Below, piece after piece: positions 1 to 64,000 of a DNA stretch of 64,000 bases (its first letter is position 1; each line of letters opens with the position of its first letter). The stretch lies in the NCBI GenBank assembly GCA_019359505.1, contig JAHHHD010000002.1:248001-312000 (forward strand), given 5' to 3'. A program made the translations under genes and the position numbers. The notes under the pieces were generated by a model. It did no database searches and was not told the DNA's origin. It was given only the letters and a program-made list of their open reading frames with translations. Source of the DNA: Drouetiella hepatica Uher 2000/2452. Lineage in GTDB: Bacteria > Cyanobacteriota > Cyanobacteriia > Elainellales > Elainellaceae.

Positions 1-273
1 ATGCGCTTTGCTAGCGCTCAAGGCTTCAACTCAGGCGATCAATTTTTCGCCTATTTGAAAGACAGCTTCGACGTACTCTATGCCGAAGGCGAAACTGCCC
101 CCAAAATGATGAGCGTGGGGCTGCACTGCCGCCTTGTGGGCAGACCCGGACGCGCAGCGGCTCTAGGGCGCTTTCTAGACTATGTGAAAGGGCACGATCG
201 CGTCTGGCTGTGTCGGCGGGTTGACATAGCCCGTCACTGGCATGAACACCATCAGCCTAAATCATCAGCCTAA
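1..273 (+). CDS. puuE: Allantoinase PuuE / polysaccharide deacetylase family, C-terminal fragment (cut by window start)
   Basis: The first base is already inside the gene. The visible 90 residues match the C-terminal end of the metal-independent, polysaccharide-deacetylase-like allantoinases (PuuE), which open the allantoin ring in purine breakdown. Recognisable stretches are the FxxYLKDSFDVLYAEG segment, the KMMSVGLHCRLVGRPGRA block and the closing DRVWLCRRVDIARHW block. The reading frame is open to base 1, so the internal ATG there is not the start. The catalytic N-terminal part lies outside the window, and the neighbours give no purine context. The family call comes from recognised motifs and I am fairly sure of it; the exact substrate is inferred. 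Confidence 0.8.
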   Translation: MRFASAQGFNSGDQFFAYLKDSFDVLYAEGETAPKMMSVGLHCRLVGRPGRAAALGRFLDYVKGHDRVWLCRRVDIARHWHEHHQPKSSA

Positions 274-395
274 GTGAGGGATGTGGGAGAGTAGAGAGTG
301 GCAGTATAAATTCGAGATAATAGCTTAGGCTTTTCTCTATTCCCCATTCTCTCGCAAAGATTTAGCATGTACTTCACTCTACGAGCGATCGGCTA

Positions 396-995
396 ATGGC
401 TTCTCAAACCCTAACTTCTTTGGGTCATGAAATCTTTCTGGTCAAGGACTTGCTAAATTCTTCTGCTTGCCAGCAGATTATTCAGGTGACTCAGCAGTGC
501 CAGCTTCAGCAAGCCGATATTCTGATTGAAACGGTTAATAATCAGGTTCGGAGTAACGATCTGCTGAGGTTGGGTGGCTCCGATCCGCTCTTACAGTCTG
601 CAAATCAGCTCTTGTTTAGCAAACTGGCGATCGTTCAGCAACTCCTTCAGCAAACCTATGGCGTTAACTTTCCCTTCGCCGAACCCTGCACGGTTTTGCG
701 CTATCAGGAGCAGCAGTTTTACAAGCGCCATATCGATAATATTTTGTTAGGCAGCCGCTTTCAAGAACTTGATCAGGGCATTCCCACCCGCGATATCAGC
801 ATTGTCGGCTACCTGAATGATGACTTTGAAGGAGGCGAAACTTATTTCGATCGCCAAGACCTTAAGATAAAGCCAGAAGCCGGGGCAGTTCTGGTTTTCC
901 CGGCATACTACACCCATCCGCATGAGTCGCTGCCTATCCTCAAAGGTCAAAAATACGCGTTCACGAGCTGGCTGTTTCATGGTAATTCAATCTAG
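396..995 (+). CDS. 2OG-Fe(II) oxygenase, prolyl-4-hydroxylase-like
   Basis: A 199-residue soluble protein of the P4Hc / 2OG-Fe(II) oxygenase superfamily, which couples 2-oxoglutarate decarboxylation to hydroxylation. The iron triad is visible: H112-x-D114 in the YKRHIDN segment and a distal His (H176) in HPHESLPI. A Lys in KGQKYAF sits where the 2-oxoglutarate carboxylate is bound. The segment GYLNDDFEGGETYF is typical of the family. It starts at the ATG at 396 and ends 47 bp before the next gene on the same strand. The substrate is unknown; bacterial relatives act on proteins or free amino acids. Confidence 0.82.
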   Translation: MASQTLTSLGHEIFLVKDLLNSSACQQIIQVTQQCQLQQADILIETVNNQVRSNDLLRLGGSDPLLQSANQLLFSKLAIVQQLLQQTYGVNFPFAEPCTVLRYQEQQFYKRHIDNILLGSRFQELDQGIPTRDISIVGYLNDDFEGGETYFDRQDLKIKPEAGAVLVFPAYYTHPHESLPILKGQKYAFTSWLFHGNSI

Positions 996-1042
996 ATGAC
1001 GAGCAGTTTAGAGCAGCGCTACCATTTCATGAAAGGATTGCA

Positions 1043-2359
1043 ATGATTTTTGAGATTTTGGGTATTTTTCTGCTGATAGTTGCCAACGGGATTTTCTCAA
1101 TGTCAGAAATGGCAATTGTTTCAGCCCGTAAAGCCCGCCTCCAGGAGCAGGCCGAGCAGGGAAACGCTGGGGCAAAAGCGGCGCTGAAGTTAGCAAACTC
1201 ACCCAACAATTTTCTGTCTACGGTTCAGGTGGGCATCACGCTGATTGGCACGCTGACCGGGGTGTTTGGCGGTGCATCCTTCTCCGAGCATCTGGCATTT
1301 TATATTGCCATGATTCCAGCACTAAAAGATTCCAGTGAGGCGATCGCCCTTACCCTCGTCGTGCTGATCATCACCTACCTGTCACTGATCATTGGCGAAC
1401 TGGCTCCCAAGCGTTTGGCGCTGAATAACCCAGAAAAAATTGCGGCGATCGTAGCGGCTCCCATGCAGGTAGTTGCCAAAATTGCCGCTCCAATCGTCTA
1501 CCTGCTTAGCCTTTCTACCGAGGCTGTTCTAAAGCTGTTTCGTGCCAATGCACCCTCTGAAGAACCTTCGGTAACGGAGGAAGAAATTAAGGTTTTAGTT
1601 CGTCAAGGAGCTGAAGCAGGTATGTTTGCTGCCGCCGAGCAGGATATGGTAGAACGGGTGTTTCATCTGGGCGATCAGCAGGTAAACGACCTCATGACTC
1701 CCCGCCCTGACATCATCTGGATCGATCTGAATGATTCGGCTGAGGTCATCCGCCAGAAGATGATCGAGTGTCGTCATAGCCGCATTCCGGTCTGCCAAGA
1801 TGCCTTAGATAACGTCATGGGCATTGCGCATGTTGCCGATATTTTGGCGCGGAGCCTTGCTGGACAGCCGATCGATCTGGTTACTTTACTTCGCCCGCCT
1901 CTGCTGATTCCAGAAAGTACCCATGCTCTGAGAGTGCTGGAATTGTTTAAGCAGTCGGGAACGCATATAGCCCTTCCGGTAGATGAATATGGCGTGATTC
2001 AGGGGCTTGTCACTCTCAACGATGTCATGGAGGTGATCATTGGAGATGTTCCCTTTGCCGACGATCCGCAGGAGTCTAGCATTATCCGCCGAGAAGACGG
2101 CTCTTGGCTGGTAGATGGCATGCTGTCTAGCGACGAGCTGAAAGAGCTAATCGCCGCAGATGAGCTACCCGGAGACGATCGCGGTAACTACCAGACCATT
2201 GCGGGTTTTGTGATTATGCAGCTAGGGCATATTCCGCGATCGTCCGACCATTTCACCTGGGGAGGCTTCCGCTTTGAAGTAATGGATATGGACGGCAATC
2301 GGGTAGACAAGGTGCTGGTCATGCCTTTACGGCAAGAAGAGCTATCGCTTGAGGGCTAG
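1043..2359 (+). CDS. CorC/HlyC (TlyC/CNNM) family membrane protein with CBS pair
   Basis: A 438-residue protein with the standard hemolysin-C/CorC layout. It has an N-terminal DUF21 transmembrane domain (roughly residues 1-190, starting MIFEILGIFLLIVANGIFS), a linked CBS pair (about 205-330, with MTPRPDIIWID and a second repeat) and a C-terminal CorC_HlyC domain (about 345-430). Members of this CNNM-like family are linked to magnesium or cobalt efflux; the hemolysin label is historical. The start ATG is preceded by AAGGA at a suitable distance. The 3' end overlaps the convergent O-methyltransferase gene by 18 bp, so the two messages share complementary ends. The transported ion is inferred. 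Confidence 0.88.
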   Translation: MIFEILGIFLLIVANGIFSMSEMAIVSARKARLQEQAEQGNAGAKAALKLANSPNNFLSTVQVGITLIGTLTGVFGGASFSEHLAFYIAMIPALKDSSEAIALTLVVLIITYLSLIIGELAPKRLALNNPEKIAAIVAAPMQVVAKIAAPIVYLLSLSTEAVLKLFRANAPSEEPSVTEEEIKVLVRQGAEAGMFAAAEQDMVERVFHLGDQQVNDLMTPRPDIIWIDLNDSAEVIRQKMIECRHSRIPVCQDALDNVMGIAHVADILARSLAGQPIDLVTLLRPPLLIPESTHALRVLELFKQSGTHIALPVDEYGVIQGLVTLNDVMEVIIGDVPFADDPQESSIIRREDGSWLVDGMLSSDELKELIAADELPGDDRGNYQTIAGFVIMQLGHIPRSSDHFTWGGFRFEVMDMDGNRVDKVLVMPLRQEELSLEG

Positions 2360-3001
2360 GGTCAAGCCGTCGGCGATCGCCAGTAGGCTGAGAGTAATTC
2401 GCTCATCCTGATGCAGCTTTTGATTAAAGGCGCGTATGGTCTTAGTGCGGCTATCTTGCGTCTGCGAGTCGGCAACTCTGCCCGACCAGAGGACATTATC
2501 TATGGCAATCAGTCCGCCCGGACGGACTAACTGTAGCGATCGCTCATAGTAGCCGTCGTAGCTACTTTTGTCGGCATCAATAAAGGCGAAGTCAAAGGTG
2601 CCTGCTTCGCCTGCGGCCAGGAGCTGATCGAGAGTTTCGAGCGCAGGGGCAATCCGCAGGTCGATCTTGTCAGCAACTCCTGCCTGCTGCCAGTAGCGCT
2701 GGGCGATCGCCGTATATTCTTCGCTGACATCACAAGCAATGAGCTTGCCATCGGGTGGGAGGGCGATCGCGACACAAAGCGAGCTATATCCAGTGAATAC
2801 GCCAACTTCCAGCGCTTTTTTGGCTCCCATTAGCTGTACCAGCAATCGCATCAATTGTCCCTGCTCAGGTGCAATCTGCATCTGGCTCATAGAGTGAGTT
2901 GCCGTTTCTTGCCGCAGGCTTTTCAAAATTTCTGGCTCTCGCAGCGAAACAGAAAGCAAATAATCCTGTAGAGAATCTTCTAAAAAAGTCTTGCCAGCCA
3001 T
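2342..3001 (-). CDS. Class I SAM-dependent O-methyltransferase (CCoAOMT-like)
   Basis: A 219-residue protein of the caffeoyl-CoA O-methyltransferase-like family (Methyltransf_3). SAM-binding motif I is VGVFTGYSSLCVAIALP, the acidic residue of motif II is in ACDVSEEY, and the metal-binding acidic run is FIDADKSSYDGYYE followed by IAIDNVLWSGRV. Length and motif order match cyanobacterial members, some of which methylate catechol-type small molecules with a divalent cation. It is a monocistronic gene, convergent with and overlapping the CorC-like gene. The substrate cannot be told from the sequence. Confidence 0.88.
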   Translation of the reverse strand: MAGKTFLEDSLQDYLLSVSLREPEILKSLRQETATHSMSQMQIAPEQGQLMRLLVQLMGAKKALEVGVFTGYSSLCVAIALPPDGKLIACDVSEEYTAIAQRYWQQAGVADKIDLRIAPALETLDQLLAAGEAGTFDFAFIDADKSSYDGYYERSLQLVRPGGLIAIDNVLWSGRVADSQTQDSRTKTIRAFNQKLHQDERITLSLLAIADGLTLALKR

Positions 3002-3095
3002 CTTGATCTATCCTGACATTTTAAGGACCATACCCAGTCTCACATGCATTAAAAATCGGGCGTTGCTGATCTCTAGGATAATTTTTTGTGTGATG

Positions 3096-3190
3096 TGGCA
3101 ACCGCCAAGGCGGTTAGAACGGGGACATTTTGGGTAGGGCGCGAAGCGTCCCACCCTAAATGTCCTAAGCAAACTGGCGATAGCTATGGC
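3096..3190. repeat. Family A hairpin repeat (MITE-like), copy 1
   Basis: Constant arms read GGCAACCGCCAAGGCGGTTA on the left and AAACTGGCGATAGCTATGG on the right. They enclose a palindrome (GGGGACATTTTGGGTAGGGCG with its complement). The same arms recur at 11325, 14113, 17936, 25021 and 48684 in both orientations. The ends form imperfect inverted repeats beginning TAT, which suggests a TA-targeting non-autonomous element. Confidence 0.8.
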
Positions 3191-3290
3191 ATTACGTAAT
3201 TGAGTTAGGACGAGTTATCTTTTGAGAGCCGCGCTCCGCGCGGCTCTCAAAAGATAACTCGTTGGATCTAATCGCGTAGCGCTATGTACC
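3191..3290. repeat. Family D hairpin repeat with a perfect 23-bp stem
   Basis: A perfect 23-bp stem with a 5-nt loop lies at 3211-3261 (CGAGTTATCTTTTGAGAG outward, GC-rich apex). It is flanked by TTACGTAATTGAGTTAGGAC on the left and TTGGATCTAATCGCGTAGCG on the right. The left arm recurs at 53110-53155 around a different stem, and the right arm recurs near 48655 and 9371. It abuts the family A copy at 3096-3190, sharing the TAGCTATGGC boundary. Confidence 0.75.
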
Positions 3291-3315
3291 AGAGGGGCGC
3301 AGAGATCAGCCATGC

Positions 3316-3347
3316 CAAAAATCGCACCTCTTGAAAAGAGGTGCGAT
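3316..3347 (-). terminator. Rho-independent terminator of the PEP-CTERM gene
   Basis: Read on the minus strand, an ATCGCACCTCTT stem with a 3-nt loop (TTC) is followed by a run of T. It lies about 65 bp past the stop of the PEP-CTERM gene. Confidence 0.75.
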
Positions 3348-3410
3348 GGAAACCCTATGCCATGTCACTTAGATTTTGATGTTCTTGATGCAGCGGTGCG
3401 CTGCCTTCTG

Positions 3411-4202
3411 CTATGCCACCTTAGCGCGACGGCGCTGGCGTAAGAAGAAACCACCCACCGTCATTAATCCCATAACAACGCCAGGTTCAGGAACAGACTC
3501 TGTGTTGAAGTTGAACTTGCCTGAGCCTTCGTGGAAAGAGTGATTGTCGGTTTCAAAACCGCCGCCGCCAGCTTGAGAAATGACGATTTTGTTGAAGATA
3601 TCATCTTCGCTGTCTGCATAGAAATGCACGTAGCCGTTGCCCTGGTAATACTTGCCATTTTGCTGCTTCTGGGCGCCCGCTTCATTGGTGCCAGAATGCA
3701 GAGCCGAGTAGGTAGCAAAACCGCCTGCCTGATCAATATCCTTCGTGTTGAAGCTACGAACTAACTTGTCGCCGTTATAGAAAGAGTAAGTGTTTCCCGT
3801 ATGAGCCGCACCCCAGTTAATCCCAAAATAGTTGAGGTTCTTTGCTAGGTTGATGATGACGTTATCACCCTGAAACGCTGCTAGGTAGCTGGACGTGTTC
3901 TTCTCGCCCTCTGCTCCTACGGGTGCCCACATATCTGAGCGGACGCTGCTGCTCTGACCTTTGTTAGAGAAGCTATATTTGGCAAATCCGTCGGTGGGTG
4001 CTTTGCCAGAGTTAAAGTCAACGGTCGTAGTACCTTTGAGCTTGGCGAATTCTGAGTACGCACCTTGATTGGTGAGTCCAGTAGTGGGATTTGCGACACC
4101 ATCCGTGACTTTGAAGGAGAAGGCTTGAGCAGAGTTGGCGGACAGAATGGAAGCGATCGCTGCCAAAGCAGCAATTCCAGCGGTGAGTTGACGAAGCTGC
4201 AT
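3411..4202 (-). CDS. PEP-CTERM sorting-signal exported protein
   Basis: A 263-residue secreted protein. It has a Sec signal peptide (MQLRQLTAGIAALAAIASIL, cleavage near SAQAF) and a C-terminal PEP-CTERM tripartite signal: VPEPG, a hydrophobic segment (VVMGLMTVGGFFL) and a basic tail RQRRRAK. Such signals are processed by an exosortase, and the mature proteins are surface or matrix components. The body is rich in Gly, Ser and Asn, with a jelly-roll-like appearance (YFGINWGAAHTGNTYSFYNG), but no enzymatic motif is seen. No exosortase gene is in the window. The gene is divergent from dnaE-N across a 432-bp region and followed by a terminator hairpin. Confidence 0.85.
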   Translation of the reverse strand: MQLRQLTAGIAALAAIASILSANSAQAFSFKVTDGVANPTTGLTNQGAYSEFAKLKGTTTVDFNSGKAPTDGFAKYSFSNKGQSSSVRSDMWAPVGAEGEKNTSSYLAAFQGDNVIINLAKNLNYFGINWGAAHTGNTYSFYNGDKLVRSFNTKDIDQAGGFATYSALHSGTNEAGAQKQQNGKYYQGNGYVHFYADSEDDIFNKIVISQAGGGGFETDNHSFHEGSGKFNFNTESVPEPGVVMGLMTVGGFFLRQRRRAKVA

Positions 4203-4634
4203 TTTTTCTGAGTAGGTGAACTGACAATCTCATTATTGACTTCTAACCTCAGCTAAGAGCTGAGCAGAAGCACGGATTTTGCTTTGCTCGCAACTTAATC
4301 AAAACTTGATATTTCAGCAATTTTCGGCAATAAAGATTAAGCGTTCAACAAGCTGCTCTTCTCACATTGCCACCCACATTGCCATATTGATCCTAAAATT
4401 GACCCTCAATTAGGTTGAAACCTGCGGCGGTAGAATTGCCTTGATACGTTTATACTAATTTGAGTTGGCTAAATTTTAGTTCAACTGCACTTGTGCTGAG
4501 CCTTTCAGCTCTTAAAAAGCGCTACGGGTAGGGGCATCTGTCAACAAATCTCAATAAAATTGCTAGATATAGCATCAAAGATCAGTTAATCTTATCTCAA
4601 CCTTGCACCGGGTCTGAAACCGAGATTGAGAGCT
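4203..4634. other. Divergent intergenic region between the PEP-CTERM gene and dnaE-N
   Basis: 432 bp, A+T-rich, without a supported gene or palindrome. It must hold the promoters of both divergent genes, but I could not assign a -35/-10 pair confidently. Confidence 0.5.
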
Positions 4635-7223
4635 ATGTCCTTTGTTGGTCTACATATTCACAGCGACTACAGCCTTTTGGACGGCGCAAGCCAGCTTCCA
4701 GAGCTGCTCGATCGCGTCGTAGAGCTGGGGATGCCAGCGATCGCCCTTACGGATCACGGCGTCATGTATGGGGCGATCGAGCTGTTGAAGGAGTGTAAAG
4801 CTCGTGGCGTGAAGCCGATCGTCGGCAACGAGATGTACGTAATCAATGGCGACATCACGAAACAGGAGCGCCGTCCCCGCTATCACCAGGTAATCTTGGC
4901 AAAGAATACCCAAGGGTATAAGAATCTGGTCAAATTAACCACAATTTCTCATTTGCAAGGCGTTCAGGGCAAAGGCATTTTTTCGCGCCCCTGCATTAAC
5001 AAAGAGCTGATCGAGCAGTACCGGGAAGGGCTGATTGTCACGAGCGCCTGTCTGGGAGGAGAAATTCCCCAGGCGATCATGCAGGGTAAGCCAGAGATTG
5101 CCCGTCGCATCGCCCAGTGGTATCAAGAGCGGTTTGGCGATGACTACTACCTGGAGATTCAGGATCACGGCTTGCAGGAGGAGCGAATTGTCAATCCTGA
5201 GATTATTCGCATTGCCCGCGAAATGGACATTAAGCTGGTTGCCACCAACGACTCCCACTATATTTCCTGCTTTGATGTAGAAGCCCATGACGCGCTGCTG
5301 TGCATTCAGACTGGGAAGCTGATTAGCGAAGAGAAGCGGCTGCGGTACACGGGCACCGAGTATCTCAAGTCGGCAGAAGAGATGCGTTATCTCTTCCGCG
5401 ATCACCTGCCGGAAGAGGCGGTAGAGGAGGCGATCGCCAGCACGATGGAGGTCGCCGACAAGATCGAAGAATACGACATTATGGGAAAGCCTCGCATCCC
5501 GGAATATTCAGTCCCCGAAGGCTATACCAAAGACAGCTACCTGAGGGCAATTACCCGTCAAGGCTTGATGGATCGCTTTGGCTATGAGTCCTATGACCAG
5601 GTAGAACCCTTGTATCAAGAGCGGCTAGAGTATGAGCTGCAAATGATGCACCAGATGGGTTTTGATGCCTACTTTCTCGTGGTTTGGGACTACATCAAAT
5701 ATGCCCGCGATCACGGCATTCCGGTAGGACCAGGTCGCGGATCGGCAGCGGGTTCTCTTGTGGCTTATTCCCTGGCAATTACTAACATTGACCCGGTGCA
5801 TCATGGCTTACTGTTTGAGCGATTTCTCAATCCCGAACGCTTCTCGATGCCAGATATCGATACAGACTTTTGTATCGATCGCCGCGATGAGGTGATTAGC
5901 TACGTGACGGATAAGTATGGGAGCGATCGCGTTGCCCAGATTATTACCTACAACCGCATGACCTCAAAAGCGGTGCTGAAGGACGTGGCGCGAGTGCTGG
6001 ATATTCCCTATGCGGAGTCCGATCGGATGGCGAAGCTGATTCCCGTTTCGCGGGGTAAACCAGCAAAGCTGAAGGTGATGATTTCAGAGGGCACCCCTGC
6101 ACCAGAATTTAAGGCGAAGTATGACAATGATCCAAGGGTTCGCCACTGGCTCGATACGGCAATCAAGATTGAGGGCACTAACAAGAGTGTGGGGATTCAT
6201 GCGGCAGGTGTGGTGATTTCCTCGCATCCGCTGGATGAAGTCGTGCCGCTTCAGCGCAACGCTGATGGCTCTGTGTTTACGCAGTATTACATGGAGGACA
6301 TTGAGGCGCTGGGGCTGCTGAAAATGGACTTCTTGGGACTCAAGAACCTAACAATGATCCAGAAAGCGGTGGATCTGATTGCCCAAAATCAAAATGTTGT
6401 GATTGATCTCGATCATTTGTCTCTGGACGATCCAAAAGTTTATAAGCTGCTGTCGCAAGGCAACCTAGAAGGTATCTTTCAGCTTGAATCTTCAGGAATG
6501 CGGCAGATTGTCCGAGATCTAAAGCCGTCCGGATTGGAAGACATCTCTTCGGTACTGGCGCTGTATCGACCGGGACCGCTGGATGCAGGGCTGATTCCCA
6601 AGTTCATTAACCGTAAGCATGGGCGAGAAAGAATTGAGTACGAACACCCAATCCTAGAAACCATTCTCAACGAAACCTATGGGATTATGGTCTATCAAGA
6701 GCAGATTATGAAGATCGCTCAAGATATGGCGGGCTATTCCCTAGGGCAAGCCGATCTGCTGCGGCGAGCAATGGGCAAAAAGAAAAAGTCGGAGATGGAA
6801 AAGCATCAGCAGATCTTCATTGATGGGGCGGGCAAAAACGGCGTTAAGGCAAAAGTTGCCACCGATTTGTTTGAACAAATGGTGATGTTTGCAGAATATT
6901 GTTTGAGCTATGAAATGCCCGTACTCACCGTTGAATATGGCGCTTTGCCGATCGGTAAAATTGTCGAGAATCAGGTTCAATGCACGGTTTACAGCGTTAA
7001 CAATCATGGCTACATCTATACTCAACCGATCGCCCAATGGCACGATCGCGGGCAGCAAGAAATCTTTGAGTATCTGTTAGAAGATGGCTCAATTATTCAG
7101 GCAACCAAAGATCACAAGTTCATGACAGAAGCGGGACAAATGCTGACGATCGATGAGATTTTCCAGCGAAACCTGGACTTGAAGCGGGTGGAAGTGCGAT
7201 CGCCCGTTCTTGCGGGTCGGTAA
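4635..7223 (+). CDS. dnaE-N: DNA polymerase III alpha subunit, N-terminal half fused to N-terminal split intein (DnaE-N)
   Basis: The N-terminal two thirds of the replicative polymerase, 862 residues from the ATG at 4635 (an in-frame TTG at 4626 is less likely). It has a PHP domain at the start ([12 protein letters not shown]), the polymerase core with [15 protein letters not shown], and the catalytic aspartates in PDIDTDF (D407, D409). At the codon at 6900 the extein ends in FAEY and the split intein begins with Cys1 in [14 protein letters not shown]. The 107-residue intein-N carries block B (ATKDHKFMT). The C-intein and the rest of DnaE are made from a separate gene starting at 7874. Protein trans-splicing should join the halves, as established for the Synechocystis and Nostoc DnaE inteins. 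The short distance to the other half is highly unusual. Confidence 0.96.
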
Positions 7224-7224
7224 T

Positions 7225-7848
7225 ATGGGAGATAGTTTACTCAATCCTCTCAGAGACTCTATGGTGTTTTCTCCGCCCCAACTCAAGTCGCTGCTGTGCC
7301 TGACAGACGATGAATACTTTCTCCTGTGTCAGGCAAATCCTGACCTAAGAATTGAGCGTAACTCTAGCGGAGATTTAATTATCATGTCCCCTACAGGTGG
7401 TGAAACGGGTCATCGGAATATTGAAATTTCCTTTCAGGTACAAGCCTGGAGTCGAACAAACGATTTAGGATTTGCTTTCGATTCCTCTACGGAGTTTAAA
7501 ATGCCCGGAGGCGCGAACTATTCTCCTGACGCAAGCTGGGTGAGGCGCGAACGCTGGAATGCCCTGACTCCAGAGCAAAAGCGCAAATTTCCGCCGTTGG
7601 CTCCTGACTTTGTGATTGAATTGCGATCGCCCTCTGATTCCATCGGCACGCTGCGCGTCAAGATGCAGGAATATATCGATAACGGCGTACGGCTGGGCTG
7701 GTTGATTGATCCCAAAAATCGGCAGGTGGAAATTTATCGATTAGAACAGGAAGTTGAGGTTCTCAAAAATCCTGAAACGCTTTCTGGTGAGGATGTATTA
7801 CCCGGCTTTGTGCTGGATTTGAAACCTATTTTTGCAGATGTTGAATAA
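7225..7848 (+). CDS. Uma2 family (DUF820) PD-(D/E)xK nuclease-fold protein between the intein halves
   Basis: A protein of about 207 residues of the Uma2/DUF820 family, very common in cyanobacteria, with a restriction-endonuclease-like fold and mostly unknown roles. Visible family blocks are LTDDEYFLLCQANPDLRIER, IIMSPTGGETGHRN, the metal-binding Asp in YSPDASWVRRERW, the Glu in DFVIELRSPSD and KMQEYIDNGVRLGWLIDP. The chosen ATG (7225) lies 1 nt after the dnaE-N stop, so translation is probably coupled; ATG 7261 is an alternative. It ends 25 nt before dnaE-C. It occupies the place where a homing endonuclease domain sits in an unsplit intein. Whether it has anything to do with intein mobility is inference, since free-standing Uma2 genes are scattered through cyanobacterial genomes. 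Confidence 0.9.
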   Translation: MGDSLLNPLRDSMVFSPPQLKSLLCLTDDEYFLLCQANPDLRIERNSSGDLIIMSPTGGETGHRNIEISFQVQAWSRTNDLGFAFDSSTEFKMPGGANYSPDASWVRRERWNALTPEQKRKFPPLAPDFVIELRSPSDSIGTLRVKMQEYIDNGVRLGWLIDPKNRQVEIYRLEQEVEVLKNPETLSGEDVLPGFVLDLKPIFADVE

Positions 7849-7873
7849 CTTATTAAGTAACTTATAAATAGCT

Positions 7874-9220
7874 ATGGTTAAAATTATTAGTCGTCAATCT
7901 TTAGGGATGCAAGCTGTTTATGACATCGGCGTTGAACGAGATCATAACTTTGTTTTAAGTAGCGGTTTGGTTGCCTCTAACTGCTTCAATAAATCTCACT
8001 CGACCGCCTATGGCTATGTCACCTATCAGACGGCATATCTTAAGGCAAACTACCCGGTTGAATACATGGCGGCTCTGCTCACCTGTAACAGCGGTGATCA
8101 AGACAAAGTGCAGAAATATATTGCTAGCTGTGTCAACATGGGCATCCAGGTGGAGCCGCCGGACATCAACCGATCGGGCGTAGACTTTACCCCCCTACAA
8201 ACCACCATTTTGTTTGGGCTGTCGGCAGTACGGAATGTGGGAGAAGGGGCGATCGAACATCTGCTGATTGCCCGTGAAGAGGGTGGCAAGTTCAAATCTT
8301 TGGCGGATTTGTGCGATCGCGTGGATTCTCGCACCGTTAACCGTCGAGCCTTGGAAGCACTAATTCAGTGCGGCGCGTTAGATAGTTTAGAGAGTAACGA
8401 AACCAATCGAAATCAGCTCATTCAAGACTTGGAGCTGTTGCTAGAGTGGGCACAATCTCGCGCCAAAGATCGGCTGATTGGACAGGGCAATCTGTTTGAT
8501 TTGTTTGGGGGTGCGACTGCCGCTTCTAACAAGTTTGAGACGGCTCCTAAAGCACCTGCCGTACCCGACTATCCGCCTCAAGAAAAGCTGCGTTTAGAAA
8601 AAGAGCTTTTGGGTTTTTATATCTCAGACCATCCGCTGAAGTCAATTCAGCAGGCGGCTAGAGTCCTGGCACCGATCAACCTTAGCGATTTGAATGACAA
8701 ACCCGAAGGCGTGATGCTGAGCGCGATCGCCATGGTCAGCACCATTAAACCGATCGTGACGAAACGCGGCGACAAAATGATGGCGCTGCAAATTGAAGAC
8801 CTGAGCGGACAGGTTGAGGCGGTGGTCTTCCCAAAATCCTTTGAGCGGATTGGCGAACTGTTGCAGGTCGATGCGCGGCTGATGCTCTGGGGCAAAGTAG
8901 ACAAGCGAGACGATCGCACTCAGTTCATCATTGAAGATGCAGAGCCGATCGATGATGTCTGCATGGTGATGGTGGATCTAGAGCCGCAGATTGCCGGAGA
9001 TGTCGTGAAGCAACATCACTTGCGCACGGTATTACTAGAGCAGCGCGGCGATGAGGATAAAAGCAAGATTCCGGTGATTGCGGTAATTACGGGGAACGAT
9101 CGCCGTGAGCTAGTGCGGCTGGGGGCACAGTTTCGAGTCCAAGACCACCAAGCAACGGTGAGTGCGCTAATGAAGGCAGGATTTCAAGCTCGAACCGAGC
9201 CGCTTGTTCAGGCATCCTAA
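7874..9220 (+). CDS. dnaE-C: C-terminal split intein fused to DNA polymerase III alpha C-terminal part (DnaE-C)
   Basis: Residues 1-36 are the C-intein: MVKIISRQSLGMQAVYDIGV, then block F (ERDHNF) and the terminal GLVASN with the cyclising Asn36. Cys37 begins the C-extein (CFNKSHSTAYGYVTYQTAYL), 412 residues long. The C-extein contains the end of the polymerase fingers, the helix-hairpin-helix region (SAVRNVGEGAIEHLL) and an OB-fold domain (LSAIAMVSTIKPIVTKRGDK, SGQVEAVVFP). Together the exteins give about 1,167 residues, normal for bacterial DnaE. No clear Shine-Dalgarno precedes the ATG, so expression probably depends on the upstream Uma2 cistron. Confidence 0.96.
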   Translation: MVKIISRQSLGMQAVYDIGVERDHNFVLSSGLVASNCFNKSHSTAYGYVTYQTAYLKANYPVEYMAALLTCNSGDQDKVQKYIASCVNMGIQVEPPDINRSGVDFTPLQTTILFGLSAVRNVGEGAIEHLLIAREEGGKFKSLADLCDRVDSRTVNRRALEALIQCGALDSLESNETNRNQLIQDLELLLEWAQSRAKDRLIGQGNLFDLFGGATAASNKFETAPKAPAVPDYPPQEKLRLEKELLGFYISDHPLKSIQQAARVLAPINLSDLNDKPEGVMLSAIAMVSTIKPIVTKRGDKMMALQIEDLSGQVEAVVFPKSFERIGELLQVDARLMLWGKVDKRDDRTQFIIEDAEPIDDVCMVMVDLEPQIAGDVVKQHHLRTVLLEQRGDEDKSKIPVIAVITGNDRRELVRLGAQFRVQDHQATVSALMKAGFQARTEPLVQAS

Positions 9221-9238
9221 CGATTTCCTATCCACAAT

Positions 9239-9318
9239 AGACCTCTTGCAGATTAAAGTTTTGGGATTAGGTTTAGTGGGGACTGCGCCTCCACTAAACC
9301 TAATTTGCAAGATGCCTA
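9239..9318. repeat. Family B MITE-like repeat, copy 1
   Basis: Terminal inverted repeat AGACCTCTTGCA at the left and a decayed partner TTGCAAGATGCCT at the right. It contains the palindrome TAGGTTTAGTGGGG...CCACTAAACCTA. Other copies lie at 30656 and 36313. Confidence 0.75.
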
Positions 9319-9529
9319 TTAACTAAAACGGCTGATCTAGAAGATCGATCGCAAAGTCTTCCTATTTTCCCCATAGCGCTACGCGCTCAGATCCAATTAG
9401 GACTTACGCAGAGGAGATGGTGGTGGAGAGCCGAGATGCGTGGTCAATTGCTAGAGTCAGGGTATGAAAGAAACTGTCACTCGGCTGGACTAATGTCAAT
9501 ATCTGCTCGTCAGCCAGATCAATTATAGG

Positions 9530-10430
9530 TTGACTAATTTCGCAGACCACAGCGAGAAGTTTTCCCACGACGAAATTAATCGATATCTAGGTGGGGAGAA
9601 AATAACGCCTCGTCTGGTGTGGGAAAACGTTAGCTCTCAGGTGATCCAGACTTCCACGGGATATCTGTTGTTTGACGACACAGTGCTCGACAAGCGCCAC
9701 TCCTTTGCAATTGACCTAGTCCGACGGCAGTACAGTGGCAATGCTCATGGAGTCCTTAAAGGGATTGGAGTGGTCACTTGCGTGTACGGCAATCCAGAGT
9801 TGGATCAATTCTGGGTCATTGACTACCGGATTTACGACCTAGTGGGAGACGGCAAACGTAAGCTCGATCCTGTCAGCGAGATGTTGAGCCATACGGTCTA
9901 TCACAAACAACTGCCGTTTCAAGCCGTGCTGATGGACACTTGGTATGCCACCAAAGACCTAATGCTGTTGATTGAGTCCCTCCAAAAGGTTACTACTGCC
10001 CGCTCAGAGACAATCGCCATGTTGATGAATCAGGAGGGCAACAGTCCTACCAACGAGTGGATTCCCTCAACTGGAGTCAGAGTGAACTGAGGCAGGGTAA
10101 GCGCATTACAATCAAAGGCTTTCCTAAAGACCACAAAGTGCAGTGTTTCCGGGTTGAGGTGTCCACCCACCGCACGGACTTCGTTGTGACCAACGATTTG
10201 GCTCAAGATTCTACAGAAGCCGCACAACAGGCCTGTGGCTTGCGTTGGAAGATTGAGCAACTGCATCGTGAGACTAAGCAGGTCACTGGCTTAGAGGCTT
10301 GCCCGTGCCGCAAAGCCCGGATTCAGCGCAGCCACATTGGCTGTGCCTTTCTGGTTTGGGTGCGGCTTAACGCTTTGGCAAAGCAGGCAGGGCAGACTAT
10401 CTATCAACTTAAACATGGCTTGCTCGAAGA
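9530..10430 (+). pseudogene. IS701-like transposase remnant (frameshifted)
   Basis: Decayed transposase of the IS701/IS4-type DDE superfamily. The first part (9530 to about 10020, FDDTVLDKRHSFAIDLVRRQ, FQAVLMDTWYATKDLM) and the second (10057 onward, LNWSQSELRQGKRITIKGFP, VTNDLAQDSTEAA, CRKARIQRSHIGCAFLVWVR) are in different frames, joined by a scrambled stretch near 10020-10090. The N-terminus is also broken: ARQPDQL is followed by an in-frame stop and a frame change at about 9525. AGGACTTACGCAG at 9399 looks like the left terminal repeat. It continues in frame into an IS630 remnant. It is not functional. Confidence 0.85.
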
Positions 10431-10953
10431 GCTGAAGCACGAAGCATTTCAAGAGCAATTAAAGAGCAAGTCAGCCGCTCAGGTTGTCTATGTGGATGAA
10501 GCAGGCATTGATAACCGAGAGGAGCATCCCTATGGCTACTGCGAGATTGGGCAACGCTTTAGTGCAACTCAATCAGGCAAACGCACCGAACGAGTCAGTT
10601 GGCTTGCCGCGCTCAAGTAAGGGGAGATCTTTGCCCCGATGACCTTTACAGGAACCTATAATCGAGATTTATTTGAGTTGTGGTTAAAGGACTGCCTGCT
10701 GCCAAAATTGCAAAGTGGAGATGCGATCGTCATTGACAATGCGAGTTTCCATCACTCTGCCTATATTGAGCAGATCGTGGCAGCCGCCGGATGTGAACTC
10801 TGGTATCTGCCTCCCTATTGCCCAGATTTGAACGATATCGAGCATTGGTGGAGTGTACTGAAAAACTGGATGAGACAACGATGGGATGAATTTGATAGCT
10901 TCCGAGATTGCGTGGATGCTGCTTTTAACGAGCGTCCTAACGTTTACCCGTAG
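10431..10953 (+). pseudogene. IS630-like transposase C-terminal remnant with nonsense codon
   Basis: The C-terminal DDE part of an IS630-family transposase: VVYVDEAGIDNREEHPYGYC (first Asp), DAIVIDNASFHHS (second Asp) and YCPDLNDIEHWWSVLKNWMR (catalytic Glu). An in-frame TAA at 10618-10620 interrupts LAALK-GEIFAPMTF, where relatives read through with a Gln-like codon. The HTH and N-terminal region are missing and replaced by the IS701-like sequence in the same frame, so the two elements recombined or one was inserted into the other before decay. Confidence 0.85.
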
Positions 10954-10979
10954 TGCTATAGAACAAATCTCTGGCTATA

Positions 10980-11149
10980 GTTTCAGTCTTCTTGCAGGGA
11001 AGTGCTGATGAAAGTCCTTGAGTCGAACCCAACCGCAACCGCGGAACAAGTGGCGTTTCAGTCCCCTTGCAGGGAAGTGGTGATGAAAACTTAACATTTC
11101 AAGAGTTGTTGATTCTATTTAATACAAGCGTTTCAGTCCCCTTGCGGGG
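10980..11149. CRISPR. Orphan CRISPR remnant, three degenerate repeats
   Basis: Repeat 1 is at 10980-11014, repeat 2 at 11055-11090 (GTTTCAGTCCCCTTGC then AGGGAAGTGGTGATGAAAAC) and a truncated repeat 3 at 11130-11149 (GTTTCAGTCCCCTTGCGGGG). The spacers are 40 and 39 bp and unrelated in sequence. The repeat resembles the GTTTCAGTCCC-type 36-37-mers of cyanobacterial subtype I-D/III arrays. Repeats 1 and 2 differ at several positions and repeat 3 stops abruptly, so this is a relic. No cas gene or leader is in the window. Confidence 0.75.
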
Positions 11150-11450
11150 CATTAGCCAGAACAAGCTGGCAGTCGCACTTGGAATCGATCGCTCTGCGGT
11201 ATTCAAGTGGGTTCATGATCAGCGAGAGCCGACTTCTGAAACGATCGTGGAAATCGTCAAAGTTTTGAAGCAACTTGATCCCGATGCAGCACAAGAATTT
11301 GTTCAGCTTTATTTAGGCAACCTGCTATGGCAACCGCCAAGGCGGTTAGGACGGGGACATTTAGGGTGGGGCGCGAAGCAGCCCACCCTAAATGTCCTAA
11401 GCAAACTGGCAACAGCTATAGAAGCCTCAGAGAAACTAGAGAATGAATAG
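11067..11450 (+). pseudogene. Truncated XRE-type helix-turn-helix gene fused to CRISPR repeat and MITE
   Basis: The only recognisable domain is a Cro/C1-type HTH (ISQNKLAVALGIDRSAVFKW, then DPDAAQEFVQLYLGNLL). The frame's first 28 codons are simply CRISPR repeat and spacer sequence. The C-terminal 40 or so residues come from a family A hairpin element (11325-11420) read in frame before the stop. The natural start and end are therefore both lost. A chimeric protein could in principle be made, but a decayed regulator gene is more likely. Confidence 0.65.
11325..11420. repeat. Family A hairpin repeat, copy 2
   Basis: Same arms as the 3096 copy (GGCAACCGCCAAGGCGGTTA ... CAAACTGGCAACAGCTATA) around the palindrome ACATTTAGGGTGGGGCGCG. 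It is inserted at the 3' end of the HTH remnant. Confidence 0.8.
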
Positions 11451-11507
11451 GGCAGACGCTTTGACGCGATCGCCGAACCCTATTGCTCACAAGCCCATGC
11501 TCACAGG

Positions 11508-13958
11508 TCATCCTGGCTTAGGCAACAGACCATAGACTCCCCAAATTGCCATTGCCCGCAGATAGTGGCTCGCGCGGAAGGTTTGAGCCGCGGTGATTGC
11601 CTCCGGCGTACGAAACTGTAGCCCATGCTCATACACTTGCTGCACTACGGCTTCTGTGATCTGCATCGCCTCATCGCGCATTCCCATCTGCACCAAGAAA
11701 GCTGCCAAACCAAAGTTGATGCCTGTCCAAACTTCTAGCGGGTGCGTATCTTTGGGATTGACAGGCGACCCATCCAGCTTCACTCCATTAGCGGCTCCTA
11801 GCTTACCGTCGTGAAACTTGAGAAAGCAGGAGTCGTAAATGGTTGCTAGCGCTGACTGGGCACAGGCGATCGGCACCACGTCGGGCAAGCCCAGCAGTCG
11901 CGCATAGAACTGACCGCAAAGCTGATCAGCCATCACCACATCGGAACCGCTGTCGCTATCCAGTCGGTAGTATTCTCCATTCCAGAGTTTTTCCTGGTAG
12001 ATGGGACGAGATTGATCCAGCCAGGTTTGGTAGATCGCGATCGTCTCCTCCAAAGATGCGATCGCGATCTCTGCCACCGGATGCTTGATTAGGACTTGAG
12101 CAATGGCGATCGCGGCTTCCAAAGCCGCAATCCACAGACCGCCGCAATAGGCGCTCACGCCTTGCAATCGCCAGTCATCGAAAGTTTGGTCAGGTGCGCC
12201 TGAGTTTTCGGGAATGCCGTCGTTGTCTAGGTCAAAAGTTTTGAGGTAGGCGATCGCCGCCGTCACGGCTGACCAACACTCTGCCAAGAACGCATAGTCT
12301 GTGCTGCCCGTTAGCACAAAGTCGCGGTAGACCTGAAGCACAAAATCGCTGCCCAAATCCTTCCAGAGATTGCAGTCCTGGTAGCTGGTGTAGTTGGTCT
12401 TTTCCCAGACATGCTCGTTGGGTGCGCCCAGATCGTGGGGAGTGGCGTTTTTAGCTTTGCGCAGGGCTTCGGGACTAGGCTTGCCGATCGTATAGTAGTA
12501 GCCAATTGTGCGAGTGCGATTGTCCTCGGTCGGAATAGCGCGGGCAAAGGCGCGCAGAATCGCTTTGTCTAGGTCAGGGAACAGCATGAGCAGGGCAAAA
12601 GAGCCGTAGAGCCTCACATCTAGGCTTTCGTACCAGCGATAGTCCAGGCATTCCAGCACGGCAAATTGCCCGACCGGATCGCGATCGCTTGCCGCGCTCC
12701 ACAGCGTCCCGCCGCTGGTCAGGTCGTATAGCTCGTTAAACAGCGCCATTTTGAACCAGTCCGGCAGGTCAGCCCGATCGAGAATCGGCTGCTGCCACTG
12801 TTGAATCTGCTGCTGCCAGGAGAGATGATTTTGCAGCGCAGTCTGAGCGATCGCCCAGGCATTTCGTCCATTGCGCCCAAAGAAATCGGTGTAGCGACGG
12901 TAATAAATCACCCCTTCGGCAAACTCTGTCACCGGAAAATCCCACGCCACCGCGAAGGGAATCTGTCGGGTTTCGCCAGGGGCTAGGGTGAAGCGCAGGG
13001 CGATCGCCCCAGCAACCCGTTCGCCTTGAGCTGCGGGCGTTGCGTCAGCAACATTGGGTAAGGAGCCGTCTTGAGAAAACGATTGCCAGACTTCGGCTCC
13101 GTCTCCTGCTGGATTCCAGCGCATATGGTGAAAGACTTCGACGTTAGCAGCTTCCGCCAGAATTGCCCACTGCCCTTCGCCTTCGGCAGGACTCTCAGAT
13201 AGATTGCCACCCATGAGGCATCCTACATAGTCCGCTTCAGCACGCCACTGATTAACATTGCCTTGGCTTTCGCCTAGACGCGGCTGATACTCATAGACCG
13301 GACTGCCATCATCTCGCACCTTCACCTCTGGAGACTTCTGGCTATTGGTAAACCAGCCCACCATGTTTTCCCAGGTCAGCATGATGCTAAGCGTGAGGGG
13401 GCGATCGCTAGGATTATGCGCCGTCCACTGAAACAGCGCCACCGGATAGCTGGTTTCCTGGTAATTCTCTGCCCAAATCGGGGAAAATTGCTCACAGGTC
13501 AGCTCCGCCTGAAGCACATTTCGGTAGACAAACCAGCTTCGCGGATACAGCGCCGAATACTCGCCTGTGGAGCGATCGGGCAACCCTTCACCTGCCGCCT
13601 GACTCGCCGGATAAGGAGTCCAGGACGGTAGCTCTGTTTCAGGAATCTCCGTTGAGAGGGCATAAGCCTGAGTTTGCTCATCTGCTTGCTCAAAAATGCT
13701 GAACTGACAGGCAGACATATTGCGAAACAGATGTTCGCCACCGTCAATATGCCAGAGATTAAAATCACCGCGAGACGATCGCCCCACACAGCCTGCCCCA
13801 AAACCGCCCAAGGGCATCCCATGCCATGCGCCGTCATCAATATTGCTGGAATAGCGCACGGTGTAGGGATTCGTCCAGCCTAGCCCGATCGCCCGACTCC
13901 AGGCACAGCTTGGAATATTGGGATTTGCAGATGTCGTAGAGGAGTAGGATTCAGTCAT
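11508..13958 (-). CDS. GH116 glycoside hydrolase (GBA2-type beta-glucosidase/glucosylceramidase-like)
   Basis: An 816-residue enzyme of glycoside hydrolase family 116, related to human bile-acid beta-glucosidase GBA2 and archaeal or bacterial beta-glucosidases. The N-terminal beta-sandwich domain starts with GMPLGGFGAGCVGRSSRGDF, and the C-terminal (alpha/alpha)6 barrel carries the catalytic pair. The nucleophile Glu is in FNELYDLTSGGTLW and the acid/base Asp in NSGAPDQTFDDW. Length is normal and there is no signal peptide, so it is probably cytoplasmic. It is a lone gene on the minus strand. The substrate is inferred to be a beta-glucoside, possibly a glucosyl lipid. Confidence 0.93.
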   Translation of the reverse strand: MTESYSSTTSANPNIPSCAWSRAIGLGWTNPYTVRYSSNIDDGAWHGMPLGGFGAGCVGRSSRGDFNLWHIDGGEHLFRNMSACQFSIFEQADEQTQAYALSTEIPETELPSWTPYPASQAAGEGLPDRSTGEYSALYPRSWFVYRNVLQAELTCEQFSPIWAENYQETSYPVALFQWTAHNPSDRPLTLSIMLTWENMVGWFTNSQKSPEVKVRDDGSPVYEYQPRLGESQGNVNQWRAEADYVGCLMGGNLSESPAEGEGQWAILAEAANVEVFHHMRWNPAGDGAEVWQSFSQDGSLPNVADATPAAQGERVAGAIALRFTLAPGETRQIPFAVAWDFPVTEFAEGVIYYRRYTDFFGRNGRNAWAIAQTALQNHLSWQQQIQQWQQPILDRADLPDWFKMALFNELYDLTSGGTLWSAASDRDPVGQFAVLECLDYRWYESLDVRLYGSFALLMLFPDLDKAILRAFARAIPTEDNRTRTIGYYYTIGKPSPEALRKAKNATPHDLGAPNEHVWEKTNYTSYQDCNLWKDLGSDFVLQVYRDFVLTGSTDYAFLAECWSAVTAAIAYLKTFDLDNDGIPENSGAPDQTFDDWRLQGVSAYCGGLWIAALEAAIAIAQVLIKHPVAEIAIASLEETIAIYQTWLDQSRPIYQEKLWNGEYYRLDSDSGSDVVMADQLCGQFYARLLGLPDVVPIACAQSALATIYDSCFLKFHDGKLGAANGVKLDGSPVNPKDTHPLEVWTGINFGLAAFLVQMGMRDEAMQITEAVVQQVYEHGLQFRTPEAITAAQTFRASHYLRAMAIWGVYGLLPKPG

Positions 13959-14300
13959 TTCATAATTTTGCTGAGTCTTATGATTTTACTGAGTCGTGGC
14001 TCTCAGAAGCGGAAAGATGCTGATTATCGATCTTCACCAGCGGATTCCAAAAATCTACGGTATTCTTATCGGAATACGTTACATTGCTGAACTGTAACGG
14101 TTAAAATCTGGGTATGGCTGTCGCCAGTTTGCTTAAGACATTTTGGGTGGGGCGTAAAGCACCCCACTCAAAATGTATCCTTTGTAACCGCCTTGGTGGT
14201 TGCTATACATTGATAGACTTCTGGGATAAAATTCTGGTCAGAAAATTACGCCTTCTATCGCTGAGAACTCTAGCCCCTTGTGGACTCTACCGATAAAACC
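13959..14300. other. Intergenic region with a family A repeat
   Basis: This stretch divides the GH116 gene from the GGCT-like gene, which are divergent, so both promoters should be here. The only structure recognised is the repeat at 14113-14206. Confidence 0.5.
14113..14206. repeat. Family A hairpin repeat, copy 3 (reverse orientation)
   Basis: TATGGCTGTCGCCAGTTTGC at the left and AACCGCCTTGGTGGTTGCTA at the right, enclosing GACATTTTGGGTGGGGCG with an imperfect complement. It has diverged more than the other copies. Confidence 0.75.
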
Positions 14301-14882
14301 ATGCAGATTATTTCGTCGCATTGCCCTGAGACAGGAACCATGCAGCCCTCAGCCAAGGGATCACAACTGGCAGCCCATTCGCCAGAGCCAATGTTCTACT
14401 ATTTTGCCTATGGCTCCTGCATGTGCCCAGTTGATTTGAAGCGATCGCTCGACGAAAACACCCATGATTACGTAGTAGGTACAGCGACGTTGAGGGGCTA
14501 CCGACTGGGTTTTTTCCGGCGATCGCAGCGGCGCAACTGTGGCGTACTAGATATTGTCAGAGATAGCGGCTCCGTAGTAGAAGGCGTGCTATATCGGCTG
14601 CCCATGCGACTAAGCGATCGTCTGGATGAGCGAGAAGAAGGCTACAGCCATGAGGCGATCGAGGTTCATAGCCAGGGACAGCGATTCGTCAATGTCAGAA
14701 CCTACACGGTGATTGAGAAGCTTTCTGAAGAACATGCGCCCAATGACTGGTACTTCAGCGTGGTGTTGCGCGGCGCAGTTACCTGTGGCTTGCCAGAGCA
14801 ATATTGCTGGAATTTGTTCCATCATATGCATCAGCTTCAGCAGCGAGACTCTAGTCCACCTCAGATGCTGCAAGTAGTGTAG
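14301..14882 (+). CDS. Gamma-glutamylcyclotransferase-fold protein (GGCT/AIG2-like)
   Basis: A protein of the GGCT-like fold, whose members release 5-oxoproline from gamma-glutamyl amines or peptides. The signature YFAYGSCMCPVDL (usually YFAYGSNM) is followed by GTATLRGYRLGFF and VVEGVLYRLP. The acidic catalytic residue expected after the LDxREGY-like motif is in DRLDEREEGYSHEAIEV. Cys replaces the usual Asn in YGSN, which may alter activity. The start is uncertain: GTG 14280, ATG 14301, ATG 14341 (preceded by ACAGGA) and ATG 14391 are all in frame. Its closest neighbour upstream is a hairpin repeat. Confidence 0.8.
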   Translation: MQIISSHCPETGTMQPSAKGSQLAAHSPEPMFYYFAYGSCMCPVDLKRSLDENTHDYVVGTATLRGYRLGFFRRSQRRNCGVLDIVRDSGSVVEGVLYRLPMRLSDRLDEREEGYSHEAIEVHSQGQRFVNVRTYTVIEKLSEEHAPNDWYFSVVLRGAVTCGLPEQYCWNLFHHMHQLQQRDSSPPQMLQVV

Positions 14883-15384
14883 CCCTAACTCTCAGGCTCT
14901 ATGTTGCGGTTCTCAATGATTCCTGAGATGCGTCATGAGCCGCGTTAGGATATTTACGTTGATCTATCGATTTAACAGTGCAGCCTTTTGAAACTCCGAA
15001 AGCTGCCTCCAGAAATCTGAAACAAGCTACTATCAGCACTGATCTTTAGAAAACCTACAGCACATCGGATTTACCGATCGAGCTTAAAGTTGCCCCTCTG
15101 CTGCTCCCTCACATTCGAGCATTCAAGTTATTTGGAAGCGCTGCATCAGTGAAGCTGAATTTATTTCAGTAGAAATTTGATACAAATGCTACTTCAAGTT
15201 CAGTAGAGCTACTGAAAAAATATTTCTCTTAAACTCTCCAAACCCCTAGAAACCCTGAACTTTACTCTATCTACACGATCGGTGGTGATCACCTGAAGAG
15301 TCAGGGAATGATGAATACATTGAACCACCATCGGAACTATACCGAATCGGTGGCTAGTATCGCAAATGCAAGGATGGGGGTGTC
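14883..15384. other. Long leader region upstream of the GAF/kinase-like gene
   Basis: 502 bp of A+T-rich sequence with no recognised RNA, repeat or long ORF. The only item is a 27-codon ORF at its end, listed separately. A long 5' leader or several promoters are possible, but nothing was assigned. Confidence 0.4.
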
Positions 15385-15391
15385 ATGTTAA
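15308..15391 (+). CDS. Putative 27-codon upstream ORF overlapping the kinase-like start
   Basis: ATGATGAATACATTGAACC begins a 27-residue frame whose TAA overlaps the second and third codons of the next gene (ATG at 15385). AGGG lies just upstream. The geometry would allow translational coupling. The peptide has no recognisable family and the frame could be chance. Confidence 0.22.
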   Translation: MMNTLNHHRNYTESVASIANARMGVSC

Positions 15392-16848
15392 ACCCTGATA
15401 TGAAGTTGTCTTGTCGGTTAGATCATGAACCCACATCTGAATGGGAGCAACAGCGGCTGAAAATACTAGAAAAAATGGGGTTGCTAGAGCTGGAAAGCGT
15501 TCCAGTTTTTGAAGAAGCAACCCAAACGGCTGCCCATTTTCTAGATATGCCCATCTGCATTTTGGGCGTATTGGATAGCGATCGCCATCTATTCAAATCT
15601 GCTGTGGGTTTGTCTCGGATTGGGCTAATGAACAGCATGGCTAGCTCTCGTCAGTTGCCACGCGCAGAATCTTTCTGTACCTATGTTGTGGACAGTCAGC
15701 AAGTTTTAGCTATTTCCGATACCACCGCCAACCCCGTTTTTGCCAATAGTTTGCTGACGCAGCGCTATGGCATTTACTCTTACTTGGGCGTGCCTTTGAT
15801 GACCTCAGAAGGGCATTGCATCGGGACTTTGGCGGTCATGGGGCTAAGCCCTCGCGGCTTCACCCACAAAGAAATTGAGCTATTGCAGCTCACGGCCCGC
15901 TGGAGCATGAGCGAATTTGAGCGCGATCGCCTCCTCAAGCTGTCTCAGGGGGCGCACCTGCCAGCCGTCCTATCTAATCTCAATCCCAGTCCCAAAAATT
16001 TAGAAATTCCATCTTCTGCCCTACAGACTTCTGCCAAGACCGATCTGATTTCACAAATGACTCAGGAACTCTGTACGCCTCTCACCTCAATCTTGGGGAT
16101 GGCGCGTGTTTTGAGTCAGGGCATCTATGGTTCGCTCTCTAGTAAGCAAAAAGAATATATTGAAATCATTCACAATAGCGGGCAGTATTTACTTTCTTTA
16201 GTCAATGAAATTATAGAATTAGGCGCACTAGACGACAGTACGCGATCGCTTAACCTCAGTCCAGTCGATATCGAAATGCTGTGTCAACAGGCGATCGCCG
16301 CTCTTAACCAGGCGGTTCAACGCCGAGAACAGCAGATTCAGCTAACGATAGAACCCGGCAACCGCGTTTGGCTACTGGACAAAGACAGGGTGCGCCAAAT
16401 GCTCTATCATCTGGTCTTCAGCGTTGTTCAGTCCTCCAGTGCCGATAGCGTCATTCGGATTCATGTTTCTCGTCGTCACAGTTCTCTCAACCTGACTATA
16501 TGGACTTCTCACCCCTGGCTGGGGGATGGCTTACCTCAAGCAGAGCTTGTGGCGCTACATTCGTCCTCAGCTCCTCCCAGCAGCCTCACGCGAGGTCATG
16601 TTTTGGAGCGATCGATTGAAGATGAGCTAAGAGAACCCTCTTTCAGCGGACAATCGGTTCAAGAATCTACCGTGCAGGAGTTAACGGAGCTATTGAAGTT
16701 AGATGGCTCACGTCAGAGCCTGGGGCTGAGTCTAAGCCGTCAGCTGGCAGAGATGCATGGAGGGTCAATATCCATTCGCGGTTCCGCAGAAGATGGCTAC
16801 CGCTATGTGATTAAGCTGCCCCAGATGCAGGCTGAAAAAGAAGATTAA
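15385..16848 (+). CDS. GAF domain protein with degenerate histidine-kinase module (no phosphoacceptor His)
   Basis: 487 residues. A GAF domain (about 25-190; LRLLELESVPVFEEA-like start, SFCTYVVDSQQVLAISDT, GIYSYLGVPLMTSEGHCIGT) precedes a HisKA-like dimerisation helix and an ATPase-like domain. The H-box reads MTQELCTPLTSILG, so Q227 stands where the autophosphorylated His should be. The N-box region (RQMLYHLVFSVVQSS) lacks the Mg-binding Asn and no DxGxG G1 box is seen. Only a G2-like LGLSLSRQLAEMHGGSISI remains. It is probably a signalling scaffold or ligand sensor rather than an active kinase. No response regulator is adjacent. Confidence 0.85.
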   Translation: MLNPDMKLSCRLDHEPTSEWEQQRLKILEKMGLLELESVPVFEEATQTAAHFLDMPICILGVLDSDRHLFKSAVGLSRIGLMNSMASSRQLPRAESFCTYVVDSQQVLAISDTTANPVFANSLLTQRYGIYSYLGVPLMTSEGHCIGTLAVMGLSPRGFTHKEIELLQLTARWSMSEFERDRLLKLSQGAHLPAVLSNLNPSPKNLEIPSSALQTSAKTDLISQMTQELCTPLTSILGMARVLSQGIYGSLSSKQKEYIEIIHNSGQYLLSLVNEIIELGALDDSTRSLNLSPVDIEMLCQQAIAALNQAVQRREQQIQLTIEPGNRVWLLDKDRVRQMLYHLVFSVVQSSSADSVIRIHVSRRHSSLNLTIWTSHPWLGDGLPQAELVALHSSSAPPSSLTRGHVLERSIEDELREPSFSGQSVQESTVQELTELLKLDGSRQSLGLSLSRQLAEMHGGSISIRGSAEDGYRYVIKLPQMQAEKED

Positions 16849-16880
16849 GGGGAGAGGCGTTCGATCGAGCCTCGGTAGTC

Positions 16881-17395
16881 CTAAACAAGTAAGGATAAGT
16901 TGTAGTGGTGAACAAAGTACCAGATTGCACCGATGTGATTCTCTGTTTTTTTGGAAAATGATAGGGTCTTGCGAACCAGCCTTGAAACTCGTTGCCGTAA
17001 GGTACAGTTAGACCGTTCAATGTAGCTGGTTTTGCCACTCTTTTCGCCGACACTTTGATGCCGCTTGCTGGGGAATACCTCATCACAAGCTGACCAGAAA
17101 TCGGTATAGGAGCACACTGACGAATACAGGCTCGGTAAGGCATTCCACAAGCCTTGTGCTCTCTCACGACTACGCGAGCCAACATATACCCCTACAATTT
17201 CTCGTGTTGCCACATCCAAAGCAAGTCAAATCCATTGTTTGTTCCCTTTGTTGCCGACAAATGGCCACATCTCGTCACACTGAATCGTCGAACGCCCTTT
17301 TTTTACCGACACCTCGACCTGTTGAGGCACTGCCTCATATTTGGCATTGACATCGCTTATCTCAGAAAGAGACTTTGGTAAGTCCTTGGCTGCAT
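16881..17395 (-). pseudogene. IS1-family transposase remnant with internal TGA
   Basis: Decayed IS1-type transposase read on the minus strand. Upstream remains include SLSEISDVNAKYEAVPQQVE and CDEMWPFVGNKGNKQWI, then a TGA stop at about 17231 where IS1 proteins have Trp. After it come LALDVATREIVGVYVGSRS and the C-terminal YIERSNCTLRQRVSRLVRKT and IWYFVHHYNLSLL. The zinc-finger/HTH N-terminus is absent. I could not define terminal inverted repeats. Confidence 0.85.
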
Positions 17396-17555
17396 TCGAG
17401 AGCGGCCAGAGATCGAAAAAGTTGATGTTGACCCAGATGAAGTTTTTAGAGATGTGTGCGATCGCTCTCTAGAGCGTGAGGTCGTTCTGTGACTGAAGTA
17501 ATGCCTACATTTGCATAATGTATTAACAGCCGATGAATTAGGAGATTACTGCCTT

Positions 17556-17912
17556 TTAAGCATTGTCCTTTAGATACTGAGCAATATCATCTGTCATTCG
17601 CGTCAGCGCCACTTCGGTACTGAGACGAATCCGATCGTCTCGCAGCGTAATCAAAACCTTGGCAGCGAAAGGGCTTGACCAGATATTCGGGTTGCAGAAT
17701 ACCTCTAAGAAAACCTCGCCCGTATGTCGATACTCCATGGGTTTCTGCGGCTTGGGCTTGTTGCCGCTTCCTGCACCCTGCGCCGTGACCTTGAGGCTAT
17801 CCATGAGGGAGGCGATCGCTCCTTGCAAATCCCGCGCCGATTCAGGTGTAAAGCTAAAGGAGACGGTTCCTTCTGGAAGGTTCAGGCGAAATTGAGAGGA
17901 TGACATACTCAT
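17556..17912 (-). CDS. Conserved cyanobacterial hypothetical protein
   Basis: About 118 residues from the ATG at 17912. A longer frame reaches 17993, but its first 27 codons are mostly hairpin-repeat sequence. An N-terminal FRLNLPEGTVSFSFTPES segment and a C-terminal EVFLEVFCNPNIWSSPFAAK and LRDDRIRLSTEVALTRMTDD segment flank a Gly/Pro/Lys linker. I recognise no domain; it looks soluble. It lies downstream of the GTPase gene on the same strand, with a family A repeat between them. Confidence 0.6.
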   Translation of the reverse strand: MSMSSSQFRLNLPEGTVSFSFTPESARDLQGAIASLMDSLKVTAQGAGSGNKPKPQKPMEYRHTGEVFLEVFCNPNIWSSPFAAKVLITLRDDRIRLSTEVALTRMTDDIAQYLKDNA

Positions 17913-17935
17913 TGATTTCAGCGAATTGACTCGTT

Positions 17936-18026
17936 TATGGCAATCGTCAAGGCGGTTAGGACAGGGACATTTTGGTGGTGCTTCGCGTCCCACTAAGATG
18001 TCCTAAGCAAACTGGCGACAGCTATA
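17936..18026. repeat. Family A hairpin repeat, copy 4
   Basis: Left arm GGCAATCGTCAAGGCGGTTA, right arm AAACTGGCGACAGCTATA. The core palindrome is decayed (GACATTTTGGTGGTGCTTCG). It lies between two minus-strand genes. Confidence 0.75.
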
Positions 18027-18065
18027 CCCATATTAAAGGGCTGAGGGGCAGTTCTAGGATTGATG

Positions 18066-19532
18066 TTAATTTATTGGCGATTGGTGGCGATTGGGGTCTA
18101 GCTTATCCCGCAGTTCGTCCTTGATACGATTCAAAATGGATGCCTCATCCAGGGAGGACAGAATCCGGCTAACGAGCGCTTTTGGAGTCTCATCGCCCCA
18201 AGATGCGCCGTTCGCCAGATAGGTTTTCGCCACTTGTCCAATGATGTGGGTAGAAACCCCCGCCACCCCCGCCTGCGTAATCGCTATGGAGAGATAGGGC
18301 GCAAGAGAAAGTCCGCCTGTCGCAGGAGCTGATAACCCCAGTAAACTCTTGAGAGAACCTAGCCCTAGGGTAGCGATCAGTTCGCTCACCGTAATGCCAC
18401 CCATGCTAAGAGCAATTTTTTGGAGTAACCCGACGGCTCCTTGCTGCGTCAAGGGAAAGCCATAGAGCCGAGATAGCGTCAGGATAAGGGCAATATCAAC
18501 GATCGTAGCGCTGAGCAGATCAAGAACGGTGACAGGATTGAGGGCGATTGCCACAGCTTTGGTCATCACGGCATTCCAGATGACTTGATTGGCGGTGCGA
18601 TCGCGGATCTCTAGCTTACGCTGCACCAACTGTTCGTTCACGTCATCGGTGTAGAGCATGGTGTTGAGCGCCACCAAGGCTTTACCCTCCCGCTGCAAGA
18701 TTTCCAGGATTTTGAGCTTCACGCCTTGCACATCCGGAACACCGCGACCCATGCGGGCGATTAGCGTCCCATCTTCTCGTCTGACTGCTCTGGCCATTAA
18801 CGGTGAGGCAGCCGCCATCACGATCTCATCGGGCGAAAGAAGTTCCTTAACGCGATCGTCCCGGATTTTCTCATAAATCACTCGGCGATCGGCTTCCGGG
18901 TACTGATCCATTTTGTTGAGCACCAGTAAAATGGGCTTGCTGGCTTTGCGGAGTTCCGACAGTGCCTCAAACTCAATGCGAGTCATGTCTCCGGCAATGA
19001 CAAACAAAATTAGGTCAGCGTGCTTTGCCAACTGCCGTGCCATAACCTCGCGGGTTTCGCCATCTACTTCGTCAATACCTGGCGTATCGATTAGCTCAAC
19101 CTGTGAGTTGCCCAACCCAGGCAGAGAAACCCGCCAGAATTCACCTTCAGGCTTAGCGCTCCATTGAGCCGTTTGAACCTGCTGCGTTACCCCATGCACT
19201 GCGCCTGTTTCAAAGACTTCTTGCCCCAACAGCGCGTTGAGCAACGAAGATTTGCCCCGTCCCACCATACCAAATACGGCAATATGGACCACCTGGCGAT
19301 CGAGCTTATCTAGCATAGTTTCCAAACTATGAATCTCTGTTTCTAAGCCTGACTGTTCTCTGGCGCTGAGATCCAGATTGCCGATCAACTCCCGCAACAC
19401 CTCTTGCGCCTGTCGGTAATTCAGCTCTGCCTGAAGATCGCTAAAGTCTTGAATCGTATCGTCTAACTCTCGATCGAGTTCGCTATCGGGCATGGCGATC
19501 GTCAATTTGAGACAGGTATCCACGTCAATCAT
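18066..19532 (-). CDS. Membrane-associated GTPase, Era-like G domain plus DUF697
   Basis: A 488-residue cyanobacterial GTPase. After an N-terminal helical region (1-80), the G domain shows G1 GMVGRGKS (88-95), G3 DTPGIDEV and G4 NKMDQY. The C-terminal third contains hydrophobic helices typical of the DUF697 domain (LDLLSATIVDIALILTLSRL, then a Gly/Leu-rich stretch). Relatives are thought to associate with membranes; the substrate process is unknown. It is upstream of a small hypothetical gene on the same strand. The GTPase call is firm; the role is not known. Confidence 0.88.
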   Translation of the reverse strand: MIDVDTCLKLTIAMPDSELDRELDDTIQDFSDLQAELNYRQAQEVLRELIGNLDLSAREQSGLETEIHSLETMLDKLDRQVVHIAVFGMVGRGKSSLLNALLGQEVFETGAVHGVTQQVQTAQWSAKPEGEFWRVSLPGLGNSQVELIDTPGIDEVDGETREVMARQLAKHADLILFVIAGDMTRIEFEALSELRKASKPILLVLNKMDQYPEADRRVIYEKIRDDRVKELLSPDEIVMAAASPLMARAVRREDGTLIARMGRGVPDVQGVKLKILEILQREGKALVALNTMLYTDDVNEQLVQRKLEIRDRTANQVIWNAVMTKAVAIALNPVTVLDLLSATIVDIALILTLSRLYGFPLTQQGAVGLLQKIALSMGGITVSELIATLGLGSLKSLLGLSAPATGGLSLAPYLSIAITQAGVAGVSTHIIGQVAKTYLANGASWGDETPKALVSRILSSLDEASILNRIKDELRDKLDPNRHQSPIN

Positions 19533-19762
19533 ACCAATTTCGTTGGTTGCGATAGTCTGGCGGGTTCATCACATGGATCTATCGCATGGGTCTATCGCAA
19601 TCCTTCTCACAAATAATTTAGGATCGCTTTAGGGCTGACATAAAAAATGACTGAATGCGTTACTGCATCCAGCCATCTCTTATAGCTCAAGTTGAGATGA
19701 TGAGAGCTGACCTAAGGCGATCGCCCTCCATTATCTACAGCTATCTACAGCGCTAATAGAAC

Positions 19763-20524
19763 CTACCACAAACCTCGAACGGGAGCAGCGCTGCTTCCAC
19801 TCGTGCCGTACTGTCCTGAAGAAGATCCGCTTGTGCCTGTCGAGCGATTGTAAGTGCCTGATCCTGTCGAGCCACCATAAGTGCCTGACGTTCCCCCTGT
19901 CGAAGGAGTGGTATCAGCGGCGGGGTTGGTGTCAGGATTCGTTTCGCTGGGTGTAGGTGAAGCAGCCCTAGGAACAGTCGTATCGGCTCCTGTACCGCTG
20001 GTACCGTTGCCCATTGAGCCACCTGAACCTGAGGTACCACTTGAACCTGACGTTCCCCCTGTCGAAGGAGTAGTATCAGCGGCGGGGTTGGTGTCAGGAT
20101 TCGTTTCGCTGGGTGTAGGTGAAGCAGTCCTCGGAACAGTCGTATCGACTCCTGTACCGCTGGTACCGTTGCCCATCGAGCCACCTGAACCTGGTGTTTC
20201 ATTCATGTTGCCCATGCTGCCGCCGCTGGGCTGGGGAGTACCCATGTTGCCAGTGCCCGGTGTGCCAGTACCATCAGGAGTGGTATTGCTATCTCCTGCG
20301 GAACCGCCTGAGTTGCCCGCACTGCCTGCGCCATCACCTGCGCCGTCTGAGCCGCTACTTTGAGCTAGAAGCTGCCCCATATTGGATGAACTTTGACCCA
20401 AGGCTGAGTAAGTCTGGGTATTAGCCAATGCTAGAGCAGGAAGGCTAATCAGAGCGCTAATGCTCGCAAACCCGATAGCGCCCGCAAATTTCTTGATCAT
20501 GGATTGGCTGTTTGTTGAACTCAT
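19763..20524 (-). CDS. Secreted Gly/Ser/Thr-rich low-complexity protein with a 54-residue repeat
   Basis: 253 residues. A signal peptide (KKFAGAIGFASISALISLPA, cleavage near ALALA) is followed by Gly/Ser/Thr/Pro low complexity with no globular domain. A 54-residue unit (SGGSMGNGTSGTG, DTTVPR, ASPTPSETNPDTNPAADTTP) occurs twice in tandem, mirrored by a 162-bp DNA period (19884-20031 and 20046-20193) that is nearly identical. It ends RGLW. A cell-surface or envelope spacer role is possible but unproven. Confidence 0.6.
   Translation of the reverse strand: MSSTNSQSMIKKFAGAIGFASISALISLPALALANTQTYSALGQSSSNMGQLLAQSSGSDGAGDGAGSAGNSGGSAGDSNTTPDGTGTPGTGNMGTPQPSGGSMGNMNETPGSGGSMGNGTSGTGVDTTVPRTASPTPSETNPDTNPAADTTPSTGGTSGSSGTSGSGGSMGNGTSGTGADTTVPRAASPTPSETNPDTNPAADTTPSTGGTSGTYGGSTGSGTYNRSTGTSGSSSGQYGTSGSSAAPVRGLW
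19884..20193. repeat. 162-bp tandem duplication inside the low-complexity gene
   Basis: Two copies start at CCTGACGTTCCCCCTGTCG (19884 and 20046) with only a few substitutions between them. The unit is a multiple of three, so copy-number change keeps the frame. Confidence 0.85.
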
Positions 20525-20816
20525 GGGTATCTTCCTTTGAATTTATGATGTGAATCTCAAGCTGCACCTGCATACTGGCTGAAAACTGCACAGCTAAGCA
20601 GTCGCAGAATGCGAACTTAAGCTGCAACTGATTTCTAGAATGCTCTACGGTAGGCGATCGTCTCTATGCGACCGCCTTAATGCAACTCTCAGATGCGATC
20701 GCAGCAAGTGCGTCACTGCGATTTTGTTGCAGTGATTGCACTATAACGAAGCGAATGGGCTTTAATAATCCTTCTAAAGAGATAAGTCGCTCTATGCCCT
20801 TAAGCTAGGCTTAGCA
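20525..20816. other. Intergenic region between the low-complexity gene and uvrB
   Basis: 292 bp with two HIP1 sites and short partial palindromes. No gene or clear terminator found. Confidence 0.4.
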
Positions 20817-22889
20817 TCATGCCATTCCCTGCCGTTTTCCCACCAATCGATCGCGCAAATGTTTGATCCGATCGCGCATTTTCGCCGCCTCTTCAAACTC
20901 CATCTTCTTCGCCGCTTCTTTCATTTCGGCTTCTAGTTTGACAATTAAGTCAGGAATATTTTCCAGCGGCAAATCATAGGAATGCTCATAGGCTTCGTCT
21001 AGCTCTTGAGCCGTCAGCTTGCGAGAGACTTCAAGATACTTCAGGATAGAGTTGCTCGATCGCTTGATGATGGACTTGGGCGTAATATTGTGTTTTTCGT
21101 TGTACTCTATCTGAATTGCGCGACGGCGATCGGTTTCGCTAATGGCTTTTGCCATGCTTTTCGTCAGGTTATCTCCGTAGAGAATGGCTTTCCCTTCCGT
21201 ATGTCGAGCTGCGCGTCCGATAGTTTGAATCAGCGATCGCTCTGCTCGCAGGAATCCTTCTTTGTCAGCATCTAGAATTGCAACTAAGGAAACCTCTGGC
21301 AAGTCCAAACCTTCCCTCAGAAGGTTCACGCCAATCAGCACATCAAAATCTCCGTTGCGGAGATCCTGCAAGATCTCAATGCGCTCGATCGAGTTAATTT
21401 CTGAGTGCAGGTATCGAACTCGAACCGCTCTCTCTTGCAGGTACTCCGTCAAGTCTTCTGCCATGCGCTTAGTCAATGTCGTGACTAAGACACGCTCATT
21501 TTTAACCGTGCGCTCCTGAATTTCTCCAAACAGGTCGTCAATTTGTCCCTCAGTTGGCCGCACAAAGATTTCTGGGTCAATTACGCCTGTTGGACGAATC
21601 ACCTGCTCTACAACTTTTCCAGTGCCAGAAATATATTTTTTGACTTCATCCTTACCTTCGCCCTCAATATCAAACTTGCCGCCTGAGATCTCCAGCTCCC
21701 AGTTTCCTGGCGTAGCAGACACAAAGATACACTGATTTACCTTCTCCCAAAATTCCTCAGACTTAAGAGGTCGGTTGTCAGCAGCGCTAGGCAGCCGGAA
21801 TCCATGATCAATCAGCGTCATTTTGCGGGAGCGATCGCCGTTGTACATGCCCCGGATCTGCGGAATCGTCACATGCGACTCGTCAATTACCAGCAGCCAG
21901 TCGTCTGGGAAGTAGTCCAGCAAACACTCTGGCGGGGTTCCGGCGACTCGTCCTGTCAGATGTCGCGCATAGTTTTCTACGCCGTTGCAGTAGCCAACTT
22001 CCCGCAGCATCTCCAGATCGTACCGAGTCCGCTGCTCTAACCGCTGTGCCTCCAGCAGCTTGTTCTCTTTCTCCAGAAAAACGAGCTGGTCTTTTAGCTC
22101 CTGCTCAATGTCGTTACAGGCTTCCTCTAGCCGATCTTCTGGCGTCACGAAGTGGCGCGCCGGATAGACATTCAGCGCATCCATGCTTTGTATTGTTTCG
22201 CCCGTAATCGGGTCAATGTAGCGAATCGCCTCAATTTCGTCCCCGAAAAACTCAATGCGGATTAGCCGATCTTCGTATGCTGGCCCAATCTCCAGCACAT
22301 CTCCCTTCACCCGAAACCGACCGCGCCCCACGTCCAAATCGTTCCGCTCGTACTGCACCGACGACAGATCGCGCAACACCTGTCGCTGATCTAGCTCCAT
22401 GCCCACCCGAAAAGGGATAGCGGCTTTTAAATATTCGGATGGCGTACCCAAGCCGTAGATGCAGCTAATCGAGGCAACTACAATCACATCTTTGCGCTCA
22501 AACAGCGATCGCGTTGCCGAGTGCCGCAGCATATCGATTTCGTCGTTGATCGAAGCCGTCTTGGCAATGTAGGTATCCGTCACCGGGATATAGGCTTCCG
22601 GCTGATAGTAGTCGTAGTAACTGATGAAATACTCGACGGCGTTATCCGGGAAAAACTCTCGTAGCTCGTTGCAGAGCTGCGCGGCAAGCGTCTTGTTGTG
22701 TGCCAGAATCAGCGTCGATTTACCCACATTCTGAATCACGCGGGCGGCAGTATGGGTTTTGCCCGTACCCGTCGCCCCCAGCAGGGTTTGATACCGCTCT
22801 CCTGCATTCAAGCCTTTCGTTAGATAGGCGATCGCTTTAGGCTGATCGCCCATCGGTTCAAACGGAGCCTGGATATGGAACTCTGTCAT
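20817..22889 (-). CDS. uvrB: Excinuclease ABC subunit B
   Basis: A 690-residue UvrB, the damage-verification helicase of nucleotide excision repair, which loads from UvrA2 and recruits UvrC. Motifs in order: Walker [13 protein letters not shown] near the N-terminus, the beta-hairpin [12 protein letters not shown] that grips DNA, the DEAD-like DESH, helicase motifs V/VI ([20 protein letters not shown]) and a C-terminal UVR domain ([18 protein letters not shown]) that binds UvrC. Full length, single gene, ATG at 22889. There are no SOS-box-like sequences that I can identify upstream. Confidence 0.98.
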
Positions 22890-22988
22890 TGTTGCGCCGC
22901 CTCAAGAGTCATCAAGCTACAGTCTTGCTGTCTATATGCTTACTATGATGACGGATTTCTCTAAACTTGTAGGATGAACGGGCTATGG

Positions 22989-23633
22989 TTACAGAACCAC
23001 AAAGTAAATGGGCTTGTAGGCTCGAATAAATTTTGTCATCTTATCCCGTTCATCTTTCGTGGGAGTCGCAAAGCAGCCCGATGTCCCAGTATTGGCATCT
23101 TGGCTGAATGCAGATGGATCATAATGAATGCCGATGCCCGATCGCTCAGTCTTGAAGGTCGGAGTCACAGCAGACCAGGCACCGCCAAACTCACCCGGAG
23201 CGCTTTCGTCCACACTTCCAGGCAAATCGAAAGTATAGATGCCAAAGGGAAGCGGCGTTGCTGAACCCGCCACATGAGAGGGCGTTTGCTTACCCACCCG
23301 TCCCGAAATGCCGCGCACCGTTTGAATAATTTGATCGCTGCCATTCAGTAGTTCTGTTCTGTAGACTCTCAAACCGCCCCCAATCGTATCCGGAGTGCGG
23401 GTTGCAATCACCTTAGCCTTCCCCACCGAGGCAGCGTGGGGGACGAGAAAACTGGTAGCAACCCAGCGGTTAAGCCCAATTTGTGCCCAGGTTATTCCTC
23501 CCGCCGTCACAGGGTTACCCGTCACGTAAACCAGAGTGCCATTGGGTAAAAGATCGATTGGCTGACCATTGGGCAAGGAGCGTACCCGCAGCGGATCACC
23601 TTGGGTTTTAACAACAGCAATATAGTTCGGCAT
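22989..23633 (-). CDS. SH3-like domain plus L,D-transpeptidase-like (YkuD-type) protein
   Basis: 214 residues. The N-terminal part (about 1-65) resembles a bacterial SH3 domain (DPLRVRSLPNGQPIDLLPNG, ITWAQIGLNRWVATSFL). The C-terminal part has the layout of a YkuD-like catalytic domain: PLPFGIYTFDLPG, IGIHYDPSAF, then GTSGCFATP with the putative nucleophile Cys in SGC. No signal peptide is evident, which is odd for a peptidoglycan cross-linker. The following His/Arg usually seen after SHGC is replaced. It could be a YkuD-fold protein with another role. It lies near but not in an operon with uvrB. Confidence 0.6.
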   Translation of the reverse strand: MPNYIAVVKTQGDPLRVRSLPNGQPIDLLPNGTLVYVTGNPVTAGGITWAQIGLNRWVATSFLVPHAASVGKAKVIATRTPDTIGGGLRVYRTELLNGSDQIIQTVRGISGRVGKQTPSHVAGSATPLPFGIYTFDLPGSVDESAPGEFGGAWSAVTPTFKTERSGIGIHYDPSAFSQDANTGTSGCFATPTKDERDKMTKFIRAYKPIYFVVL

Positions 23634-24067
23634 GTTCTTTTCCTAATGAGATTTTCTGCTTGGCAAAATCGTTGACTTAATGAGGACTTACACATTTTTG
23701 TTGTGTGGTGGGCTGCGCCCACCACACAACAAAAATGCACTACAGCTAGAGGGCTTGCGTAAGTCCTATTAATTTTTGGCAAACGGGCGACAGCCATATC
23801 AGAAACATCAATCTAAAAATTTAGTTTTCCGAATGGATTGAGGTACCCACTGGGGTACTTTGCTCTCATAGGAAATTATTGAAGCTAGGAATTGAAGCCA
23901 GTTGTTTTACTGTTGTCAGTTGCAGTTTCTAACCGGATGTCTCCGAATGTGTTATGAGCTAGGTTTCGTAGGATATGCGATAGTTAGGGCGATCGCTCCA
24001 CTCTCTAATTCACCTCTGTGACTCTACTTTCTGGCTCATATTTTTGGCTCACATTTTTGGCTCAACC
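23634..24067. other. Intergenic region upstream of the response regulator
   Basis: 434 bp containing the element at 23682-23768. The rest is A+T-rich with no gene. It holds the promoters of two divergent genes. Confidence 0.45.
23682..23768. mobile_element. Family C MITE-like element with IS701-like termini
   Basis: Outer ends AGGACTTACAC and GCGTAAGTCCT form inverted repeats resembling the AGGACTTACGCA end at 9399 of the transposase remnant. Inside is a perfect 21-bp stem (CATTTTTGTTGTGTGGTGGG..., loop TGC) at 23693-23737. Confidence 0.75.
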
Positions 24068-24766
24068 ATGCAAATTCTCCTAGTTGACGATGAAGTGGCG
24101 CTAACCGAACCCCTCAGCCGGATTCTGCGAAAACAGGGCTATGGGGTAGATGTTGTGCATGATGGGTTAGAGGGCAGTCGGCTGGCGGCACAGGGACAAT
24201 ATGACCTGCTGATCTTGGACTGGATGCTGCCTCAAAAAACCGGGCTTGAGATCTGTCAAGAACTGCGATCGCAGGGTGACATTACCCCCGTTCTGTTTCT
24301 CACAGCAAAAGATACGCTGGACGATCGCGTTTCAGGGCTGGATGCCGGGGCTGATGATTATCTAATCAAGCCTTTTGAGTTACGGGAGCTATTGGCGCGG
24401 GTGCGGGCACTGCTTCGTCGTCCGCCCACGTTGGAGGCAGCCCCGCAGCAGCCACGAGTCAAAGATTTGGAGCTGAATCTGGAAAACCAGCTTGCAACTC
24501 GCCAAGGACGAGCGATCGACCTATCTGAAAAAGAGGCAATGCTGCTTGCCTACTTCATGCAGCATCCTAATCAGCTCCTTACCCATGAGCAAATCTACGC
24601 TCAGGTCTGGGGCGAGGGAGAAAGGCCGGGTAGCAATGTGCTAGCGGCGCAGGTTCGGCTGCTGCGGCGCAAGATTGAAACTGAAGGCGAAGCGCCGCTG
24701 ATTCATACGGTTTACGGCAAAGGCTATCGTTTTGGCGCACTAGGTGAGCTAGATTCGCCAGTGTGA
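24068..24766 (+). CDS. OmpR/PhoB-family response regulator
   Basis: 232 residues from the ATG at 24068 (MQILLVDDEVALTEPL; an upstream in-frame TTG is less likely). The receiver domain (1-118) has the acidic pocket DDE, phosphoacceptor Asp in LLILDWMLP, Thr in FLTAKDT and Lys in IKPFELREL. A winged-helix DNA-binding domain follows (about 130-225; LSEKEAMLLAYFMQHPNQLL, VLAAQVRLLRRKIE, YGKGYRF). The sequence resembles cyanobacterial regulators often labelled RppA-like. No sensor kinase is adjacent, so the partner and stimulus are unknown. Confidence 0.92.
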   Translation: MQILLVDDEVALTEPLSRILRKQGYGVDVVHDGLEGSRLAAQGQYDLLILDWMLPQKTGLEICQELRSQGDITPVLFLTAKDTLDDRVSGLDAGADDYLIKPFELRELLARVRALLRRPPTLEAAPQQPRVKDLELNLENQLATRQGRAIDLSEKEAMLLAYFMQHPNQLLTHEQIYAQVWGEGERPGSNVLAAQVRLLRRKIETEGEAPLIHTVYGKGYRFGALGELDSPV

Positions 24767-24850
24767 GCTAGATTTCTTCGCGAAAGACCGACCCACAAAC
24801 CAGATCGACCAAGTCTCAGCAGATCGCCAATGCTCGATCACTAATCTAGA

Positions 24851-24932
24851 AAGTTAATTTTCAAAGGTGCTTTGCGCCTTTGAAAATTAACTTTTAGGGT
24901 TTTGGGCTGCGCTACGCACAGCCCAAAACCCT
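24851..24932. repeat. Two adjacent hairpins, family E
   Basis: A 17-bp stem (AAGTTAATTTTCAAAGG, 24851-24893) is followed by a 13-bp stem (AGGGTTTTGGGCT, 24896-24932). The GGGTTTTGGG stem and the flanking AAAATTAACTTTT recur at 55694-55747 in altered order. They may act as a terminator for the response-regulator gene. Confidence 0.75.
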
Positions 24933-25020
24933 ATTTGCGATCTACTGAGACTGCAAAATAAATGTTGCAAGGAGGATTGAAGTTAAGGTAGAGCCGTTAA
25001 CCTTAATTAGATTCAAGCCT

Positions 25021-25115
25021 TATAGCTGTCGCCAGTTTGCTTAGGACAATTTTGGTGGGGCGCTTCGCGCCCCACCAAAATTGTCCCCGTCCTAACCGCC
25101 TTGGCGGTTGCCATA
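25021..25115. repeat. Family A hairpin repeat, copy 5 (reverse orientation)
   Basis: TATAGCTGTCGCCAGTTTGC at the left and AACCGCCTTGGCGGTTGCCA at the right. Perfect central stem GGACAATTTTGGTGGGGCGC around TTC. Confidence 0.8.
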
Positions 25116-25163
25116 ACTCATTTCAAGCCTTAGCTTATTTCACGTTAGAGGAGACTAATAAGA

Positions 25164-26279
25164 ATGCCCAATCGGAGATCTGGATGGCTCGGCTTACCGT
25201 TGAAGGGTTCTCACAGCAAATTTCACGTCTGCCCCATTTGCTGTATTGTGCCGCCCCACATGGTGGATTCAGTCATTAAAAACGGCAGCGATCGCCAGCG
25301 AGATTGGGCGCTGCAAACCTTGCGTAAATCAGAGCAGTTTCGGGGACGGCGGGAAGTCGTGGGTGGGCTGGCATTTATGGCAGCAGCAGGGGTGAAACGC
25401 CGCACCATCTACGATGCTCAGCGCAGTACAGTGTTGCCTGGAGTTTTAGTGCGCAGTGAAGGCGATCCGGTTTCGCCTGATCCGGTTGTTAACGAAGCCT
25501 ACGATGGATCGGGCGCTACCTATGATCTCTATGCCGAAGTCTTTGGACGAAATTCTATTGACGATCGCGGCTTACGGCTCGACTCAACCATTCACTACGG
25601 CGTTAACTACGAGAATGCCTTTTGGAATGGGAATCAAATGGTGTACGGCGATGGCGATGGCGAATTATTTCAGCGATTCACTAAAGCGATCGATGTCATT
25701 GGGCATGAGCTAACCCATGGCGTAACGCAGTATGAGGCGGGTCTTGAGTACTATGGCGAAACTGGAGCGCTGAATGAATCCTTTTCAGACGTGTTTGGCA
25801 CGCTGGTGAAGCAGCGATCGCTCAATCAGACGGTAGCCCAAGCAGACTGGATCATTGGCGCGGGGCTATTTACGCCCAAAGTTCAAGGAGTTGGCATTCG
25901 CTCGATGAAAGCCCCTGGCACAGCATATGACGATGACGTTTTGGGCAAAGATCCGCAGCCAGCCCATGTCAAAGACTTTTACCGAGGCAGTGCTGATAAC
26001 GGTGGCGTTCACATCAACTCAGGTATTCCCAACTACGCTTTTTACCTGGCAGCAACCGAAATTGGCGGCTACGCCTGGGAGAAAGCAGGCAAAATCTGGT
26101 ATTTGACTTTGCGCGATCGCCTTCGCTCTAATGCCACCTTCCGCCAAACCGCCAATGCCATGGTCGCTATAGCAGGAGCGCTATACGGCGTTGAAAGCCC
26201 TGAACAAAAAGCTGTTCGCAACGCATGGCAGAAGGTGGGCGTGCTTCAAGTCACCCCGGTTAAACCCGGCAGGCGCTGA
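25164..26279 (+). CDS. Protealysin-like M4 (thermolysin family) metallopeptidase
   Basis: 371 residues. The zinc site is H181-E182-x-x-H185 in GHELTHGVTQYE, with the third ligand E205 in GALNESFSDVFG. A later GVHINSGIPNYAFYLAA supplies the transition-state His region. The short N-terminal part carries a conserved CxIVPPHM segment typical of the small protealysin-type propeptide, not the long thermolysin propeptide. No signal peptide precedes it, so the enzyme is probably intracellular, as suggested for protealysins. No emfourin-type inhibitor gene follows it. The convergent neighbour is a peptidoglycan-binding protein 3 bp away. Confidence 0.92.
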   Translation: MPNRRSGWLGLPLKGSHSKFHVCPICCIVPPHMVDSVIKNGSDRQRDWALQTLRKSEQFRGRREVVGGLAFMAAAGVKRRTIYDAQRSTVLPGVLVRSEGDPVSPDPVVNEAYDGSGATYDLYAEVFGRNSIDDRGLRLDSTIHYGVNYENAFWNGNQMVYGDGDGELFQRFTKAIDVIGHELTHGVTQYEAGLEYYGETGALNESFSDVFGTLVKQRSLNQTVAQADWIIGAGLFTPKVQGVGIRSMKAPGTAYDDDVLGKDPQPAHVKDFYRGSADNGGVHINSGIPNYAFYLAATEIGGYAWEKAGKIWYLTLRDRLRSNATFRQTANAMVAIAGALYGVESPEQKAVRNAWQKVGVLQVTPVKPGRR

Positions 26280-26282
26280 TGC

Positions 26283-26717
26283 CTAATATTTCCAGGGCAG
26301 AGGCGCTCGATAGGGATTCTCGTTAGCATCTATGACCTCCCAAGTTGCAGGATTGACAACTCCTGTAACAGGAAGATTGTATCGCTGCTGCAAATCCTTA
26401 ATCGCACTCTCTGTCACTGAGCCAAAAACGCCATCCACAGTGCCGTAGCCTCGATTGCCTAACCGCACGTCGGCAGCTCCCAGAAACCCGTTACTCTGCA
26501 AGATGCCCTGAAGCTTGGCAACAGATTCACCGCGATCGCCTTTCCGCAGCGTGGGCAGAGTTTGATCGGTGTAAGCCGTTGCCAGCAACAGGGGGGCAGG
26601 GGAAAGAGGAAGGGCGTTGACTGCACTGCCAACGAGCTGAGGCATAGAGGGAATGATTGAGGGAACTACTGACAGACCCACTACTAGAAAGATGGAGGAG
26701 ACAGACTTCAGGTGCAT
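26283..26717 (-). CDS. Exported peptidoglycan-binding domain protein
   Basis: 144 residues from the ATG at 26717 (an in-frame TTG lies at 26732). A hydrophobic N-terminus (SVSSIFLVVGLSVVPSIIPS) acts as signal or anchor. The C-terminal half is a PG_binding_1 domain (PTLRKGDRGESVAKLQGILQ, VDGVFGSVTESAIKDLQQRY, LPVTGVVNPATWEVID). It has no catalytic domain. It is convergent with the M4 peptidase gene, with only 3 bp between stops. Confidence 0.83.
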   Translation of the reverse strand: MHLKSVSSIFLVVGLSVVPSIIPSMPQLVGSAVNALPLSPAPLLLATAYTDQTLPTLRKGDRGESVAKLQGILQSNGFLGAADVRLGNRGYGTVDGVFGSVTESAIKDLQQRYNLPVTGVVNPATWEVIDANENPYRAPLPWKY

Positions 26718-26813
26718 GACTTTAAAAATCAACAGTAAATTTAGAACACCACCTTACCTAAAGAATATGTAGGAAAAATATAGGCAAGGATGCGATCGCT
26801 TGCCCTGACGAAA

Positions 26814-27335
26814 TCATTTGGGCAGATCGGGGCAGACGAACTCTTCTTCTACGGCGGTTAGCGTAACTTCCTGAGTTTCGTTAGAGAGAATCAGCTTTTG
26901 TTTCAAGCGCAAGGTAGTGTCAGTTAGCTCCAGAATTTCTGCGGTGTAGGCAGGTCTGCCGTTTTCGCTAACGTTCAAGACCTTGGGCGCGGCTTTGTCG
27001 ATCGTCCAAGGAAAAATGGCATAGGTTTCTACGCAGGAGGTTTGCATCAGAGTGCCGTTGGGCAAAAAGATGTAGAGGCTGTTGGGTGCCGAACCTGAAG
27101 GGGCTGTCACCCGCCAAATTCTGCTGAACATCTGGGTTAAATCAGAGCTGGCTGGCGTGCTAGGAGTCGAGCTAGGCGTGACGCGAACCGGGCTAGGCGT
27201 GATGGTTTGAGCAACGATACTAGCAGAAGTATTGCTGGCGTTAGAACTGGATAAATCACCAGACTGAGAACAGCTAATCAGTCCAGCGACTAGCAAGCTG
27301 ACGAATGGCAAAAGTAGATGCTGGCGTTTGATCAT
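26814..27335 (-). CDS. Putative lipoprotein of unknown function
   Basis: 173 residues from the ATG at 27335. A signal peptide ends in a lipobox (VAGLISC), so the Cys should be lipid-modified. A Ser/Thr/Pro-rich spacer follows (TPSPVRVTPSSTPSTPASS). A small globular C-terminal domain (IWRVTAPSGSAPNSLYIFLP, NGTLMQTSCVETYAIFPWTI) resembles lipocalin- or META-like beta proteins, but I cannot assign a family. Three 17-bp tandem repeats lie just upstream in the probable promoter region. Confidence 0.6.
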   Translation of the reverse strand: MIKRQHLLLPFVSLLVAGLISCSQSGDLSSSNASNTSASIVAQTITPSPVRVTPSSTPSTPASSDLTQMFSRIWRVTAPSGSAPNSLYIFLPNGTLMQTSCVETYAIFPWTIDKAAPKVLNVSENGRPAYTAEILELTDTTLRLKQKLILSNETQEVTLTAVEEEFVCPDLPK

Positions 27336-27381
27336 GTTGAATTTCCTGAGAAGATAAGCTGCGGCGCACCAATTGAGACGG

Positions 27382-27432
27382 AATTGCTCTGGATGCAAAA
27401 TTGCTCTAGATGCAAAATTGCTCTAGATGCAA
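27382..27432. repeat. Three tandem 17-bp repeats
   Basis: Units AATTGCTCTGGATGCAA and AATTGCTCTAGATGCAA (twice) with one base difference. They lie 47 bp upstream of the lipoprotein ATG. Confidence 0.9.
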
Positions 27433-27494
27433 ATATGTACACCATACAGTCTTGTCGATCGCCCTTCTCTTTAGTTCCCCATTCAACTCATATC

Positions 27495-27590
27495 AATTTG
27501 AATTGGAACCGCGACAGATCCCGGTACGGGCTTGGCAATGCCCAGCCCCTTCTGAGGTTCGATGTGCCCACAAATTTGTTGAAATCGGTA
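27495..27590. repeat. Family F dispersed repeat, copy 1
   Basis: Contains GGTACGGGCTTGGCAATGCC and GAGGTTCGATGTGCCCACAA. It is about 90 percent identical to the inverted copy at 59415-59509 and is not coding. Confidence 0.8.
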
Positions 27591-27742
27591 TCAGTTTCTC
27601 AAGTGGGTAGTCCTCGAAATGTAATGAATAGCATCACTCCCAAGTGAGTCTTTCATGAGCTGAATAAGACGCTGTTGGTGCTGAGGCATGGCACAATCAA
27701 CAGAGAATCATAAAACAGAGCATCGACGCACCGCATTGAGAT

Positions 27743-27973
27743 ATGGCTGAAGCTAAAACCGCCGACACAGAATGGATCAAAGAACCTGGAGTTGAAGATC
27801 CACCGCCGCGATCGCCTGCCTCCAAGCAAACCCTTCAGGGCGAAATTCAGCAGGGCTGGGGCTATGTCCTGTTCATCTGGAACCTATCCAAACGCATCCG
27901 CAGCTGGCGAAATCGCGCCCGATTTGTTTTGGGACTGATTCTGTGGAAGCCAATCCTTCCGGACGACCAGTAG
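27743..27973 (+). CDS. Small conserved hypothetical protein upstream of the potassium-uptake cluster
   Basis: 76 residues. The N-terminal third is acidic and Pro-rich (EWIKEPGVEDPPPRSPASK). The rest holds a Trp-rich amphipathic stretch (GWGYVLFIWNLSKRIRSWRN) and a short hydrophobic segment (FVLGLILWKPIL), suggesting membrane attachment. No family recognised. It is 50 bp upstream of the AspH-like gene on the same strand and could be the first gene of that operon. Confidence 0.5.
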   Translation: MAEAKTADTEWIKEPGVEDPPPRSPASKQTLQGEIQQGWGYVLFIWNLSKRIRSWRNRARFVLGLILWKPILPDDQ

Positions 27974-28023
27974 CCTGACTCTTTCCTCCCTCCTCCTGAC
28001 TCCCCATTTCGATCGAAGCAATA

Positions 28024-28533
28024 ATGGTCTACTACGATGCCCAGCAATTTGAGTTTGTCGCCAATCTGGAAGCCAATTGGCAGGCAATGCAGCAGGAGCT
28101 AAGCCGATTGCAGCCCCAAGACTTCGTGGCTTATCCAGAGCGATATCTGCTCGATCAAAACACGGGTTGGGATGTGTTTGGTTTGTATTTTGTCGGAGTT
28201 AAGATTGACATCAACTGCGATCTTTGCCCTATCTCGGCGCGATCGGTCAAGTCTATTCCTGGCATGATTACAGCCGGATTCTCTAGCTTGGCTCCAGGAG
28301 CGCATATCGTGCCCCATTCGGGCAGACCCAGCGGCGTATTGCGCTGTCACATGGGCTTGGTGGTGCCCGATCGCTGTGCCATGCGCGTTGGCAAAGAAAT
28401 TAAAACCTGGAAGGAAGGTAAATGCCTAGTGTTTGACGATACTTCAGAGCATGAAGCCTGGAACTTGAGCGATCGCCCCCGCACCGTTTTACTGCTCGAC
28501 TTTAAAGCACCCAAAGGCTTTCTTTCCCCATGA
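28024..28533 (+). CDS. Aspartyl/asparaginyl beta-hydroxylase-like oxygenase (AspH)
   Basis: 169 residues of the Asp_Arg_Hydrox family of 2OG-Fe(II) oxygenases. Family landmarks are FSSLAPGAHIVPHSGRPSGV (first iron His in VPHSGR), LRCHMGLVVPDRCAMRVG and CLVFDDTSEHEAWNLSDRPR (distal His and the 2OG-binding Arg). AspH-like enzymes use two histidines without the usual Asp. The stop overlaps the KtrB-like start by 4 nt (ATGA), so the two are translationally coupled. The substrate is unknown; the linkage to a potassium channel gene is suggestive only. Confidence 0.88.
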   Translation: MVYYDAQQFEFVANLEANWQAMQQELSRLQPQDFVAYPERYLLDQNTGWDVFGLYFVGVKIDINCDLCPISARSVKSIPGMITAGFSSLAPGAHIVPHSGRPSGVLRCHMGLVVPDRCAMRVGKEIKTWKEGKCLVFDDTSEHEAWNLSDRPRTVLLLDFKAPKGFLSP

Positions 28534-29864
28534 CTGTCACTCGAACTATCTGCTTAGGATTCATGGCGGTCATTGCGATCGGCGCAATTTTGCTAATGCT
28601 GCCCTTCTCGATCGCTGCTGGCACCTGGGGGGATTTTACTACCGCCCTGTTCACCTCAACTTCAGCCGTCTGCGTCACGGGATTAGTCGTGGTCGATACG
28701 GGCACCTACTTTTCTTTCGTAGGACAAGTGTTCATCACGCTGCTGGTTCAAATTGGGGGATTGGGCTACATGACGGCGACCACTTTTCTGCTGCTGATTT
28801 TGGGTCGCAGATTTGGTCTACGAGAAAAAATGGCGATTCAGCAATCCCTTGATCGTCGGGGTATGTCGGGAGTCGTGTCACTCGTCCAGTCGATCATTGC
28901 CGTGACGCTGATTTTTGAGCTAGCGGGCGCAATCCTGATGATTCCGGTGTTTGCACCTCAGTATGGCATCAGCCGTGCCCTATGGCTGAGCGTCTTTCAT
29001 AGCGTTAGTGCCTTCAATAACGCGGGGTTTGGTCTGTTTCCAGACAATTTCATTAGCTATGCCACTTCCATCCCGATCAATCTGATTATTCCTCTGCTAA
29101 TTATTTTTGGGGGGATTGGCTACCAGGTGATTATGGAAATGTACCTGTGGCTCCGCGATCGCTTCATGCGCAGCCAAGAACGGGTGGTTCTTAGCCTCAA
29201 TTTCAAAATTGCGATTCGCACTACCCTCTTTTTGCTAATTGCCGGGACGATCGCGTTGCTGTGGGTGGAATATGCAAATCCTGAGACATTGGGGACTTTT
29301 ACGTTAGGAGAGAAAATCCTGCTAGCCTGGTTTCAGGCGGTTGTGCCCCGCACCGCTGGATTCAACTCGCTCGATTACGGCAAAATGAGCGATGCCGGAC
29401 TGTTTTTGACGATCGTGCTGATGTTTATCGGAGCCAGTCCGGGCGGTACGGGGGGCGGTATTAAAACCACGACCTTGCGGGTGCTGTCTAGCTCTACTGC
29501 AACGGTTTTACAGGGCAAAGAAGAGGTGATTTGCTATCAGCGGCAGATTCCTATGTCGCTGGTGATTAAAGCGATCGCTGTGGTGTTTGGCTCAATCATT
29601 ACGGTGGCAATCTCCACAACTCTGATCGCTATTAGCGACCCGGATGTAGGGTTCATTCGGATTTTGTTTGAATCGGTTTCTGCTTTTGCCACCGTGGGGC
29701 TTTCCACGGGCATTACGGCAGGTCTTTCTACTTTTTCCAAACTGGTCTTGATTTTGACAATGTACGTCGGACGAGTGGGTGTTCTTCTTCTCATGTCTGC
29801 GTTGCTTGGTGATCCTAAACCTACTAAAATCAACTATCCAGAAGAAAATTTGCTGGTGGGCTAA
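28530..29864 (+). CDS. ktrB: TrkH/KtrB-type potassium transporter subunit
   Basis: 444 residues with the four M1-P-M2 repeats of the SKT superfamily. The filter glycines lie in TSTSAVCVTGLVVVDTG, HSVSAFNNAGFGLFPDN, VVPRTAGFNSLDYG and ESVSAFATVGLSTGITAG. The inner-membrane channel-like subunit imports K+, often Na+-dependent in cyanobacteria. It overlaps the AspH-like gene by 4 nt and is followed after 82 bp by the ktrA-like gene, so the three form an operon. A broad TrkH/KtrB call is safe; KtrB is preferred because of size and the KtrA-type partner. Confidence 0.92.
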   Translation: MTVTRTICLGFMAVIAIGAILLMLPFSIAAGTWGDFTTALFTSTSAVCVTGLVVVDTGTYFSFVGQVFITLLVQIGGLGYMTATTFLLLILGRRFGLREKMAIQQSLDRRGMSGVVSLVQSIIAVTLIFELAGAILMIPVFAPQYGISRALWLSVFHSVSAFNNAGFGLFPDNFISYATSIPINLIIPLLIIFGGIGYQVIMEMYLWLRDRFMRSQERVVLSLNFKIAIRTTLFLLIAGTIALLWVEYANPETLGTFTLGEKILLAWFQAVVPRTAGFNSLDYGKMSDAGLFLTIVLMFIGASPGGTGGGIKTTTLRVLSSSTATVLQGKEEVICYQRQIPMSLVIKAIAVVFGSIITVAISTTLIAISDPDVGFIRILFESVSAFATVGLSTGITAGLSTFSKLVLILTMYVGRVGVLLLMSALLGDPKPTKINYPEENLLVG

Positions 29865-29946
29865 GGATTTCTGCTAACTTTAAGGGACTTCTCATAAGCC
29901 AGTCGAAGGCTGAAGTAAAAATACTGTACTTTTAGGTCGCTGCATC

Positions 29947-30654
29947 GTGACTCTCTCCTCTCCTCTCTCCTCTTTAAGTTTTTTCAAGGGACTGCGTGCC
30001 CATAGTCGTCAATTTGCTGTGGTCGGGCTGGGGCGGTTTGGTCGAGCCGTTTGCTCAACACTGCATGGTCTGGGATACGAGGTCTTAGGCATTGACTCAG
30101 ATGAGAAGCTTGTGGCTCAGGTTTTGACCGATCAGATTGTTTCCCATGCGCTTCAGCTAGACTCGACTGAGCCTTCGGCTCTGCGAGAGGCCGGGTTGTT
30201 TGAGTTTGATACAGTGATTGTGGCAATCGGCAACTATGTTCAGGAGAGCATTATCACGACGCTAAATCTCAAGGAGGGCGGCGTGCGCTATGTGGTAGCC
30301 AAAGCTTCCTCAGAAGTGCATGGCAAGCTGCTCGATCGCGTGGGAGCGAATCAGGTGGTGTTTCCAGAACGGGAGATGGGCTGTTCTTTGGCGCGATCGC
30401 TAACCAAGCCAGGAGTGCTGGAGCGGTTTGAGCTAGATCCTGACCACAGCATTGTCGAGGTGATTGTTCCAGCCGCGTTTGACGGCAAGACGATCGCTGA
30501 GCTTGACTTGCGCAAGCGCTACGGGCTAAATCTTCTGGCGGTTGGCATTGCCGAAAAATTTGAGATCAACCCCTCACCCATCATGCGACTCCAGAAAGAC
30601 TGGCTTATGGTGGTGATTGGGACTAACAGAGGCATTGATCAACTGCCTGAATAA
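29947..30654 (+). CDS. ktrA: KtrA/TrkA-type RCK regulatory subunit of potassium uptake
   Basis: 235 residues. The N-terminal RCK_N domain with its Rossmann nucleotide motif is FAVVGLGRFGRAVCSTLHGL and the acidic end EVLGIDSDEK binds the adenine nucleotide. A C-terminal TrkA_C domain follows (about 155-230, IVEVIVPAAFDGKTIAELDL). This cytoplasmic ring gates the membrane subunit encoded just upstream. The start is GTG at 29947. Only one RCK module is present, as in KtrA rather than TrkA, which has two. Confidence 0.93.
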   Translation: MTLSSPLSSLSFFKGLRAHSRQFAVVGLGRFGRAVCSTLHGLGYEVLGIDSDEKLVAQVLTDQIVSHALQLDSTEPSALREAGLFEFDTVIVAIGNYVQESIITTLNLKEGGVRYVVAKASSEVHGKLLDRVGANQVVFPEREMGCSLARSLTKPGVLERFELDPDHSIVEVIVPAAFDGKTIAELDLRKRYGLNLLAVGIAEKFEINPSPIMRLQKDWLMVVIGTNRGIDQLPE

Positions 30655-30655
30655 C

Positions 30656-30737
30656 GGACCTCTCTTGCAAATATAGGTTTAGTGGGGGCGCGGCCCCCAC
30701 TAAACCTAATCCCAAAGCTGTAATCTGCAAGAGGTCT
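30656..30737. repeat. Family B MITE-like repeat, copy 2, abutting the anmK start
   Basis: GGACCTCTCTTGCA at the left, TGCAAGAGGTCT at the right, and the core palindrome TAGGTTTAGTGGGGGCGCGG. The right terminus ends 1 nt before the anmK ATG at 30739 and contributes AGAGG. Confidence 0.8.
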
Positions 30738-30738
30738 A

Positions 30739-31968
30739 ATGGAGCCAATGAAGCAATATGTGGTGGGTTTAATCAGCGGCACGTCTGTTGATGGTATTGA
30801 TGCAGCGCTGGTGGAGATCGCTGGCTCTCACCTCGATCTCAAGGTCGATCTGTTGGCGGGAGAAACTTACCCGTATCCAGAGTCACTTCGATCGCAAATC
30901 CATTCAGTCTGTGGCGGCGCAGCCCTGACGATGGCAGATTTTGCTCAGCTAGATGAGATGATCGCTCAAGAGTTTGCTAGAGCAGCGATCGCCATTCAGC
31001 AAAACCATCCCGCCGCAGAACTGATCGGATCTCATGGTCAAACCGTCTTTCATCGACCGCCCAGCCATCGATCGCTTAGCCAGCGATCGCCCAGCCATCG
31101 ATCGCCCAGAGAAGGCAATGATCCTGGTCTAGGCTGCTCACCCTCTCTGGGCTATAGTCTACAGCTCGGTCGAGGTGCTCTAATTGCTCATCTCACAGGC
31201 ATTACCACCATCAGCAATTTTCGGGCGGCTGATATTGCGGCGGGGGGGCAGGGTGCGCCTTTAGTATCCCCTGTGGATGTCTGTCTTCTCAGCCATCCGG
31301 CTTACCACCGCTGTGTGCAAAATATTGGCGGCATCGGCAACGTAACGTTTTTACCCGCGATCGCCCCCAACCGCAATCAGATCCAGCCCATTCTCGGCTG
31401 GGATACAGGTCCTGGCAATGCCCTGCTCGATCTGGCGGTTCAGCGGCTCTCTCAGGGCAGACTGACCTTCGACCAGAACGGCAATTGGGCGGCACAGGGC
31501 ACACCCTGTCAGGCATTAGTTCAGCAGTGGCTTCAGCAAGATTTTTTTGGGCAGCATCCGCCTAAGTCCACCGGACGAGAGCTATTTGGGGAAGCCTATC
31601 TGGCGAGCTGCCTGGCAGATGCCGCTCCTCATCACCTCGCCCCGCAAGACATTCTGGCAACGCTAACAGAACTCACCGCTGCGTCGATCGCCCATAGCTA
31701 CCAGACCTTTTTGCCCCAGATGCCCGACCAGGTGCTGTTGTGTGGAGGAGGTAGCCACAATCTTTACCTCAAGCAGCGCATTCAGGCTAATCTGGAACAA
31801 ACGGTGGTTCTGACCACTAATGAGGCAGGGCTGAACTCAGATTTCAAAGAAGCGATCGCCTTTGCTGTGCTGGCGTACTGGCGAAATCGCGGCATTCCCG
31901 GTAATCTCCCTGAAGTCACAGGCGCACAGCAATCCGTACTTCTAGGGGATATTCACCTGGTTAGCTAG
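30739..31968 (+). CDS. anmK: Anhydro-N-acetylmuramic acid kinase
   Basis: 409 residues of the AnmK family, which phosphorylates and opens 1,6-anhydroMurNAc during peptidoglycan recycling. Motifs are [18 protein letters not shown] at the N-terminus, [50 protein letters not shown] and [12 protein letters not shown]. It is longer than typical members because of a segment of about 25 residues after the HRPP motif, rich in Ser, His, Arg and Pro, encoded by clustered HIP1-like sites (31051-31114). ATG 30739 directly follows a repeat element; ATG 30748 is a possible alternative. Confidence 0.95.
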
Positions 31969-32029
31969 ATTCACGCAAGACTAAGATGCAGTAGCCCATG
32001 AATTCGGCAGGGTTACTGCTTGAGGCGGA

Positions 32030-32494
32030 ATGATAAGGACAAGCGTTGTGTCTCACACTTTTTTATTAGAGTCAGGGCGGTGGACGCTGCAAGGAAATTG
32101 GCTCGATCGCGATGCGATGCCGATTTCAGTCAAGGGAAAAATCCTGGTGGTCTGGAGTCGAGACGACTGGTTCACCATGGTGACAAAGCTAATTTTTCCG
32201 GGCGGCAGTCGAGACGAAATTTCTTTCCAGTATCGCGGACGCTTCAACGCCGGGGAGCGCCAATATACTTTTGTGCTCTTGCATAGCAGCCTAGGACGCG
32301 TAGAAGGCGAAGGCTGGGTAGCGCCAGAATCAATTGTGCAGCGCTACTGGGTCTTGGGCGATCGCCAACGCCGCACCGGATTTGAAACCCTGCATCAGCT
32401 TAGTCCCGAAAAATATTGCCTCTCTAGCAGCATCATGGCAGGGCATTATTTGCACAGCACCATGGAAGCGATCGTCGAGCGACAGCCAGAATAG
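32030..32494 (+). CDS. Conserved cyanobacterial hypothetical protein
   Basis: 154 residues, soluble, with no recognised domain. It resembles a small beta-barrel, lipocalin-like (HTFLLESGRWTLQGNWLD, KGKILVVWSRDDWFTMVTKL, SIVQRYWVLGDRQRRTGFET, SSSIMAGHYLHSTMEAIVE). The YLSSS-like end is shared with other cyanobacterial proteins of unknown role. It lies 61 bp downstream of anmK on the same strand and is followed by a strong hairpin. Confidence 0.6.
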   Translation: MIRTSVVSHTFLLESGRWTLQGNWLDRDAMPISVKGKILVVWSRDDWFTMVTKLIFPGGSRDEISFQYRGRFNAGERQYTFVLLHSSLGRVEGEGWVAPESIVQRYWVLGDRQRRTGFETLHQLSPEKYCLSSSIMAGHYLHSTMEAIVERQPE

Positions 32495-32524
32495 GCAATT
32501 TTGGATGTTATAGCCATAATCATC

Positions 32525-32581
32525 GGGCTTAGGGCATTTTTGAGGGCGCGCTCCGCGCGCCCTCAAAAATGCCCTAAGCCC
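32525..32581. repeat. 26-bp stem hairpin repeat
   Basis: GGGCTTAGGGCATTTTTGAG continues into a GC-rich apex, with a 5-nt loop and a perfect complement. The flank TATAGCC and the stem GCTTAGGGCATTT resemble family A internal arms, so it may be a derivative. Confidence 0.8.
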
Positions 32582-32630
32582 TAACCGCTGTGAATGCTCT
32601 AGACAGCGAGTGCCAAGAGTTATTCATTCA

Positions 32631-33626
32631 CTAGCCGTTGCCAGTGGGGCTGCGATCGCTAGTCTGCTCAACCAGACTGAGTTCCATTTGAATATTGCAG
32701 CGTTCATAGGGTGAAGCATGTCCAACTACTCGCCGAAACCCTAGCTTTTGATAAAGATTAATCGCAGGTTCTAGAACAGTATTGCTTTCCAAACAAATCA
32801 CTTTTGCCCCTAAATCACGAGCTTTGCTGATAGCAGCTTGACCTAGCAACCAGCCAATACCTTTGCCTCTTACTCTCTCTGCGACCACCATTTTAGCTAA
32901 TTCATAGGTATCATTATCTATCTTAATCAAGGCGCAAGTTCCAACAACTTCGCTGCTCATTTCGCTGTTGTCAACAGCCATATAGATATGTCCACCCGGT
33001 TGCAGAATCCTTTCGTCTGGATGGTCGAGAGATTGGTAGTCAAATTCTTCTAACTTGAAGTATTTCTCAATCCACTCATAGTTCAAGCGTTTGAAATCAT
33101 CGTGAAATTCAGGTGAGTAATCAATAATCTCAATATGCTGACGTTCACGAGCTTTTCGCACAGCTTGAACCCGATCGAAAAAGCTTTGATTAGTCAGAAG
33201 AAACTCGATCGCTTCAATGGCTTTCCACAGATCATGCTGCGTTTCTGAGAGCAGTTCTTCAACCGCTTGAGCAACATCGACATATTGTTTTTCAAGTTGA
33301 GGAACGAGCTGTTTTCCTCGATCAGAAAGCCTCACGGCATTAATTCTGGCATCCTCAACCGTTTTGTCTGTTAGAGTCAGCCCCTCTTTACTCATTTCTT
33401 TCACAATTTGGCTGACAGACGGATGAGAGTGACCAATGATTTGGGCGATTTCAGTAATGGATGCTTTCTCTTGATGAGAAAGCACAAAAAAGACGGGGAA
33501 CCATTTAGGGTCTAGCGCTACCCCATAGAGCGCATATATTTTTGCCGCATCTTCCGCTAGTTTTTCACTCAATCGGCGTAGGCGACTCCCTAGCGCTAGT
33601 TTTCCGGTTTGTGAATAGAAATCCAT
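32631..33626 (-). CDS. MarR-type regulator fused to GNAT acetyltransferase
   Basis: 331 residues. Residues about 1-150 are a MarR-family winged helix (ASITEIAQIIGHSHPSVSQI, then KEGLTLTDKTVEDARINAVR). About 165-325 is a GNAT N-acetyltransferase with the acetyl-CoA loop VVAERVRGKGIGWLLGQAAI and IINLYQKLGFRRV-like end. Such bifunctional proteins are known in many bacteria; targets are mostly unknown. A pair of GTAAGTGCTTAC half-palindromes lies 6 bp upstream of the ATG, so autoregulation is likely. Confidence 0.9.
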   Translation of the reverse strand: MDFYSQTGKLALGSRLRRLSEKLAEDAAKIYALYGVALDPKWFPVFFVLSHQEKASITEIAQIIGHSHPSVSQIVKEMSKEGLTLTDKTVEDARINAVRLSDRGKQLVPQLEKQYVDVAQAVEELLSETQHDLWKAIEAIEFLLTNQSFFDRVQAVRKARERQHIEIIDYSPEFHDDFKRLNYEWIEKYFKLEEFDYQSLDHPDERILQPGGHIYMAVDNSEMSSEVVGTCALIKIDNDTYELAKMVVAERVRGKGIGWLLGQAAISKARDLGAKVICLESNTVLEPAINLYQKLGFRRVVGHASPYERCNIQMELSLVEQTSDRSPTGNG

Positions 33627-33627
33627 A

Positions 33628-33660
33628 ATATGTAAGTGCTTACGTAAGTGCTTACATATT
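33628..33660. promoter_or_regulatory. Probable MarR operator: tandem palindromic 12-mers
   Basis: GTAAGTGCTTAC occurs twice head to tail at 33632-33655, flanked by AATAT and ATATT so that the whole 33 bp is nearly symmetric. It covers the translation-initiation region of the MarR-GNAT gene. Binding is inferred from position and symmetry. Confidence 0.7.
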
Positions 33661-33727
33661 ACCGAGCTTTAGAAAAATTCGATAGCGATCGCCCGAATTA
33701 TGGGTGGAGCTTAGCTAGTGATGTGCT

Positions 33728-34705
33728 TTAACCACTGGTATAAATGCCCCGCTGACGCAGCATTTGCACAAAAAATTCTTCTAGCGAGGGACGCGCCAAA
33801 TTCATGCCGATTAAAGTTGCGCCCATCAAATTGAGCGTCGAGAGCAGGTCTTGCGGATCGCCCTTGAGATGCCCCTGCCAGAGGTTGTCTTGAAACTCCA
33901 GGTCAGGAATCCACTGCCGCAGCACTTCGGGGTTGCCCCCCTGAATTTTTACCTGATACAGATCGGCGGTTCCCAATAGCTCCTGCATGGAGCCAGAGCA
34001 GAGCAATTCGCCTCGCGCCAAGATAGCCACGCGATCGCAAATCTTTTCCACATCCGACAGCACATGGCTATTGAAGAAAATTGTTTTGCCTTGCGCCTTG
34101 AGCGACAGAATAATCTCTCGAATTTGGTAGCGTCCTAGCGGATCAAGTCCCGACATCGGCTCATCCAAAAACACGATTTCCGGGTCGTTGATTAGCGCCT
34201 GCGCCATGCCAATCCGCTGCACCATGCCTTTGGAGTATTGGCGGAGCTGCTTCTTACGTGCCGCTGACTGCGCCATCCCCACTAGCTCCAACAGCTCAGG
34301 AATGCGGCGGCGTTGAACCTCTGCCGGAATTTGGAACAGTCCGGCGGCATATTGCAAGACCTCCCAGCCCGTCAGGTAGTCATAAAAATAGGGGCTTTCG
34401 GGCAGATAGCCGACTCGCTGCTTGATGGCGCGATCGCCCAGCGGTTTACCCAGCAGCAGACCCCGCCCAGAAGTAGGGCGAATGATGCCCAGCAGGGTTT
34501 TCAGCAGCGTTGTTTTACCCGCTCCGTTAGGCCCTAATAAACCGAAGGTTTCGCCCTGAAATACCTGGAGAGAGAAGTTTTGCAGGGTGGTTATCTTTTG
34601 ATTTAGCCAAAATCCGGTGCGATAGACCTTTTTTAGCTCAAACGTCTGCACCGCCATTGGGTTCTGCATCGTTTCCGCTAAAGTCAATTCACTACGGCTC
34701 AGCAT
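33728..34705 (-). CDS. ABC transporter ATP-binding protein (CcmA/DrrA type)
   Basis: 325 residues from the ATG at 34705; an in-frame TTG at 34723 extends it. Walker A is GPNGAGKT, the Q-loop region is GYLPESP, the signature is YSKGMVQRIGMAQAL, Walker B is IVFLDEPMSGLDP and the switch His is in FFNSHVLSD. A C-terminal regulatory extension follows, as in polyketide or antibiotic exporters and Na+ exporters. No permease gene is adjacent, so the partner and substrate are unknown. Confidence 0.9.
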   Translation of the reverse strand: MLSRSELTLAETMQNPMAVQTFELKKVYRTGFWLNQKITTLQNFSLQVFQGETFGLLGPNGAGKTTLLKTLLGIIRPTSGRGLLLGKPLGDRAIKQRVGYLPESPYFYDYLTGWEVLQYAAGLFQIPAEVQRRRIPELLELVGMAQSAARKKQLRQYSKGMVQRIGMAQALINDPEIVFLDEPMSGLDPLGRYQIREIILSLKAQGKTIFFNSHVLSDVEKICDRVAILARGELLCSGSMQELLGTADLYQVKIQGGNPEVLRQWIPDLEFQDNLWQGHLKGDPQDLLSTLNLMGATLIGMNLARPSLEEFFVQMLRQRGIYTSG

Positions 34706-34807
34706 AGAGGTTTCCTGTGTCAAGCTAATACGATTTGTGTCAGGCTAGAGTAAGAGTACCCAAGGCTCAACAGTCAATCATTACCAACGACCTCATTATC
34801 AACGGAA

Positions 34808-35008
34808 ATGCCAGCTATGGATCGACAGAAATTTGTGGCGATTGTGACGGGAGCGATCGCCGTTCTCATCAGCATTGCCTACCTGCTGATTGTGCAGATC
34901 CTCGACTTTCGGGGCGAAATGCTGCCCGCGCCGATGGATTTGTCTAGCTTTTTCGTGAACGCGATCGCCCTATTATCTCCCAGCCTCTCTATTCCTGCCG
35001 TCGGTTAA
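34808..35008 (+). CDS. Small single-pass membrane protein
   Basis: 66 residues (or 63 from ATG 34817) with one strong transmembrane segment (FVAIVTGAIAVLISIAYLLI) and a C-terminal Pro/Ser-rich tail. It has the look of small conserved cyanobacterial membrane proteins, but no family is recognised. It overlaps the end of the convergent PrsW-like gene by 20 bp. It is divergent from the ABC ATPase. Confidence 0.6.
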   Translation: MPAMDRQKFVAIVTGAIAVLISIAYLLIVQILDFRGEMLPAPMDLSSFFVNAIALLSPSLSIPAVG

Positions 35009-36260
35009 GCTCTGCCTGCTGCATCTCATCGACCATTTGCCGACTGCGCCGCAGATAGGTGACAAACAGCAGGATGGTAAAAGCAATAATAAATAGACCC
35101 GCAACGCTGCCCGCAAAAGTATTGTAAAAACCATGTAAGACGACCGCGATCGCTAGACCAATGAGGACGATCGCCCCTTGGCGCGAAGGATTAACCGCCG
35201 CCAATCCCATAAAATAGCCCACCATCCCGGCAAGAATGGCGTGAAACAGCGGCAGAGAGACAAACCGAATCGTGTTTGCCGCCACAAATGAACCTAGCCC
35301 CAACTGCCCCTGACTGAAGCCAAAGGCATAGCGCAGCGAGTATGCGGCTCCTTCAGCAATGGCAAACCCTAGCCCCGACATGGCTCCATAAAACGCCGAC
35401 GTGTGGGGATCGTTAAGCTTGCCCTGGCGCAGCAGCAGGTAAATGGGTAGAGCTTTGCAGGTTTCCTCTAGCACCCCAACCCCAAAAACAAAGCCAAACA
35501 GCCTTCCCCACATGCCGCCCTGATTGATGGCTTCATAGAGCGTGCTAAAGGGAGGCACTTTCTGAAACAGCAGCAGCAGCGGGATGCCGATAAAAGCTGT
35601 GAACAGGACAGACTGGATCGCGTCCCTCCAAGAAAATTGGGTGGGCTTGATCAGGTCATGCAGCACGACTGCCCAAATGCAGGCGTAGTAAATGCCGAGC
35701 AGCCAAGCCGTCTGCGCCACGCTGACCTGCTCAGCGACCAGGTTGACAATCAGCGGAAACAGCCCCAGAAACAGCAGCAGCCGTACGGCATAGTGGCGAT
35801 ATAGCTCAAGGCTCAGCAGATCGGGGTAAGGAAAAATTGACTTGAGATTGAACGATCGCAGAGTCGCCAAAAAGTCATGGGTTTCTGCATTCACCTTGAC
35901 GATCGCGCTGGTGACTTTAACAATTGCTCCGCCCGGTTCTCCGACCTCTGCGCTGGTGGACTTGCTAGGGGACAGTGAAAAGTCTTGTGTCCAAGTCGGA
36001 ATGCCCTCACCAATCTGCTGGCTATAGACTTTTACAAGGGTAATAGTGCTGATGTCCCAATCGCTGATCTCCTTCTGCAAAAACTGCATGAAAGCCTGTT
36101 GCTCTAACGGTCGTGCCGAAGACAGCAAAATTTTGAGGCAGTTCTCTCGAATCAGAATTTTGGCAGAAACTCCGCGAGGTTGCAGACTGCGGTTCAGCAG
36201 ACGGGCGATCGTCTCTGGATCACCTAATTGAGCAAGTTTAAGCAAATTAGACTGAATCAT
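34989..36260 (-). CDS. PrsW-family intramembrane protease-like protein
   Basis: 423 residues from the ATG at 36260 (an upstream ATG at 36290 adds 10). The N-terminal 150 residues are cytoplasmic-looking. The C-terminal part has about eight transmembrane helices with the PrsW glutamate motif LEETCKALP and the second conserved stretch GLGFAIAEGAAYSLRY, followed by FVSLPLFHAILAGMVGYFMG. PrsW of Bacillus cleaves anti-sigma factor RsiW; the substrate here is unknown. The protein is longer at the N-terminus than PrsW itself. Confidence 0.85.
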   Translation of the reverse strand: MIQSNLLKLAQLGDPETIARLLNRSLQPRGVSAKILIRENCLKILLSSARPLEQQAFMQFLQKEISDWDISTITLVKVYSQQIGEGIPTWTQDFSLSPSKSTSAEVGEPGGAIVKVTSAIVKVNAETHDFLATLRSFNLKSIFPYPDLLSLELYRHYAVRLLLFLGLFPLIVNLVAEQVSVAQTAWLLGIYYACIWAVVLHDLIKPTQFSWRDAIQSVLFTAFIGIPLLLLFQKVPPFSTLYEAINQGGMWGRLFGFVFGVGVLEETCKALPIYLLLRQGKLNDPHTSAFYGAMSGLGFAIAEGAAYSLRYAFGFSQGQLGLGSFVAANTIRFVSLPLFHAILAGMVGYFMGLAAVNPSRQGAIVLIGLAIAVVLHGFYNTFAGSVAGLFIIAFTILLFVTYLRRSRQMVDEMQQAELNRRQE

Positions 36261-36312
36261 GAACGACGCTGTCATTAAACACGCTGTCATTAAGCCTAGG
36301 GCGGTTCAGAAT

Positions 36313-36390
36313 AGACCTCTTGCAAATTAGGTTTAGTGGGGACTGCGCCTCCACTAAACCTGATCCTAAAACTTTAATCTGCAAGAGGTC
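36313..36390. repeat. Family B MITE-like repeat, copy 3
   Basis: AGACCTCTTGCAAATTAGG at the left, TGCAAGAGGTC at the right, core TAGGTTTAGTGGGGACTGCG. It is the best-preserved inverted termini of the three copies. Confidence 0.85.
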
Positions 36391-36544
36391 GAATAGGGGT
36401 CGTGTTGCAGTAGTGGTATCCAGGTAATGATTTTTGAGGACTACCCATGTTTCAAAAGGGCTAGTTAAAGCCTGAAGCATGACTAACACTAAATTCAGAA
36501 TACTGGCAATTTACCCAGTCTGGCTCAGGGGAAAGCGATCGGCA

Positions 36545-38587
36545 TTAGCGAAGTTCTCGCAATGCGCCTTTTGTCATATTGGCGATCGCTTGGTCGGTTG
36601 CCTTGGGTAGATGATAGTATTTGCCCCCTGCCTGTTTCGCCAGCTCTTTGGCAAATCCGGTCGAGACAAACTTATTTTCGGTGTCGATGACCAAAAGCTG
36701 GATGCCCAGGGCACGGATTTTTCCTGCAATGCTCAGCAGCTCGGCTTTAATGTCCGGCTTTTCGCCCTCCTCCATCGGCTCACCCAGCGATCGCGCTAGG
36801 GGAATGTTGCCCCGTCCGTCGGTAATTGCCACAATCACCACCTGTCCGATATCACCAGACTGCTGGGCATTGGTGCCGACGCGCACTGCCTGAGTTAGAC
36901 CATGCGCCAGGGGAGAGCCACCGCCACAGGGCATTCGCTCTAGCCGCCGCTTTGCTGCCGTGATCGATCGCGTGGGGGGCAGCAGCACTTCGGCTTGCTC
37001 ACCCCGGAAGGGAATCAGCGCCACCTGATCGCGGTTTTCGTAAGCTTCGGTTAATAATCTCAGCACTGCGCCTTTTGCCGAATTCATGCGGTTGAGCGCC
37101 ATGGAGCCAGAGGCATCTACCACAAACACAATCAGCGATCCGGCTTTGCGGGCAAGGCGCTTGGCGCGAATATCTGACTGTTCGACAAACACTTTTTTGG
37201 AGGGCGCTGAATTTTCAGTCTGCCGCAAACGACGGGCTTTTTGGTAGGGAGCCGCCGTGCGCAGGGTGGCATCTACGGCGATGCGTCGAGCTTTGCCCTT
37301 GGGCAGCATGGGCTTAACGTAACGTCCGCGATCGTCGGAAAAAATGATGTTCCGCGCCCCAGATTTGCCCTGACGGGTTGCCATTTGTGCAAAGTACAGC
37401 ACCGACGGGTCAAGAATTACCCCTTCTGGGTCAAAGACAAATTCTTCCGGGACGCTGGGCGGCTCCTGCTGCTTGTCGTCTTCCTCCTCCTGTTCTTCCT
37501 GATCTTCTTCCGAGTCGTCTTGCTCTTGCTCAGAATCTTGCGGGTCTTGTGGCGGCGGAGGCGGAGGCGGAGGCGGCTCTTGCTCAGGCTGCTGCTGCAC
37601 GATCGTCGATCGCGGCACGATCACCAGCTCTACCGCCTTGCGCAGGTCTTCGGCACTCACCTCCGTGCGACCTTCCAGCGCCGCGTGAGCTTTGGCGACT
37701 CGTAGGGCATACAGTTCTGCCCGGTGTCCCTGCACGCCGCCCCGAATTGCCTCGTTCACCAGATAGGCAATTTGCTCCGTCTTAATTTGAACATCCTTCA
37801 GCCATTCCCGCGCCAGGATGATTTGTGTTCGCAGGCTGTCCAAATCTTCGGCGTACTGCTGAAGAAAAACTTGGGGAGACTCTGCGTAGGAAGTCGCCTG
37901 ATTGACTGCCTCGACGCGATCGTCCAATCCCAAAACGGAATCTGCTGAAAGGGCGATCGCAATTCTATCCAGCAAGTGCTCGCGCAGGTCGCCTTCTTCG
38001 GGATTGTAGGTGGCGATCAGCAGCGGTCTACAGGGATGCTGAAAGCTGATGCCCTCTCGCTCAATCTGGTTACGCCCTTCCGTCAGCACCGACAGCAGCA
38101 GATTTGCCACCTGATCATCCAGCAGATTTACCTCGTCCACATACAGCACGCCCCGGTGCGCTTCGGCCAGAAGACCGGGCTGAAACACCGTCTCGCCCTG
38201 CTTAATCGACAGCGCCACGTCAACCGAACCCAGCAGCCGATCTTCGGTGACACCCAGAGGAATTTGAATGAAGGGGGTAGGAATCACGCGAGTCGGCAGA
38301 GCATCTTGCGAGAGAGAAGCATTCAGTTTTTCAAACGCCTCATCGTCCCACTCGTCAGGTCGGTCGGGATCGCAGTTGCAGAAAGAGCCTTCAATCACCT
38401 CGATCGGCGGCAGTAAGGCATGCAGCGCCCGTGCCATCACTGACTTAGCGGTGCCCCTCCGTCCGGCAATCACCACGCCGCCCAAACTGGGATCGATCGC
38501 CGCCAGCAATAGCGCCAGTTTGATGGCTTCCTGTCCGACAACGGCGGCAAGCGGAAAAGCAAGCGGGGCTTCAACAAGTGCAGACAT
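36545..38587 (-). CDS. chlD: Magnesium chelatase subunit D
   Basis: 680 residues of ChlD/BchD, which with ChlI and ChlH inserts Mg2+ into protoporphyrin IX, the first committed step of chlorophyll synthesis. An N-terminal AAA+ domain has a relaxed Walker A ([18 protein letters not shown]) and [19 protein letters not shown] Pro-rich then Glu/Asp/Gln-rich linker (about 340-395) leads to a C-terminal von Willebrand A domain with the MIDAS motif [19 protein letters not shown]. It is full length with ATG at 38587. Single gene; chlH and chlI are not in the window. Confidence 0.97.
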
Positions 38588-38722
38588 GAATTTTGCTGAT
38601 AAAGGAGTTCACGGAGTAAGCTATCCGATCTACCAGGATATCAAGCTTTCGAGACATCGTTCTGGGTCAACGATCGCCATGTCTTGGCTACACCACAGGC
38701 AGTTGTGCCGTAGCTCGTCATC

Positions 38723-39667
38723 TTAAATTGCTCTGAGAAACTGATCAATACTTCGCTGCCAGAGTTCTTTATCGATCGTGACCAGTAAGCTATGACCCGT
38801 GTTGGGGAAAATTACTAGCTGCTTAAAACTCGGCAAGTTCTGAAAGATTTGATCGATCTCTGCTAGATTAGTCCAGGGGTCAAGCTTGCCATGAAATAGC
38901 AGAGTTGGGCATCTGACTTGGCTTGCATACGCGACTGGATTGTGAGCAAAACCATCAAATCCATGTTGAACGCTCCCCCAAAACACAAGCATTTCAGCTA
39001 TCGGAAATGTTGGCACTCTGATGGCTCTTAATCGACTTCTTACAGTATCTAGAAGACGTGCAAAGGGAAGCTCTAGAATTACAGCGTCAGGATTGACTTT
39101 TTCATGAGCAATTGCTTTCAAGATTGCGGCGCTCCCCATCGACACACCATAAAGAACGAAGGGGCGGTTGAAGTTTGAGCGTTGAGCATAACTCACTGCC
39201 AGAGCCACATCTTTAGATTCTCGTACGCCCAGCGTTGTTGTGTCACCACTAGAACCTCCTACCCCTCGAAAATCAACCAGTAAGGTATCGTAGCCCAAGC
39301 TATGAAAGACCTGGGCTGGCGCTAGAAGCTGTTTGGCTTTGCTACCACCGTTCCCTGGAAAGAGTAAAACTGTTCCCCTAGGGGTAGCATTTTGAGCTGG
39401 GATGAACCAGGTTTCTAACCACTCAGTCTGATTGATTGAAATCCGCTGCGTCGTATATTCGAGTCCAATGCTAGTAGGAAGTTTAGAGCTATTAGGTCTG
39501 GAAAGCCCGATCGCCCAATGGGTTGGAGAGCTAAAGTGTGTCAGAACATAAACACCAACGTAAGACAAAACATTGAGAACCAGAAAAGTAACTAGCGCAA
39601 ATTCGTAAAGACGCTTTTTAATTTTCGTTCTCCGGCTGATGTTTTTTAATGACTGCATTGAGTTCAT
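38723..39667 (-). CDS. Membrane-anchored alpha/beta hydrolase
   Basis: 314 residues from the ATG at 39667. An N-terminal signal-anchor (FALVTFLVLNVLSYVGVYVL) is followed by an alpha/beta-hydrolase fold of the YfhR/BEM46 (peptidase S9-like) type. The oxyanion strand is TVLLFPGNGGSKAKQLL, the nucleophile Ser in LYGVSMGSAAIL, the acid Asp in LDPWTNLAE and the His in FPNTGHSLL. It is probably exported or periplasmic-facing. The reaction is not predictable. Confidence 0.88.
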   Translation of the reverse strand: MNSMQSLKNISRRTKIKKRLYEFALVTFLVLNVLSYVGVYVLTHFSSPTHWAIGLSRPNSSKLPTSIGLEYTTQRISINQTEWLETWFIPAQNATPRGTVLLFPGNGGSKAKQLLAPAQVFHSLGYDTLLVDFRGVGGSSGDTTTLGVRESKDVALAVSYAQRSNFNRPFVLYGVSMGSAAILKAIAHEKVNPDAVILELPFARLLDTVRSRLRAIRVPTFPIAEMLVFWGSVQHGFDGFAHNPVAYASQVRCPTLLFHGKLDPWTNLAEIDQIFQNLPSFKQLVIFPNTGHSLLVTIDKELWQRSIDQFLRAI

Positions 39668-39809
39668 TCTCAAAACCTTATTCAGAAGTGTTGCTGCACT
39701 CTACTCAGACACCACTGGCTGATAAACAACCTTGCATTTCAGCGTAATAAAAAGTCCTGTGGAACAAGTAGATAAGCTAGACTTCACCATCTTGTACAGA
39801 GCGATCGCC

Positions 39810-40124
39810 TTATTCACCTTTCCCCGATTCAACTACAGGTTTGACGGTAGAGACAGGCTGAGTCTGAGAAATAAAGTCAGGCAACTGTACTGAAGGCTTA
39901 GACGCAACTGGATTGGGTACAACTGGCTCAGGCATGGCTTGAGCAAAGACTTGGGGCGGATTGGCGCTCCAAGGCGGCACTGACAGACTGCGAAGATTAG
40001 AAGCGATCGCCAGCGCCACCCCAGCCACAATCAGCATCGGCAGAGGTAACGTCATTCCTTGTATCCACTGGTATAGCTCAGAGGCAACAAAAAACAGCAC
40101 AAGGCAAACCAGCAAAACTTGCAT
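39810..40124 (-). CDS. Small membrane protein, paralogue 1 of a duplicated pair
   Basis: 104 residues from ATG 40124 (GTG 40130 is possible). Two hydrophobic helices (VLLVCLVLFFVASELYQWI and LPMLIVAGVALAIASNL) precede a Pro/Val/Ser-rich tail. The first 50 residues are identical to the protein at 40780-41061, while the tails diverge. The family is not recognised. The shared DNA (39967-40197) extends about 70 bp upstream of the start, so the promoter was duplicated too. Confidence 0.6.
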   Translation of the reverse strand: MQVLLVCLVLFFVASELYQWIQGMTLPLPMLIVAGVALAIASNLRSLSVPPWSANPPQVFAQAMPEPVVPNPVASKPSVQLPDFISQTQPVSTVKPVVESGKGE

Positions 40125-40197
40125 CGTCACTTTCTCAAAATCGCTTTTCTAAGGATAATTCACCTTAAGAATAATTGTACTAATTGGCGATCGGCAG
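39967..40197. repeat. 231-bp direct repeat, left copy, flanking hicBA
   Basis: Matches 40904-41134 in the same orientation, without gaps and with about 7 substitutions. It covers the 5' half and upstream region of the small membrane-protein gene. Confidence 0.9.
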
Positions 40198-40306
40198 ACT
40201 GGGAGAGAAAATCCCGTGGGTACCCGACCATACCGTCGCAACCGCTCCGTACGCCTGTTTGAGAGTGTTACCATTTGAATGATATGTACTAGACAGGTAC
40301 TGAGCA

Positions 40307-40537
40307 ATGACCGTGGTAGAGCCACAGATTAATTCCAAACGTAAAGTGCTGCTATATCCCGGCGAAGACGGCTATTTTGTTGTAGAAGTGCCAAGTTTAC
40401 CAGGTTGTATCAGTCAAGGCAGAACCCGTGATGAAGCTCTGGAAAATATAGAAGAGGCAATTACTCTCTACGTCGAAGTTCTGCAAAACCGGGGCGAGTC
40501 TGTTCCAGATGATCAGGTTGAGGTCGTACTGGTATGA
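40307..40537 (+). CDS. hicB: HicB-type antitoxin
   Basis: 76 residues of the HicB antitoxin family with the partial RNase-H-like fold: LLYPGEDGYFVVEVPSLPGC, SQGRTRDEALENIEEAITLY and EVLQNRGESVPDD. It lacks the C-terminal DNA-binding domain of larger HicB proteins. The stop overlaps the hicA start by 4 nt (ATGA). The order antitoxin then toxin is one of the two known for hic loci. A short GTAC-N7-GTAC repeat lies at 40286-40300 upstream and could be an operator, but is weak. Confidence 0.93.
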   Translation: MTVVEPQINSKRKVLLYPGEDGYFVVEVPSLPGCISQGRTRDEALENIEEAITLYVEVLQNRGESVPDDQVEVVLV

Positions 40538-40755
40538 GCAAATTGCCTGTTGTCTCAGGTGCGGAGTGTGTTAGAGCGCTTGAGCAAATAGGCTTTGTTG
40601 TGGATAGACAGCGTGGAAGCCACATCATTCTGGTTCGTGAAAAACCTAGAGCGACTGTCTCGGTACCGGATCATAAGGAGCTAGACCGAGGTACGTTGCG
40701 TGCGATTATTCGACAAGTGGGCTTGAGCGTAGACGAGTTCGTTGACTTGCTCTGA
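40534..40755 (+). CDS. hicA: HicA-type mRNA interferase toxin
   Basis: 73 residues of the HicA toxin family (dsRBD-like fold, ribosome-independent mRNA cleavage). The segment GFVVDRQRGSHIILVRE contains the catalytic His (GSH), followed by VSVPDHKELDRGTLRAIIRQ. Overlaps hicB by 4 nt. Both are intact, so the locus is probably functional. Confidence 0.95.
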   Translation: MSKLPVVSGAECVRALEQIGFVVDRQRGSHIILVREKPRATVSVPDHKELDRGTLRAIIRQVGLSVDEFVDLL

Positions 40756-40779
40756 CATCGCCGCTTTAAAGGGCTGCAC

Positions 40780-41061
40780 CTAATAGATAAAATTGGGCAA
40801 CTGCACTGAAAACTCAGTCATACCTAGTTTAAGCGTGACTGGCTCAGACACGTTAGGCAATACCGGACTGGGCAAGGTTGCACTGACTTGAAATAGCTGG
40901 ACACTCCAAGACGGCACTGAGAGACTGCGAAGATTAGAAGCGATCGCCAGCGCCACACCAGCCACGATCAGCATCGGCAGAGGTAACGTCATTCCTTGTA
41001 TCCACTGATATAGCTCAGAGGCAACAAAAAACAGCACAAGACAGACCAGCAAAACTTGCAT
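40780..41061 (-). CDS. Small membrane protein, paralogue 2 of a duplicated pair
   Basis: 93 residues from ATG 41061. The N-terminus is identical to the 39810 protein through two hydrophobic helices. The tail (VPSWSVQLFQVSATLPSPVL ... SVQLPNFIY) differs but keeps Pro/Val richness and the same QLPxFI motif. The two copies flank hicBA in direct orientation. Confidence 0.6.
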   Translation of the reverse strand: MQVLLVCLVLFFVASELYQWIQGMTLPLPMLIVAGVALAIASNLRSLSVPSWSVQLFQVSATLPSPVLPNVSEPVTLKLGMTEFSVQLPNFIY

Positions 41062-41134
41062 CGTCACTTTCTCAAAATCGCTTTTCTAAGGATAATTCAC
41101 CTTAAGAATAATTGTACTAATTGGCGATCGGCAG
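40904..41134. repeat. 231-bp direct repeat, right copy, flanking hicBA
   Basis: The partner of 39967-40197, offset 937 bp. It ends immediately before the GTTCGCCCGCTAAAACACA tandem repeats. Confidence 0.9.
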
Positions 41135-41187
41135 GTTCGCCCGCTAAAACACATTCACCCGCTAAAACAGGTTCACCCGCTAAAATT
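41134..41187. repeat. Three near-tandem 17-18-bp repeats
   Basis: GTTCGCCCGCTAAAACACA, then two more copies of TTCACCCGCTAAAA with varying ends. They directly precede the DUF29 gene. Confidence 0.85.
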
Positions 41188-41215
41188 TGTGAAATGCGGA
41201 TTATCTTTAAACCCA

Positions 41216-42586
<1,371 letters not shown>

Positions 42587-42656
42587 TGCTGTTACTCATT
42601 GATCGTTAAATTTCTGAACTTTCTAAGCTGCTGAACTTTCTGAGCTTCTGGGTTTT

Positions 42657-42854
42657 CTAAGCTTCTGGGCTATCTTGCGCCGCCGATCGATGCCGCCGAC
42701 ATCGCTCTGAGCAATATTTCACCTCGTTCCAGCAATCTTCCCACTTTTTTCGCCAGGTAAAAGGGCGCTGACACACCACACAGATTTTAGTGGGCAGATC
42801 GGCTTTAGAGCGAACTCGCCCTAAAGACTCCTGTTTATCGCGTGAACGTCCCAT
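42657..42854 (-). CDS. DUF2256 zinc-ribbon-like protein
   Basis: 65 residues of the DUF2256 family. The pattern CVVCQRPFTWRKKWEDCWNE then VKYCSERCRRHR has Cys pairs (CxxC ... C ... CxxxC) that suggest metal binding. Function unknown. The gene is on the minus strand, upstream of the isoaspartyl peptidase by 70 bp, and could be cotranscribed with it. Confidence 0.88.
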   Translation of the reverse strand: MGRSRDKQESLGRVRSKADLPTKICVVCQRPFTWRKKWEDCWNEVKYCSERCRRHRSAAQDSPEA

Positions 42855-42998
42855 GGTGGTTAGAGGTAGGGGGGTTAGAAGTGAGGGTGTTTAGAAGTAA
42901 GGTGAAGAAAATCAGGGCTGAGAAGTGCAAGTATTAAGTATTATTTACGTTCTACAGCCTAACATTCCCATAGCGCAACCTTTTGCCCCTTCTCTGCC

Positions 42999-43790
42999 AT
43001 GCCCGAAACCGCATTAGCCCATGTCAAAATTATTCTGGTGGAGCCAGCAGGCGCTCTTAATGTCGGCTCGGTAGCAAGAGTGATGAAAAACATGGGCTTA
43101 AGTCAGCTTGTGCTGGTTAATCCGCAGTGCGATCGCACCAGCCCCGAAGCCCGCCAGATGGCAGTCCACGCTGCCGATATTCTTGAAGCTGCTCAAGAAA
43201 TCCCCACCCTGCCTGAAGCCTTGCAGGGTTGCCAAAAAGCGATCGCCACCACAGGACGCGATCGCACTGCCTTCACTATTACTCTGGAGTCGCCTAGAGC
43301 TGCTCTACCCTGGTTAATGGAATCTGCGACAGAACCTGCGCCCGATCGCCCCTCCTGGCAGTCTGCCCTGATCTTTGGACGCGAAGATCGAGGGCTAACT
43401 AAGGAGGAGTTGAACTATGCGCAGCGATTCATCCGCATTCCCTCAACAGAGGTCTATCCCTCTCTCAATCTGGCGCAGGCAGTCGCTATCTGCTGCTATG
43501 AGCTGCATATGGCGATCGCCAATTTCGCCCCATCTCCTTCCCTGCCCACCTCCCCATCTGACCTAGCCCCTCTAGAAGTCTTAGAAGGCTACTATCAACA
43601 GCTCGAAACCCTATTGCTCAAGATTGGCTATCTATATCCCCACACGTCATCTAGTCGCATGGAAAAGTTTCGGCGATTGTTTAACCGAGCCTATCCATCA
43701 GAGGCAGAGGTGGCAATGATGCGAGGAATCTTGAGACAAATGGAATGGGCATTGCAGGTGGCGCGATCACAGGAAACTCTAGATAGATAG
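42999..43790 (+). CDS. trmJ: SPOUT RNA 2'-O-methyltransferase, TrmJ-like
   Basis: 263 residues of the TrmJ/SpoU (SPOUT) family. Motif 1 is VEPAGALNVGSVARVMKNMG (GNIG-type), motif 2 ALIFGREDRGLTKEEL and motif 3 SLNLAQAVAICCYELHMA, which build the trefoil knot. TrmJ in E. coli 2'-O-methylates nucleotide 32 of some tRNAs; the target here is inferred. Single gene; an inverted repeat with T-rich flanks follows at 43796. Confidence 0.88.
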   Translation: MPETALAHVKIILVEPAGALNVGSVARVMKNMGLSQLVLVNPQCDRTSPEARQMAVHAADILEAAQEIPTLPEALQGCQKAIATTGRDRTAFTITLESPRAALPWLMESATEPAPDRPSWQSALIFGREDRGLTKEELNYAQRFIRIPSTEVYPSLNLAQAVAICCYELHMAIANFAPSPSLPTSPSDLAPLEVLEGYYQQLETLLLKIGYLYPHTSSSRMEKFRRLFNRAYPSEAEVAMMRGILRQMEWALQVARSQETLDR

Positions 43791-43795
43791 CGCAA

Positions 43796-43823
43796 AAAAA
43801 GGATGCAAGCCTGCATCCTTTTC
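43796..43823. terminator. Bidirectional terminator between trmJ-like and RNA-binding protein genes
   Basis: An inverted repeat AAAAGGATGCA / TGCATCCTTTT with loop AGCC. Read on the minus strand it is followed by a run of seven T, so it best serves the RNA-binding protein gene, and TTTTC on the plus strand serves trmJ. Confidence 0.85.
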
Positions 43824-43932
43824 AAAACATTATGCTCTCCGGCTCAAAAAACATAGAGCAAATGAAACTGAACGCTTACACAGCGCAACAAATTGTGTTA
43901 AACCATTCAAGAATAATTAATCTAGTAGCGAC

Positions 43933-44268
43933 TTAGTAGCGACCGCGACCACCGCCACCACCGTAGCTGTTGCCGCCACCGCCGCTCCAGCCGCCGCCAC
44001 CGCCGCCCGAAGACCGAGGACGCTCTTCACGGGGCTTAGCCTTGTTGACGCGCAGGTCGCGACCCATCCACTCAGCGCCATCTAGCGCCTCGATAGCAGC
44101 CGTTTCTTCAGCATCAGACGACATTTCGACAAAGCCAAAGCCGCGCATCCGACCTGTTTCCCGATCGACAGGTAGCTGAACACGCTTAACCGTACCGTAT
44201 TCAGCAAAGATAGCTGTAATATCTTCTTCGGCAACTTGATAGGACAGGTTGCCCACGTAAATTGACAT
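43933..44268 (-). CDS. Glycine-rich RRM RNA-binding protein (cyanobacterial Rbp)
   Basis: 111 residues. One RRM domain (1-82) has RNP2 IYVGNL and RNP1 RGFGFVEM, followed by a Gly/Ser/Tyr/Arg-rich tail. Cyanobacterial Rbp proteins of this shape bind RNA and many are cold-inducible. The tail suggests the RbpA1-type. A leader of over 100 bp before the divergent region precedes the ATG, as expected for a post-transcriptionally controlled gene, but no element was identified. Confidence 0.93.
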   Translation of the reverse strand: MSIYVGNLSYQVAEEDITAIFAEYGTVKRVQLPVDRETGRMRGFGFVEMSSDAEETAAIEALDGAEWMGRDLRVNKAKPREERPRSSGGGGGGWSGGGGNSYGGGGGRGRY

Positions 44269-44529
44269 GGATGATCCTCCGGATCATGGAATGGATGGGT
44301 CGAGATTCGGAGAAACGCCCAGTCAATGCTAAAAAACCGCAGAGACAACACTGAATCAGCCGAAGTAAAACTCGCTTATTACTTTAGCATTCCCCAGCGT
44401 AATGCAACAAGTCTCTCCTAGTGGGGGGCATAAGGATTCTTTGCAGATTTTGGCGACCCGATTAGATGATCAATTCATGACAATGTTCGACCCGTATAAA
44501 TGACTAAATTTACTACTGATCTACTGGAG

Positions 44530-46641
44530 CTACCGACCCACTAAAATTACCATAGCGCGATCGCCCACTAGAATACTCGATTGATGGTGTAAGACTGGCT
44601 CGTGACCAGGTTCCCAGATATCTTCGGGCGGCTGTCTGCGAGTGTCAACGAATACATGCCAGTTTTGACCAATCGGCAGCTGCGGTAGCTCAAAATCATA
44701 GGACTGCCAGTGGGTATTCATAGCCACGTAAATAAAATCGTCATGCACAGTGCCGCCCTTGGCGTGTTTGCCGGACAGCATGAATGCCAGAGTGCTGCAA
44801 TAATCTGACCAGTCGGCGTTCCAGGCTTGGGTGCCATGCCAGCTAATATCGGCATAGCCGCTACCCATATAGTCCTGGTTGCGGAAGTATTCTCGGTTGC
44901 GCAGAATGGGGTGGGCATTGCGGAAGGCGATGCAAAGTTGGACGAAGCGAAAGAAATCGGCATGGGTATCCAGCAGCGTCCAGTCAAGCCAGTTGACTTC
45001 TGAGTCATGGCAGTAGGTATTGTTGTTTCCCCCTTGGCTCCGCGCCATTTCATCCCCCATCAGCAGCATGGGAATCCCTTGACTCACCATGAGAATGCCG
45101 ATCGCATTGCGCATTTGCCGCCAGCGCAGCGCCTGAATCTCTGGGTCATCTGTTTCGCCCTCTACGCCGCAGTTCCAGCTATCGTTGTCGTTTGCGCCAT
45201 CCTGATTGTCTTCGCCGTTGTCTTCGTTGTGCTTCTCGTTGTAGGACACCAGATCCCTCAGCGTAAAGCCGTCATGCGCCGTAATGAAATTGACTGAGCT
45301 ATCGACCGTGCGGTTGCCTTTGGCATAGAGATCGGGAGAGCCTTGCAGCCGCTGCGCCAAGTCCGTCACAAGACCCTCGCCCTTGAGAAATTTTCGGATG
45401 GTGTCTCGGTATTTCCCGTTCCATTCGCCCCAGCGATCGTAGTCTGGGAACGATCCCACTTGATACAGACCGCCCGCATCCCAGGCTTCGGCAATTAGCT
45501 TGCACTTTGCCAAGATGGGATCAAACGCCAGAGTTTCAATCAAGGGCGGGTTTGCCATAGGGACACCCTTGGGATCGCGTCCCAAGATCGAGGCTAGATC
45601 AAACCGGAAGCCGTCAATATGATATTCCGCTGCCCAGTAGCGCAGACAGTCCAGCACGAATACCCGCACCACCGGATGATTGCAGTTGAGCGTGTTGCCA
45701 CAACCGCTGAAGTTGTAGTAGTAGCCCTCTGGCGTGAGCATATAGTAGGTCTTGTTGTCTAACCCCCGGAAAGAAATGGTGGGGCCAAACTCATTGCCTT
45801 CCGCCGTATGGTTGAACACCACGTCAAGAATCACTTCAATGCCATTTTTATGCAGCTCTTTGACCAGCGTTTTAAGCTCGTTTTGCTGACTCCCCTGTTT
45901 GCCCGAAGCCGCATAGCCCGCTTTAGGAGCATAAAACCCAATCGTATTGTATCCCCAGTAATTAAACAGGCGATCGCCTGTCAACGGGTTGTTTCGAGGA
46001 TTGTCCATCTCGTCAAATTCAAAGATGGGCATTAGCTCAACGCAGTTCACGCCCAGAGACTTGAGGTAGGGAATTTTTTCCTGTAGTCCTGCAAAGGTGC
46101 CCTGGTGTTCTGGCTTGACGCCCGATGAAGGGTGACGGGTAAAGCCCCGCACATGCATTTCGTAAATGATCAGATCTTCTTCGGGGATCTCTAGGGGGCG
46201 ATCGCCATCCCAAACGAAGTCGCTGTCTCGAATCTGTGCCCGGTAGGGATAGATTTCGCTGTCGGGTAAGGGGGTGCCCCAGACCTTGCGTCCACCGATG
46301 CTTTTGGCGTAGGGATCGAGCAAGATTTTGCTGGGATCAAAGCGGTGCCCTTCTACAATGCTGCGAGGTCCATCGACTCGGTAGCCGTACTCCAAATCTT
46401 CAGGGTCGAGATCCTGGACAATCATGCTGACCACATTGCCCAAGCGAAACTCTTGCAGGAAGGGGATTTCAGCAAAAGGCTCCAACGCCCCTCTTTTGAA
46501 CAGCACCAGGTTTGCTGTGGTGGCGTGGTTGGAAAAGATTGAAAAGTTGACGCCCCCCAAGACAATCGTGGCACCAAATGGAAAGGGCATACCGCGACGG
46601 AGCTGAAATCCGCTGTAAATATGGGGGTTTTGGGGACTCAT
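44530..46641 (-). CDS. glgX: Glycogen debranching enzyme GlgX (isoamylase type)
   Basis: 703 residues from ATG 46641 (a GTG at 46671 adds 10). GH13 isoamylase subfamily: an N-terminal CBM48 (GMPFPFGATIVLGGVNFSIF) and the barrel with VVFNHTAEG, the nucleophile Asp in GFRFDLASILG, acid/base Glu in LIAEAWDAGG and ITAHDGFTLRDL. It cleaves alpha-1,6 branches left after phosphorylase action on glycogen. Full length, single gene. Confidence 0.95.
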   Translation of the reverse strand: MSPQNPHIYSGFQLRRGMPFPFGATIVLGGVNFSIFSNHATTANLVLFKRGALEPFAEIPFLQEFRLGNVVSMIVQDLDPEDLEYGYRVDGPRSIVEGHRFDPSKILLDPYAKSIGGRKVWGTPLPDSEIYPYRAQIRDSDFVWDGDRPLEIPEEDLIIYEMHVRGFTRHPSSGVKPEHQGTFAGLQEKIPYLKSLGVNCVELMPIFEFDEMDNPRNNPLTGDRLFNYWGYNTIGFYAPKAGYAASGKQGSQQNELKTLVKELHKNGIEVILDVVFNHTAEGNEFGPTISFRGLDNKTYYMLTPEGYYYNFSGCGNTLNCNHPVVRVFVLDCLRYWAAEYHIDGFRFDLASILGRDPKGVPMANPPLIETLAFDPILAKCKLIAEAWDAGGLYQVGSFPDYDRWGEWNGKYRDTIRKFLKGEGLVTDLAQRLQGSPDLYAKGNRTVDSSVNFITAHDGFTLRDLVSYNEKHNEDNGEDNQDGANDNDSWNCGVEGETDDPEIQALRWRQMRNAIGILMVSQGIPMLLMGDEMARSQGGNNNTYCHDSEVNWLDWTLLDTHADFFRFVQLCIAFRNAHPILRNREYFRNQDYMGSGYADISWHGTQAWNADWSDYCSTLAFMLSGKHAKGGTVHDDFIYVAMNTHWQSYDFELPQLPIGQNWHVFVDTRRQPPEDIWEPGHEPVLHHQSSILVGDRAMVILVGR

Positions 46642-47079
46642 GGGGACGGGCTGAGCGTAGAGTTGTTCCACTGTTGAGGGGGTTCGAGAGGGTTGAAGGT
46701 CGGTGGCTGATGCCTAGCGACCTGATTGAATTAAACCCGATTAGATAAAGTGGTGTGGCAGCCTGCCTGTAGAGGACAACTTGAAAAAATTAATTGAAAT
46801 TAAATAAAAATCTTAACAGTCCTTCTGAGAGTCTCTCATGAAATGATGCCAGGGACATCTCCAGCCTAAATTTGGCAGCAGTCATCATTATGTTTCATGC
46901 CGGGGAGTTCGCGCCCTGCGGGCGCGAACTCCCCCAACAAAGCCCGAAGAAGCCCGCCTGCGGCGGGCTTCTTCGGGCTTTGTTTCAAAATGGGAATTGC
47001 TGTAAATTTGGGCAGGGTCGGATTCTGGATTTTGTGTGGCGATCGTAGGCTATGATCTTTTAACTAAATTCTGAAGGGC
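46642..47079. other. Intergenic region between glgX and cysC
   Basis: Apart from the paired hairpins at 46902-46982, nothing is recognised. The genes are divergent, so promoters of both should lie here. Confidence 0.45.
46902..46982. repeat. Two tandem GC-rich hairpins
   Basis: Stem 1: GGGGAGTTCGCGCCC with complement (46902-46934). Stem 2: CAAAGCCCGAAGAAGCCCGC with complement (46938-46982), a perfect 21-bp stem with loop TGC. Confidence 0.8.
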
Positions 47080-47640
47080 ATGACTCAAGAACAACGTGGG
47101 GTAACGGTCTGGTTTACAGGTCTAAGCGGCGCGGGTAAGACGACCATCCGGATGGAGGTCGAGCAGCAGCTTCGGGCACAAGGGCACAGAGTAGAGGTTT
47201 TGGATGGTGATATTGTGCGCCAGAACCTCACCAAAGGCTTGGGCTTTAGTAAGGAAGACCGAGATGAAAATATTCGCCGGATTGGGTTTGTGGCTCATCT
47301 GCTGAGCCGCAATGGGGTAATTGTGCTGGTTTCTGCCATTTCTCCCTATCGGCAAATCCGGGACGAAGTGCGCGAGAAGATTGGCGACTTTATTGAGGTC
47401 TACGTCAACGCGCCGCTGGCAGTCTGCGAACAGCGAGACGTAAAGGGGCTGTACAAAAAAGCTCGTGCTGGGGAAATCAAGCAGTTTACGGGCATCGACG
47501 ACCCCTACGAACCACCGCTCAATGCAGAAGTAGAATGCAGAACCGATGAGGAGAGCCTCTCTGAGAGCGCTTTAAGGGTGATGAAAGCGCTCCATAACTT
47601 GGGGTATGTGGCTCAAGATAAGGCGATCCTGAATCTCTAA
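47080..47640 (+). CDS. cysC: Adenylyl-sulfate kinase
   Basis: 186 residues of APS kinase, which makes PAPS from APS and ATP in sulfate assimilation. P-loop GLSGAGKTTI, then VLDGDIVRQNLTKGLGFSKE, ISPYRQIRDEVREKIGDFIE, and GLYKKARAGEIKQFTGIDDP with the APS-binding lid. Full-length single-domain enzyme. Its 3' end overlaps the convergent FTR1-like gene by 4 bp. Confidence 0.96.
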   Translation: MTQEQRGVTVWFTGLSGAGKTTIRMEVEQQLRAQGHRVEVLDGDIVRQNLTKGLGFSKEDRDENIRRIGFVAHLLSRNGVIVLVSAISPYRQIRDEVREKIGDFIEVYVNAPLAVCEQRDVKGLYKKARAGEIKQFTGIDDPYEPPLNAEVECRTDEESLSESALRVMKALHNLGYVAQDKAILNL

Positions 47641-48584
47641 TTCTTAACAGGCGATCGCCCAGCATCCGATGCTGCTGAAGCGGAGGCAGGTGAAAACTTG
47701 CCGCCTAGACTTTGGAAATAAATGCTGCCCACGGTCAGCAAAAAAGTGAGGTAGGCGATCGCCTGCACCCAGTAGAGCCGCTGGGTGTAGCCAAAGAACG
47801 ACTTCAGCAGAATGCCGGGAAACTGGCGATCGGGCAAAACCTGGCTCAGATCCCAGACCTGCCCACCTAGGATGCAGGAGGCGCGTGTTTGAGGGCAAAG
47901 GGTGGCAAACTGTGGATCAACCTGTGCTAAAGCCGCCACCGCGCCGTTGAAGTGCCGCAGAGCGCCTACTACCAGCCCGGAGACAATCAGCAGTAGCAGA
48001 ACTCCCATAAATTGAAAGAACTGCCGTAGGTTAATCTTTACGCCCAGGCGAAACAGCAAAAAGCCGATGCCCGTTGCGCCCAAGAGTCCGGCGATCGCTC
48101 CTGCCAAGGGCAGCCAGCCTTCCTGAAACTGAGCAGAGATGAACACAACGGTTTCAAAGCCTTCTCGCAGTACGGCAATTAGGATTAACCCAAAGATGCC
48201 CCAACCTGCGTCAGTTTTTTGGAGCGCCACAGACACCGCGCCCTCCAGTTCCCCCTTAAGCGATCGCGCTTGCTGCGTCATCCACACCAGCATCCAGGTG
48301 AGCAGGACGATCGCTCCTACGCCGAAGATGCCCTCCAGAAGCGGCTTGAGGACGGGTGCGTAAGGTTGATTAGACTGTTTGAGTGTCAGCAAGGCTCCGT
48401 TGAATACAATGCCAATCAGCACGCTTGCGGCGATGCCTGCGGCAATACCTGCATAGACCCAAGTATTCAGGCGGTCTTGCCCTGCCTTTTTGAGGTAAGC
48501 CAACACGATCCCTACGACTAAAGCCGCTTCTACGCCTTCTCGTAGGGTAATGACAAAGGTCGGTAAAGCTGGGGTAATATCCAT
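47637..48584 (-). CDS. FTR1-family iron permease
   Basis: 315 residues, about seven transmembrane helices. The two REGxE iron-binding motifs are in LREGVEAALVVGIVLAYL (near the N-terminus) and LREGFETVVFISAQF. Related to yeast Ftr1p and E. coli EfeU, which import iron with a ferroxidase-like partner. No efeO/efeB genes adjoin. The C-terminal third is less conserved. The iron substrate is inferred from the family. Confidence 0.92.
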   Translation of the reverse strand: MDITPALPTFVITLREGVEAALVVGIVLAYLKKAGQDRLNTWVYAGIAAGIAASVLIGIVFNGALLTLKQSNQPYAPVLKPLLEGIFGVGAIVLLTWMLVWMTQQARSLKGELEGAVSVALQKTDAGWGIFGLILIAVLREGFETVVFISAQFQEGWLPLAGAIAGLLGATGIGFLLFRLGVKINLRQFFQFMGVLLLLIVSGLVVGALRHFNGAVAALAQVDPQFATLCPQTRASCILGGQVWDLSQVLPDRQFPGILLKSFFGYTQRLYWVQAIAYLTFLLTVGSIYFQSLGGKFSPASASAASDAGRSPVKN

Positions 48585-48644
48585 CAGCGAAGGTTCTAGA
48601 TTGAGTTCTCACCTTTAAGGTAACGCGCAAGGCAGCACGTTTCT

Positions 48645-48778
48645 CTCAAAAAATAACTCCTTGGATCTAAGCGCGTAGCGCTATATAGCCGCCACCAGTT
48701 TGCTTAGGGCATTTGGGGTGGAGCGCTACGCGCTCCACCCCAAATGCCCCCGTCCCAACCGCCAGGGCGGTTGTCGTG
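48645..48778. repeat. Family D fragment joined to family A repeat copy 6
   Basis: 48645-48683 matches the right arm of the 3191 element (AACTCCTTGGATCTAAGCGC). 48684-48778 is a family A copy in reverse orientation with the stem GGGCATTTGGGGTGGAGCGC. The A-D junction recurs at 3176-3200. Confidence 0.75.
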
Positions 48779-48808
48779 TTTTTGATTTTTACCTGTGCAT
48801 ATTTTTGC

Positions 48809-49909
48809 CTAGGCAGGCTGACTCAGTGCCCCTGATAAATAGTCAGCTGCGGCTTCCACCAGAGCGATCGCATTCTCGTACATCATGCGGGTAGGTCCCA
48901 GCATGCCCACGCTACCCACAGGCACCGTACCGCGCTGATAGGTCGCAGACACCAAGGCACAAGTTCGCATCGGCTCTAGAGGATTTTCGGCTCCGATGCG
49001 AATGGTGACGCGCTTGCCCAGTGCGCCAGGTTCAGTGGGTTCACACAGCATGGGTTCACAGATCAGCGACCAGAGCTGATCCTGCTCTGATTCCAAAAGC
49101 TGCATGATCGTCTGCACCTGCTGAAGCTCTGAGAACTCTGGCTGACGACGAAGGACTTCTGCCACGCCGCTAATCAAAATTTGCGTCGAGAGAGCCATGC
49201 CGCTACGGCGCTTTAGCTCTGTCAAAGAAGTATGGATTAGATCCACATAGCGATCGAACTCGCGCCCCAAATCGCTCCAGTTGAGGGTAGACAAATCGTT
49301 AATCGATCGCCCGCGAAGCTGGCTGTTGAGAAAATTGGAGAGAATTTGCAGCTCTCGATCGAGTTGTTCTGGATCGGGGTAGCTCTCCTCTTGCATCTGA
49401 GGCAGGCTCACCATAATCGACTGTGTAGCGTAAGAGTCCAGCACCACCACCAGCATTACCCGACGCGGATCAATCTGCACCAGCTGCAAGTGTCGCAGGT
49501 GAGCTGCGCTAGTTTGCGGCATGGTGACTAAGGCAATGTAGCCGCTGAGGGTAGACAAGATTTGGGCGGCTTCGCGAAGCAGCACCTCTAAGCCGTTTTC
49601 TTCCCAGTTCAGCTGTTCCGAGAGCAAATGGTCTGCCTGACGAGCGATCGCGTCTGAAGGAGTCACCAGGCGATCGACATAGATGCGATAGCCTGAATCA
49701 GAAGGTACCCGCCCAGCAGAGGTGTGGGGTTGGTAGAGCAAACCCGCTTTTTCCAAATAGCCCATGGCATTCCGAATCGTTGCTGGACTCACTCTAGGGT
49801 TAAAGTCTTCTACAAGTGCTTCAGAACCCACAGGTCGAGCTGTGGCGATATATTGGCGCACCGTTGCTCCAAGCACTAGCTGTTGGCGAGGACTAAGCTT
49901 CACTTGCAT
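48809..49909 (-). CDS. hrcA: Heat-inducible transcription repressor HrcA
   Basis: 366 residues. An N-terminal winged helix ([40 protein letters not shown]) binds the CIRCE operator of groE and related genes. The C-terminal GAF-like part is longer and ends with [20 protein letters not shown]. Full length. It lies 57 bp downstream of a rhodanese gene on the same strand, so the two are probably an operon. No CIRCE sequence was seen in the window. Confidence 0.95.
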
Positions 49910-49966
49910 GGACGGTTCAGGGAAGGGGACAGGGAGATCAAAGTTGGACAGACCTGAGATGGGGGG

Positions 49967-50314
49967 TCAATAGCGCGGAACGGTCGAATCAACGATCGCC
50001 GCATAAGCTTCAATACCGCCTGATATATTTCTGACACGGGTGAAGCCCTGCTGGTGTAACCAACTGCACATTTGTGCCGATCGCATTCCGTGATGGCACA
50101 AGACCAAGGTTTCGACATCTGCTTCAAAGCGGCTGTGAATATTTTCTGCCCAGTCAGCAAATTGGCTGAGCGGCAAATTCACAAAGCCGTCGAGCTGGGC
50201 GATTTCCAACTCTTCTGGCTCTCGCACATCAATGAGCTGTAAGCTCGGCTCGGCAATCCGTCGAGCTAACTCCTCAACACTAATTTGGGGGTCTACAGAG
50301 GGAAGTTTAGGCAT
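49967..50314 (-). CDS. Rhodanese-like sulfurtransferase domain protein
   Basis: 115 residues, a single rhodanese domain: VDPQISVEELARRIAEP, LIDVREPEELEIAQLDGFVN and the active-site loop LVLCHHGMRSAQMCSWL with the catalytic Cys. Similar to GlpE/PspE-type proteins that move sulfane sulfur. Upstream of hrcA on the same strand. Confidence 0.92.
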   Translation of the reverse strand: MPKLPSVDPQISVEELARRIAEPSLQLIDVREPEELEIAQLDGFVNLPLSQFADWAENIHSRFEADVETLVLCHHGMRSAQMCSWLHQQGFTRVRNISGGIEAYAAIVDSTVPRY

Positions 50315-51238
50315 CGCTATTTCTGGCAGTTAGCTGTTTCTGGTAATTCTGTTTCTGGCAATTTTTAACAATTATGTCTGGCAATTATTATGAGAATTAC
50401 CAGCTTTTTTCAGGTTAGACTTTTCAGATTTAAAGTATTTCTTCATATGTACCTCACGTTACCCGGATTATCCTCAAGATGGCAAGGAAAGCAAGGCGCG
50501 TTCAACTATACCTGCATAGATCCAACAATTTGTCAACTGCATTAGTATGCAAAAAACCTGCACTAAATGCTGTTTAAGTAAGCCCAATCGGGTGAAGTGC
50601 GGATGCAGTTTAAGCTCCCAGCATTGAAAGATGGTAGGAGTCAAAGCAGAGGCATTTGAAAATGTGGCAAAAACTTATTCAGGCGACTGCGATCACTTCT
50701 GCCCTCTATCTGGTTATGGGCATGAGTAAACCCCCAATGGGCGGCTCAACTGTCCAGTTTCAACTCTCGGAAAACCTTCAGCATTCTCTCAATACGTTCA
50801 ACGCTAAACCCTAGCTTTGCGCAGCGCTATCCTTCGTAGAGGCTTAAAGCTTTAATCTCTTAAAACCCTAATCTAAAGACTCAGTGACGATCGCCCTGCC
50901 GCTACACCAACGATCATAGCTGTTTCCTGGGCAGTCTTTCAAAAAAGGGGTTCGTGATAAAAAACTAGAGACTCTGCCTTACCCGACGCTCCCGAAGGGT
51001 AGGGCAAAGCCTCCTACAGATTATGTTCATACTTAGCCCTATTGAACAAGTTAAGTATGGTTAAGCGCAAAGACGGCTCTTGAGCCAGATCTAGCTCAGC
51101 CGATTGAAAAGAATTCTGGAAAATGCGGCGATCGCTCAACCTCTCTGCTACCGTAAATAAATCATGGCTGAGAGCAGCGCCAAGCATGGCTAAGAGCGCA
51201 AAGACTCCAGGTTTTCAAAGGTTCAGGTTGGCGGCACT
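50315..51238. other. Long region upstream of lysC with one possible small ORF
   Basis: Apart from the 50-codon frame at 50662-50814 and a short palindrome at 50976-51005 (GCCTTACCC, GGGTAGGGC), nothing is recognised. It must contain the lysC promoter. Confidence 0.4.
50662..50814 (+). CDS. Possible 50-residue small membrane peptide
   Basis: Opens with ATG 50662, preceded by AGAGG about 10 nt upstream. The N-terminal half is hydrophobic (LIQATAITSALYLVMGMS) and the rest polar (TVQFQLSENLQHSLNTFN), as for a small signal-anchored peptide. No family recognised. Coding status rests only on start, ribosome site and composition. Confidence 0.35.
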   Translation: MWQKLIQATAITSALYLVMGMSKPPMGGSTVQFQLSENLQHSLNTFNAKP

Positions 51239-53050
51239 ATGGCATTGATTGTCCAGAAATATGGCGGTACATCGGTTGGGTCGGTTGAGAGAATCCAGGC
51301 GGTTGCCCAGCGAGTGATTAAAGCGGTTAAAGCCGGACATTCTTTGGTAGTGGTGGTTTCGGCAATGGGAAAAACCACTGACGGACTCGTGAAGCTGGCA
51401 CACGAGATTTCTCCTGTCCCCAACCGTCGCGAGATGGATATGCTGCTCTCGACCGGAGAACAGATCTCGATCGCTCTCCTCAGCATGGCGCTCCAGGAAA
51501 TGGGACAACCCGCAATTTCCATGACAGGCGCACAGGTAGGCATTGTCACCGAAGCCGAACATACCCGTGCCCGTATTCTTAGCATTGAGACTGAGCGGAT
51601 GCAGCGACATTTGCGCGAGGGGCGCGTGGTAGTGGTTGCCGGATTTCAGGGCGTTTCTAGCCATGACGATCTAGAGATTACGACCCTAGGACGGGGCGGA
51701 TCTGACACCTCTGCTGTGGCATTAGCAGCGGCTCTGAAAGCCTATGCTTGCGAGATTTATACCGACGTTCCCGGCATCTTGACTACCGATCCGCGACTGG
51801 TGCCCGACGCTCAGCTCATGGCGGAAATCACCTCAGATGAGATGCTGGAACTGGCAAGTCTTGGGGCAAAAGTTCTGCATCCGCGAGCTGTGGAAATTGC
51901 CCGCAACTATGGCGTGATGCTGGTGGTGCGATCGAGCTGGTCAGACGATCCGGGAACAAGAGTGGTGTCTCCGCTGCCACAGCCGCGATCGCTTCAGGGG
52001 TTAGAAATTGCTCAACCTGTGGATGCGATTGAGTTTGATACCGATCAGGCAAAGGTGGCGATGCTACGCGTTCCCGATCGCCCTGGGATTGCAGCACGAT
52101 TGTTTGGTGAAATTGCCCGTCAGAGTCTAGATGTCGATCTGATCATTCAGTCAATTCATGAGGGCAACACCAACGACATTGCCTTTACGGTCAGAAAAAA
52201 CTCCCTCAATCGCGCCGAGGCGGTAGCCGCAGCGATCGCCCCTGCCCTGCGCAATGCTGACCCAGCGGTTGGAGAAGCCGAGGTTATGGTAGAGCGCCAC
52301 ATCGCCAAAGTCAGCATTGCCGGAGCCGGAATGATTGGACGACCAGGCGTAGCGGCACAAATGTTTTCTACTCTGGCGGCGGCGGGAATTAATATCCAAA
52401 TGATCTCAACCTCAGAGGTAAAGATTAGCTGCGCGGTGGCGGCGGAAGACTGCGATCGCGCCATTGCTGCCCTCTGTGACGTGTTTCAAGTCAGCAGTTC
52501 TCCGGCGCGTGGACATCATCCTGAGGCGATCGCCTCAAATCTTTCCCCTGTCCGAGGAGCAGCGCTCGATCTCAAACAGGCTCAATTGGCGATACGTCAT
52601 GTGCCCGATCGCCCTGGCATGGCAGCTCAGATTTTTACGCTTCTGGCAAACTGCAACATCAGTGTAGACATGATTATTCAGTCTCAGCGCTGCCGTCTAA
52701 TTGATGGGATCGCTACGCGGGACATCGCCTTTACCGTGGCACAGCAGGATGCGGAAGAAGCGAGAGCGCTCTTGCAAAAAGCCGCAGACGAATGGGGTCA
52801 TGGCGAAGTGACGGTCGATCCGGCGATCGCTAAGGTCAGCATTGTGGGCATAGGCATGGTGGGACGACCGGGCATTGCAGCGCGCATGTTTGAGGCGATC
52901 GCCCAACAGCAAATCAATATTCAGATGATTGCGACTTCTGAAATCAAAATTAGCTGCGTTGTGCCTGAATCAGACGGCGTACGGGCACTTCAAGTGATTC
53001 ATACTGCGTTTGATCTATCGGGTAGCGAGGCGATCGTGATTCCTGCCTAA
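51239..53050 (+). CDS. lysC: Aspartate kinase with four ACT domains
   Basis: 603 residues. The N-terminal amino-acid kinase domain (about 1-245) has [26 protein letters not shown] and [15 protein letters not shown]. Four ACT domains follow as two similar pairs ([20 protein letters not shown], then [20 protein letters not shown], and again [20 protein letters not shown] and [20 protein letters not shown]). It phosphorylates aspartate, opening the lysine/threonine/methionine pathway. The duplicated regulatory region is the known cyanobacterial arrangement and binds Lys/Thr. Full length; a hairpin repeat follows the stop. Confidence 0.96.
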
Positions 53051-53072
53051 AGCGCGTTATTAATTGGCGGTA

Positions 53073-53155
53073 GTCCTAAAGATTTTTGAAAGCCCCGCTC
53101 CGCGAGGCTTTCAAAAATTAACTCGCCCTAACTCAATTACGTAATGCCATAGCTA
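53073..53155. repeat. Family D hairpin repeat, reverse orientation
   Basis: A stem ATTTTTGAAAGCC / GGCTTTCAAAAAT (53082-53118) next to CCCTAACTCAATTACGTAAT. That arm matches the 3191 element, but the central stem differs. It may terminate lysC. Confidence 0.75.
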
Positions 53156-53292
53156 TTTGTCAAGTTTAAAACTTAGTGTCAATCGAAAAGATTGACCTAG
53201 AATACCCATCTGAAAAAGGCAATTGAAAATCTCTGTAAAAAGCACTGCTTCACATCAAAGCAAGACCTTGTGTACGAACGTACAACATCTAT

Positions 53293-53364
<72 letters not shown>

Positions 53365-53478
53365 GTGCTTAGAGATACGCCTCGGCGCATTCGTCACATC
53401 AGTACAGTTAAAGATGATAGCAGACTAATCACAGCTTGCTAAGATCTTCTCAGAAATAAAATTCTGGAACAATTCTCC

Positions 53479-54027
53479 ATGCCTTCGGGTAAAACCCACG
53501 ATCGCATCACCCTATGGTCTCTGCCTGTAGTAGCAGGACTGACTCTCGCGGCAACTCGGCATCTCGTCGGAACTCAGCAAGGCATGGCAACGCTGATGAT
53601 TTGCGCTGGGTTCCTGTTTGGAGGACTCATGTTGGGACCTGATCTCGACATTCATTCTGTGCAATACAAGCGCTGGGGCTGGCTGCGCTGGATCTGGTTG
53701 CCCTACCGAGGCAGCATGAAGCATCGATCGCCCTGGTCTCATGCGCCCATTACTGGAACGACCGTACGGGTTATTTATCTGCTGGCATGGCTGGGATTTG
53801 CGGGTTTTGCTAGCTTGGCGCTAGCAAACGAACTCTGGCAGTTGGGCTGGACTTGGGAAGATATTGGCAGCGTCATTAGGCAATTGCTCTGGCAACATCG
53901 GGTCGAAGCGATCGCCTTTATAGTGGGTCTAGAACTCGGAGCCTTTAGCCACTACACGGCTGACTGGCTAGTATCGTCCCACAAACGCAGTAAGAACGGT
54001 AAAGCAAAGAAGAAGGTTAAAAGATGA
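53479..54027 (+). CDS. DUF2227 metal-binding membrane protein
   Basis: 182 residues. DUF2227 landmarks are MPSGKTHDRITLWSLP at the N-terminus (His/Asp), LMLGPDLDIHSVQYKRW and SMKHRSPWSHAPITGT, potential metal ligands, with three or four hydrophobic segments between. The C-terminus is Lys-rich (KNGKAKKKVKR). The family is called putative metal-binding; the role is unknown. Monocistronic. Confidence 0.85.
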   Translation: MPSGKTHDRITLWSLPVVAGLTLAATRHLVGTQQGMATLMICAGFLFGGLMLGPDLDIHSVQYKRWGWLRWIWLPYRGSMKHRSPWSHAPITGTTVRVIYLLAWLGFAGFASLALANELWQLGWTWEDIGSVIRQLLWQHRVEAIAFIVGLELGAFSHYTADWLVSSHKRSKNGKAKKKVKR

Positions 54028-54212
54028 GCTGAGAGAAAATCAGGAGTGGCTGATTCCTACAACGCTTTGGAACATGGATTTAAGGTTGTACAGGTTGTTT
54101 AGTCGACGATCCTTTGCACTTGGTTAAGTGTGATTTATGCAATTGAAAATTGCTGTAACTTGGACTGGAGGGCTGGCTTAGAATAAGGGCAAATCTTCAC
54201 CTCCAACTCATC

Positions 54213-55034
54213 ATGACCGCTCCGCATTCAGAAACTCGTCAGCAGAGCCTCGACGCACTCCAACGCTTGATGGAAGTGGTCGCAAAGCTGCGATCGCCAG
54301 ACGGCTGCCCCTGGGATTTGGCACAGACCCCTGAAACCCTGATTCCCTATGTTCTGGAAGAAGCCTACGAGGTGGTGGATGCAATTCGGCAGGGTGAACC
54401 AGAGGCGATCGCCGATGAGTTGGGCGATTTGCTGCTGCAAGTCGTGTTACAGGCACAGATTGCCAGCGAAGCCGCACAGTTCGACCTTGCCACCGTGGCA
54501 GATCACATTTCGGAGAAGCTGATCCGGCGGCATCCCCATGTCTTTGGCGACGTAACCGTTGCTAGCGTTGATGAAGTCCATCAAAATTGGGAGCAAATCA
54601 AAGCGGCTGAGGAGGCAGCAAAGACTCAAGTGCAAACCCTTAGCCCTCGCCTCAGCCGCTACGGGCGATCGCTGCCCCCAATCACCGCCGCCCTGAAAAT
54701 CTCACAAAAGGCGGCATCTGTGGGGTTTGAGTGGGAAGATGTAGAGGGCGTATGGGAGAAATTTCAGGAGGAGCTGGGTGAATTTCGGCTGGCGATCGAG
54801 GAAGAAACCCAGGCACGGCAGCAAGAGGAATTGGGCGACCTGCTGTTCACAATCGTCAATCTAGCCCGCTGGTACGGGTTAGACCCGGATGCAGCTTTGC
54901 GGGGCACTAACCAGCGCTTTGTCGAACGGTTTAGTCAGGTAGAAGCTTTGAGTGAAGGGCGATCGCTTACCGACTACAGCTCGGAAGAATTGGAGGCATT
55001 TTGGCGACGGGCAAAGGCAAAGCTGAAGAAATAG
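54213..55034 (+). CDS. mazG: Nucleoside triphosphate pyrophosphohydrolase MazG
   Basis: 273 residues with two tandem MazG domains: RSPDGCPWDLAQTPETLIPY then EEAYEVVDAIRQGEPEAIAD and LGDLLLQVVLQAQI (EExxE and ExxD metal motifs), and the second FQEELGEFRLAIEEETQ and EELGDLLFTIVNLAR. It hydrolyses NTPs to NMP and PPi, a housecleaning role, and in E. coli tempers the MazEF response. Full length. Located 95 bp upstream of the PsbP-like gene. Confidence 0.96.
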   Translation: MTAPHSETRQQSLDALQRLMEVVAKLRSPDGCPWDLAQTPETLIPYVLEEAYEVVDAIRQGEPEAIADELGDLLLQVVLQAQIASEAAQFDLATVADHISEKLIRRHPHVFGDVTVASVDEVHQNWEQIKAAEEAAKTQVQTLSPRLSRYGRSLPPITAALKISQKAASVGFEWEDVEGVWEKFQEELGEFRLAIEEETQARQQEELGDLLFTIVNLARWYGLDPDAALRGTNQRFVERFSQVEALSEGRSLTDYSSEELEAFWRRAKAKLKK

Positions 55035-55129
55035 GGAAGCAAATTAGAGCGGCAATGAGATCGATCGGCGATCGTAGCGTCCCCCAAGCCAGTAAAATTT
55101 GAGGATGAAAGGTTTTAGGAAGTCTTGAG

Positions 55130-55672
55130 ATGCTGAAGCGAATTGCGGTCGTGCTGCTGGTAGTGCTGAGTTTGACGATACAAAGCTGTGCCCCTACCGT
55201 AGCTGGAGCCGGACTCAAAGGCTACGTTGAGAGCTATAAAGGGTACGAGTTTCTTTATCCCAACGGCTGGGTTCCGGTGAAGGTCAGCGACGCAGACGTG
55301 GTGCTACACGACATTATTGAAGAGACTGAAAACGCCAGCGTCATCATTAGCGACGTGCCAGATGGCAAAACCTTAGAGGAATTGGGTACGCCGAGCGAAG
55401 TGGGTTACAGGCTGTCAAAGAATGCGATCGCCCCCCCCGGCTCTAACCGCACGGCAGAACTCGTAGATGCCCAAGCTCGTCAAGTGGGTGATGAAACTTA
55501 CTACCTGTTGGAATATGCCGTTCAGTTGCCGACTCAGGCTCGTCACAATTTGGCTAGCGTTGTCGTGCGGCGCGGTCAGTTGTTTACCTACAATCTCTCC
55601 ACTACTGAGAAGCGCTGGGAAAAGTCTCAGGAGAAATTTCGTCAATCCGTAAAATCCTTCTCGGTTTACTAA
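55130..55672 (+). CDS. psbP: PsbP-like photosystem II lipoprotein (CyanoP)
   Basis: 180 residues. A lipoprotein signal peptide ends LTIQSC (lipobox), followed by the PsbP domain: GYVESYKGYEFLYPNGWVPV, HDIIEETENASVIISDV, VGYRLSKNAIAP and SVVVRRGQLFTYNLSTTEKR, ending KSFSVY. CyanoP is a thylakoid lumenal, membrane-tethered auxiliary factor of photosystem II assembly. Length and lipobox fit. Followed by a GGGGTTTTGGG hairpin. Confidence 0.93.
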   Translation: MLKRIAVVLLVVLSLTIQSCAPTVAGAGLKGYVESYKGYEFLYPNGWVPVKVSDADVVLHDIIEETENASVIISDVPDGKTLEELGTPSEVGYRLSKNAIAPPGSNRTAELVDAQARQVGDETYYLLEYAVQLPTQARHNLASVVVRRGQLFTYNLSTTEKRWEKSQEKFRQSVKSFSVY

Positions 55673-55693
55673 TAGCTTCAGCAGATTGCAAAC

Positions 55694-55730
55694 GGGGTTT
55701 TGGGTTGCGCGTAGCGCAACCCAAAACCCC
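55694..55730. repeat. Family E hairpin, possible psbP terminator
   Basis: GGGGTTTTGGGTTGCGC / complement, perfect 17-bp stem with loop GTA, 21 bp past the psbP stop. Its stem resembles the second hairpin at 24896. Confidence 0.75.
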
Positions 55731-55853
55731 AAAAAATTAACTTTTTGGAGAATCAACGAGCATTTATGCTCTACTGAGCTTAGCGAAATTATCCGCTAAA
55801 ACCGATCGCCTTTCAGGGTCTGAGTAAACAGAGACGAAGCTAAAATACTTCCT

Positions 55854-56777
55854 TTATTGGGTCAGTACATTAACAGAGTCTGGATAGTGAAACATATGCT
55901 TTGGCTGATCTCTAAGCAAAGTTCTTGATTGCTTGGAAAGATTTTTTGTTTTTCTTTTCTTCTGTTTTTCTAACTCTTCAAAAGTGTAAGTAGAAGGTAA
56001 ATTTAAGCGACGAATTCCTATTTTGATATAGTCTTCGTTAATCTCAATTCCAATAGATCTTCTTCCCAAGCGTTTGGCAACTGCACTGGTGGAGAAGCTA
56101 CCAGAGAATGGGTCTAGTACAAGATCTCCAACATTTGAAGAGGCTAAAATAATTCGCTCCAGAAGAGCTTCTGGTTTTTGAGTGGGATGATTTTCATATT
56201 CTTCCATCTTGAACCGTACTCGCGAAAAATCCCAAACGTTACCCGGCACTTTATGCGTGTTGTACGGCTGAGGAGGTTCTTTGCGATAGTCAATCAATTG
56301 ACGCTTTGCACCCGTCTTTGCCTCCACTTGGATATCGACAGCATTAAACGTATAGTTCTTTTCATGCTTCGTCAGCATAAGTATTGGCTCATATAGAGAT
56401 CCGAAGTGATTTTTAGCCTGTACTCCTGAGCTGTCGTAAGTCCAAACAATTCTGCTTTTAACGCAGAAACTTTTGCGGCACTTGATATCAAGGTAGGGCA
56501 TATTTTCTGTGCTGTTCATCAAGTAAAAAGTACCATTAGGCTTGAGAACACGATGGCATTCATCAATCCATTGATACGTCCAGCTCAGAAACTCTTCTTC
56601 TAACCAATCTTCAACTAGACCATCGAAATTTTTGCCAATGTTGTAAGGCGGATCGGCAAAAATTAGGTTAACCGATTCTGATTCAAGGCGCTTCAAGTTT
56701 TCAAGCGCATCCCCCTGAATGATGCAGTGAGAAGCGTCTTCATATATTTTGCTCTCTCCCTCAGCATTGAAAGTCAT
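55854..56777 (-). CDS. Site-specific DNA methyltransferase (beta-class, N6-adenine or N4-cytosine), orphan
   Basis: 307 residues from ATG 56777, 4 nt after the stop of the TPR gene. Catalytic motif IV is LIFADPPYNIGKNF and precedes the SAM motif I in VLDPFSGSFSTSAVAKRLGR, the beta-class order. Between them lie NHPTQKPEALLERII and the target-recognition part. It resembles YhdJ/Dam-like solitary enzymes. No restriction endonuclease is adjacent, so it is an orphan regulator or protection enzyme. The recognition site cannot be predicted from sequence. Confidence 0.9.
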   Translation of the reverse strand: MTFNAEGESKIYEDASHCIIQGDALENLKRLESESVNLIFADPPYNIGKNFDGLVEDWLEEEFLSWTYQWIDECHRVLKPNGTFYLMNSTENMPYLDIKCRKSFCVKSRIVWTYDSSGVQAKNHFGSLYEPILMLTKHEKNYTFNAVDIQVEAKTGAKRQLIDYRKEPPQPYNTHKVPGNVWDFSRVRFKMEEYENHPTQKPEALLERIILASSNVGDLVLDPFSGSFSTSAVAKRLGRRSIGIEINEDYIKIGIRRLNLPSTYTFEELEKQKKRKTKNLSKQSRTLLRDQPKHMFHYPDSVNVLTQ

Positions 56778-56781
56778 GACA

Positions 56782-57723
56782 TCACCGACTCTGTGCCTGC
56801 TGCAAAAGTTGAGCCGATCGCTCCACCCATTGCGTATTGCCCTGAGCCGCAAAGAGATCTCTGGCGTACTGCAAAACCCGCTGAGCTTCCGTAGAGTTGT
56901 CCTGCTGCATAAACACTAACCCTGCGCCATAGTAAGCATTGGGGTAATTGGGGTTAGCCTCCGCCGATCGCCGAAATGAATCCAAGGCGCGATTGAGATT
57001 GCCCTGCTGATACCAGATAGTCCCCAGACTGTAATGCGCTTCTGAGTAACGCGGGTTTAGCGTCACGGCGCGTTGTAGAGCCTCAGTTGCCGCCGCAGTT
57101 TGCCCCTGTTGCAAATAGATTAAGCCAAGGTGGTAGGACGGCTCGGCAGCATTGGTGCTGAGCTGGGCGGCTTTTTTGAACTCGACGATCGCCCGATCAG
57201 TCTGTCTCTGCTGTTGGTAAACCAGACCCAAATTGTAATGTCCTAGCCCCAAATTGGGATCGAGCAAGACAGCACGCTGCAAGTATTCTGAAGCCTGAGT
57301 AAGATTGCCACCCTCCAGCAACGCCGCCCCCAAACTGGCATAGGCTAGGGCAAAACCCGGATCGGCTTGCAGCGCCTGATAGAAGGAGTTAGCCGCTGCC
57401 TGAAGGTTTCCCTGCTGGCGCAGCGCTAAACCCAGATTGTAGTGTGCAGGAGCAAAGGCTGGATTGAGCGCCGCAGCTTGACGAAAGGCAGCGATCGCTG
57501 GCTCTAACTGTCCCTGCTGCACATACTGTACCCCAATCGCCATTTGTCCCTCAGCCGTCTGAGCATCAGGCTGAGCGGATTGCCTTTCTAGCGTTGGCAA
57601 GGACTGCGCCCAACTCAAGGGTGCCAAACCAGTTGTCATCAGGGTTGCCCCGATCGCCATTAGCACCCAAGCCGCTAGATCTCGACTCAACCACCTGCCT
57701 TTCAAATCCCAAAGCCTACCCAT
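56782..57723 (-). CDS. Exported TPR-repeat protein
   Basis: 313 residues. A signal sequence (DLAAWVLMAIGATLMTTGLA) is followed by about seven tetratricopeptide repeats from residue 55 onward, each with the A8-G-A-L-Y core pattern (for example FAPAHYNLGLALRQQGNLQA, PNLGLGHYNLGLVYQQQRQT, PRYSEAHYSLGTIWYQQGNL). It is a protein-interaction scaffold, likely periplasmic or thylakoid-lumenal. The following methyltransferase gene starts 4 nt after its stop, which suggests translational coupling, though no functional link is evident. Confidence 0.9.
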   Translation of the reverse strand: MGRLWDLKGRWLSRDLAAWVLMAIGATLMTTGLAPLSWAQSLPTLERQSAQPDAQTAEGQMAIGVQYVQQGQLEPAIAAFRQAAALNPAFAPAHYNLGLALRQQGNLQAAANSFYQALQADPGFALAYASLGAALLEGGNLTQASEYLQRAVLLDPNLGLGHYNLGLVYQQQRQTDRAIVEFKKAAQLSTNAAEPSYHLGLIYLQQGQTAAATEALQRAVTLNPRYSEAHYSLGTIWYQQGNLNRALDSFRRSAEANPNYPNAYYGAGLVFMQQDNSTEAQRVLQYARDLFAAQGNTQWVERSAQLLQQAQSR

Positions 57724-57806
57724 GTGCGATCGCCTATGATTCCAACATTCACTACTCTATATCCATCCTCTTATGAAGAGTTATGAGGAAGAGCCAAAGG
57801 AGCCAT

Positions 57807-58616
57807 TCACTCAACCTTCATAGGCTGAAAAAGTACAGGCTGAAGAATAGCATGACTGCTTTCAAATAAAGAAACGACTTTTTCAACCACCTCAGGATAG
57901 TAATTGTGAGCAAACTGACGAAACTCTCCCGAAGCTACCATTCCGCCCCAGCAGTGCAGCAGATGAGCCTGGTGTTTTCCAAATCTTGATTCGGCATCTA
58001 TGGGAGACACATTGTAGGTCTTGGGCAGCTGTATCACGGGAACTTGCGTTTTATGAAGCGCCCTCACCAGCGCCAGCTGATCATGTTTTTGAAATTTTCG
58101 CCACTCTTCATGCCACTGCTGAAACAGGGTTTGAACTGCCAGCGTATCGCGCCAAAGCATCACCCCGCTATTAAAGTGTGTGGTACTTCCGGGTAAACGT
58201 TGCAGGGTGTAGGTTTTCTCCTCCAGCGCCACATGGTCACACAAAGCTACTCTGGGCAGTCGGTCAGTCACCATTGCAAAATCGCCGTAGACAAGGTGAT
58301 TCCAGAGATCACAAATAGGCTGAAGCGGCAGAATATCTGCATCTAAAAACAGCGTTTCCTGATAAGGACTCAGGAGATTGAGGCAGGTCTTGATCTGTCG
58401 AGATGAAAAGGGATGAGTATCAATTTCACCTGGACTGAGAAACTTAGGCGTGATGCTATGGCTGTGCAGCGGCAGAAATTTCAACAAAGGCTGATCAGAA
58501 ATTAACGTAATAGATATTTCGGGTTCCTGCTGGCGTAGAGCCATTGCGCTAATTAATGCAGCTTCCAGATAAGCCAAATTAGTTGCACCACAGTAAACCA
58601 CTCCTCGACTACTCAT
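57807..58616 (-). CDS. GT8-like glycosyltransferase / nucleotide-sugar transferase family
   Basis: 269 residues. The metal-binding DxD is in LFLDADILPLQPICDLW, and TTHFNSGVMLWRDTLA resembles the family's NAG/NSG acceptor site. N-terminal VYCGATNLAYLEAALISA fits the GT-A start. Length fits GT8 or a related GT-A fold. No other polysaccharide genes adjoin, so donor and acceptor are unknown. Confidence 0.75.
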   Translation of the reverse strand: MSSRGVVYCGATNLAYLEAALISAMALRQQEPEISITLISDQPLLKFLPLHSHSITPKFLSPGEIDTHPFSSRQIKTCLNLLSPYQETLFLDADILPLQPICDLWNHLVYGDFAMVTDRLPRVALCDHVALEEKTYTLQRLPGSTTHFNSGVMLWRDTLAVQTLFQQWHEEWRKFQKHDQLALVRALHKTQVPVIQLPKTYNVSPIDAESRFGKHQAHLLHCWGGMVASGEFRQFAHNYYPEVVEKVVSLFESSHAILQPVLFQPMKVE

Positions 58617-58790
58617 AGAAAAATATCCTGAACACTGCTGCTCATTATTTCAGAGATAGTCTCTCAGTACAGGTAATATTCTAAACAAGGCGATGGGTCA
58701 TTCAAAGCTTCTAAACGATCGCCCCAGAATTAGGGATGCCAACCCCTTGCTAAACTGGTAGAGAGCCAAGGATTTTTTAGGTATCGTAGA

Positions 58791-59192
58791 TTGAAAAAGA
58801 AACACACCAACGCTTTGCTACTGGCGCTGTTGAATTCTTTAGCTGATTTTGATGGGCAGGTGCCGCCAGCAGCATTGCCCATCCTGGACGAATTGCAGCA
58901 GCGATCGGATACATTGCCGCCCCTGTATGCCGATGTTTTTGGGCTATTCCCTTCAGCCACCTGCGCAGATTTAGTGCAGCATATTGATTCCCTGCCGCAA
59001 GATCAGGTGGCGATCGCCAGCTATGCGTTTCAGATTTTTCGCTCCTATGAGCAAATGTTAAGAATTGACACAACCCAGATGTCTCCCGAACAGAGGGCAG
59101 CCTGTGAGTCGCAGATGGAGCGAATTCGGTCTTTGGTGAATCGCGCTAAGTCTGCCATGGTGGAAACCCCAGAAGACAAGCCTCCAGAATAG
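58791..59192 (+). CDS. Hypothetical cyanobacterial protein
   Basis: 133 residues, helical, soluble. The apparent start is TTG 58791, as no in-frame ATG or GTG precedes the conserved-looking KKKHTNALLLALLNSLADF. A later Met (MLRIDTTQM) would remove most of the protein. Other segments are DVFGLFPSATCADLVQHID and EQRAACESQMERIRSLVNRA. I recognise no domain. Confidence 0.55.
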   Translation: MKKKHTNALLLALLNSLADFDGQVPPAALPILDELQQRSDTLPPLYADVFGLFPSATCADLVQHIDSLPQDQVAIASYAFQIFRSYEQMLRIDTTQMSPEQRAACESQMERIRSLVNRAKSAMVETPEDKPPE

Positions 59193-59254
59193 CTCTTGAA
59201 AGTTGAGCAAGGCTCGCGTACAAAATAAAACCCAAAAACGGTAGTCCTCAAAAT

Positions 59255-59305
59255 GTACTGATTTTTTATGGGGTGGTCTTTGCCTACTCCATAAAAAATC
59301 AGTAC
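59255..59305. repeat. 17-bp stem hairpin
   Basis: GTACTGATTTTTTATGG and its exact complement separated by 17 nt. Possible terminator of the preceding gene, or a repeat element; the flanking GTAGTCCTCAAAATG recurs partly at 27608 and 36430. Confidence 0.7.
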
Positions 59306-59414
59306 GTGAATACCAGTACCCCAAAAACTATTGCAGGTTAGTTTACGCGATGTGCAACTTGATCTGAAAGTCTTGTAGGGTAGACATCTTGTCCATCCGA
59401 ATCTGGGCAGGTAA

Positions 59415-59509
59415 TACCGATTTAAACGAATTTGTGGGCACATCGAACCTCAGAAGGGGCTTGGCAATGCCAAGCCCGTACCAGGATCTGTTGTGGTTCC
59501 AATTCAAAT
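59415..59509. repeat. Family F dispersed repeat, copy 2 (inverted)
   Basis: Reverse-complement match to 27495-27590 (for example TTGTGGGCACATCGAACCTC). Not coding. Confidence 0.8.
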
Positions 59510-59544
59510 GGGTACAAGATGCCTGCCCCATGTAGATCAAAAGC

Positions 59545-59607
59545 TTTAGAAAAAGAGTGGCACATCGCGTTAGTTTGTGATCCTGAGGAAGTAGACGAGG
59601 CGATCGT
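59545..59607 (+). pseudogene. Possible C-terminal gene fragment of about 20 codons
   Basis: An in-frame run KALEKEWHIALVCDPEEVDE then AIV and a stop reads like the end of a real protein, with no start or upstream domain left. Family not recognised; it may be an ORF remnant cut by the family F repeat. Confidence 0.3.
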
Positions 59608-59812
59608 CTAACCAATCCAAACTTTGTGCAGACTCGTATAATTTTCTAAGCATCAATAAAACCCAATCAACTTTGAGTGAGTTTTAGCTGAATCAATCCA
59701 ATCCACTTTCATTCTCGTAATCATATACAGAACAGTGGAAGAGCATAACTCGCAGCTTCCCTAATGCTGTTCATCATAGGTATCTTGAGCGTGAAGAAAG
59801 GAGAATACTAGC

Positions 59813-60481
59813 GTGAATGACGATAATTTTGATCTGAGCCAAATGCGCTCCCGTCGTAGTAAAGTCCTCTCTCGTCGGGGGATTTTGGTAGGAGGAACGA
59901 TCGCAGGGTTATCAAGCGCGATCGGGCTTTCAGCGCTCTCGGCAGGATCGAGTCAGGCTTTAGGAATGGCTGCTTCAGGTGATGCTGAAGTCTTAAATCA
60001 GGCGCTATTTTATGAGCATCAAGCCATTTGGGCTTATCAATTTGCGGCTGGCAAGCTCAGCAACTCCAATGTAGGTCAAGCTGTCTTAGCTGTAGCACAA
60101 GGCAACTTGCGCGATCATATGGCGCATCGCGATAAGCTCACTGAAGTCGTTAAAAGTCTAGGAGCAACTCCTGCGGTCGCGGCAAGCAGCTACGATCTCT
60201 CTTCTTATATTCAGCGGGGTGAAGGCAACATTGATAGCGATGTCAATATTGCAAAGCTGGCGCTGGCGCTGGAAACGGATGCAGCGATCGCCTACGCAAC
60301 CGAGATTGCTAAGCTCAAAACTCCTGCGCTAATCACCGCAGGGGCCAGCATTGGTTCTGATGAGGCAGCTCATGCAACCGCAATTCGCGCTGCCTTTGTG
60401 TCGCTTGGGGTGAGTATTCCCATTGTTCCTGCCTCTTTCGTGAGCGCTGACAGCCGCAGCCAGTGGGTGCTGAAAGTTTAG
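59813..60481 (+). CDS. Tat-exported ferritin-like domain protein (DUF4439)
   Basis: 222 residues, start GTG 59813. A twin-arginine signal (SRRGILVGGTIAGLSSAIGL) is followed by a DUF4439 ferritin-like four-helix domain: LNQALFYEHQAIWAYQFAAG, VAQGNLRDHMAHRDKLTEVV and LALETDAAIAYATEIAKL, with the conserved Glu/His pairs (YEHQ, RDHMAH). The metal site could bind iron or be structural. The Tat signal sends it folded to the periplasm or thylakoid lumen. A strong terminator follows at 60535. Confidence 0.88.
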   Translation: MNDDNFDLSQMRSRRSKVLSRRGILVGGTIAGLSSAIGLSALSAGSSQALGMAASGDAEVLNQALFYEHQAIWAYQFAAGKLSNSNVGQAVLAVAQGNLRDHMAHRDKLTEVVKSLGATPAVAASSYDLSSYIQRGEGNIDSDVNIAKLALALETDAAIAYATEIAKLKTPALITAGASIGSDEAAHATAIRAAFVSLGVSIPIVPASFVSADSRSQWVLKV

Positions 60482-61297
60482 AGCATACAGCTCAGCCAAT
60501 TTTGTAAGATTCAATTGATCCCGTGAAACAACTCAGCCCGTAAAATCCCCAAACCGGATTTTACGGGCTTTACTTTTAAGCAGTGCTGAGGACTAAACCT
60601 AATGTCGATCCCAAAGAGCGGCCATTTGTGACGCAGATGACAAATAGCGGTTTCATTGATAACGATTAGCAATGTTACGCAATTGATCCACCTAAACAGG
60701 CTCAATTCATTATGGGCAAGTCGCTTGACCTCTGTAAAACAGCGATCCCTGATGTAAAAGAACATTGAAAAATTTTATGAAATGTTGCAGATACTTGATC
60801 CCGTTGCTAAGGTGTGCAGATAGTTCACCTGCTAACCCATCTGGAATAGACCCTCTGACATAGATCGTCTTGTCCAGATTGTTTGGCACTGAAGAGAGAA
60901 GCTCCGATGCGATATCTCAATGTCTACAGCCCCCTGTTGACTCCCTGTTGAACAGTTTCTGTTGACAAGCATTGTTCCTTCTTAACATTCTTTTTAATTC
61001 ACTTAACCTTTCCACTTTATCCGGATCAACTTGAAGGCTCCTCAAGCGGTTGCCCCCACTGGCTAGAGTCTGAGTCCTCAGCGTTCCCAAACAGGGCATG
61101 GAACCCGTAGCAACTCATGAGACAAATTGCAAGCTGCGTCCTTTGAAGGACTCAATACCCGGACGCAAGCCACTCTAAATCCACGCATTCTGTTCAACTG
61201 CATTCGATGCTCTGATTTCGGCAAGTTTTTGCAAGCTGATTCAGACAAGATTTAGTCTCTTGAATGCAGCGAGACTCGTATTTAGGAGGTTCTGACT
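60482..61297. other. 816-bp intergenic region upstream of the SDR gene
   Basis: Contains the terminator at 60535-60569. Beyond that no gene is supported. A small stem (GCGTCC ... GGACGC, about 61136-61166) is the only structured part; a small RNA or long leader is possible but not shown. Confidence 0.4.
60535..60569 (+). terminator. Rho-independent terminator after the ferritin-like gene
   Basis: A 14-bp stem AGCCCGTAAAATCC / GGATTTTACGGGCT, loop CCAAACC, then a T-rich tail. Confidence 0.88.
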
Positions 61298-62116
61298 GTG
61301 AATATTTTAGGAAAGACGGCTCTCGTTACCGGAGCCTCACGGGGAATTGGTAAAGCGATCGCCTTGGAACTTGCCCGCCAAGGAGCGGCAAGGCTGCTGC
61401 TGGTGGCGCGAAATCAGCAGCTCTTGATGGAGGTGGCAGAAGAAGTAGAGGCACTGGGCGCGGAAGCCGTGGTGCTGCCGCTCGACTTGACGCAGGTGGT
61501 AGAGGTGAATGTGGCAATCGCCCAAGCTTGGCGAAACTATGGCGCGATTCACCTGCTGATTAACTGTGCAGGCGTGGCACATCAAGCCTCCTTTTTGCAG
61601 ACAAAGTTGCCAGATGTGCAGGAAGAAATCGCCGTGAATTTGGTGGGAATGTACACAATCACGCGATTCGTGGCGCGGCGGATGGTGGCAAAAGGCGAAG
61701 GCAAAATTGTCAATGTTTCTAGCCTGATGGGCAAGCTTGCGGCTCCCACCATGGCAACCTACTCGGCAACGAAATTTGCCATTCTCGGATTCACTCAGGC
61801 ATTGCGCGGAGAGCTAGCTGCCCACAATGTGCAGGTCATGGCGCTGCTGCCTTCTCTGACAGATACTGACATGGTGCGAGAATTTCGCTGGTTTCGCTGG
61901 GTGATGCCCATGTCGCCCGAACAGGTGGCGCAGTCGCTGATTGCCGGACTGAAGCGAGAATCCCCTGAAATCCTGGTGGGCTGGCAGAGCCATCTGGCAG
62001 TTTGGGGCGATCGCCTCATGCCAGGTCTAATGGAGAAGCTGCTGCGGAGTGCGGCTCCATCGATGCGAGGCGATCGGTTTGTGAAGTTTAGGAGAGCCGG
62101 GGTTTCTGTCCCCTAG
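61298..62116 (+). CDS. Short-chain dehydrogenase/reductase
   Basis: 272 residues of the classical SDR family. The Rossmann cofactor motif TGASRGIGKAIALELARQG is near the N-terminus, followed by NCAGVAHQASF, the catalytic Ser in IVNVSSLMGKLA and Tyr/Lys in YSATKFAILGF. The C-terminal extension after the core is about 30 residues. An excellent Shine-Dalgarno (AGGAGG) precedes the GTG start at 61298. The substrate is unknown; NADPH is suggested by the basic residue after the Gly motif (VARNQQ). Confidence 0.93.
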   Translation: MNILGKTALVTGASRGIGKAIALELARQGAARLLLVARNQQLLMEVAEEVEALGAEAVVLPLDLTQVVEVNVAIAQAWRNYGAIHLLINCAGVAHQASFLQTKLPDVQEEIAVNLVGMYTITRFVARRMVAKGEGKIVNVSSLMGKLAAPTMATYSATKFAILGFTQALRGELAAHNVQVMALLPSLTDTDMVREFRWFRWVMPMSPEQVAQSLIAGLKRESPEILVGWQSHLAVWGDRLMPGLMEKLLRSAAPSMRGDRFVKFRRAGVSVP

Positions 62117-62140
62117 CATGTATCGCTTTAAAGTCTAAAC

Positions 62141-62187
62141 GGGGATTTTTTTGAGAGGCGCGCTTCGCGCCTCTCAAAAAAATCCCC
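62141..62187. repeat. 22-bp stem hairpin repeat after the SDR gene
   Basis: GGGGATTTTTTTGAGAGGCG continues through a CG apex, loop CTT, then its exact complement. Lies between convergent genes and could terminate both; the stem apex resembles the GC-rich cores of the other repeats. Confidence 0.8.
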
Positions 62188-62210
62188 CTCATGACCAGCC
62201 TAAATTGGTA

Positions 62211-63995
62211 CTAGAACAATAGATCTGCGCCAATCTCATTCAAGTCTAGGGTATGGAGACTGCCTTGCTGACCTGTCCAAGTTGCCACCAGCAAGCCGCG
62301 CTGATCAAAGGGGGCGATCGCCGTAATCGGCTCAGGAAAGGTAAGCTGCCCCAACTGCCGCCCCTCAAAATCTAGCAGAAGAATTTGTCCAGCAGAATTT
62401 GCCAGAATATAGCCCCAGTCTGTTGCCGCCAACAGCGTCGGCTCAATGCTGATGGCAAACCGCCGAATGCGATACGGCTTCAGGTCAATCACCCCGATTG
62501 TCTGAGGTTGATAGCGATCGATTGCTAACAGCTGGTAGGGCTTTTGGGTGACTATAGCCTGATCGAGGTGAAAGGGAAGCAGCAGTGATGCAACATAGCT
62601 GCCTCGGCGCGTAAACGCCTTGATCAAGGTTTGGGAACTACTCGGTGATCCAGAAGAAACCGATTCTCCGATTGCAACCTGCATGGCAATCACCACATGG
62701 CGATTATCCAACGCAAAGATCTGCGGATGAACGGGTAACCTTTTTTTGAAAAACACTTCGACGGGTGCAGTCGCTAACTTCATCGATCGCTTGGACAGGC
62801 GTGCGAATGACAGGGTATATTCTCCTTGAACACTGCCTCCTTGAACACTGGGAATCACGCTTGCTAACCAGTCACCCTGGGGAGAAATCGCCGTCACGCC
62901 TGTAGGCACTCGTGCCTGAATGGGCATCAGTCGAGAATTATTGGTAGGCGTGGGCATGAGATAAACCGACCGCCCTGTCACCACAAAACAGCCCTGCGAT
63001 CGCATCGACAGCAGATCTACAGGCTCTTGCAGCAGGATATGGCTACAGGCTACAGGCAGGGCAGAATGCAGATTCTTCGGGGACGACAGCAGAGAGGTGG
63101 CATAGCGATCGCAAATGACGCGCCCAGTTGTGACTCGATAGAGCGAGTTTTCTAGGACGGCCAGAGCCGTTATGGGTTGATCTAAAGACTGCTTTTGCTG
63201 AACGTGAAGGATGCACTCTGGCGGCTCGGTGATGGGGGTGAGCAAGGGCACCATATTTGCATTCAGCTCTGGGGAAGAAGCGATCGCTTGCACCGCCATC
63301 AGCATTTCGGTTGCAGACTTAAACCGACGGGCAGAGAGCTTTTGCAACGCCGTCAGAATGATCGGTCGCCAAGCAGCCGGGATGGCATCAGGCAGGGTGA
63401 CGGGCTGATTTAGGTGAGCCGATCTCAGCTCTAAGGGGGTGCCCGAAAAAGGTCTATGACCTGCCGCCAGCTCAAATAGCAGTACGCCAACTGAATAGAG
63501 ATCAGAAGTGTGCGAGTATTCACCGTAAAACCGCTCTGGAGCCATGTATGCCGGAGATCCGGTGCTGCTAGTCTCTCGGTCTTGCACCTCCTGACTGAGG
63601 CGAGCGATGCCAAAGTCAGAAATTTTTGCAACCCAACCATCGAGCTGCACTGACACCAAAATGTTCTCAGGCTTGATATCACAGTGGACAATGCCGCGAT
63701 CGTGGGCATGAGCCAGTCCCTTCAAAACATCGATCACCAGCTTCAAGCTTTGCGGCAAGCTCAGCCGATTCTCTTCAGTCATCAGGCTGCGCAGAGTGCC
63801 CCCTTCGCAGTAATCCATCACCAAGTGCCGCCCTGTTGCCATATGCTCTACGGCTTGACAGGCGACAATATTGGGGTGACGTAAGCTCAGCAAAAATCGC
63901 AGCTCACGCAAAAACTTGTGGGTGGGAAAGCGCTGATGATCTAATCGCTTCAAGGCAACCAAGCGACCATTTTGCCGAGAAGCAGCGCAATACAC
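62211..63995 (-). CDS. Ser/Thr protein kinase (N-terminus cut by window end)
   Basis: At least 594 residues are visible. The glycine-rich loop lies past the window end. The kinase domain shows VALKRLDHQ (ATP Lys), the catalytic loop IVHCDIKPENILV (Asp/Asn) and the DFG-like ISDFGIARLSQ, then STGSPAYMAPERF. After about residue 240 a long C-terminal region (FNPLTPITEPPECI... LNEIGADLLF) looks like a beta-propeller-type WD-like sensor: repeated patterns such as GVTAISPQGDWLASVI and QIFALDNRHVVIAMQ. This layout is common in cyanobacterial Pkn-type kinases. Cytoplasmic, single gene. The true start is outside the window. Confidence 0.9.
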   Translation of the reverse strand: MYCAASRQNGRLVALKRLDHQRFPTHKFLRELRFLLSLRHPNIVACQAVEHMATGRHLVMDYCEGGTLRSLMTEENRLSLPQSLKLVIDVLKGLAHAHDRGIVHCDIKPENILVSVQLDGWVAKISDFGIARLSQEVQDRETSSTGSPAYMAPERFYGEYSHTSDLYSVGVLLFELAAGHRPFSGTPLELRSAHLNQPVTLPDAIPAAWRPIILTALQKLSARRFKSATEMLMAVQAIASSPELNANMVPLLTPITEPPECILHVQQKQSLDQPITALAVLENSLYRVTTGRVICDRYATSLLSSPKNLHSALPVACSHILLQEPVDLLSMRSQGCFVVTGRSVYLMPTPTNNSRLMPIQARVPTGVTAISPQGDWLASVIPSVQGGSVQGEYTLSFARLSKRSMKLATAPVEVFFKKRLPVHPQIFALDNRHVVIAMQVAIGESVSSGSPSSSQTLIKAFTRRGSYVASLLLPFHLDQAIVTQKPYQLLAIDRYQPQTIGVIDLKPYRIRRFAISIEPTLLAATDWGYILANSAGQILLLDFEGRQLGQLTFPEPITAIAPFDQRGLLVATWTGQQGSLHTLDLNEIGADLLF

Positions 63996-64000
63996 TTGAC

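What the first reader, a model, noticed from the sequence alone, without database searches (positions are those of the whole stretch)
4635..9220. Split-intein dnaE halves lie side by side instead of far apart
In known cyanobacteria with split DnaE inteins (the Synechocystis type), the dnaE-N and dnaE-C genes are distant on the chromosome. Here dnaE-N with the N-intein (Cys1 at codon 6900) and dnaE-C with the C-intein (Asn36 before Cys37) are on the same strand, same order, with 650 bp between, like an intein interrupted by a gene. This could be the intermediate state predicted before the halves were separated, or a later reunion. Both intein halves keep all blocks needed for splicing.
Basis: partly seen in the sequence, partly recalled or inferred. 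Interest (0 to 1): 0.93.

Follow-up and report, generated by a model that had tools for sequence, protein, structure and literature searches.

The report
DnaE split intein fractured by nuclease
In this cyanobacterium the two halves of a vital DNA-copying enzyme still lie side by side with a nuclease gene wedged into the self-splicing linker between them, which looks like the surviving in-between stage from which today's widely used split inteins arose.

Summary
In detail: dnaE-N with a 107-aa N-intein (stop 7223) and dnaE-C with a 36-aa C-intein (ATG 7874) lie in tandem, 650 bp apart.
The tandem order is not unique: of 129 class genomes with both halves, 23 in 8 families are tandem, plus two hidden by contig ends. 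In five compared sets the tandem locus shares neighbours with intact, intein-free dnaE of relatives. On the DnaE tree tandem and intact switch often; no return from "separated" is inferred. Reunion is unlikely; "intermediate before separation" is well supported.
In six genomes of six families a LAGLIDADG endonuclease gene or its remnant lies between the halves; no close relative of it was found elsewhere in 388 genomes. In two it overlaps both halves. Other gaps hold Uma2 or another PD-DExK-type gene. This matches the "fractured gene" layout (recalled), here in cellular dnaE.
Best reading: a surviving fractured DnaE intein with a resident nuclease, ancestral in type to separated inteins. Whether Uma2 drives homing is unproven.

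The parts
4635..6899 (+). dnaE-N extein (PHP, polymerase and finger domains)
6900..7223 (+). N-intein, 107 aa, Cys1, ATKDH (TxxH-type, motif recalled), TAA stop 7221-7223
   Evidence: TIGR01445
7225..7848 (+). Uma2-family (PD-(D/E)XK-type) nuclease gene in the gap; start codon 1 base after the N stop; dN/dS 0.11 against the congener
7849..7873 (+). 25-bp spacer between the Uma2 stop and the dnaE-C start; the consensus scan found no terminator-like or sigma-70-like site between the three genes
7874..7981 (+). C-intein, 36 aa, ending VASN (Asn36)
   Evidence: TIGR01443
7982..9220 (+). dnaE-C extein beginning CFNKSH (Cys+1), with stop

Best explanation
This is a fractured DnaE intein at the native dnaE locus. 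Shown: N-half, nuclease gene and C-half stand in order on one strand, 1 base and 25 bases apart. Inferred: one mRNA gives DnaE-N, Uma2 and DnaE-C; the intein halves associate and trans-splice a full DnaE; the gene in the gap is never part of the intein protein. The layout descends from an intein whose middle holds a free-standing nuclease gene: LAGLIDADG type in some lineages, Uma2 or another PD-DExK-type protein in others. The cassette is gained and lost at the intact locus by recombination or homing. When the halves drift apart the state is locked, which gives the well-known separated DnaE split inteins.
For: (1) Tandem and intact alleles share neighbours on one or both sides in five compared sets, the window's genus among them. 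(2) On a 115-row DnaE tree, of 31 pairs closer than 0.12, 13 are tandem/intact, 12 tandem/tandem, 6 intact/intact and none includes a separated row; Mk fit: intact to tandem 8.1, tandem to intact 10.7, tandem to separated 2.4, the other three rates 0; forbidding intact to tandem costs 12.9 log units. (3) Close relatives of the LAGLIDADG gene (59% identity or more over the matched part) occur in 6 of 388 genomes, all 6 in the dnaE gap. In G175, G145 and G142 its stop overlaps the dnaE-C start by 8 nt; in G175 and G145 its start also overlaps the N-intein stop. (4) A decay series: apparently frameshifted near its end (G040), internally deleted (G091), last 45 residues only (G300), end pieces read by eye (L121); Uma2 remnants in G005 and L065. 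(5) Separated G101 and G290 keep gap-type genes downstream of dnaE-N. (6) The intein data reject the extein topology, AU p 0.0015.
Against: 106 of 129 genomes with both halves are not seen as tandem (41 on one contig; 65 on different contigs, of which two proved hidden tandems). State data alone do not tell tandem-to-separated from intact-to-separated (0.2 log units). Tree rows were chosen by state and intact rows lie mostly near tandem ones. The extein tree is a quick LG+G4 search; the intein alignment has only 139 columns and its bootstrap had not settled. The window has no LAGLIDADG gene. Holding the five LAGLIDADG-bearing inteins as one clade is neither found nor rejected at 0.05 (p 0.074). 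A distant LAGLIDADG match in G059 (26% identity, E 5e-14) lies away from dnaE. Some gaps hold unrelated genes, e.g. a 683-aa ORF or opposite-strand kinase-like genes. Trans-splicing and co-transcription are not tested.
Confidence: 0.84

Rival explanations
1. Later reunion: halves once separated came back together by rearrangement.
For: Non-tandem genomes are more numerous in the census (106 of 129), and model species have separated halves (recalled).
Against: In five compared sets tandem loci have the neighbours of intact alleles; separated-to-tandem rate 0 in the full fit, and the model without intact-to-tandem is 12.9 log units worse; nuclease-type genes recur in the gap.
Confidence: 0.04
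2. The Uma2 gene is a chance passenger: the gap is merely a tolerant landing place for abundant genes, and the intein is otherwise an ordinary split intein.
For: Uma2 is very abundant (55 matches in this genome; 643 in 12 genomes of about 70 Mb). c28, c30 and c5-type Uma2 also occur away from the gap, e.g. together in G280, and L093 has a c5-type copy four ORFs upstream of an intact dnaE. Other gaps hold other genes.
Against: 10 Uma2 in 51.6 kb of gap over 30 tandem loci against about 0.5 expected from the density, though those 12 genomes were partly chosen for having it, the two counts used different profiles, and gap copies are related by descent. The closest relatives of the window's gap Uma2 in 12 genomes are two other gap copies (87% and 69%; next 61%). 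For the second type the best five other copies, in four of 10 genomes, are gap copies, followed by one 64% copy outside a gap. dN/dS 0.11.
Confidence: 0.5
3. Assembly artefact or chimera.
For: The genome is a draft of 87 contigs.
Against: Same order in congener G003, and tandem order in six genomes listed as one contig.
Confidence: 0.01

Closest known systems
Naturally split DnaE intein of cyanobacteria (Synechocystis/Nostoc type; Caspi 2003, recalled, paper not held)
   Same: Same host protein, a 36-aa C-intein and an N-intein of about 100 aa, key splice residues present, closely related sequence.
   Different: Halves are in tandem at one locus with a nuclease gene between them, not apart on the chromosome.
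Fractured genes with split inteins and a free-standing endonuclease (Dassa 2009; content recalled, paper not held; its title was seen in reference lists)
   Same: Host gene and intein broken in the middle, with a nuclease gene between the halves.
   Different: Here in a cellular dnaE of several cyanobacterial families; nucleases are LAGLIDADG, Uma2 or other PD-DExK types, not the family described there (recalled).
Free-standing phage LAGLIDADG endonucleases
   Same: The gap LAGLIDADG gene of relatives matches phage genes at 24-32% identity in the 20 of 144 records listed.
   Different: Sits between the halves of a split intein and overlaps one or both of them in three genomes.

Membership tests
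Naturally split DnaE intein | Insertion between ...FAEY and CFNKSH of DnaE, Cys1, Asn at the C-intein end, Cys+1 | tested here: met
Naturally split DnaE intein | N and C halves in separate reading frames, no contiguous intein frame | tested here: met
   stop at 7221-7223, new start at 7874
Naturally split DnaE intein | Trans-splicing to full-length DnaE | not testable with these tools
   needs protein work
Fractured gene (split intein plus free-standing endonuclease) | Both host halves adjacent, same strand, with a nuclease-family gene between | tested here: met
   Uma2 PF05685 3.4e-50 between the halves; solved relative 1wdj 4.9e-40
Fractured gene (split intein plus free-standing endonuclease) | The gap gene is a homing endonuclease active on the intein-less allele | not testable with these tools
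   In this window only Uma2; the LAGLIDADG type is found in relatives
LAGLIDADG homing endonuclease (in the window itself) | LAGLIDADG domain gene in the gap | tested here: not met
   No match in G000; the gap ORF is Uma2
Uma2 family | PF05685 over its cut-off | tested here: met
   170.3 bits against a cut-off of 27

The most novel reading that the evidence does not exclude
The cyanobacterial split DnaE inteins are relics of a mobile fractured intein with a full homing cycle: a LAGLIDADG gene between the halves invades intact dnaE alleles, decays, and is replaced by Uma2-type or other PD-DExK nucleases that take over the homing role. Separation of the halves freezes the element. Uma2 would then be a new class of homing endonuclease.
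Probability: 0.3. Interest if true: 0.93.

Novelty: new variant of a known kind. Interest (0 to 1): 0.8.

Why it matters
How split inteins arose is an open question: a review passage seen (PMC5874633) says it is speculated that genomic arrangements split a contiguous intein. Split DnaE inteins are widely used protein-joining tools (seen in the listings). Here tandem, nuclease-bearing, decaying and separated forms of the same intein are found, several in close relatives, so the steps can be tested directly: homing by the gap nuclease, loss back to intact dnaE, and separation. The five sampled separated inteins of family f32 (heterocystous by likeness: for the four checked of five, nearest of eight named relatives were Scytonema, Tolypothrix and Calothrix) fall in one clade with three LAGLIDADG-bearing tandem inteins and a short-gap tandem one (99/93, bootstrap not settled).

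Tried and rejected
Uniqueness of the tandem layout: rejected. Reunion: rejected as the main reading. Plasmid or phage carriage of the intein: no plasmid match; 5 phage records with weak matches of 23-33% identity. Viral contigs for the LAGLIDADG gene of L097: three pattern matches, none confirmed. Structure model of the L097 LAGLIDADG protein without an alignment: mean pLDDT 45.6, not used. "The LAGLIDADG-bearing inteins are one clade": not found, p 0.074. c28 and c30 as genes exclusive to the gap: rejected, relatives occur elsewhere. The flank control (8 Uma2 in 1.88 Mb of flanks) used a profile built from gap copies and so favours the gap; the Pfam counts are the fairer control. The Uma2 tree compared gap copies with genome copies picked by Pfam score, not by closeness, so searches were made. 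The Mk fit was first run with G284 as separated (same pattern, 15.1 log units for forbidding intact to tandem) and again after recoding it. A vestige of the LAGLIDADG end before the window's dnaE-C start was looked for and is too short to claim. Papers: Caspi 2003, Dassa 2009 and Wu 1998 are not held, so what they say is recalled.

Full report
WHAT IS THERE. dnaE-N (ATG 4635, stop 7221-7223) carries domains PHP, DNA_pol3_alpha and finger, followed by a 107-aa N-intein starting at Cys 6900 (TIGR01445). dnaE-C (7874-9220) starts with a 36-aa C-intein ending in Asn before CFNKSH (TIGR01443). The 650-bp gap is almost wholly a Uma2-family gene, ATG 7225, stop 7846-7848 (PF05685 3.4e-50; solved relative 1wdj, 4.9e-40). 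Its start lies one base after the N stop and 25 bp separate its stop from the dnaE-C start. The consensus scan found no terminator-like or sigma-70-like site between the genes, so one transcript with coupled translation is likely but inferred. Against the congener (G003 = L062) dN/dS is 0.017 for the N-extein, 0.052 for the N-intein, 0.11 for Uma2, 0.16 for the C-intein and 0.031 for the C-extein: Uma2 is under purifying selection, less tightly than DnaE.

HOW COMMON. In 290 class genomes of at least 90% completeness, 131 have a C-intein match at E of 1e-17 or better; 129 have both halves. Of these 129, 23 are tandem (same contig and strand, N before C, gap 349-8180 bp) in 8 families; 41 are on one contig but not tandem; 65 are on different contigs. 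Two of the 65 are hidden tandems. In G091 the N contig and C contig share an exact 119-bp overlap, which lies in the LAGLIDADG gene. In G284 the C contig's last 118 bp match the N contig at a c28 remnant downstream of dnaE-N and Uma2. Named tandem loci include Leptolyngbya sp. PCC 7375 (L097), Leptolyngbya sp. FACHB-36 (L065), Nodosilinea sp. WJT8-NPBG4 (L079), Oscillatoria sp. CS-180 (L086), Limnofasciculus baicalensis (L121) and Microcoleus sp. FACHB-1515 (L074).

NATIVE LOCUS. Gene neighbours were clustered for the fetched loci. Tandem L097 and L213 share flanks on both sides with intact L118, L119 and L122; tandem L079, L211 and L215 with intact L106; tandem L072 shares its upstream genes with intact L252; L204 with L108 and L111; the window and L062 share upstream genes with intact L242, and L062 shares downstream genes with intact L064, whose genome (L244) is the nearest intact row on the DnaE tree. 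For the other tandem loci I name no such set. In these five sets the cassette stands where intact dnaE stands in relatives.

TREES. A DnaE extein tree of 115 rows (in one search coded 32 tandem, 39 separated, 44 intact; 1164 columns, quick LG+G4) mixes tandem and intact at the tips: Nodosilinea WJT8 (tandem) and FACHB-131 (intact) are 0.019 apart, Leptolyngbya PCC 7375 (tandem) and Adonisia turfae (intact) 0.030. With G284 recoded as tandem, a three-state model gives intact to tandem 8.1, tandem to intact 10.7, tandem to separated 2.4 and 0 for the other three; forbidding intact to tandem costs 12.9 log units, forbidding tandem to intact 13.3; deriving separated from intact instead of tandem costs only 0.2. 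The sample is not unbiased: intact rows were taken mostly near tandem ones. The intein tree (71 rows, 139 columns) does not fit the extein topology (AU p 0.0015), so inteins have probably moved between lineages. The window's intein falls with those of G040 (family f6) and of G057, G194 and the Phormidium sp. OSCR record (98/92); other inteins of its family lie elsewhere or are unresolved.

WHAT FILLS THE GAPS. A LAGLIDADG-type gene (PF14528, 2e-11 and 7.5e-11; PADLOC 'HEase' 9.6e-4) lies in the gap of G040, G142, G145 and G175, deleted in G091, and as the last 45 residues in G300. These are the close relatives (59% identity or more over the matched part) among 388 genomes, and all six are in the dnaE gap; three distant matches of 26-29% identity lie in G059 (E 5e-14), G205 and G036. 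L121 keeps a start-like and an end-like piece (read by eye). In G175 and G145 the gene overlaps the N-intein stop and, by 8 nt, the dnaE-C start; in G142 only the latter; in G040 the end appears frameshifted. Uma2 genes fill 9 of 30 distinct tandem gaps (10 copies), with remnants in G005 and L065, plus G284 outside those 30. The gap Uma2s fall into two types. The closest relatives of the window's copy in 12 genomes are two gap copies; the best five other hits of the second type in 10 genomes are gap copies too. A third type, c30, in 3 of 30 gaps (L075, L085, L086), matches a PD-DExK model (3.4e-9). In all, 16 of the 30 hold a nuclease-type gene, the frameshifted one of G040 included, and 3 more a remnant (my count). 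The other 11 hold other genes or short spacers. Five further tandem loci lie outside the 30: G014 (c28 in the gap), G091, G284, G300 (above) and L083 (dnaE-N cut by the contig end; no known gap gene matched).

DIRECTION. Two separated genomes keep gap-type genes behind dnaE-N: G101 a c28 gene, G290 c33 and c30 pieces. This fits tandem first, separation later; but c28 and c30 relatives also occur elsewhere, and in G280 the c5-type Uma2, c28 and c30 stand together away from both halves, so it is not proof.

MECHANISM. Shown: anatomy, locus, distribution, decay series. Inferred: trans-splicing of the two halves, co-transcription, and gain and loss by recombination or homing. Least certain: that Uma2 acts as the homing nuclease. 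Gap residence, gap lineages and remnants suggest it; abundance of Uma2 and the presence of other genes in gaps argue for caution.

LITERATURE. In the listings (titles and abstract starts, some lists capped) no paper announces tandem split dnaE, or a nuclease gene between its halves, in cyanobacteria; passages of eight papers were seen, none in full. Key older papers are not held, so prior report cannot be excluded. PMC6390638 (passages) reports adjacent dnaE frames with a 415-aa intein in Desulfonema, stated there not to be the cyanobacterial split case.

Noticed in passing
window 9530-10953: Overlapping transposase-like ORF fragments, the last like an IS630-type DDE enzyme (judged by eye), sit just downstream of dnaE-C where the congener L062 has genes shared with intact relatives.
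   Followed up: no
G058 C24:20434-22194 (L061 and nearby): Several repeated pieces of the N-intein's second half lie downstream of dnaE-N; a number of f24 genomes show 3 to 6 intein matches. Unexplained.
   Followed up: no
f26 genomes G064, G077, G089, G117, G132, G162, G168, G197: dnaE-C lies about 14 kb upstream of dnaE-N on the same strand, the reverse of the tandem order.
   Followed up: no
L063 8246-9338 and L095 5452-6581: DnaE-N is interrupted near residue 686 by about 1.1 kb in one tandem and one locus without the split intein; perhaps a second intein site.
   Followed up: no
L415 4291-4482 (G290): A second, partial N-intein copy downstream of dnaE-N.
   Followed up: no
L417 4774-7272 (G280): c5-type Uma2, c28 and c30 genes form a cluster away from both dnaE halves; their joint function is unknown.
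   Followed up: partly
whole genome G000: 55 Uma2-family matches in 6.4 Mb.
   Followed up: partly
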